DNA of 27,968 bases from Prasinococcaceae sp. CCMP 1430 (taxonomy: Eukaryota > Prasinodermophyta > Palmophyllophyceae > Prasinococcales > Prasinococcaceae). Of this stretch, positions 1-27,968 are shown one piece after another; within the stretch, counting starts at the first letter, position 1, and each line of letters starts with the position of its first letter. The stretch spans positions 616,068 to 644,035 of the forward strand of contig RQSC01000032.1 in NCBI GenBank assembly GCA_013416795.1, read 5' to 3'. The translations under genes were made by a program, and so were the position numbers. Under the pieces are notes generated by a model. The model was given only the letters and a program-made list of their open reading frames with translations, was not told the DNA's origin and did not search any database.

Positions 1-178
1 GGCGGCGGCGTCCCCCCGCCGGCCGCCCCCGCCCCCGCGTGAGCGAGCGCGCGCTGCGCCCACCTCATTCATTCCGTGTGTACAACAATGTTCCATAGCC
101 TCATCAATCAACATCTCTGCGCACGCGCCGCGCGCGCGCGCCGCGAGACCGCGCGCGCAGGCCTGTTTCATCGATGGT

Positions 179-222
179 GATGGTATGTACCATCGGATGC
201 TGCTGTACAGAGTATGCAGCAT
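179..222. promoter_or_regulatory. two adjacent inverted repeats upstream of ORC3
   Basis: GATGGTA (179-185) and TACCATC (188-194) are perfect reverse complements separated by 2 nt. ATGCTGC (197-203) and GCAGCAT (216-222) are perfect reverse complements separated by 12 nt. The two possible stem-loops lie back to back in a locally less GC-rich patch between GC-only low-complexity DNA and the ORC3 gene. A promoter or 5' UTR role is inference only. Confidence 0.4.
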
Positions 223-289
223 ATCATGCATGCGTTGGCGCGCGGTGCATCCAAAATTCCGAATGTCTCAATATTTGTTCGGCTTCGTT

Positions 290-315
290 GGGGGTTGGGT
301 GGGGGTTGGGTGGGG
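290..315 (+). promoter_or_regulatory. G-run cluster, potential G-quadruplex, upstream of ORC3
   Basis: Five runs of three to five G (290-294, 297-299, 301-305, 308-310, 312-315) are separated by one or two T only. This satisfies the usual G-quadruplex pattern with very short loops. It lies about 60 nt upstream of the first plausible ATG (378) of the ORC3 region. Structure and regulatory role are inferred. Confidence 0.5.
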
Positions 316-540
316 AGGATTTGATTTGTCATCACCATCGAATATCGTATCTGCCGCGGGCCCGACGCCGCGCGAAAATGGCGGGAAAACGCGCGGAGAC
401 GGGGCGCGCGCGCCACCTCGGGGGCGCGCGCGCGAGCGCGGCGGTGCGGCTCGAACGGCGGCTCGCGCGGCGGCTCGGGCGGTGGCGCGCGGGCGGGGAG
501 GTGGTCCCGAACCGAGGGAGGCGCCTCGCGCGATGCGGGC

Positions 541-3036
541 GCCCGCGACGCCGGCAGCGAGTTCGTCGCGCTCGGGAAGGAGAGCGCCGCGCACACGGCG
601 GCACGCGAGGGCGCGTTCTGGCAGGAGCGCGCCGCCTTTGAGCGCGCGGCCGCCGACGCGGGGCGCGCCGCCAGGAAACCCACGGTCGAGAGGCTCGCAG
701 AGTTCTGCGCGGCGGCTGAGAATCTCGACGGCGCCGGGGTTGCGATCGGCAGCGCAGCCGCATCCGCGCAGGGCCTTCCGACCGCTGTGACGATCTGCGG
801 CGGCATCAACAGCGTGGACGCGCCGGCAGTCGCGCAGCTCTGCGAAGCGCTCCGCGCCCGCGGCCACGCCGTCGCATCCGTACCCGCTCGTTCTCTCCGT
901 GGCACCAATGCATCGGGTGCCGGCCTCGCCGCGCTCCTCAGGCTCTCGGGCACGTCCATGCTCGCGGGCGAGAGGGCCCTGCGCGAACAGCAGGCCGCGC
1001 ACCGCACAAGCGCGAGCGGCGACAAAACGGACGCCGCGGAGGCTCGGGCCCCTGCCAGCGCCGCTGCTGGAGGCGCTTCGAAGGGCAGGCGCAACGGACG
1101 GAGCACGCGCTCGCCCGCGCCAGCCCCTTCCGCCAAGAAGAAGAAGGATGGCAAAGCCGCCGACGGCGCTTCCGCCGACACAGCGCGTCTCGAGGAGAAG
1201 CACTGGGTGACTGGCGGCATGTGGGACGTGTCTTCCATCGCGCGCTGGCGCGCAGCCGAGAAGGGCGGCCGCGGCGCGCTGGTCTGGGTTCTGGACGGCA
1301 CAGAGCGGCTGGATCCGGACGCGCTGACAGACCTGCTGACGCTGCTGGCCGACGCGCGCGAGCACCGCGGGCTGCCCGTTTGCGTCATTACGCTGCTGCA
1401 GACGAGCGCCGGCACGCTTCAGCAGGTGCTGCCTGCAGCGACCGCGCAACGTCTCGCGCCCACGGTCTTCTCGTTCGCGACGCCCGCACAGTGCGTCAAC
1501 GCGCTGCTCGAACGCACGTTGCTCGCGACGGCGCCGGGGGCGTCAGCGGCTGGGGAGCAGGGCGCCGGCACCTCCCACGATGCCCCGGCGCTGCTGGCGC
1601 CCGTGCTCGGCCTGAGCGGCGCGTGCGTGCACGGCCTCCAGCAGTCCTTCATATGCCACCATTCGCTGGCATCGTACGTTGAGCAAGTGTGCGCCACTGC
1701 GCGTGCGGCACATTTCACGTCGCACCCGCTCGCATCGCTCGCTGCGCCGGCGGCGTGCGCGTCGAAGAGCGCGCTGCAGGCGGCTATCAAGGCAGCACCC
1801 GCGGCGGCCGTCGCTGCGCTCGCCAAGGAGGCGCGCGTGGGGGCCAAGGCACTGCCTGGCGCGCTGTGGGAGATGCTCGAGCGCAGGCGTGCTCGCGCGC
1901 TCGCGTTGCGGTGGGTGGCTTCCTGCGGATCCGCGTCCCTGCTCGAACTGCTCGTTGCGGTCTCAGACGACGGCGAGGAGGACGACGGGGATGCGGATGC
2001 AGGGGAGCCGCGTGGCTCTCAGGAGCTGAGGGACGCGGTGCATGCGCTACGCGCGATGGGCGCTCCGGGCGGGCGTGCCCCTGGCCAGGCCGAGAGAGGT
2101 GGGAGAGGCGACGGCACGGGCGCGGACGCGCAGGCGCGCTTGTCCCAGCTCATGGCGGTGCTGCGCCAATGGGTGCGCGTGCCCGCGCCCGCTCAGGTCG
2201 AGGCCCATGTGGAAGCCGCCCGCACGCTGCTCGCCGAGGCAGAGCGCGCTACGGGAGCGACGGCGACCGCCATGGTTGGCGCGCCCGACACAGCCCAAAC
2301 AGCCGAGATGGAGAAGGTGGCGGCTGCAAGGCGCGGACGTGGCAAGGCTGCGGCCTCCAAGGGCGGCAAGAGTGGCGCCAAGGCCGGGGTCAAGGCCGCG
2401 GCTGCATCGAAGGGGGAGGATGCTGCTGCGACGACGACGGCGCTCCGTCCGAAGGACATCGCAGATCGCGCTGCGGACCTCCTCTCTGCGGTGGGCCGCG
2501 CGCACATGCTCAGCGCAGACCCGCTGGAGGGAGCCCTGGGCGCGGCATGGCGCTTCGACGGCTGGCAGACGGTTGCAGACGCTCTGCACCCGGCACCTCG
2601 CTCGCGCGCGATGGCTCACATGGCCGCGGGCGCCCCCTCCGTGAGCGCGCGCGGTGGCGGTCGCAACGGCGGCGTCCGCCCGCTGGCGTCTGTTGACTGC
2701 GCGATGGACGACACCGCCATGGCCTGGGCACTCCTGTCCGCGCATGGTGAGAACGCGAGCGTAGCGAGGTGGTATCGTGAGATGTGCCATGTGTACATCA
2801 AAGGAGGCCAATGTGGGGCGCAGTCTGGACGCGGCCGTGGACGGAAGCGCAAGGCGGCGACTGCGACCGAGGCAAGCGAGGTGGATGACGCCCTGACGGC
2901 GCTCGCTGCGCGTGACCGCGCCACGCTTCAGGCGAGGTTCAGTCGCGCTGCCGGGGAGCTGCAGCTGATGGGGGCTATTCGCAGCGCGTCCAAGCGGTCC
3001 GACACAGTGCAGAGGCTCGTTTTCGACGCGATGTGA
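541..3036 (+). CDS. ORC3: Origin recognition complex subunit 3 (5' end unresolved)
   Basis: Subunit of the nuclear origin recognition complex, which marks replication origins and helps load the MCM helicase. The N-terminal third carries the ORC3 pattern: a W-containing helix near 620, then 'GLPTAVTICGGINSVDAP' (about 772-825), the position of the ORC3 'IPTAALVLGVN' strand. It continues with an AAA-like core ('LVWVLDGTERLDPDAL', 'GLPVCVITLLQTSAGT') and the 'LSGACVHGLQQSFICHHS' segment. The C-terminus 'RFSRAAGELQLMGAIR' followed by a Lys/Arg-rich turn matches the ORC3 winged-helix end. Size (about 830 aa) is slightly above the usual 650-710 because of Ala/Lys-rich insertions (about 2290-2430). 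Odd: the coding frame is open from 325, but there is no ATG in it before 958. The codon at 787 is GTG and lies inside conserved sequence, so it is not the start. An ATG at 378 is in another frame, so a short intron, an indel or a non-AUG start is needed. Confidence 0.85.
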   Translation, partial: ARDAGSEFVALGKESAAHTAAREGAFWQERAAFERAAADAGRAARKPTVERLAEFCAAAENLDGAGVAIGSAAASAQGLPTAVTICGGINSVDAPAVAQLCEALRARGHAVASVPARSLRGTNASGAGLAALLRLSGTSMLAGERALREQQAAHRTSASGDKTDAAEARAPASAAAGGASKGRRNGRSTRSPAPAPSAKKKKDGKAADGASADTARLEEKHWVTGGMWDVSSIARWRAAEKGGRGALVWVLDGTERLDPDALTDLLTLLADAREHRGLPVCVITLLQTSAGTLQQVLPAATAQRLAPTVFSFATPAQCVNALLERTLLATAPGASAAGEQGAGTSHDAPALLAPVLGLSGACVHGLQQSFICHHSLASYVEQVCATARAAHFTSHPLASLAAPAACASKSALQAAIKAAPAAAVAALAKEARVGAKALPGALWEMLERRRARALALRWVASCGSASLLELLVAVSDDGEEDDGDADAGEPRGSQELRDAVHALRAMGAPGGRAPGQAERGGRGDGTGADAQARLSQLMAVLRQWVRVPAPAQVEAHVEAARTLLAEAERATGATATAMVGAPDTAQTAEMEKVAAARRGRGKAAASKGGKSGAKAGVKAAAASKGEDAAATTTALRPKDIADRAADLLSAVGRAHMLSADPLEGALGAAWRFDGWQTVADALHPAPRSRAMAHMAAGAPSVSARGGGRNGGVRPLASVDCAMDDTAMAWALLSAHGENASVARWYREMCHVYIKGGQCGAQSGRGRGRKRKAATATEASEVDDALTALAARDRATLQARFSRAAGELQLMGAIRSASKRSDTVQRLVFDAM

Positions 3037-3147
3037 TGCGCGCGCACGCTGCGCTCTGTCGCGGCGCTCGCCACGCTCGCGCGTGCGGTCGAGCGCATCC
3101 CGCCATCCCGCGCTCCGTACAGTCAAGAGTCTCTGAGACGCACAGCC

Positions 3148-4650
3148 TTAAGCTCCAACGCGCCCACGTGCGCCTGCGCCTGCGAATGCGAAGCGCGCCG
3201 CAGCTGCGAGCGCGCGCGGCATCGCTCTCGGCGGCATCGTCCACTGTGCGCGCGCGAACATAGCTTCGGGTCGCACCGCATCAGGTGCACGCGGGTCGAG
3301 CGGCTCTGCCGCCGCCGCTGCTGCCAGCAGCTCTGCCGGCGGCCGCATACGCCTGTGACGCTTCCTCTCGCTGTCCCTCTTGCGCTTCTTGGCCGCCGCG
3401 CCGCCGCTCTTGCTCCTCTTGGATAGGCCGGGTATGGTTCCCCCCAACGCCTCCATTGCCGCGAGCTGCTCCGCCCACCGCGCGTTCCACTCCTCCTCGA
3501 CAGCCGCGCACATCTCTACGATCTCATCGTCCTCGTTGTTGTACAGCCTGCAGTTGGCCCACACGCGTTCCACGTCGGCAAGCGCAGCGGGCACGTCCTT
3601 GTGGCGGTGCTTGCTCAGCCGCTGGCGGATGGTGCCCAAGTCGATGGGGCGTGCCACCACGTCGTAGTAGTCAGTCAGCCCCAGCTCCTCGACGGGCACG
3701 GGCGTATTGAAGGGCTCTGCGTCCTCGTGCGCCATGGTCGCGTCGAGGGCTTTCACGAAGAAGGGACGCCACTTGATGCTACCACGGGTGCCGCCTGAGG
3801 GGCGCGCTCTGCTGCCGCCGCCGCCGCCACGGTGCTTCGCTGGCCGGCCCGGCGAGGCGTAGTCGTCGTCGTCGCCGCCGTCGTCGTCGTCTGCGCGCGA
3901 CGCAGAGGCGAAAATCATGGCGGTGGTGTGCACGCACGCAGGCATCAGCGAGCTGCAGGCATAGGGACGCGAGGCGCTAGAGTACGTATGCGCACGCGCG
4001 CTGCGCTCGCGCAAGCGCGTTGTGCTCACCTCCATCGTCCTCTTCGTCCTCCTCGCCGCCATCGTCATCTCGATCTTCCTCACGCGCGCCTGCCACGGCG
4101 CGCCCTCCCCCGCCTGCACCTTCCTCGCGCTCGGCGGCCCCCTCTCCAAAGTCCTCGTCGTCGGGGGCGTGCGGGTCGTAGTAGGGCCCGAGTACCGTGG
4201 GCCGCCCGTACTGCGCGAGCCCGTTCTTGGACCACGTGTCTCGGAAGTATTTCTCGACGGTGTCGCACGCGGCGTTGACAGGGTGCGCGGGGTGGTTGTA
4301 CGTCCGACAGTTCGACCACACGCGGGAGACGTCTGCGAGGAGGGCCATTGCGCTCCGGTACTGTCCGCAGTGCCAGGCGCCGTGAGTCAGCGAAAAGGGC
4401 GCTTTGGGGCGTCTCGTCGCCTTTCGGGGCGCGGGCTCCCCGCGCAGCGCCGCCCTCTCACCTTTCTGTTGTCGAGCTTCTCGAGCACCGTGCCGAGGTC
4501 CATGGGCTGGTCGATGACGTCGAGGTAGTCTGGGAGTCCGTCTGCGACCGGATCGACTGGCTCGCTGAAATACTGCTCGGCGTCTTCATGCGACATTGCG
4601 CGCACCACGCAGCGCCGCGCGAGCTTCTCCCAGTCGCCTCCGCTGGGCAT
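3148..4650 (-). CDS. Tandem bromodomain protein, three exons
   Basis: Predicted nuclear acetyl-lysine reader. The exons reconstruct cleanly as 4650-4462, 4360-4030 and 3890-3148, about 420 aa. Intron 1 (4461-4361) begins GTGAG and ends CAG in phase 0; it joins 'VLEKLDNRK' to 'YRSAMALLADVSRVWSNC' inside bromodomain 1. Intron 2 (4029-3891) begins GTGAG and ends CAG in phase 1. Bromodomain 1 has 'PMDLGTVLEKL' and 'NCRTYN'. Bromodomain 2 has 'PFNTPVPVEELGLTDYYD', 'PIDLGTIRQRL' and 'NCRLYN'. Both therefore keep the acetyl-lysine-binding Asn. Between them is an Asp/Glu-rich linker, and a basic stretch (KKRKRDSERKRHRR) near the C-terminus is a likely nuclear signal. No ET, PHD or acetyltransferase domain is seen. 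It resembles BET/GTE bromodomains, but a specific orthologue cannot be named. It converges on ORC3 and diverges from the DUF2062 gene. Confidence 0.88.
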
Positions 4651-5030
4651 GGCGACCGCGCGGGGCCGCGGGCTCGGAGGCCCCCGTCGTCGCGGAAGAA
4701 GAGCCCCCCCCACACCTTCCTTCCCCCCCTTCCGCCCCTCCGCTGGGCTGGCCCTCCTGTGGGCGCTACGCCCGCGGCATGTGGCACGGGGGGGCGGCGG
4801 CTGCGCTGGTACCCCCCAGGCCGAGCAGAGGCCCGCCCCCCCCTTTTTTTTTTTTTTTTGGCCGCCGCGCTCAGGCTTGCGGCGAGTGATGGAGCTGGCT
4901 GATAGACTGCACCACCGGCACCGGGCTGTCGCGCCACAGGGTAGCACCGCCGCGGCCGCCACCCTGCATTCCGAGGCAGCTGCCGGGACTGAGTACAGGG
5001 AGAGAGGAGAGGAGAAGCTCGTGCGTTGCG
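4651..5030. promoter_or_regulatory. divergent intergenic region with a C8-T16 tract
   Basis: This 380-bp gap separates the start codons of the bromodomain gene (-, 4650) and the DUF2062 gene (+, 5031), so it must hold both promoters. It includes eight C followed by sixteen T (4836-4859). No TATA-like box or other recognisable element was found. Confidence 0.45.
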
Positions 5031-5710
5031 ATGGTGGCGCTGCCGAAGCTGCCGCGGCTGGCTGAGCTTGACGCGCCCGAGGCGGCGCGGGGCGCAGCCA
5101 TCGGCGCCGTTCTGGCGTGCACCCCGCTGCTCTTCGTGCAGGTACGAGGGAGGGCTGCGTGGGTGCGCCCGCGTGTGTGTTGGGGGGAGCGCGGATGCCG
5201 TGTTGCATGCATTGGTGGGCGCTGCTGACAACCTTCCCGTATCACCTCCCCGTCCATGCTCGTGTCTCGCTCGCGTGTTGTCCGGTGAAGACTTGGGTAG
5301 CGCTCGCACTGTACCCGCTGCTGAAGCGACTGGGCTTCGACTTCAACCTGCCCATCTGCCTGCTGGCGAACCAGCTGAACAACCCGCTCACCGCCTTCCC
5401 GCTGCTGTATGCGATGTGCTGGCTGGGGGCGCACGCGCTAAACGCAGTTGGATGTCCCGTGGCGGACGTGTCGTATGCGGCGCTGACGGCGAGGCTAGTA
5501 GCCATCGAGGCCGCTGCAGACGGCGACCTGACCGCCCGATTCGTCGAGAGCACGCGCTTCGTGTTCCTGGAGCTGGGAACGGCCGCAATGGTCGGCGCGG
5601 TGCTGGCGGCGGCGCCCGTCGCCGTGGCGGCGAGCTCTGTCACCGGCTGGGCGGTGCGGCGAGCAAAACGGGCGGCGGAGGCGGGCGGCGCGAAGAAGAA
5701 GGCGGAGTAG
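5031..5710 (+). CDS. DUF2062 family membrane protein, two exons
   Basis: Small integral membrane protein of the DUF2062 family, molecular function unknown. Exon 1 is 5031-5141 (37 codons, ATG in 'GCGATGGTG'). The intron 5142-5290 begins GTACGA and ends AAG in phase 0. Exon 2 is 5291-5710, for a total of 176 aa. Splicing joins 'AAIGAVLACTPLLFVQ' to 'TWVALALYPLL', recreating the family pattern of a helix ending G-x-x-x-x-x-P-L-x-x-x-Q followed by a second hydrophobic helix. Next comes the signature 'NLPICLLANQLNNPLTAFP' (Asn-Leu-Pro ... Asn-Asn-Pro-Leu-Thr-Ala). A further hydrophobic Ala/Val helix ('TAAMVGAVLAAAPVAVAA') precedes a Lys-rich tail ending KKKAE. Three or four membrane segments are likely. 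Location (plastid or secretory membrane) cannot be told. The family assignment rests on the motif alone. Confidence 0.78.
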
Positions 5711-5791
5711 AGTAGAAGCCGAGGCAGGGGAGTGGGTGGCTACTGTACAAGATGCGTTATTACGACATATACATCAGGCGCTCGTAAGCCT

Positions 5792-7222
5792 TCATGACTG
5801 CCCCAGGGCGGTGCGCACTGCGAGCGTGCCGCCCTCGCTGTGCAGACGGCCATGCCTGGGGCGCAGCATCTGGCGGCCCATCGGCCCGTCGCCCGTCGCA
5901 ACCTCGTGCTCCTCGCCGTCGAGGACCTGCGCCCTGCACACAGGACACGTCGGGCTGACGTTCGTGAGCCATCTGTCCACGCATCCCGCGTGCATGCTGT
6001 GGCCGCACGGCAGGTCGCGCAACACGTCACCGTCCTCGAACTCCGCCAAGCATATGCTGCATTCGAGGCCGAGTGGGCTCGGGAGCGCGCCGGCGCGCGC
6101 GCTCGTGCGCTCGCGCTGGTCGCCCGTTGCGCTCGAGGCCGCACAGGCTTTCGCGTCCGAGTCGACGGCAGTGCCGTCCGTCGACGTCTGCGCAGCGCCG
6201 TACTTGTGCGTGGGGAGCCTGTTGACGGACACCCTCCTGAGCTCGCGAGCCGCCTCGAGGTGCATGTTTGCGGCTTCGTCCACTTCGTCGAGCGCGCGCG
6301 ACAGCGTGTCCACGAGCGAGATGATGCGCAAGGCCACCTCGCGCGGCGCGTCGGCGGCGGACTGCCCGCGCACACCGGGACCGCCCGCAGCATAGCCCTG
6401 CGCGGTCTGCAGCGCTTCCCATCCGCGAATCGCATCGTCGATCAGCCACAGCGACTGCAGGCGCCGCGAGATTGGGGCCTCGCCGGCGGCTTCGGCGGCG
6501 GCGTTGGCGGCGGCGGCGGCAACGACGGAAGCTGCGGCGGCGGCTGCCGCAACGGCGGGGCCAGCGGCGTCCCATGGCAGGCCCGCTCGGCGCTCGCCCG
6601 ATGCTCGCACGGCATCCTCGTCGCCCTCTGGCCGCATAGGCTCGGCCGCTCGAACCGCCGGCGCGACTGCAACGGCGGCGTGCTCGGCTTCGCCTTGGGG
6701 CGCGGCCTGTAGCGCGGTCGGTCGGTCGCGCGCTCGCGCGCTCGGCTCTGGCCGCACGGAACTGCTGGCCACGCGAGGCGTCCTGAAGCACGCGCCGAGG
6801 AGCTGCCGCAACCATGAGCGGCGCGGCGGCGCGCTGTCTCCCGTCGCGTCCGCCTCGCGCTGGCGCTCTTCGCGCTTGTGCTCTGCTTCCCAGCGGCGCT
6901 CGAGCGCGAGGACGCGCTGGCGCGCCAGCCCGAGCTGGCGCGAGCTCGTGCCCGAGCGTTCCACAGCCAGCGCCGGCGCGTCCGCCTGCGCCAGCGCGCG
7001 AGCGCCGGGTCGCGCGCGAGCGCCATGCGCTCCGCGCGGCGAGGATCTCTCTCTGCGGCGGGCGCGGGCGTTGCCCACCGTCGCCGCGCTCCGACTGCGC
7101 GCGAGGGCCCGCCGGACGACACCGCGCCCGGGCACGCTTCGCTCTGGCCGCTCGCAGTGCGCTGACGCGCCCTGCGCACGCCGCGCCTCGCCCCACCCGC
7201 CGTTCTGCGGCAGGACGTGCAT
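5792..7222 (-). CDS. RING-H2 zinc finger protein, probable E3 ubiquitin ligase (5' end uncertain)
   Basis: The C-terminal part holds a complete RING-H2 finger: C-x2-C-x14-C-x-H-x2-H-x2-C-x11-C-x2-C, beginning '[14 protein letters not shown]' and ending 'SPTCPVC'. This domain normally recruits E2 enzymes for ubiquitin transfer. Upstream are an Ala-rich stretch, a helical region with '[18 protein letters not shown]', and further N-terminal an Arg/Glu-rich probable coiled coil ('[20 protein letters not shown]'). No membrane segment is seen. The frame is open well upstream. The first ATG on the continuous frame (7222) would overlap the proteasome exon on the other strand by a few bases, which is implausible. 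The next in-frame ATG (6637) would drop the coiled coil. An unresolved upstream intron is therefore likely. Only the part from about 6990 to 5792 looks firmly coding. Substrate unknown. Confidence 0.72.
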
Positions 7223-7838
7223 CGCCGTCGCCGGCGAGCGCTTCGTGGTGGTGGCGGCCGACACGCGCATGAGCAGCGGGTTCAACATCCTGACGCGCGA
7301 CCACCCCAAGACGCTGCAGCTGAGCTCGCACTGCGTGATCGCCACGTCGGGCTTCGACGCCGACGCCAAGGCGCTGCAGAAGCACCTCAAGGCGGACCAC
7401 ATCGTGTACAAGCAGAACCACGGCAAGGAGATGGGCTGCGTGGCGGCCGCGCAGCTGCTGTCGCAGACGCTGTACCACAAGCGCTTCTTCCCGTACTACA
7501 CCTTCAACCTGCTGGCGGGCCTCGACAAGGAGGGCAAGGGCGCCGTGTTCACCTACGACGCGGTCGGCAGCTACGAGCGGACCAACTACAGCTGCCAGGG
7601 CACGGGGCGCGCGCTCATCGAGAGCGTGCTCGACAACCAGCTCAAGCTGCCCAGCCCGCTGCTCGTGCCCAAGCAGGAGAGCGCGTACGGCGGCTCGGAG
7701 GAGGACGCCATCGACCTCATGAAGGACGCCTTCGCGTCGGCGGCGGAGCGCGACATCTACACGGGCGACGCGGTGCAGATCGTGGTCATCAACAAGGACG
7801 GCACGCGCACCGAGACCATGGAGCTCAAGCGGGACTGA
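7214..7838 (+). CDS. PSMB1: 20S proteasome subunit beta-6 (beta type-1), first exon not found
   Basis: Non-catalytic beta-6 ring subunit of the 20S proteasome core, cytosol and nucleus. The exon reads '[18 protein letters not shown]', '[14 protein letters not shown]', '[20 protein letters not shown]', '[13 protein letters not shown]', '[13 protein letters not shown]' and '[17 protein letters not shown]', ending in 'LKRD'. These are diagnostic of beta-6 and closest in wording to the plant PBF1 type. Homology begins at a likely acceptor (CAG at 7211-7213). The exon then starts in phase 2, so the preceding exon should end in GG to give the conserved 'GGT'. No exon supplying the expected 'SPYxxNGG' N-terminus, about 10-30 residues, was found upstream. 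The in-frame sequence there is antisense to the RING gene. The 3' end and stop are clear. Confidence 0.92.
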
Positions 7839-8382
7839 GCGCGCGGCCGCCGGCGGCTCCTCTGTAATGAATACACCACACGCGCGCACGAGCAACCGCA
7901 GCTCGCTCGTCGCCGCGTCGGCCAGGCGGGCGCTTGCGGCGTATCGGCGTGTGCGGAAGGGGGGTGTGAGGGCGCGGGTGCGGGGGTCGCAGGGCGTCGG
8001 CGACGTTTGCCGGGGCGCCCTGTCGTGGGCCGCTCGCCCGGCGCGTCCCCGACGCTCACGCCGACGCTCACGCGGCTCTCCCGTGGGTCTTTTCATTCTC
8101 TTTTTTAAATTCAAGAAACCCGCGCTTTGAATGCTGGCACTCTGCCCCATCGACATCGAATTCATCAGTGCGTGCGAGTTCCCACATATATCTGTCGTAT
8201 CACTTCGCATTCGAAAAACGCAGGCCGGAACGGGCGACGCGGGCGCGCCCCGCGGCGCCTCCCCTCCGGCGCGCCGGCGGTCGCCGAGAAAAAACCGCCG
8301 CGCCCCCGCCGGCGCGAGGCGCGCAGAAAGCCTCATCAGTCGGGACCGGCGCCGGGCCGGCCGGACCTCCATGAGCCAATGA

Positions 8383-8420
8383 ATGGATGGGTGTGGATGG
8401 GTGGGTGGATGGGTGGGTAG
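8383..8420 (+). repeat. GGATGGGT-type short tandem repeat
   Basis: Imperfect repeats of ATGG, GTGG and GGGT units (for example GGATGGGTGTGGATGGGTGG) lie in the gene-poor stretch downstream of PSMB1. Confidence 0.75.
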
Positions 8421-8481
8421 GAGCCTCTTTCTTCCCAAGATGGATCGATCCGCGGGTAACAGAAGAGCTCCGCGCACTCGC

Positions 8482-8544
8482 CAGCAGCAGCAGGAGCAGC
8501 GGCAGCAGCAGCTGCAGCAGCAGCAGCGGCAGCGGCAGCAGCAG
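8482..8544 (+). repeat. interrupted CAG/CGG trinucleotide repeat
   Basis: About 21 triplets, mostly CAG interrupted by CGG, CTG and GAG. Reading the minus strand gives a poly-Leu run that imitates a signal peptide; no gene is supported there. Confidence 0.8.
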
Positions 8545-8838
8545 TGACTGACGTGGCGATCGGATCGGCAGTTCTCCAGGCAGCTTCTTCGCGCTGTGCT
8601 TCCGGACGGACGCAGTGCACACACACACAGACAGTGTCTTCATAGTCAGCCTTCGTTCTGTCTGACGGCGCGCGGGCGCGCGCGCGCGCCGCGCCGCCCT
8701 GCTGGCCCGAAGGGGGAGAACGATGGGGCGGGAGAGCGCGCGCGCGTGGCGGCGGCGGCGAGTGCGCGTGCGGGCCTCGCCGCGGGCAGGTGCGGCGGTG
8801 CGCGGCGGAGCCCGCGCCGCGCCGCCCGACCGACCGAC

Positions 8839-9525
8839 CTACGCGTGATCGAGCTCGTCGATGAGCTCGGCGAGCAGCCGCACGGGCATGCCCATCACCG
8901 AGTCGAGATCGCCCTCGAGGCGCGCGACGTGCGGCCAGACGAGCTCGTGCTCGCACATCAGGCCGCCGGCGCACTTGAAGACGTCGCCGGACGCCACCAG
9001 CGCGTCCACGGAGTCCGCCGGGAGGGCGCCGAAGTGGATGGTCGCGACGCTCACGCCGCACGCCCGCGGGCCGTCGTCCGCGCCGAGCCTCTGCACGGCG
9101 ACCGACCCCACGGTCGACGGCGGCTCCCGCTCGTACCTCCCGATCATTGCGCGCGCCTCGGCCTCGTCGAGCGGCTTCTCGAGCACCTCCCTGCCACCCG
9201 CGGCGCCGCACACCACCACCTGGTCGCACGCCACCAGGAGCGCCCCCTGCGCAGCGAGCTGCTCGCACCGCTCCCTCCCGAGCGCGTCGGCGGCCTTGGC
9301 GGCGGCCGCGTCCGCCTTGGCGGCTGCGAGCGCGCGCACGAGCTCCTCCGGCGTGTCCCGCCGGATGGCGCGCTCGTCTATGGCAGGCGCCACGGTGCCG
9401 GCAAGTTTCACCCCCGCGTGCGATAGCACCTGGCGCCTGAACGGCGACGAGCTGGCAAGCACGATGGGTGGCAGCGCGGCCGGCGCGGCGCCCGGCCGCG
9501 CGGGCGCGACGCGTGGCGGCGCCAT
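8839..9525 (-). CDS. Maf/HAM1-like nucleoside triphosphate pyrophosphatase
   Basis: Maf family 'house-cleaning' enzyme that hydrolyses non-canonical or methylated nucleoside triphosphates to the monophosphate and pyrophosphate. Motifs in order: the N-terminal 'VLASSSPFRRQVLSHAGV' (S-x-S-P-x-R substrate loop), 'DERAIRRDTPEELVRALA' (conserved D-E) with the following K-A, 'ACDQVVVC' (catalytic Asp), 'LEKPLDEAEARAMI' (conserved K-P), and the C-terminal 'GDLDSVMGMP' before a final helix. At 228 aa it is full length, slightly longer than bacterial Maf because of Ala/Arg-rich insertions. The start at 9525 gives a short Pro/Ala leader of 17 residues. No other in-frame ATG lies before the substrate loop. 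The CATG at 9523-9526 serves both this start and the start of the opposite-strand gene. Confidence 0.88.
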   Translation of the reverse strand: MAPPRVAPARPGAAPAALPPIVLASSSPFRRQVLSHAGVKLAGTVAPAIDERAIRRDTPEELVRALAAAKADAAAAKAADALGRERCEQLAAQGALLVACDQVVVCGAAGGREVLEKPLDEAEARAMIGRYEREPPSTVGSVAVQRLGADDGPRACGVSVATIHFGALPADSVDALVASGDVFKCAGGLMCEHELVWPHVARLEGDLDSVMGMPVRLLAELIDELDHA

Positions 9526-9769
9526 GTACGGCGGCGGCTACGGCTACGGCTACGGCATGCCCATCACGCCCTTCGGCTTTGGCTTCTCGCCGTTCGGCTT
9601 CGGCTTCGGCGGCGGCGGCCTCTTCCAGCTCTTTGTGCTGTTCGCGCTCTTCAACTTTGTGAGCTCGGTCGTGCAGGAGATCGGCGAGGGCATCGAGGAC
9701 AAGTTCGACAACGACGACGACGATCGCCGCGGCGGCAGCGGGAGCGGCGGCGGGGACTACTTCGACTGA
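9524..9769 (+). CDS. small Gly/Tyr/Phe-rich protein with one membrane helix and acidic tail
   Basis: An 81-residue product of unknown function. It begins with Gly/Tyr repeats ('MYGGGYGYGYGMP') and continues with alternating Gly/Phe ('FGFGFSPFGFGFGGGG'). A single hydrophobic helix ('LFQLFVLFALFNFVSSVV') follows, then an amphipathic segment ('QEIGEGIEDKFDN'), an Asp-rich run, a Gly/Ser linker and 'DYFD' at the C-terminus. Codons are regular and GC3-rich, and the hydrophobic/acidic layout is not expected by chance. An earlier in-frame ATG at 9463 would add about 20 residues but runs antisense to the Maf gene. A further upstream exon, for example a targeting peptide, cannot be excluded. Similar 'SPFGFGF...LFQLF' proteins occur in algae as far as I recall, but I cannot name a family. 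Confidence 0.6.
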   Translation: MYGGGYGYGYGMPITPFGFGFSPFGFGFGGGGLFQLFVLFALFNFVSSVVQEIGEGIEDKFDNDDDDRRGGSGSGGGDYFD

Positions 9770-10144
9770 GACCTCGGCGCGCATGTCACCGTCGGCGGGC
9801 TGCGCGCGCGCGCCGCGCCGCCGGATTTTCCTTTTTGATGAATGTAAGCTGCGTGTTGAGCGAACAGAGAGAGTGTTACAGCACAACGTTGGTGTGAGCG
9901 GCGTGCACGGCACGCCGCCCTCCTTTGGTACAAGCGAGCAAGCCCCGGCGGTCAGCCCGGCGGACGGATGGACGACGGAACAGGACAGAACGGAGCGGGG
10001 CGCGGCGGCTGAGCGCGACGCGCGCGCCCGGGTGGACCAGGCGCGGCGTCCGGGCCACCTCAGAAGTGGTGTTGGCCCTGCGACGCGAGCGACGTCCTGC
10101 GGTCGCGGAGGCGCCTGGAGTGCAACGGCGCCTGGCCGGTCGCG
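9770..10144. other. intergenic space between two converging genes
   Basis: This 375-bp stretch separates the end of the small membrane-protein gene (+) from the end of the coiled-coil gene (-). No gene, structured RNA or clear polyadenylation motif was recognised. Confidence 0.5.
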
Positions 10145-11827
10145 TCAGCGCGGGGCGCCTTTGTACGCGATGCTCAGCGCGCGCTGCGTCGCCTGAATCC
10201 GGCCGAGCACGCTTCTGGTGTCGCTCACGCGCTTGGCGATGGCCGCGAAGGAGGGCGCACCCTTCGCCACACCCGCGGCGACCGCGTCCGCCCCCGCCTG
10301 CGGCGCGCCGAGCCCTCGCCTGCGGCGGCTGCGCCCTCCGTTGCCGCACGCGCGCGCCGTGTTTCCGCTCATGGCCCTCATCACGGCCTCCTCCTCCTCG
10401 ACGTTGGCCAGCGCCGCCCGGACGCGCTCCGTGATGGTGGCGCCGTCGAGCCCCGAGCGCTCGCTGCTGTCGCGCGGCCCGCGCAACATCGCGGTGCCCA
10501 TGCGCCCCGGCGCGTGGTCGACCCGCTGCTGCAGTGCCTTGACCTGCTCCTTGAGCTTTGCGGTTTCCCCCTCCAGCCGGTCGATGGCGGCCTTCTGGCG
10601 CGCCTGGACGACGCTGCCCACCATGCGCTCGCGCCGGTTGTCGGCCTGTGCGCCCTCGAGGCGCTGGCGGTAGCCCTCGAGCTCCATCTTCAAAGAGTCA
10701 CGCTCGCGCACGTGCGCCTCGCGCGCGGCCTCGAGCTCGCGCGTGAGATCTTCCGCACACTTGGCGGCATCCTGGCGCTCTCGGCGGTGCACCTCCCCGA
10801 TCGACTGGGCGTTCTCCGACAGCGTGGCCGAGCGCGTGGACTCGCGCGTGAGCTCCTCGTTGCGGCTGCGCAGCTCGTCGCGCAGCGTGTTGGTGAGCGC
10901 TTCGAGCTGCTTGATGCGTTTTGCGTCGTCCGCGCTGGATTGCGGCTCGTCGTACAGCATGGAGAGCTTCTCCTGCGCGTACCGCTCGGCGTCGCGCAGC
11001 GTGTCGGCCTCCGTGCGCAGGCGCCCGACCTCTACCTGCGCGCGCGCCAGCTCCGAGCGCAGGTCGTCGACCACCTTCTGCCACCGCAGCGCCTCGCGCT
11101 CGACCGCCTCCTCGGCCATGCGCGCTTGCTCCTTTGCACTGGCGGTGGCGAGGTTGGCCACGCTGGTGGCGTACGCGCCCCGTTGTTTCTCGACGGCCTG
11201 CTCGTACGCGCTAGCAACCACCCCCACGCGCTCGCGAAGCCGCCGCTCAGTCGCGAGCTCCTCCTGGTCCGTCCAGCGCGCGTGCTCGAGGCGCACCTTG
11301 CCCTCAACGTGGCACATGTGGCTGCGCGCCGCCTCCAGCGCCTCGCGCACCTCCTCCACGGAGGACGCCAGCGCGGTCACCTGCAGCAGCTCAGACTGAT
11401 CGGTCTGCGTGCTCGCGGTCGCGAGGACGGACTCGGGCAGGTCGGCCGACACCCCCGGCGGCGGGCCCGCCCATCGCAGCAGCGCGCTCGGCGTGCTGCG
11501 GGCGTGTCGACGGCAGCGCCCATGGCCGTCCTCGCCCGCCCCGTCTGCCACACTCTCGGGCGAGAGCGCCTCAGCGTGCGCTCGCATCTCCGCCCTCTGC
11601 CGCGGCGTCGCGCCCCCGGCGATCTCAGGCCAGAACGGGGCGCCCGGGCCCGCGGCGGGCACCCCCCCGCCATCCTCTCGGCGCAGGCGCTCGAGCTCGG
11701 CCTCTAGGGCGGAGTTACAGACCACGTGCGCGAGGACTTCGCCGCGCACCTCGCCCCCGCCGCCGCCCTCGACCTCGTCGAGCAGGCGTCCCACCCGCTC
11801 GGGCGCCTTCTGCGCCGTCCCTGCCAT
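10145..11827 (-). CDS. long coiled-coil protein, family not recognised
   Basis: About 560 aa from the ATG at 11827. The in-frame ATG at 12073 would add an Arg-rich leader that looks non-coding. Residues about 205-470 are almost continuous heptad-type helix rich in Glu, Arg, Ala and Leu ('VEEVREALEAARSHMCHV', 'LRDELRSRNEELTRES', 'RLEGETAKLKEQVKALQQRV'), so a rod-like dimer is likely. The N-terminal 200 residues are mixed and Pro/Gly-rich. The C-terminus has an Arg-rich patch (GRSRRRRG) and a short helical tail ('SFAAIAKRVSDTRSVLGRI'). No motor, GTPase or membrane segment is visible. Cytoskeletal, centrosomal and ciliary scaffolds look like this, but the sequence does not say which. The single exon is open from start to stop. 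Confidence 0.68.
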   Translation of the reverse strand: MAGTAQKAPERVGRLLDEVEGGGGGEVRGEVLAHVVCNSALEAELERLRREDGGGVPAAGPGAPFWPEIAGGATPRQRAEMRAHAEALSPESVADGAGEDGHGRCRRHARSTPSALLRWAGPPPGVSADLPESVLATASTQTDQSELLQVTALASSVEEVREALEAARSHMCHVEGKVRLEHARWTDQEELATERRLRERVGVVASAYEQAVEKQRGAYATSVANLATASAKEQARMAEEAVEREALRWQKVVDDLRSELARAQVEVGRLRTEADTLRDAERYAQEKLSMLYDEPQSSADDAKRIKQLEALTNTLRDELRSRNEELTRESTRSATLSENAQSIGEVHRRERQDAAKCAEDLTRELEAAREAHVRERDSLKMELEGYRQRLEGAQADNRRERMVGSVVQARQKAAIDRLEGETAKLKEQVKALQQRVDHAPGRMGTAMLRGPRDSSERSGLDGATITERVRAALANVEEEEAVMRAMSGNTARACGNGGRSRRRRGLGAPQAGADAVAAGVAKGAPSFAAIAKRVSDTRSVLGRIQATQRALSIAYKGAPR

Positions 11828-12059
11828 CGAGCCGCCGCGGGCCCTTCGCAGCTGCGCCGACGCCTGCGGCGGCTGCAGGCGCGGCCTCGCCTCCCGCCTT
11901 CTCCTCCTCGACCTTCGGGTCGCGGCGGGTCGCGGCGCGTCGCATCGGCCGAGCGCGCCGCCGCGCCCCAAAAGCGGACCGCCGTGCCACTGTAATTGAT
12001 ATTGACGGGAGCGACCGTTACGATGGGCCCGATCGGACGCACGAGAATCGCCATCATCG

Positions 12060-12120
12060 CACCAATCAAGCAATCAAATTGAATCATTCGAATTGAATCA
12101 ATCAATCAGTCAATCAATTA
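12060..12120. repeat. AT-rich AATC/ATTG short-repeat stretch
   Basis: Repeated AATC and CAAT units ('caatcaatcagtcaatcaat') form the most AT-rich stretch of the window. CCAAT-like tetramers recur on both strands. It lies about 240 bp upstream of the coiled-coil gene start and 340 bp upstream of the LSM4 exon, so a promoter role is possible but unproven. Confidence 0.6.
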
Positions 12121-12137
12121 CAGTCTGTAATATGGCC

Positions 12138-12176
12138 TCCCTCTCTCTCTCAGAGTCTCTCTCTCTCTCTCTCTCG
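12138..12176 (+). repeat. CT dinucleotide microsatellite
   Basis: Two runs of CT repeats interrupted by CAGAGT. This pyrimidine tract is in the right orientation to sit in a 5' UTR or intron of a plus-strand gene. Confidence 0.8.
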
Positions 12177-12452
12177 CACGCGCGCGCGTGCCCCTCCGCC
12201 CCCCCGCCCCGCCCGCCCGCCCTGACAGCACCAGAGGCCCTCGCAGACCAGCTCCCAGCTGTAGTCCGACCCTAACAGGGCCGCCCTCGTGCGCGTCGGC
12301 GCGCCCGGCGTCGCGCGCGCTCCGCGGCGCGCAGCCTACCTCTCCTGCCGCCCAGGCGCTGACACGCTACCGCCGGCGACGCGACGCGCGCGTCGTCGCC
12401 GCGCACCCACCTCGCACCGCGCCCCCTCCCACCCGCGCCCTCGCCGCTGCAG

Positions 12453-12564
12453 CTTCCGCTCTCGCTCTTGCGCACCGCGCAGGGCCACCCCATGCTCATC
12501 GAGCTCAAGAGCGGCGAGACCTACAACGGCCACCTCGTCGCGTGCGACACGTGGATGAATCTGC
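12453..12564 (+). pseudogene. LSM4: isolated LSM4 exon (Sm1 motif only)
   Basis: After a good acceptor (CTGCAG ending at 12452) the frame reads '[14 protein letters not shown]', '[14 protein letters not shown]', '[10 protein letters not shown]'. This is an almost exact LSM4 N-terminus and Sm1 motif. LSM4 is part of the LSm2-8 ring on U6 snRNA and the LSm1-7 decay complex. Homology stops abruptly at 12564, where 'LREVICTS' is expected. The next bases are GCGGGCGCC repeats with no GT donor at the break. The Sm2 motif and the Gly/Arg tail are absent from the window. The initiator ATG exon was not found either. As it stands this is a fragment: a pseudogene remnant, a misjoin, or an exon whose partner has been lost. 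The fragment's identity is strong; its status is inferred. Confidence 0.72.
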
Positions 12565-12612
12565 ACCGCGGGCGCCGACGCCGGCGCCGGCGCCAAGAGG
12601 AAGAAAGGTCGC

Positions 12613-15600
12613 ATGTGGGGCAAGGCCGGGATGATGGCCAAGCTCGCCGCGCGCGCCAAGCTCACCGCCGAGGCGCAGCAGAGCTCGGCGCTGGAGCAGG
12701 TCCTCGACGTGGCGCGCGGCGCGGCGACGGACGAGTCGCTGGTGGGCGCCACGCGCGCCCACGCCTTCGAGGCCGCCATGGACGCGCGCATGGTCGAGTT
12801 TGAGCGGCGGCGCGACGCCCTCGAGGCGTCGATGCGCGAGCGGCACGCCGAGCAGTACCGCTCGCTGCGGCGCCACTTCGACGACGCGCAGGAGAATCTC
12901 GTGACGGCGTCGCCCGCCGTGGTGGCGCTGCGCCGGCGGCAGGCCGCGCTGGTCTCCCAGAAGAATTACTCGGAGGCCTTCGAGCATCTCAAGGCCATCA
13001 AACGCGCCGAGCGCGACGCTGCGGCGTCGCACAAGGCGGCCCACCAGCGCGAGAACGAATCGGCGCTGGAGAAGCTGCTGGAGCAGCAAAGGTGCGAGCG
13101 AGAGAACTTCGCCGCCAAGGTCAGCCAGGAGCACGAGAACCTCGCCGCATTCAGGAGGGAGAGGCTCGCGCAGCTGGCAGGGGCGGCGGGGGCGCAGGAC
13201 ACGCTGCAAGACATTGCGCGCTACCATGCGCGACAGCAGCAGATGCAGCACATGCAAGGCGGCGGGGCGATCGGGGCTGCGCAGGTGGAGAGCGGGCAGG
13301 AGCAAGGGCAGGGACAGGGACAGCAGCAGCAGCAAGGCGACGAGCATGTCGCTGAGCGGAGCCCGAGCGCGGGCGCGGGCGCGCATGCTGCCCCCGCGCC
13401 CGCCGTCTTCGGCTCAGTGGGGCAACCGTTTGGCCCGCCGTCCTCCGCGAGCGCGTCCGCGGTGTCGGCGATGCTTCGTGGGCAGCAGGCGGCTCGGGCG
13501 CCGGGTGGGCCCGTTGGGAATGCCCCGGCCATTTTGCCCGCGACTCACGCGTCCGCATCGCAGCTGCCCGCCGCTCCGCCGCTGTGGTCGTTCAGCCCCG
13601 CCGCTGGCGCGTCGGCGGCGCCGCCACCTCCACCCGGAGTCGTGTCTGGCGCGATGGCCAGCTGGGCGCGTGGCGAGGCGATGGCCCCCGGCCGATCCCG
13701 CGCTGCGCTGTCGCCTGCACCTCTGGGAGGCACGCGCTCCTTGCCCGCAGCGTGGCAGCCCGACGTGGCGCTGCAGCGCACGCGCGGCCCAGATGCTGCG
13801 CCCATGCAAGCCGTGGCTGGCGCCCTGACCACCGCCGCTCAGCTTCTCAGCGGCGGCGGCCCCGTCGCGCCCGGCCTGGCTGCCAGCGCGTTCATGGGGA
13901 TGGCAGGAGCGTCGAGCAACCTGCCGCGGCAGGGCATCGCGTCGGAGCCACCCATGCCCATCTTCTGGCGAAACGCCGAGGCGGCGGCCAAGGCGGCCCA
14001 CGCAGAAGGCAGCGGCGCGCCGCCCGAGCGGCACTACAAGCTGCGCTTTACGGGTCGTGCCTTCCACGAAGTCGACCACGCGTCTCTCACAGAGGGGCTG
14101 GTGGACACGTTTGGTGCTCTCTTCCGCATTCCGCGCGAAGGAGTGCGCGTTCGCCTCAGTGCGGGGTCCGTGCTTGCATCTGTGCGCCTCAGTGGCGTGC
14201 CCGGCGGCGTCGTCTTTGCGTGCGCGGACGTGCAGGCCGCGCTGGAGGGCTCAGCGGCGTCAGCCGTGGCGGAGCTCGCATCGCTCGGACTTCGGGTCGC
14301 GGAGGTGTACACCGCGCCAGCGCGCACACACCAGCCTGCTAGCGCGCACGCTGGCGCCGCAGATAGCGTGGATGGCGCCGCCGGCACCGCCGGTGGCGCG
14401 CACCTTGGCGGCGGCGCTGCCGCGTCCTCGCCGGATCTGCCCGCGACCACGCCTGCTGTTGCCGGCACTGCCTCGCAGGACGAGCCCGGCGGTGATACCG
14501 GGGGCGCTGGCGACCCCGGCGGCGCTGATGGTGAAGCCGCTCGCGTTGATTCGCCGAGTGCGGATGGGAACGATGCACAGGAAGACGCGCCGCCGGCTGA
14601 CGAGGACGACACTGAAGACGAAGATATTTGGGACGAGGATATGGTGCCCCTCTCCGCTCGGCAGTCGGGCGGAGGCAGCGAAAAGCAGCGGCTCGCTACT
14701 CTCGACCTGGCACGCGTTCAGGCGTTCGTGCAAAGGACAGAACCGAGCAAGGCCGCTCTCGCACGAAAGGAGGCTGCAAAGAAACGATTCGTCGGCGCGA
14801 TCGGCACTACCGCCAAGATGGCCGTCGCCGCGAGGGCATTCGGCGCGGCGAGGGCGGCGGGGAAGTCGAGGCTGGCCAACGAGGCTAGGGAGAGCGCGGG
14901 CACAACTCAGGCGGCGTCGCAGGATGGCAGGGCGGAGGCTCCGGACGCCTCGCGGCCGTCATCCCTTCGCGATAAGTTCAAGGCCCGCGCGAATGATGTG
15001 CGTCAGGGGGCGCGCGTGATGATGGCAATGCGCAGCGCGGTCAACGAGCGCAGCATGGTGGCAGTCGCGCCGAGTGAAACGAGTCCGGGCACCGCCGGAT
15101 CGGACTCGGCGTCGCGCACGAGCACGCCTGGCTCAGACGCGGCGTTGGTGGCCGCCGCCGAGGCGGAAGCGGCTCAGGCGCTCGCCGATGCAGCTGCCGC
15201 CGAGGCGGCTGCGGCGGAAGCCAAGGCGCAGGCAGCCGCGGCGAAGACGAAAGCGCTCGCGCTCGCTGGCGGCGGCTCGCCGCCCGCGTCGTCGACGGAA
15301 ATGGCGGTGGCAGACCGCGGCGCATCCGGCAAAGCGTGGGCTAGAGCGGCCACCAAGATCGGTGCGTTGTCCAAATTCAGCATGGCCGGCAAAATGGCAG
15401 AGCCCCAATCCGACAAGGTGGGAAAGACCAGTATGGATGACGTAGCGAAAGCCAAGGTCCTGGCCAACAAGGCCAAGGCCAAAGCGGCGGCGCTGGCGCC
15501 TTCGAAACCCTTCAGCACGTCCGACATCAGGGTGCTGTTTAGCTACGCGCGCCACAACAAGTACCATCAGCTCAAGGACCTCCTCGAGGCGGGCGCACCG

Positions 15601-15849
15601 GCAGATCCGCGTGACAAGTTCGGCAACACGCCGCTCATCATCGCGTGTCAGAACGGCAATGCGCGCGTGGCGAAGGTGCTCATGCGCCACGGCGCCGACA
15701 TGGACAAGGCAAACAAGCAGGGCAACACGGGCCTGCACTACTGCGTTGCGTACGGCTTCAACGCGCTGGGTGACCTCCTCATTGCCAAGGGCGCCAGCGA
15801 CAAGATCCTCAATAGCCTCGGGTACAATGCATACGAGGGCATCAAGTGA
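12613..15849 (+). CDS. coiled-coil / SEA-like / ankyrin-repeat protein
   Basis: 1078 aa in one exon, no named orthologue recognised. Residues about 50-200 are charged coiled coil ('[18 protein letters not shown]', '[18 protein letters not shown]'). Residues 205-245 are Gln/Gly-rich. A long Pro/Ala-rich disordered stretch follows. Residues about 474-570 form a compact alpha/beta unit ('[18 protein letters not shown]', '[20 protein letters not shown]') of the SEA/ferredoxin-like type that recurs in algal mosaic proteins. An acidic block lies at about 660-677 ([14 protein letters not shown]), then basic and Ala-rich helices. The C-terminus (about 965-1078) has three ankyrin repeats ('[20 protein letters not shown]', '[17 protein letters not shown]'). 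It is probably a scaffold. The frame is open back to 12559 and reads KRKKGR just before the chosen ATG, so the true start could lie upstream or in a missing exon; the LSM4 fragment ends right there. Confidence 0.78.
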
Positions 15850-15993
15850 GGCATTTGCCAATCCAGTAAACGACTCCTCACACGTTCTGCACGCGCACCG
15901 CGTGTCGCCGCGCCTCCTCGGCGACGGGCGGCGTCGAGCGCCACAGCGCCGGCGGTGTGCATTGCGCAGCCACGCGGCCGACGCCCCGCTGTG

Positions 15994-18186
15994 ATGGGCC
16001 TCGACAGTGCGCCGCCCGGGGAGGGCGGTCGTGGGCGCGGGGGCCGCGGGCGCGGAGGTGCCGCCGCCGACGGCATGGACTTTGACGTCGAGCGCGAGGC
16101 GTCGCTCGCCGCGGCCGAGGCGTTCGGCGGCGCGGTCGCCAGCGGCCACTGCGCGCTGGTGGGCCGGCCAAACGCCGGCAAGAGCTCGCTGCTCAACGCC
16201 GCCCTCGGGGCCAAGCTCTCAATCGTCACGCACAAGGCGCAGACGACGCGAAACTCGGTGCTCGGCATCTACGACGACGACGACGCGCAGGTCGTCTTCG
16301 TCGACACGCCGGGCGTGCTGCGCCGCGAGGCGGACCTTCTGGACTCGCGCATGAACAGCTACGTGTCGCGCGCTCTGCGCGACGCCGACGTCGCGGTGTG
16401 CATCGTCGACGCAGCCGACGCAGCCGGCGTCGACTTCCGCGACGCCGCCGGCATTCGGCGCCATCGCAACGACCGCGGCGGGCGCGGAGGGCGCGGGGGG
16501 CGCGGAGGCCGCGGAGGCCGCGGGCGCAGAGGCCGCGGGCGCGGGAGCCGAGCTGATGTTGCCTCCGCTGCGAATGTCACCGCTGCCTCGACCGTGACAC
16601 GCGCAGCCGCGACTGCAAGCCCTGCTCCGCCTGCCGTGCATGATTGGAGCGGTCTGCCCGCCTCCACTGATGACATCGTCGCCGCGCTCGCTGCGCTCGG
16701 CGATGCCGCAAGGGACGCGTCTGCGGCTCCTGTCGATCTCCCGGGCGTGCTGCAGCTTCCCGCGCCTGGTACCGTGCGCCCCCCTGGCACGCGCGCCGAG
16801 CTCATTCGGAGGGGCTTTCACACGGAAAAGGCAATCGCCGCGGCCAACGATGGCGAGCTGGCCGGCAGCGCAGATGCCCGCGCCAAAGCCGACGAGCACC
16901 AAAGCGGCCGTTCCGCGCGCGAGCCGCTGCGCGTGGTTCTCCGCGCTGCAGGCCACACCTTCCGCGCGCAGCAGGCTTCCCCTTCTGAGGGCCCGGCACG
17001 CCCAGTCCAGGAGGCGGTATATCGCGGGGCGCTCGCGTGGCTCGAGCAGCGCGGGCGCGCGCACCTGCGCGGCGATGAGCCGTGCGTACGCCTGCCGCCC
17101 CCGCAGCTACCGGCGTGGCCCGCGCCTGCTGCGGTCTCACCATGGGCCGGAGTCGGCAACGCGCAAATCCTGCTCCTGGACTGGGACGACGGTGTGTTGC
17201 GCGGTCTTCCTGCTGGTGGCAGCGTAGCCGCCGGCGGCGGCGATTCCGCACTGCGGTCGTGGCTCGCCGGGTTGCCGCCCGGCGCGCCAATCGCGCTCGA
17301 TGCCGAGTGGCGCTGGGACCACGCGCTGCGAACCCACCGGGGCGCCGCGCTGCTGCAACTCGCACCGCTCGACGAGCGGCTAGCACCACCGATCCTCATC
17401 CACATACGCCAGTGGACGTGCGAGGGAAGGCCACTCAGGCCGTTCCCGTCCGACCTGGTCGAAGCGCTGCTTGCGAGGCAGTGCGTCGTGTGGGGCGCCG
17501 GGAAGCCAGGGACGGGCGATAGGAAACACGTTGCGCGCACACTCGGCGTAGACGAAGACGCGGGGCGACGAGCCAGCGGCACCGACGACCTCACAAGGCA
17601 GCTCGCAGGTCTGACCACGGACGACAGTGCGGGTGCTCCATCTCGGGACCCCTTTGGCTGGCTCGAGGCGCAGGAACTCGTACACGTGCGATACCCAGCG
17701 CTCAAGGGGCCGCAGGGTGGGGGCACCGGCATCGGACTGGCGGCCGCCGCGCGCATGTTGTTGGGCGTGGACCCGCCGAAAGACGCCTCCATGCGCAAAC
17801 GCGACTGGTCAAAGCAGCTGGACGAGAGCGCCGCATACTACGCTGCGCTCGACGCGGTTCTCATTGGTGAGGATGGCATGCGGTGTGCGCCAGGGAGCGC
17901 GCCGCTCAGGCGCTCGCGCGCGCTCGCAGCGAGTGCCTATGAAAGCGGCTGCTGGCTAACCCGGCGCTCTCGCCTGCACCCGCGCTCTCGGAACCACCGT
18001 TGCAGGGCGCATCTTGAGCGCCATGCTCCGCGACAAGGAGCACGTGCCCCTCCGCGGAACGCCCTGGCCCGCGCAGGCGTGAGGCGGCGTAAATTCCCCG
18101 AAGCTCACGTGGACGGGTGGGTGCGCGCGCGGCAGCTCACCGGTGCGAACGCGGCGGCGGCGCAGCACGTGTACCATGTACAATAA
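15994..18186 (+). CDS. Era-type GTPase N-terminus fused to a DEDDy 3'-5' exonuclease
   Basis: One uninterrupted frame, up to 730 aa. Residues 57-64 are a P-loop (GRPNAGKS), followed by the Era signature '[20 protein letters not shown]' with the G2 Thr, and G3 'FVDTPG'. The Era fold then stops near residue 150 ('[16 protein letters not shown]'), before the NKxD guanine-specificity motif and the KH domain. An Arg/Gly-rich tract (about 159-190) follows, then a region of unknown fold. Next is a 3'-5' exonuclease of the WRN/RNase D class: Asp436-x-Glu438 ('[10 protein letters not shown]'), Asp509 in the ExoII position ('[12 protein letters not shown]'), and Tyr616...Asp620 ('YYAALDA'). All catalytic acids are present. 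The ATG at 15994 is the first in frame; a GTG at 15955 is an alternative. After 'LDAVLIG' the sequence turns Arg-rich. A GTGAGG donor-like site there (about 17868) and an AATAAA overlapping the stop suggest the true C-terminus is spliced or shorter. Confidence 0.7.
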
Positions 18187-18187
18187 A
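18182..18187 (+). terminator. AATAAA polyadenylation-like signal
   Basis: A perfect AATAAA overlaps the TAA stop (18184-18186) of the Era-exonuclease frame and lies about 85 bp before the end of the converging DUF4281 gene. Because this signal normally lies in a 3' UTR, it suggests that the real coding end is upstream of 18186. Confidence 0.4.
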
Positions 18188-18271
18188 GTGTCATATGTGT
18201 ACGTGAGAAGGCGCCGCCCTCGCACCCGCGCAGCGTCTGGCGGCTGCTCGCTGCACCGCGGCGCCCCGCGC

Positions 18272-20271
18272 TCAGCGCTTCAGCCCCTCCAGCTTCACAG
18301 CCGGCTCATACGGGCTCGGGATGACCACCTTCAGGGCCGGATCGAGCTTTCCGAGCGCGGCGTATATCGCCGGCATGGGCGGCGGCTTGATAGCCGGCTC
18401 GGGGATGTCTCGCACTGTCCGGGCACCCGCCGCCAGCGCAGACGCGCACGTCAGCGCGCGAGCGCGCGAGGGGTGCGCGAGGGGATCCGGGCGTGCCCCC
18501 GGGCACCCACGCGCCTGGCCTGGGGTCCTCGGCGCCCCTGTGCGCGTGCGCTCCGCGCGGACCGCGCGAACACAGCTGCGCGCACGCACCATACGCGATC
18601 TTTCCGTCCTGGTCCAGCTCATAGAAGGAGATGCCCTTGACCCTGCGCGCGCCCTCGCCCATGCCCAGGTCCACCTCCCAGCAGAACGCACACGCGCTTT
18701 CGCCGTCCGAAACGCGCTCGACGACGAACGTGAGCCCCGGGATGTCGAACTCGCGCAGGAACGCCTCAACGGCCGCCTTTCCTAGGAAGGGCTGCTCGTA
18801 GTTGAAGTCCTCGTAGCGGACTCCGTCGGAGAAGAAACGCACGCTCTCGTCCACGACGCTCGCGCCCGAGCCCTGCACGTCGCACCACAGGTAGCGCACG
18901 ACGTCCGAGCAGGCCGTCGGAGTGCGGCGTTCGAGCGCCCCTGCGGGCCTCGCGTCTGCGGTGCCCCCGTCGCCCGCCTGCTTCTCAGCAATGGCCTTGA
19001 GCAGCTTGGCGGTGGCTTCCCCGGGCTTGAAGAGCGGCTCAACGCCGACGCGCACGTACTGTATGCGTCCCTGGTCGTCGACCTCCAAGTAGAGCGTGCC
19101 GCGCAGGCCGCGGCCCGACACGCCCTCGCGTGCGCGGTGGAAGGTGAAGCCCGAAGCCCGCTCGCCGTCGGCGATGCGCTCGATGGCGATCGTGGCGCCG
19201 TTGCGCTCGTCCTCGGCCTGCGCCGCGGCGAGGTGGGCGTACACCGCCTGCGACCCCCTGAGGGGCTCTTCGAGGCTCATGTCCTCCCACACGACGTCGG
19301 GCGCGCACGCTGCGGCCACGCGGCCGGCGTCCCACGCGCCGCACTCGATGCAGTCGCACCACTCACCGCCGCCGTCGCTGCAGAAGGTGCGTCGGATGCG
19401 CTCGTCCGCGCGCGACACGTCGGGCGCCGCGGGCAGGACGAAGGGCAGCGCACTGCTGCCGCCGGACCCCTCGGCGCCCTGCCCGCCGTCCCACTCAGGC
19501 GGCGGAAGGCCCTTGCCGCTGAGCATGCACATCGTCAGGTGAAGCAGAAGGCCCTTGGAGGCGCGCGAGAGGCGTTGTGAGCGAAAGGCCGCAGGGGGCA
19601 GGGGGGGGGCGGGGGGCAGCCGCGTCAGCGCATCGAGCGCGCGCGCAGGCGCCGCCGCCGCCGCGCGCCCGGGGCGCGCGCTCTCACCGGCGGACCCGTG
19701 AAGTTCGTGAGCAGCACGCTCGCCCGGACGAGCGGCACGTCCCTCCTGACGGCATCCAGCCAAACCCATCGTCCAACGAAGAGGTCCCACGCAAGCACGT
19801 GCGCCCACTCCTCCGTGACGAAGTTGGGGTTCTCCAGCATGGACTGGAAGCTCTCGAGGGGCACGTTGCGGAGCGCGCCTTCGGCCGAGAAGACGCCCGC
19901 GAACTTGGCGAGCTCCTCCGTTGCGTTGGGCTGGCCGAAGCCAATGGCGTCCACCCAGAAGTGGACGCCCGCGCACGCGATCGGGAACCACAGCGGCGTC
20001 ATGAGCGCGCGCGTGACCGCTGCGCGCGGCGCGACCGTCATGAGCGTCCACGGCAGCTGCGGGAAGAATGTGGCAACGCTGAACGCCAGCGAGATCTCGG
20101 GCAGCACGCCCGGCGGCGCGACGACCCCCAACGCGTCCGCGAGGTTCGCCGCACGCGGCGCGGCGCGGCGCGGTGCGTGCGCCGGCCGCCTCCACCACGC
20201 GCCGCGCGCCGCGCCGCCGCCGCGAACGCACCCTTGACGGGCTTGCCGACCTTATCGAAGAGCGACGGCAT
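18272..20271 (-). CDS. DUF4281 (ABA4-like) protein fused to two SnoaL/NTF2-like domains
   Basis: The N-terminal part is a DUF4281 membrane domain, the family of plant ABA4, needed for neoxanthin formation: 'FFPQLPWTLMTVAPR', 'EEWAHVLAWDLFVGRWVW', 'VLLTNFTGPP'. An intron (19687-19554, GTGAGA...AAG, phase 0) joins this to 'GLLLHLTMCMLSGKGLP', completing the last helix. Two SnoaL-like units follow. The first has 'APDVVWEDMSLEEPLRGS' and 'LYLEVDDQGRIQYVRVGV'. The second has 'VRFFSDGVRYEDFNYEQPF' and 'FYELDQDGKIAY'. A second intron (18589-18415, GTGCGT...CAG, phase 1) rebuilds 'KIAYVRDIPEPAIKPPP', a typical plastid SnoaL ending. The last exon is 18414-18272. Both splices restore family sequence, so the fusion is well supported. 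The 5' end is not: the ATG at 20271 ('MPSLFDKVGKPVKG') is in a different frame from the DUF4281 exon (open from about 20131), and no clean acceptor joins them. Likely plastid-located, possibly in carotenoid metabolism (inference). Confidence 0.82.
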
Positions 20272-20800
20272 GGCTGCTTGGGGGGGGGGAGGGTGAGCGT
20301 GCGTACCGGGCGGGCGTGGCGCGCACTGTGCCCCGCGCGCCCGGCACAGTGCGATTCTTCGCCCCGGCTGCGCTCCGCTCCGCCACGCCGCGCCTGCGAC
20401 CGCCCGCCCCCCTCTCGCCCGCCCCCCCCGGGCGACGTGTGGCGCGCGCGCGCCGCGCCGCTGCCATCATTTCGGATCGCGTGGCGCGGCGAGGCGCCAC
20501 CGGTCGGCCAGTAGTTATTCAGCAGTGCATCCGCGGGCGCGTACCCGTACACCCCGCACCCGACGGACGGGCACCAGCCGCGGCGCCCCGATCGGAGCAG
20601 GTCCCCGCAGCGCGCGCGGAGCGAGCGAGCCCGAAACCGAGACCTGAAACCCTCTGCGGCCGCGGCCAACCAACCAAAATCCAAACTGCGCGAGCGCGAT
20701 GCCGCGACCGCATTCGCGGGGTGCGCTGCCTGTGCCTGAAAGGGCGGCGCGAACGTGCCGACCAAACCTGAATCTGAGAATCTCCTGAATCGTGCTGATC
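20272..20800. other. intergenic region between divergent genes
   Basis: About 530 bp, very GC-rich, between the DUF4281-SnoaL gene (-) and the unresolved plus-strand exons. Open frames here are shadows. No promoter motif was recognised, although both flanking genes should start from it. Confidence 0.45.
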
Positions 20801-20861
20801 ATGTTTGTCACGCCCAATCGCGCTCGCGCCGCAGCGCGCGCCGCGCGAGAGGCGGGAGGAC

Positions 20862-20999
20862 GCAGCAGTACGAGGGCGGGTGCTGGCGCCACACGCCGCG
20901 TACGCAGACGCCTTCGGCGACGCCGCGCCGACGGCCGCGGCGTTCGCCGACGCCTTCAGGTGCGTGAGAGCGCGGGACAGCGTGTGTGTGTGCGTGTGC

Positions 21000-21030
<31 letters not shown>

Positions 21031-21614
21031 CGCATGTGTGTGTGTGCGCATGTGTGTGTGCGTGTGCGCATGTGTGTGTGCGCATGTGTGTGTGTGTGTG
21101 TACGTGCGCGTGTGTGTGTCTGCGTGTGCGTATGCGTATGCATGTGCGTGCATGTGTGTGTGTGTGTGTGTACGCGTGTGCGTGTGTCTACGTGTGTGTT
21201 TTGAAGTCTGTGCACGTCCGTGCGTGTGTGTACGCGCGCGCGCGTGTGCGCGTGCGAGCGCGCTGACAACCCGATGCGGCGCCCCCCGCCCCCCCGGCGC
21301 TCCTGACCTTCAGGGCGGACGCCGACGGCGCCACCGAGGCGCTCATCGGCGGCCTGGGCGCCGCGCGCTGGGAGGACTTCCAGCGCGAGGCGCACGCGCT
21401 CAAGCTGCGCGCGGACGAGGCGGAGGCGAGGGCGGAGGCGTCGCCGCCGCCCCCCTCCGCCGCGCGGCCATCCTCGCGCGGCCGGTCGCGCGCGGCGCTC
21501 CGCTCGCTCCCCTTGCCCCCCTCGCTCCCTTCGCCGGCCCGCTCGGCGCTGCCGCGTCCCTCCAGGCGCGCGTCGTCTTCCCCATCGTTCTCTTTTTCCA
21601 TCTCCTCCTTGTAG
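20862..21614 (+). CDS. two possible exons around a GT-microsatellite intron, product unknown
   Basis: A reading of 'HAAYADAFGDAAPTAAAFADAF' ends at CAG followed by GTGCGTGAG (donor at 20960). The next exon opens after CTTCAG at 21313. Splicing in phase 2 gives 'FADAFRADADGATEALIGGL' and continues 'GAARWEDFQREAHALKLRAD', an Ala/Glu-rich helical segment with strong GC3 bias. The frame then turns Ser/Pro-rich and ends in TAG at 21612. That TAG also closes an excellent polypyrimidine-AG acceptor (TTCTCTTTTTCCATCTCCTCCTTGTAG), so the coding part may really end or splice earlier. No start codon is fixed. It may be a separate small gene or the 5' exons of the IBtk-like gene, since it shares that gene's reading frame. 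Low certainty. Confidence 0.3.
20978..21240 (+). repeat. long imperfect GT/GC dinucleotide microsatellite
   Basis: About 260 bp of alternating purine-pyrimidine sequence, mostly GT with GC and AT steps, inside the proposed intron 20960-21313. It produces long Val/Cys or His/Thr ORFs in several frames that are not genes. Alternating purine-pyrimidine DNA of this length is prone to Z-DNA and to slippage. Confidence 0.92.
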
Positions 21615-21830
21615 CCCTCCACGAAGGCCTTGATGGTGTCGCGATATGTCTCGGGCGGTATGGACGCCAGGCGCAAGAAGGGCTGCGCAGCGGCCGAGGG
21701 GAAGGCGGTGGCGCCGGAGGTGCCAGAGGCGCTGGAGGCGTCGCCACCCGCGCTTCCGCCGGCGCCAGCGCTCGCGCTCGCGCCGGGGGCGGCGGGGGCG
21801 GCCGGCGGCGGCGATCTGGACGCGGCGGAC
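21450..21830 (-). CDS. possible minus-strand coding segment, unrecognised
   Basis: On the minus strand the codons from about 21700 down read 'FLRLASIPPETYRDTIKA' and 'FVEGYKEEMEKENDGEDD'. This is a convincing amphipathic, charged helix with GC-rich third positions. It lies within an open frame (21910-21188) that runs into the microsatellite and overlaps the candidate plus-strand exons. Start, end and splice sites are not determined. It may be a real antisense-oriented small gene or a chance open frame, which are common at this GC content. Confidence 0.25.
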
Positions 21831-21896
21831 GGCGTGCAGAACGGCGGCGAGCGGTACGCCCGCGCAGAGCTGGGGTCCCGCGCCGTGTACTCGTGA

Positions 21897-24800
21897 GGGA
21901 GTGGCACCAACTACCAGCTGGGCACCGGCCTGTCCTCGGTCGAGAGCGTCCCGCAGGAGGTGAGTGGGCTGCGGGGCGCGCCGGTCGCGCACCTTTCGGC
22001 CGCAAAGTATCACAGCGCGGCAGTCACCGCTCGCGGAGAGCTCTACACGTGGGGATGGGCGCGCGGCGGCAGGCTCGGGCACGGCGCCGAGCGCGGCGAC
22101 GCGGCGGATGCGCACGCGGGAGCTGGCCGGGGAGGAGAGGCGGCGGTGGTGCTGCCGAGGCTCGTCGCGGCGCTCGCGCGCGTGCGCGTGGTGAGCGTCG
22201 CGGCGGGGAAGCACCACACGCTGGCCATCGTGCGGAGGCCGATGGACGCCGGCGACGGCGCTAGTGCCGCAGCGTGCGGCGAGGTGTGGTCCTGGGGCGG
22301 GAACGCACACGGCCAGCTGGGCGCTGGCGGCGCGCCGTCCGCGGACGAGGCGTGCCCAGTCCCCCGACGCGTCGAGCGCCTGCGCGGGACGCAGTGCAAT
22401 TGCGTGTGCGCCGCGAACAAGCACAGCGCGGCCGTCACGGTGGCTGGCGCGCTCTACACCTGGGGTTCCAACGCCTCGGGCCAGCTCGGCTACACCACAG
22501 CGCCGGCGGGAGCGCCTGCCACGGCCCCGAGGGCGGTCGACGCGCTGCGAGACAGGCGAGTGACGCACGTGTCGACGGCGAAGCACCACACGCTCTGCGT
22601 CGCTGGGAGCAGGGACGGCGGGGGTGCGGGCAGGGGCGTGGCAGACGCCGCCGCCGCGGTGCTCATGGGCGGCGGCGATGGCGGCGGTCTGACCGGTGGC
22701 GTCGCGAGCGCTTCATTCGCGGCGCCCGCGCCCGTCGGTGGGAGCGGCGGAAGCGTCTTCCACTTTGGTCACGGTCGCCCCGCCCCGCGGAGGCTGCTCC
22801 TGTGGCGCGCGATGCCGGACGGCACACGCCTGCGCCTGCGCGTGAAGAGCGCCGCCGCCGGTGCCGGCCTGAGCGCCGCCCTGTGCGTGGGCGGCTACGC
22901 CATGTACTGGGCGAGCGACGACGTCGGCGGCCGCGACGGCTCGGTCGCGAGCGCGGAGGTCCCGCTGCGCGGAGCAGGAGACGAGCGCGTGCAGGCCGTC
23001 GAGGTCGCCGCAGGGAAGACGCGCATTAGCGTGACGACGGAGAGGGGGGACGTGTGGGTTGTTGCGCTGAGCGACGAGGGCGCGGCGCGGGGCAGGCGCC
23101 CGCGTGGCGGGGCCTCGCAGCACGCCAGTGCCTTCTGCTCCTCTCCGGGGAGGAGCGCAGGCGCCGCGGCCGCCTTCGGCACGTCCCCCAACGGGCGCGG
23201 CGGCGGCGAGCTGTACGTCGGCAGCCCGGGCGGGCACGAGAACGGGGCGTCTCGGCAGCAACGCGCGGCGGAGCCGCCCTCGGTGAAGGTCGAGCGCGTG
23301 CCCCGCTTGCGGGGGGTGATCAAGCTCGCCGTGGGTGAGAAGCACAGCCTGGCCTTCACGGCTTCGCCCGCGCTGGTGGTGCCAGACGCCTACGCCCGCG
23401 CGCGGCGACAGGCGGCCGCCGGGCCGCGCGTTTCGATTGCGACCGGTGCCGCGCGGGGCCGATGCGAGCGCGCGCGGCTGGGAGGCGATGCGGGAGGCGC
23501 CACGTGCTCGGCGGACGGCGCCGCGGGGGACGACGACGAGTCGAGCGAGGCCGAGGGGGACGGCTGCGGCGGTGGAGGCGAGGAGAGTCGGGTTGCCGGT
23601 CTCCAGGAGCGAGCTGGACGCGAGGCGCGGCCATCATTTGACCCCCCGCCTCTGAAGTCCATCGCCGCCGCCGCCCTCGCGGCGCAGGCATGCCCATCCA
23701 ACCTCCCCTATATGGCGGAGACCGCTGACGCCGTTGGCCTGGGCAGCATCCGCGAATGGTGCATGGAATGCGTGGCGCAGCAGTTCGAGATGGTGCTGCT
23801 GCACGGCGGCACGGCACTCTACGAGGTCGTCAGGGACTCGCCGCTCTTCGCCGCAATGTTGGAGACCCACTGCGCCATGCGATGGCCCGACGCGTCGCAG
23901 TCAGCGCGGGACGCCGAGGCCGACGCGATTGCCGGCGCCGCTCAGGGCACGCTCGGCGCGAGCGACGCGGACACCGGGGCTGGTGCGAGTGCTTGCGCGG
24001 TCGCAGGCGAGAGTGGCGCGCCTGCTGTTGCCGAGCCCGAGGCCGGCTTGCCCCGCGCTCTGCACACCGTGCGCACGAAGATTGCTCGCATCGACGAGCT
24101 CGAGGCCCTCTTCGTGTCGGGGGTCACGCTGAGTGAGGACCAGGTTGCGCAGTGCGCTCAGCGCGCCGACCTGGAGACCGCGCTGCGCGTGCTCATGATT
24201 GAGGCCGAGGCCGCCGGGCGGATGGACCTGCTCATTCCTGCCGGCGACGGTGGTGGTGCCGCAGACGACGCGCAGGCCACGGGGCCCTCCTGCTCGTCGG
24301 GATCGCCGCACAGCGGCAAGGGGAAGGGCAAGGGACAGGGCAAGGGCAAGGGAAAGGGAAAGGCGCGGGGCGGTGCGGGCCAGCACGACCGCGAGCGCGA
24401 GCGTGGTCACGACGCGGCGTGGTTCGACCACCGCGGGAAGCAGCTCACCGCCAGCGCCTCGGCCTCGAGCGCCTCCCCCCAAGTTTCGAAGGCGGCCCTG
24501 AAGAACAGGCGCAGGCGGAGCAAGGGGAAGGCCACCACGGTCGACGGCGTGCTGGCCGCGGACTCTGCCGCGGATGGCGGCGCGGCGCCTGCCGCCGACG
24601 CATCGAGCGTAGTCGCGGATTCGGCGGGCATCGCGAGCCCCTCGGCGAAGGCGGGCGCCGCGCGCGTCGCCTCGGCCGGCACCGCCGAGGCGTCGCCGCC
24701 GGCGTCGCAGGCAGCACCGCGCGATGTGGCTTCGCGTCGCGCCGATCTCCCTGAGCCCGCGGACGCCGGCACCCCCGCCTCGAGGCGCAAGCAGCCGCGC

Positions 24801-25472
24801 AAGCCGAAAAAGGGCGGCCTCTCCATGTTCCTCAGCGGCGAGCTCGAGGGTGCCCAAGCGCGACCGACTGCCGCCGCTTCGACGCAGCGGGCAGGCCCTG
24901 CCTCCAAGGCGGGGTGGGGCGCCGCCCAGGCGGCGCCCACCCCCGCGCCCCGCTCTCCGCACGCCCTGCCGGCGCACTCTCCGCCGATGCGTGCCACCGC
25001 GACCGCGCGAGGCGCGCTGGGAGCGAGCGAGCGCCCCTCTTCCGTGGGCTTCCGCGACATTCAGCAGGCGCAGGCTTCCAACGAGGCGAGCGCCACGGCG
25101 GTGCGCGCCGCGGCGCGGGCGACGGCATCGCCGCTCGGGCCCGCCCCTTCCAACGCCGGCGCGGGCGGTGGAGGCGGCAGCGGCCTGAGCCTGGCCGACT
25201 TCATGCCGGGCGCGCGGCTCGCCGCGGTCGGCGGTGGCGGCGGCCCCAGCGGGGGGGGTGGCCGCGTCACCCGGGGAAGCGGGCCGCCTGGGGCGTCGTC
25301 GTCGCCCGTTGGGGGCGCTGCTGCCAGCCCCGGCTCGTCGTTGAGCGCGATCATGAGCCAGCAGAGCAAGCAGCGCCAGCGCGACAGCGCCACCACGTGG
25401 GGGTCGGGAGGGGCCGCCGGCGGCGCGCTCGCGGGGGTGAGCGCGGCGCGGGCGTGGCGACAGTTTTCGTAG
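21897..25472 (+). CDS. IBtk-type RCC1-repeat/BTB protein, 5' end interrupted by TGA
   Basis: Homologue of the plant/animal IBtk family (ankyrin-RCC1-BTB), probably a ubiquitin-ligase adaptor. RCC1 blades: 'GSGTNYQLGTGLSSVESVP', 'LYTWGWARGGRLGHG', 'VWSWGGNAHGQLGAGG', 'LYTWGSNASGQLGY', each followed by 'AAKYHSAAV', 'AGKHHTLAI' or 'ANKHSAAV'. Later come a degenerate blade ('VGEKHSLAF'), a BTB/BACK-like helix region (about 23700-23890), a helical hairpin near 24060-24210 and a Gly/Lys repeat (24316-24365). The family C-terminal short motifs are present too: 'KKGGLSMFLSGELEG', 'SVGFRDIQQAQ', 'LSLADFMPG' and 'SLSAIMSQQSKQRQRDS'. The first blade should read V-Y-S-W-G-S-G. The sequence has GTG TAC TCG TGA GGG AGT GGC, so TGA (21894-21896) sits where Trp is expected, and the frame is open again upstream to 21615. 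No ATG precedes the RCC1 repeats in the 3' frame, so translation must come from upstream. N-terminal ankyrin repeats were not found. Confidence 0.8.
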   Translation, partial: GSGTNYQLGTGLSSVESVPQEVSGLRGAPVAHLSAAKYHSAAVTARGELYTWGWARGGRLGHGAERGDAADAHAGAGRGGEAAVVLPRLVAALARVRVVSVAAGKHHTLAIVRRPMDAGDGASAAACGEVWSWGGNAHGQLGAGGAPSADEACPVPRRVERLRGTQCNCVCAANKHSAAVTVAGALYTWGSNASGQLGYTTAPAGAPATAPRAVDALRDRRVTHVSTAKHHTLCVAGSRDGGGAGRGVADAAAAVLMGGGDGGGLTGGVASASFAAPAPVGGSGGSVFHFGHGRPAPRRLLLWRAMPDGTRLRLRVKSAAAGAGLSAALCVGGYAMYWASDDVGGRDGSVASAEVPLRGAGDERVQAVEVAAGKTRISVTTERGDVWVVALSDEGAARGRRPRGGASQHASAFCSSPGRSAGAAAAFGTSPNGRGGGELYVGSPGGHENGASRQQRAAEPPSVKVERVPRLRGVIKLAVGEKHSLAFTASPALVVPDAYARARRQAAAGPRVSIATGAARGRCERARLGGDAGGATCSADGAAGDDDESSEAEGDGCGGGGEESRVAGLQERAGREARPSFDPPPLKSIAAAALAAQACPSNLPYMAETADAVGLGSIREWCMECVAQQFEMVLLHGGTALYEVVRDSPLFAAMLETHCAMRWPDASQSARDAEADAIAGAAQGTLGASDADTGAGASACAVAGESGAPAVAEPEAGLPRALHTVRTKIARIDELEALFVSGVTLSEDQVAQCAQRADLETALRVLMIEAEAAGRMDLLIPAGDGGGAADDAQATGPSCSSGSPHSGKGKGKGQGKGKGKGKARGGAGQHDRERERGHDAAWFDHRGKQLTASASASSASPQVSKAALKNRRRRSKGKATTVDGVLAADSAADGGAAPAADASSVVADSAGIASPSAKAGAARVASAGTAEASPPASQAAPRDVASRRADLPEPADAGTPASRRKQPRKPKKGGLSMFLSGELEGAQARPTAAASTQRAGPASKAGWGAAQAAPTPAPRSPHALPAHSPPMRATATARGALGASERPSSVGFRDIQQAQASNEASATAVRAAARATASPLGPAPSNAGAGGGGGSGLSLADFMPGARLAAVGGGGGPSGGGGRVTRGSGPPGASSSPVGGAAASPGSSLSAIMSQQSKQRQRDSATTWGSGGAAGGALAGVSAARAWRQFS

Positions 25473-25694
25473 CCAACCAACAAAGGAAAGGTCATCCTCT
25501 TTCATCAAAGCGAGTTCTCACCTTTGCTTCCCTTTGCCCCCAGTACATTTGCGCCGCATGCGCGAGCGAAGCGTTGCGAGCGCAGCGCGGGCGCGCAGTG
25601 GCAGCTCGGTTCGGCCCTCAGCGCCGGGGGGAGAGCGCGCGCCTCGGCGGGCGCTACGCGGCCGCGGCGGCAAGGNCCGCCACCGGCATTGCCA
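25473..25694. other. short convergent intergenic region containing the single ambiguous base
   Basis: Between the IBtk-like stop and the transportin-3 fragment stop. The base at 25676 is given as n, 19 bp from the transportin-3 stop codon. An isolated n marks uncertain consensus or a contig join. Nothing else recognised. Confidence 0.5.
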
Positions 25695-26423
25695 TCAGCC
25701 GACAATCTCGAGCGCTTTCAGCGCGGCGTCGCGTGAGCGCCGGTTGCGCCTGCAGAGGTCCTTGAACTCTACGAGGGCGAGGTACAGCTGCCTGCCCGGC
25801 GTCTCCGGAGCGCCCTGCGCGGCCGCGTCAGCGCACACCTTGAACGCCGCGAACAGCGCCTCCTTGTCTTTGGCCTGCGCCACCGCGTCGGGCGTGCGTG
25901 CGATGACGGCCTGCGCCCAGCCGCAGATGTGCTCGTGGCAGAGCGTGCTCAGCGCCGCGAGCACGTCGGTGATCTCCGCCACGCGATACTCGGGCACGGC
26001 GCCGGCGACGCCGGCGAGCAGCTGCCGCAAGAGCGCCGCGCCCACGGGGGCCAAGGCTCCCACTACGAGCGGCGCCGCCTCGGGCATGTGCTGCAGCAGG
26101 CGTCCGCTGGGCGAGCGCAGCGACGGCGCCAGCGGCACCTCGAGCAACGACGCGAGGAACGCGTACAGGCTCGTGCCCGCATCGCGGTGCTGCACGTTGG
26201 CGCCGGCCGCCGCGCTCGCCGTGAGCCGGGCGAGCGGGGCACCCTCGCGCAGCAGGAGGCCCGGCGCGTGGCGCAGGGTGACGCTCGACAGCAGGAACGT
26301 GTCGTCCGCGAGGTAGGGGTTGGCGTTGAAGGCCGAAGGGACCGCCCGCGCGCCCGCCGCCGGCCGGCGCCGCCGATAGTTCGTCGCCCCTGTATGTTGA
26401 ACCCTAATACCATGTAACCTCAA
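25695..26423 (-). pseudogene. TNPO3: transportin-3 (importin-13 family) C-terminal fragment
   Basis: Nuclear import receptor of the importin-beta superfamily that carries SR-type splicing factors. The fragment matches the last quarter of the family: 'NANPYLADDTFLLSS' (family 'DYPFMIDDLFRL'), 'LARLTASAAAGANVQHRDAG' (family 'ILDHRDANCSV'), 'EYRVAEITDVLAALST' with 'CGWAQAVIARTP' (family 'TLPDVADVLWE...CRWLENSL'), and a final Arg-rich helix before the stop ('LVEFKDLCRRNRRSRDAAL'). It is about 230 aa where roughly 900 are expected. Homology starts near 26330. The in-frame ATG at 26423 precedes a basic, unrelated leader. The roughly 650 N-terminal residues, including the Ran-binding repeats, are not upstream, where a different gene on the same strand begins. 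So this is a truncated remnant or an assembly artefact. Confidence 0.75.
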
Positions 26424-26593
26424 ACACGCGCATCCTCCGAAGCGTACCCCGGACCCGTCCGCGCGCGCCGCGCGCGCGCGCGCCCGCCGGCCTGATCCTC
26501 AGATTTTTGGATCGGGAGCAATCTGCGGCGAGCGCGCATTTCGGACGCGGGCGTTTCGGGCGGAGGCGGGACGAACGCAGTGCGGAGGCGCCC
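26424..26593. other. GC-only spacer between two truncated genes
   Basis: Includes an alternating CG tract (26461-26483) followed by mixed sequence. No coding evidence. It lies between the 3' end of the PUX-like ORF and the transportin-3 fragment, so it or the C-rich tract just beyond (26706-26755) is the likely junction. Confidence 0.4.
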
Positions 26594-27859
26594 TCAGAAA
26601 CGCGCTTTCGGGAGGGGGGCGCGTGGCGGGCGCGCGCGCGCGCGCTGCGGGGCAGGGGAGCGCGCGCGGAGCAGTGGGGGGGGCGAGGGGTGGCACACAG
26701 CGCGCCCCCCCCTCCCTCTCCACCCACTCCCCCCCTCCTCCGCTCCCGCCCGCCTTTGTGTAGACGCGATGGCGTCGGTGGTGACGGCGCGCTCGGCGCG
26801 CGCGGCCGCCTCGCTCGCCGAGGCCTTCTGCCTGTCCGCGAGGAGGGACGCGGCGAGGGCCGCGTCCTGTTCGGCCCGCAGCGAGCGCTGCATGGCCACC
26901 TCGGGGGGCGCGTCGGCCTCGGCGCGCGCGATGGACTCGCGGCGGCGGCGCTCCGCCTCGATCGCTCGCTCGACCGTCGCCTCGTACGAGCTGTGCAAGT
27001 TCGAGGGCAGGCCGTGTCCGCCGTCGCCGTCAGCATTTGGGGCACAGTGGTCGAGCATGGCGGCCTCGAGCATGCGCGCCTCCTCGGGGTCGACGCCGAG
27101 CGCCTTGAGCACCTCGGGGTTCAGGCCGCCGTCCGGAGGCAGGGCGGCCGTGCCGTCGACGCGCAGCCCCTCCCCCGAGCCGCCGGGATCCGCGCCGCTG
27201 GGCGGCTGGAGGGGCGGGTTCGGCGGGCGCTGCAGGGACGGGCCCGAGCCGACGTGTCGGAGGGACGCGCCGGGGGCCGCCCCGCCGGCGTCCTGAAGCG
27301 AAGCGGCGACTAGGCCGGGGGCCGCCCCGCCGGCGTCCTGGAGCGAAGCGGCGATGGCGGCGTTGAGGTCGCGCTCCGCGTCGGCCTCAGGGGTGCCCTC
27401 GTCGGCGGTCAGGTCCACGAAGGCCGACCCGACCTGGGGCTCAGGCCGCTGCTGGCGCGCCGTCGCGAGCGCGAACGCCTCGGCGTCGCTCATGAGTTGG
27501 TCTGGGTCGTCGCCGCCCCCTTGCTGCTGCTCGTGCTGCTGCTGCTCTTGCTGCTGCTCTTGCTGCTGCTGCCGCTGCTGCTGGCGGTGGTGGTGGTGGT
27601 GCTGCTCCTCCTCCTCCTCCTGCAAGGGTGGTGGCGGCGGGTCGAGCTGGTGCTCAGCGGCGGGGCCTCCCGCCTGGTCGAGCACGTCCGCGCCCCCGCC
27701 TTCGAGGTACAGCTGCGCCGCCACCTCGAGCGACCAGCCGTGCGCGGCGAGCACCCGCTCGGCTTGGCTCGGCGCGGCGCCGGTGACGGCGCTGAACGTC
27801 GCCACGAGGTCCGCTCTCGCGGCTTCGGCGGGAACGTCCTCTGCTGCGGATGATGCCAT
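26594..27859 (-). CDS. PUX/FAF1-type UBA protein lacking a visible UBX domain
   Basis: Probable ubiquitin-binding cofactor of the p97/CDC48 system. The ATG at 27859 starts a short leader followed by a UBA-like domain (about residues 14-52: 'DLVATFSAVTGAAPSQAERV', 'LEVAAQLYLEGG'), as in PUX7/8-type and FAF1 proteins. Then come a Glu/His/Gln run (about 80-115) and UIM-like helices ('ERDLNAAIAASLQDAGG', 'EEARMLEAAMLDH'). A tandem 11-residue repeat (SLQDAGGAAPG) occurs twice. Next is the stretch that precedes UBX in FAF1/PUX proteins: 'MQRSLRAEQDAALAASLLAD' then RQK and an Ala/Glu helix. After about 26790 the frame becomes Arg/Pro-rich and unlike the family, and neither a UAS thioredoxin-like domain nor a UBX domain appears before the window runs into the transportin-3 fragment. 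The 3' end is therefore lost, spliced away or misassembled; the stop at 26594 is probably not the real end. Confidence 0.72.
   Translation of the reverse strand: MASSAAEDVPAEAARADLVATFSAVTGAAPSQAERVLAAHGWSLEVAAQLYLEGGGADVLDQAGGPAAEHQLDPPPPPLQEEEEEQHHHHHRQQQRQQQQEQQQEQQQHEQQQGGGDDPDQLMSDAEAFALATARQQRPEPQVGSAFVDLTADEGTPEADAERDLNAAIAASLQDAGGAAPGLVAASLQDAGGAAPGASLRHVGSGPSLQRPPNPPLQPPSGADPGGSGEGLRVDGTAALPPDGGLNPEVLKALGVDPEEARMLEAAMLDHCAPNADGDGGHGLPSNLHSSYEATVERAIEAERRRRESIARAEADAPPEVAMQRSLRAEQDAALAASLLADRQKASASEAAARAERAVTTDAIASTQRRAGAEEGGSGWRGRGGRAVCHPSPPPLLRARSPAPQRARARPPRAPLPKARF
27515..27622. repeat. CTG/TTG and GTG/CTC trinucleotide repeat inside the PUX-like gene
   Basis: On the coding (minus) strand this gives a Glu run, a His run and a poly-Gln stretch broken by Arg, Glu and His. 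It is in frame with the gene and is probably a variable-length disordered linker. Confidence 0.85.
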
Positions 27860-27919
27860 TTTCTTGGGAGGGGGGGGGCACCCGGGTGCGACAGCCGGTG
27901 TGGCGCCGTTGGGGCGGCG

Positions 27920-27931
27920 GTGTGTGTGTGT

Positions 27932-27968
<37 letters not shown>
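27920..27968 (+). repeat. terminal GT microsatellite
   Basis: Nearly pure GT repeat running to the last base, with one interruption (GTAT). It lies upstream of the PUX-like start codon and probably stopped the assembly here. Confidence 0.92.

What the first reader, a model, noticed from the sequence alone, without database searches (positions are those of the whole stretch)
15994..18186. In-frame chimera of Era GTPase N-terminus and DEDDy exonuclease
A P-loop, Era-specific G2/G3 region and truncated G domain run through an Arg/Gly tract into a 3'-5' exonuclease with all four acidic residues and the Tyr. Era normally acts in ribosome assembly with a KH domain, absent here. Tying a partial GTPase to an RNase D/WRN-type nuclease would be a new architecture. 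However, the G domain lacks NKxD, and the junction is GC-rich simple sequence, so an artefact must be excluded.
Basis: partly seen in the sequence, partly recalled or inferred. Interest (0 to 1): 0.75.

Follow-up and report, generated by a model that had tools for sequence, protein, structure and literature searches.

The report
Half Era gene joined to exonuclease
In a GC-rich, probably green-algal, genome the first half of the gene for the ribosome-assembly GTPase Era runs in frame into a DEDDy-type exonuclease gene, most likely because sequence was lost at a GC-rich tract in a gappy assembly and not because the alga makes a new fused protein.

Summary
One frame without stops carries an Era-type G domain up to strand β4 (window 16141-16419), an RGG tract (16474-16551) and a DEDDy exonuclease domain (17296-17859 and on). 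Corrections: an intron very likely lies at 17867-18005, so the protein ends at TGA 18080-18082, not at 18186. The exonuclease is recognised by motifs and in-genome paralogues, not by Pfam.

The interpretation as a new architecture is weak. The G domain stops before G4, G5 and the KH domain. A bacterial Era N-half used as query finds this locus (E 9e-20), but the C-half of the same protein finds nothing in the assembly. No other Era was found, although plastid Era is indispensable in plants. The assembly's many gaps sit at GC-rich edges: 15 of 16 have a flank of at least 82% GC, against 14% of random positions. The junction, with no N, reaches 92% GC. No in-frame ATG lies between the junction and the exonuclease's first catalytic motif, so its own start is missing too.

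Best reading: two ordinary genes, a chloroplast-type Era and a DEDDy exonuclease, joined by loss of sequence at the tract, most likely in assembly (0.62). Reads or a cDNA would settle it.

The parts
15994..16140 (+). first ATG and N-terminal region with a short RGG tract ([12 protein letters not shown]); not like a plastid transit peptide, while the ATG-less frame just upstream (15862-15993) is Arg/Ser/Ala-rich
16141..16419 (+). N-terminal part of an Era-type G domain (G1, G2 and G3; ends after strand 4)
   Evidence: NF000908 E 2.7e-34, TIGR00436 1.9e-21, PDB Era chains about 1e-17; motif coordinates
16420..16473 (+). short stretch without detected homology in which the Era match ends (break point region)
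16474..16551 (+). RGG tract, up to 92% GC over 60 bases; tandem 9-nt repeat; junction
16552..17130 (+). Ala/Pro-rich region with coding periodicity but no known domain and no in-frame ATG
17131..17866 (+). DEDDy 3'-5' exonuclease-like domain, first exon part (LDAEW 17296-17310; GTGDRKHV 17509-17532; YYAALDAV 17836-17859)
   Evidence: 27.7 bits against 7.2 for the best of 2000 shuffles; motifs
17867..18005 (+). probable intron (GTGAGG ... CTAAC ... TTGCAG)
   Evidence: sequence; spliced translation
18006..18082 (+). last exon of the exonuclease, stop TGA 18080-18082

Best explanation
The locus is a false join of two ordinary neighbouring genes: the 5' half of a chloroplast-type Era gene and most of a DEDDy exonuclease gene. 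The assembly lost the sequence between them (the Era C-half, the intergenic stretch and the exonuclease's start) at the extremely GC-rich RGG tract. The in-frame continuity is then chance: one frame in three, helped by the scarcity of stop codons in 70% GC DNA. In the cell, Era would be a complete GTPase-KH protein acting in organelle small-subunit assembly, and the exonuclease a separate RNA or DNA 3'-5' exonuclease. Shown: the truncated Era, the absence of its other half from the assembled bases, the exonuclease motifs, and the GC-rich location of gaps in this assembly. Inferred: that sequence was lost at this very place, and that it was lost in assembly and not in the genome.
For: The Era match ends at model position 94 of 291. 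A bacterial Era N-half (L112) finds this locus at E 9e-20; the C-half of the same protein finds nothing at E up to 10. The Era and KH_2 family searches find no other Era and no Era KH domain. Four other bacterial-type GTPases (MnmE, Der, Obg, HflX) are whole or nearly so in single frames, so this genome does not generally break such genes. YbeY is present, so organelle rRNA maturation is expected. Plants typically have two Era proteins, and loss of the chloroplast one depletes plastid ribosomes (PMC10582724). In a sample of own-genome loci, 15 of 16 gaps touch a flank of at least 82% GC against 14% of random positions (P about 2e-12), with roughly one gap per 8 kb, many of them a single N. The junction reaches 92% GC. 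No in-frame ATG lies between 16351 and 17755, so the exonuclease too lacks its own start. Loss of GC-rich 5' exons is a documented fault of earlier, largely short-read assemblies (PMC9516821).
Against: No N marks the junction, so a silent mis-closure has to be assumed. The longest exact repeat shared by the two RGG tracts is only 14 bases, so a simple k-mer collapse is not demonstrated. The frame is open across the join. The sequencing method of G000 is unknown; a short-read origin is inferred from the gaps. N runs or withheld stretches may hide a separate Era, so absence is not proven. The drop in third-position GC at the junction is not diagnostic, since neighbouring genes vary as much.
Confidence: 0.62

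Rival explanations
1. The deletion is real: in this strain, recombination near the RGG tracts removed the Era C-half and the exonuclease's start, leaving a fused reading frame. The Era part is then a dead remnant serving as an N-terminal tail, and the exonuclease may still work; a whole Era lies in an unassembled part of the genome.
For: Open frame without N; RGG tracts lie on both sides of the Era fragment (16024-16055 and 16498-16544, 75-84% alike); coding periodicity continues downstream.
Against: The Era fragment keeps intact G1, G2 and G3 and 56% identity to its best bacterial match, which does not look like a decaying remnant; no second Era is found.
Confidence: 0.2
2. A true, functional fusion protein in which an Era-type half G domain and an RGG tract bring a DEDDy exonuclease to organelle rRNA, comparable to the known YbeY-Era and RNase III-Era fusions.
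For: Conserved G1-G3, complete DEDDy motifs; Era is linked to nucleases, since YbeY interacts with it (PMC5101352) and rare YbeY-Era and RNase III-Era fusions exist (PMC10582724).
Against: No G4 or G5, so guanine cannot be read in the usual way, and part of the central sheet is missing; no KH domain, the part that binds the 16S rRNA 3' end. The reported Era fusions add domains to Era. No evident transit peptide at the first ATG.
Confidence: 0.06
3. Two overlapping or unusually spliced genes: the exonuclease begins in an exon that was not recognised, and Era continues through introns into exons not recognised here.
For: An intron very likely exists in this gene (17867-18005); the upstream ATG-less frame looks like a transit peptide, so 5' exons may be unannotated.
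Against: No Era C-half in any frame of the assembled genome, although exon-by-exon matches should be found; no strong splice donor from 16380 to 16770.
Confidence: 0.1

Closest known systems
Era GTPase, chloroplast type (WSL6/ERA1 of plants)
   Same: G1-G3 region, TTR and DTPG motifs, NF000908 as best family; the best bacterial matches are mostly Bacteroidota, in line with the Bacteroidetes-Chlorobi affinity reported for chloroplast Era (PMC10582724)
   Different: ends after strand 4; no G4, G5 or KH domain
DEDDy 3'-5' exonucleases (EXD2/WRN/RNase D-like, Pfam PF01612)
   Same: DxE, D and YxxxD motifs in order, aligning with paralogues on C71, C38 and C123 of the same genome
   Different: too divergent for the Pfam model; extra N-terminal RGG and Ala/Pro-rich region
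YbeY-Era and RNase III-Era fusions of bacteria (PMC10582724)
   Same: an Era reading frame joined to a ribonuclease frame
   Different: as described there, domains are added to Era; here half of Era is gone and the nuclease is of another family

Membership tests
Era GTPase | G1, G2 and G3 motifs of Era type | tested here: met
   [20 protein letters not shown]000908 118.8 bits over positions 3-94
Era GTPase | G4 NKxD and G5 SA motifs | tested here: not met
   no NKxD-like motif in the spliced protein, and the one SA-type match is far outside the G domain; the match ends at model position 94
Era GTPase | C-terminal KH domain | tested here: not met
   no KH match in the protein and no Era KH elsewhere in G000
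Era GTPase | score above the curated cut-off for the whole protein | tested here: not met
   118.8 against 237 (NF000908) and 76.6 against 116.25 (TIGR00436)
DEDDy exonuclease | four acidic residues and Tyr in motifs I, II and III, in order | tested here: met
   LDAEW, GTGD, YAALD; alignment with three paralogues
DEDDy exonuclease | match to Pfam PF01612 | tested here: not met
   no match even at E up to 10; profile of in-genome paralogues 27.7 bits
DEDDy exonuclease | RNase H-like fold | tested here: inconclusive
   single-sequence model with pLDDT 37, not usable
DEDDy exonuclease | 3'-5' exonuclease activity | not testable with these tools
   needs purified protein

The most novel reading that the evidence does not exclude
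An alga really makes a protein in which half an Era G domain and an RGG tract are fused to a DEDDy exonuclease, as a nuclease addressed to organelle rRNA.
Probability: 0.06. Interest if true: 0.6.

Novelty: not a real feature. Interest (0 to 1): 0.14.

Why it matters
If real, it would be an Era-nuclease fusion of a new kind and a use of half a G domain. As it stands, it shows how very GC-rich coding tracts in this kind of genome can produce convincing in-frame chimeras: any fusion found at such a tract here should be checked against reads first.

Tried and rejected
The GC3 drop at the junction was rejected as evidence because the neighbouring ankyrin gene varies from 0.66 to 0.97 within itself. 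AlphaFold2 on the exonuclease alone gave pLDDT 37. A scan of viral contigs found no relative. PHROGs gave nothing. The RGG tract's best DNA match elsewhere is an RGG tail of a DEAD-box helicase on C73, a shared low-complexity coding motif. Eukaryote collections with related algae are not on hand, so the fusion could not be sought in relatives.

Full report
What is there. The plus-strand frame 15850-18186 has no stop, and from the first ATG at 15994 it gives 730 residues. Residues 50-142 are an Era-type G domain: NF000908 'GTPase Era' scores 118.8 bits (E 2.7e-34), the next family, Der, 66.6 bits, and solved Era chains match at about 1e-17. The match stops at model position 94 of 291, after strand β4 by my knowledge of the Era fold. 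G1, G2 and G3 are present; NKxD and the KH domain are not.

After an Arg/Gly tract (16474-16551) and an Ala/Pro-rich stretch comes a domain that no Pfam or PHROGs model recognises. It nevertheless has the motifs of DEDDy exonucleases in order: LDAEW, GTGD, YAALD. A profile of three DEDDy paralogues from the same genome gives it 27.7 bits, while the best of 2000 shuffles gets 7.2. One correction applies: GTGAGG at 17867, CTAAC near 17955 and TTGCAG ending at 18005 mark a probable intron. Splicing continues the last helix as ...[28 protein letters not shown]... and stops at 18080-18082.

Where the rest of Era is. The genome (24.5 Mb, 145 contigs) was searched with two Era families, KH_2, a KH motif pattern and a bacterial Era split in two. 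The N-half of L112 finds the window at E 9e-20; the C-half finds nothing at E up to 10. Other hits of the Era models are other GTPases, by my reading of their frames: MnmE on C58, Obg on C2, HflX on C60, EngB on C111, Der on C3, and relatives of NOG1, DRG and LSG1. The KH_2 search gives an rps3 of organelle type and KH_1-like repeats, no Era KH. YbeY is present. N runs can hide sequence, so this shows absence from the assembled bases only.

Why an artefact is likelier than a fusion. Era is deeply conserved; plants usually have one for mitochondria and one for chloroplasts, and loss of the chloroplast one depletes plastid ribosomes (PMC10582724). The same review says that chloroplast Era resembles that of the Bacteroidetes-Chlorobi group; most of the 80 best bacterial matches here are Bacteroidota, so the fragment is probably chloroplast-type Era (inference; database composition may bias this). 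It also calls Era fusions extremely rare and names YbeY and RNase III among the partners; a DEDDy exonuclease is not named. The assembly is gapped: in the own-genome sample there is about one gap per 8 kb, often a single N, and 15 of 16 measurable gaps have a flank of at least 82% GC against 14% of random positions (P about 2e-12). The junction reaches 92% GC in 60 bases. The exonuclease has no in-frame ATG between 16351 and 17755, so its own start is missing as well, as expected if the sequence between two neighbouring genes was lost. False loss of GC-rich 5' exons is known from earlier vertebrate assemblies (PMC9516821).

What is not shown. The junction itself contains no N, the two RGG tracts share at most 14 exact bases, and the sequencing method of this assembly is unknown. 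A real deletion in the genome would look the same. I therefore put 0.62 on a false join, 0.20 on a real but degenerate fusion, 0.10 on misread gene structure and 0.06 on a functional fusion. GC3 was tried as a discriminator and discarded.

Organism. GC about 70%, 24.5 Mb and an rps3 that looks like green plastid type suggest a green alga close to Prasinoderma (25.3 Mb, 69.8% GC, PMC7455551), but its published assembly has 22 chromosomes, so this is a different assembly or species. This is a guess and nothing rests on it.

Noticed in passing
15846-15993: The ankyrin-repeat ORF (12559-15849) and the Era ORF lie in the same frame, separated by a single TGA that overlaps a donor-like GTGAGG; the ATG-less stretch after it is Arg/Ser/Ala-rich, like a transit peptide.
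   Followed up: no
25676: A single-N gap between 85% GC and 67% GC sequence, of the kind found throughout this assembly.
   Followed up: partly
L121 (G000:C136:344000-353900): A 10-kb stretch of about 45% GC with an rps3 that looks of plastid type inside a 477-kb contig: organelle DNA insertion, an organelle contig, or a mis-join.
   Followed up: partly
L136 (G000:C72:300000-309999): Ten kilobases that read entirely N; with parts of C52, C2 and C120 this shows that a sizeable part of G000 is gap or withheld.
   Followed up: no
L134 (G000:C109:145225-145560): YbeY-like domain (E 6.9e-30) in a 558-aa open frame, longer than YbeY alone.
   Followed up: no
21000-21190: A long CA/TG-type simple repeat that reads open in several frames.
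   Followed up: no
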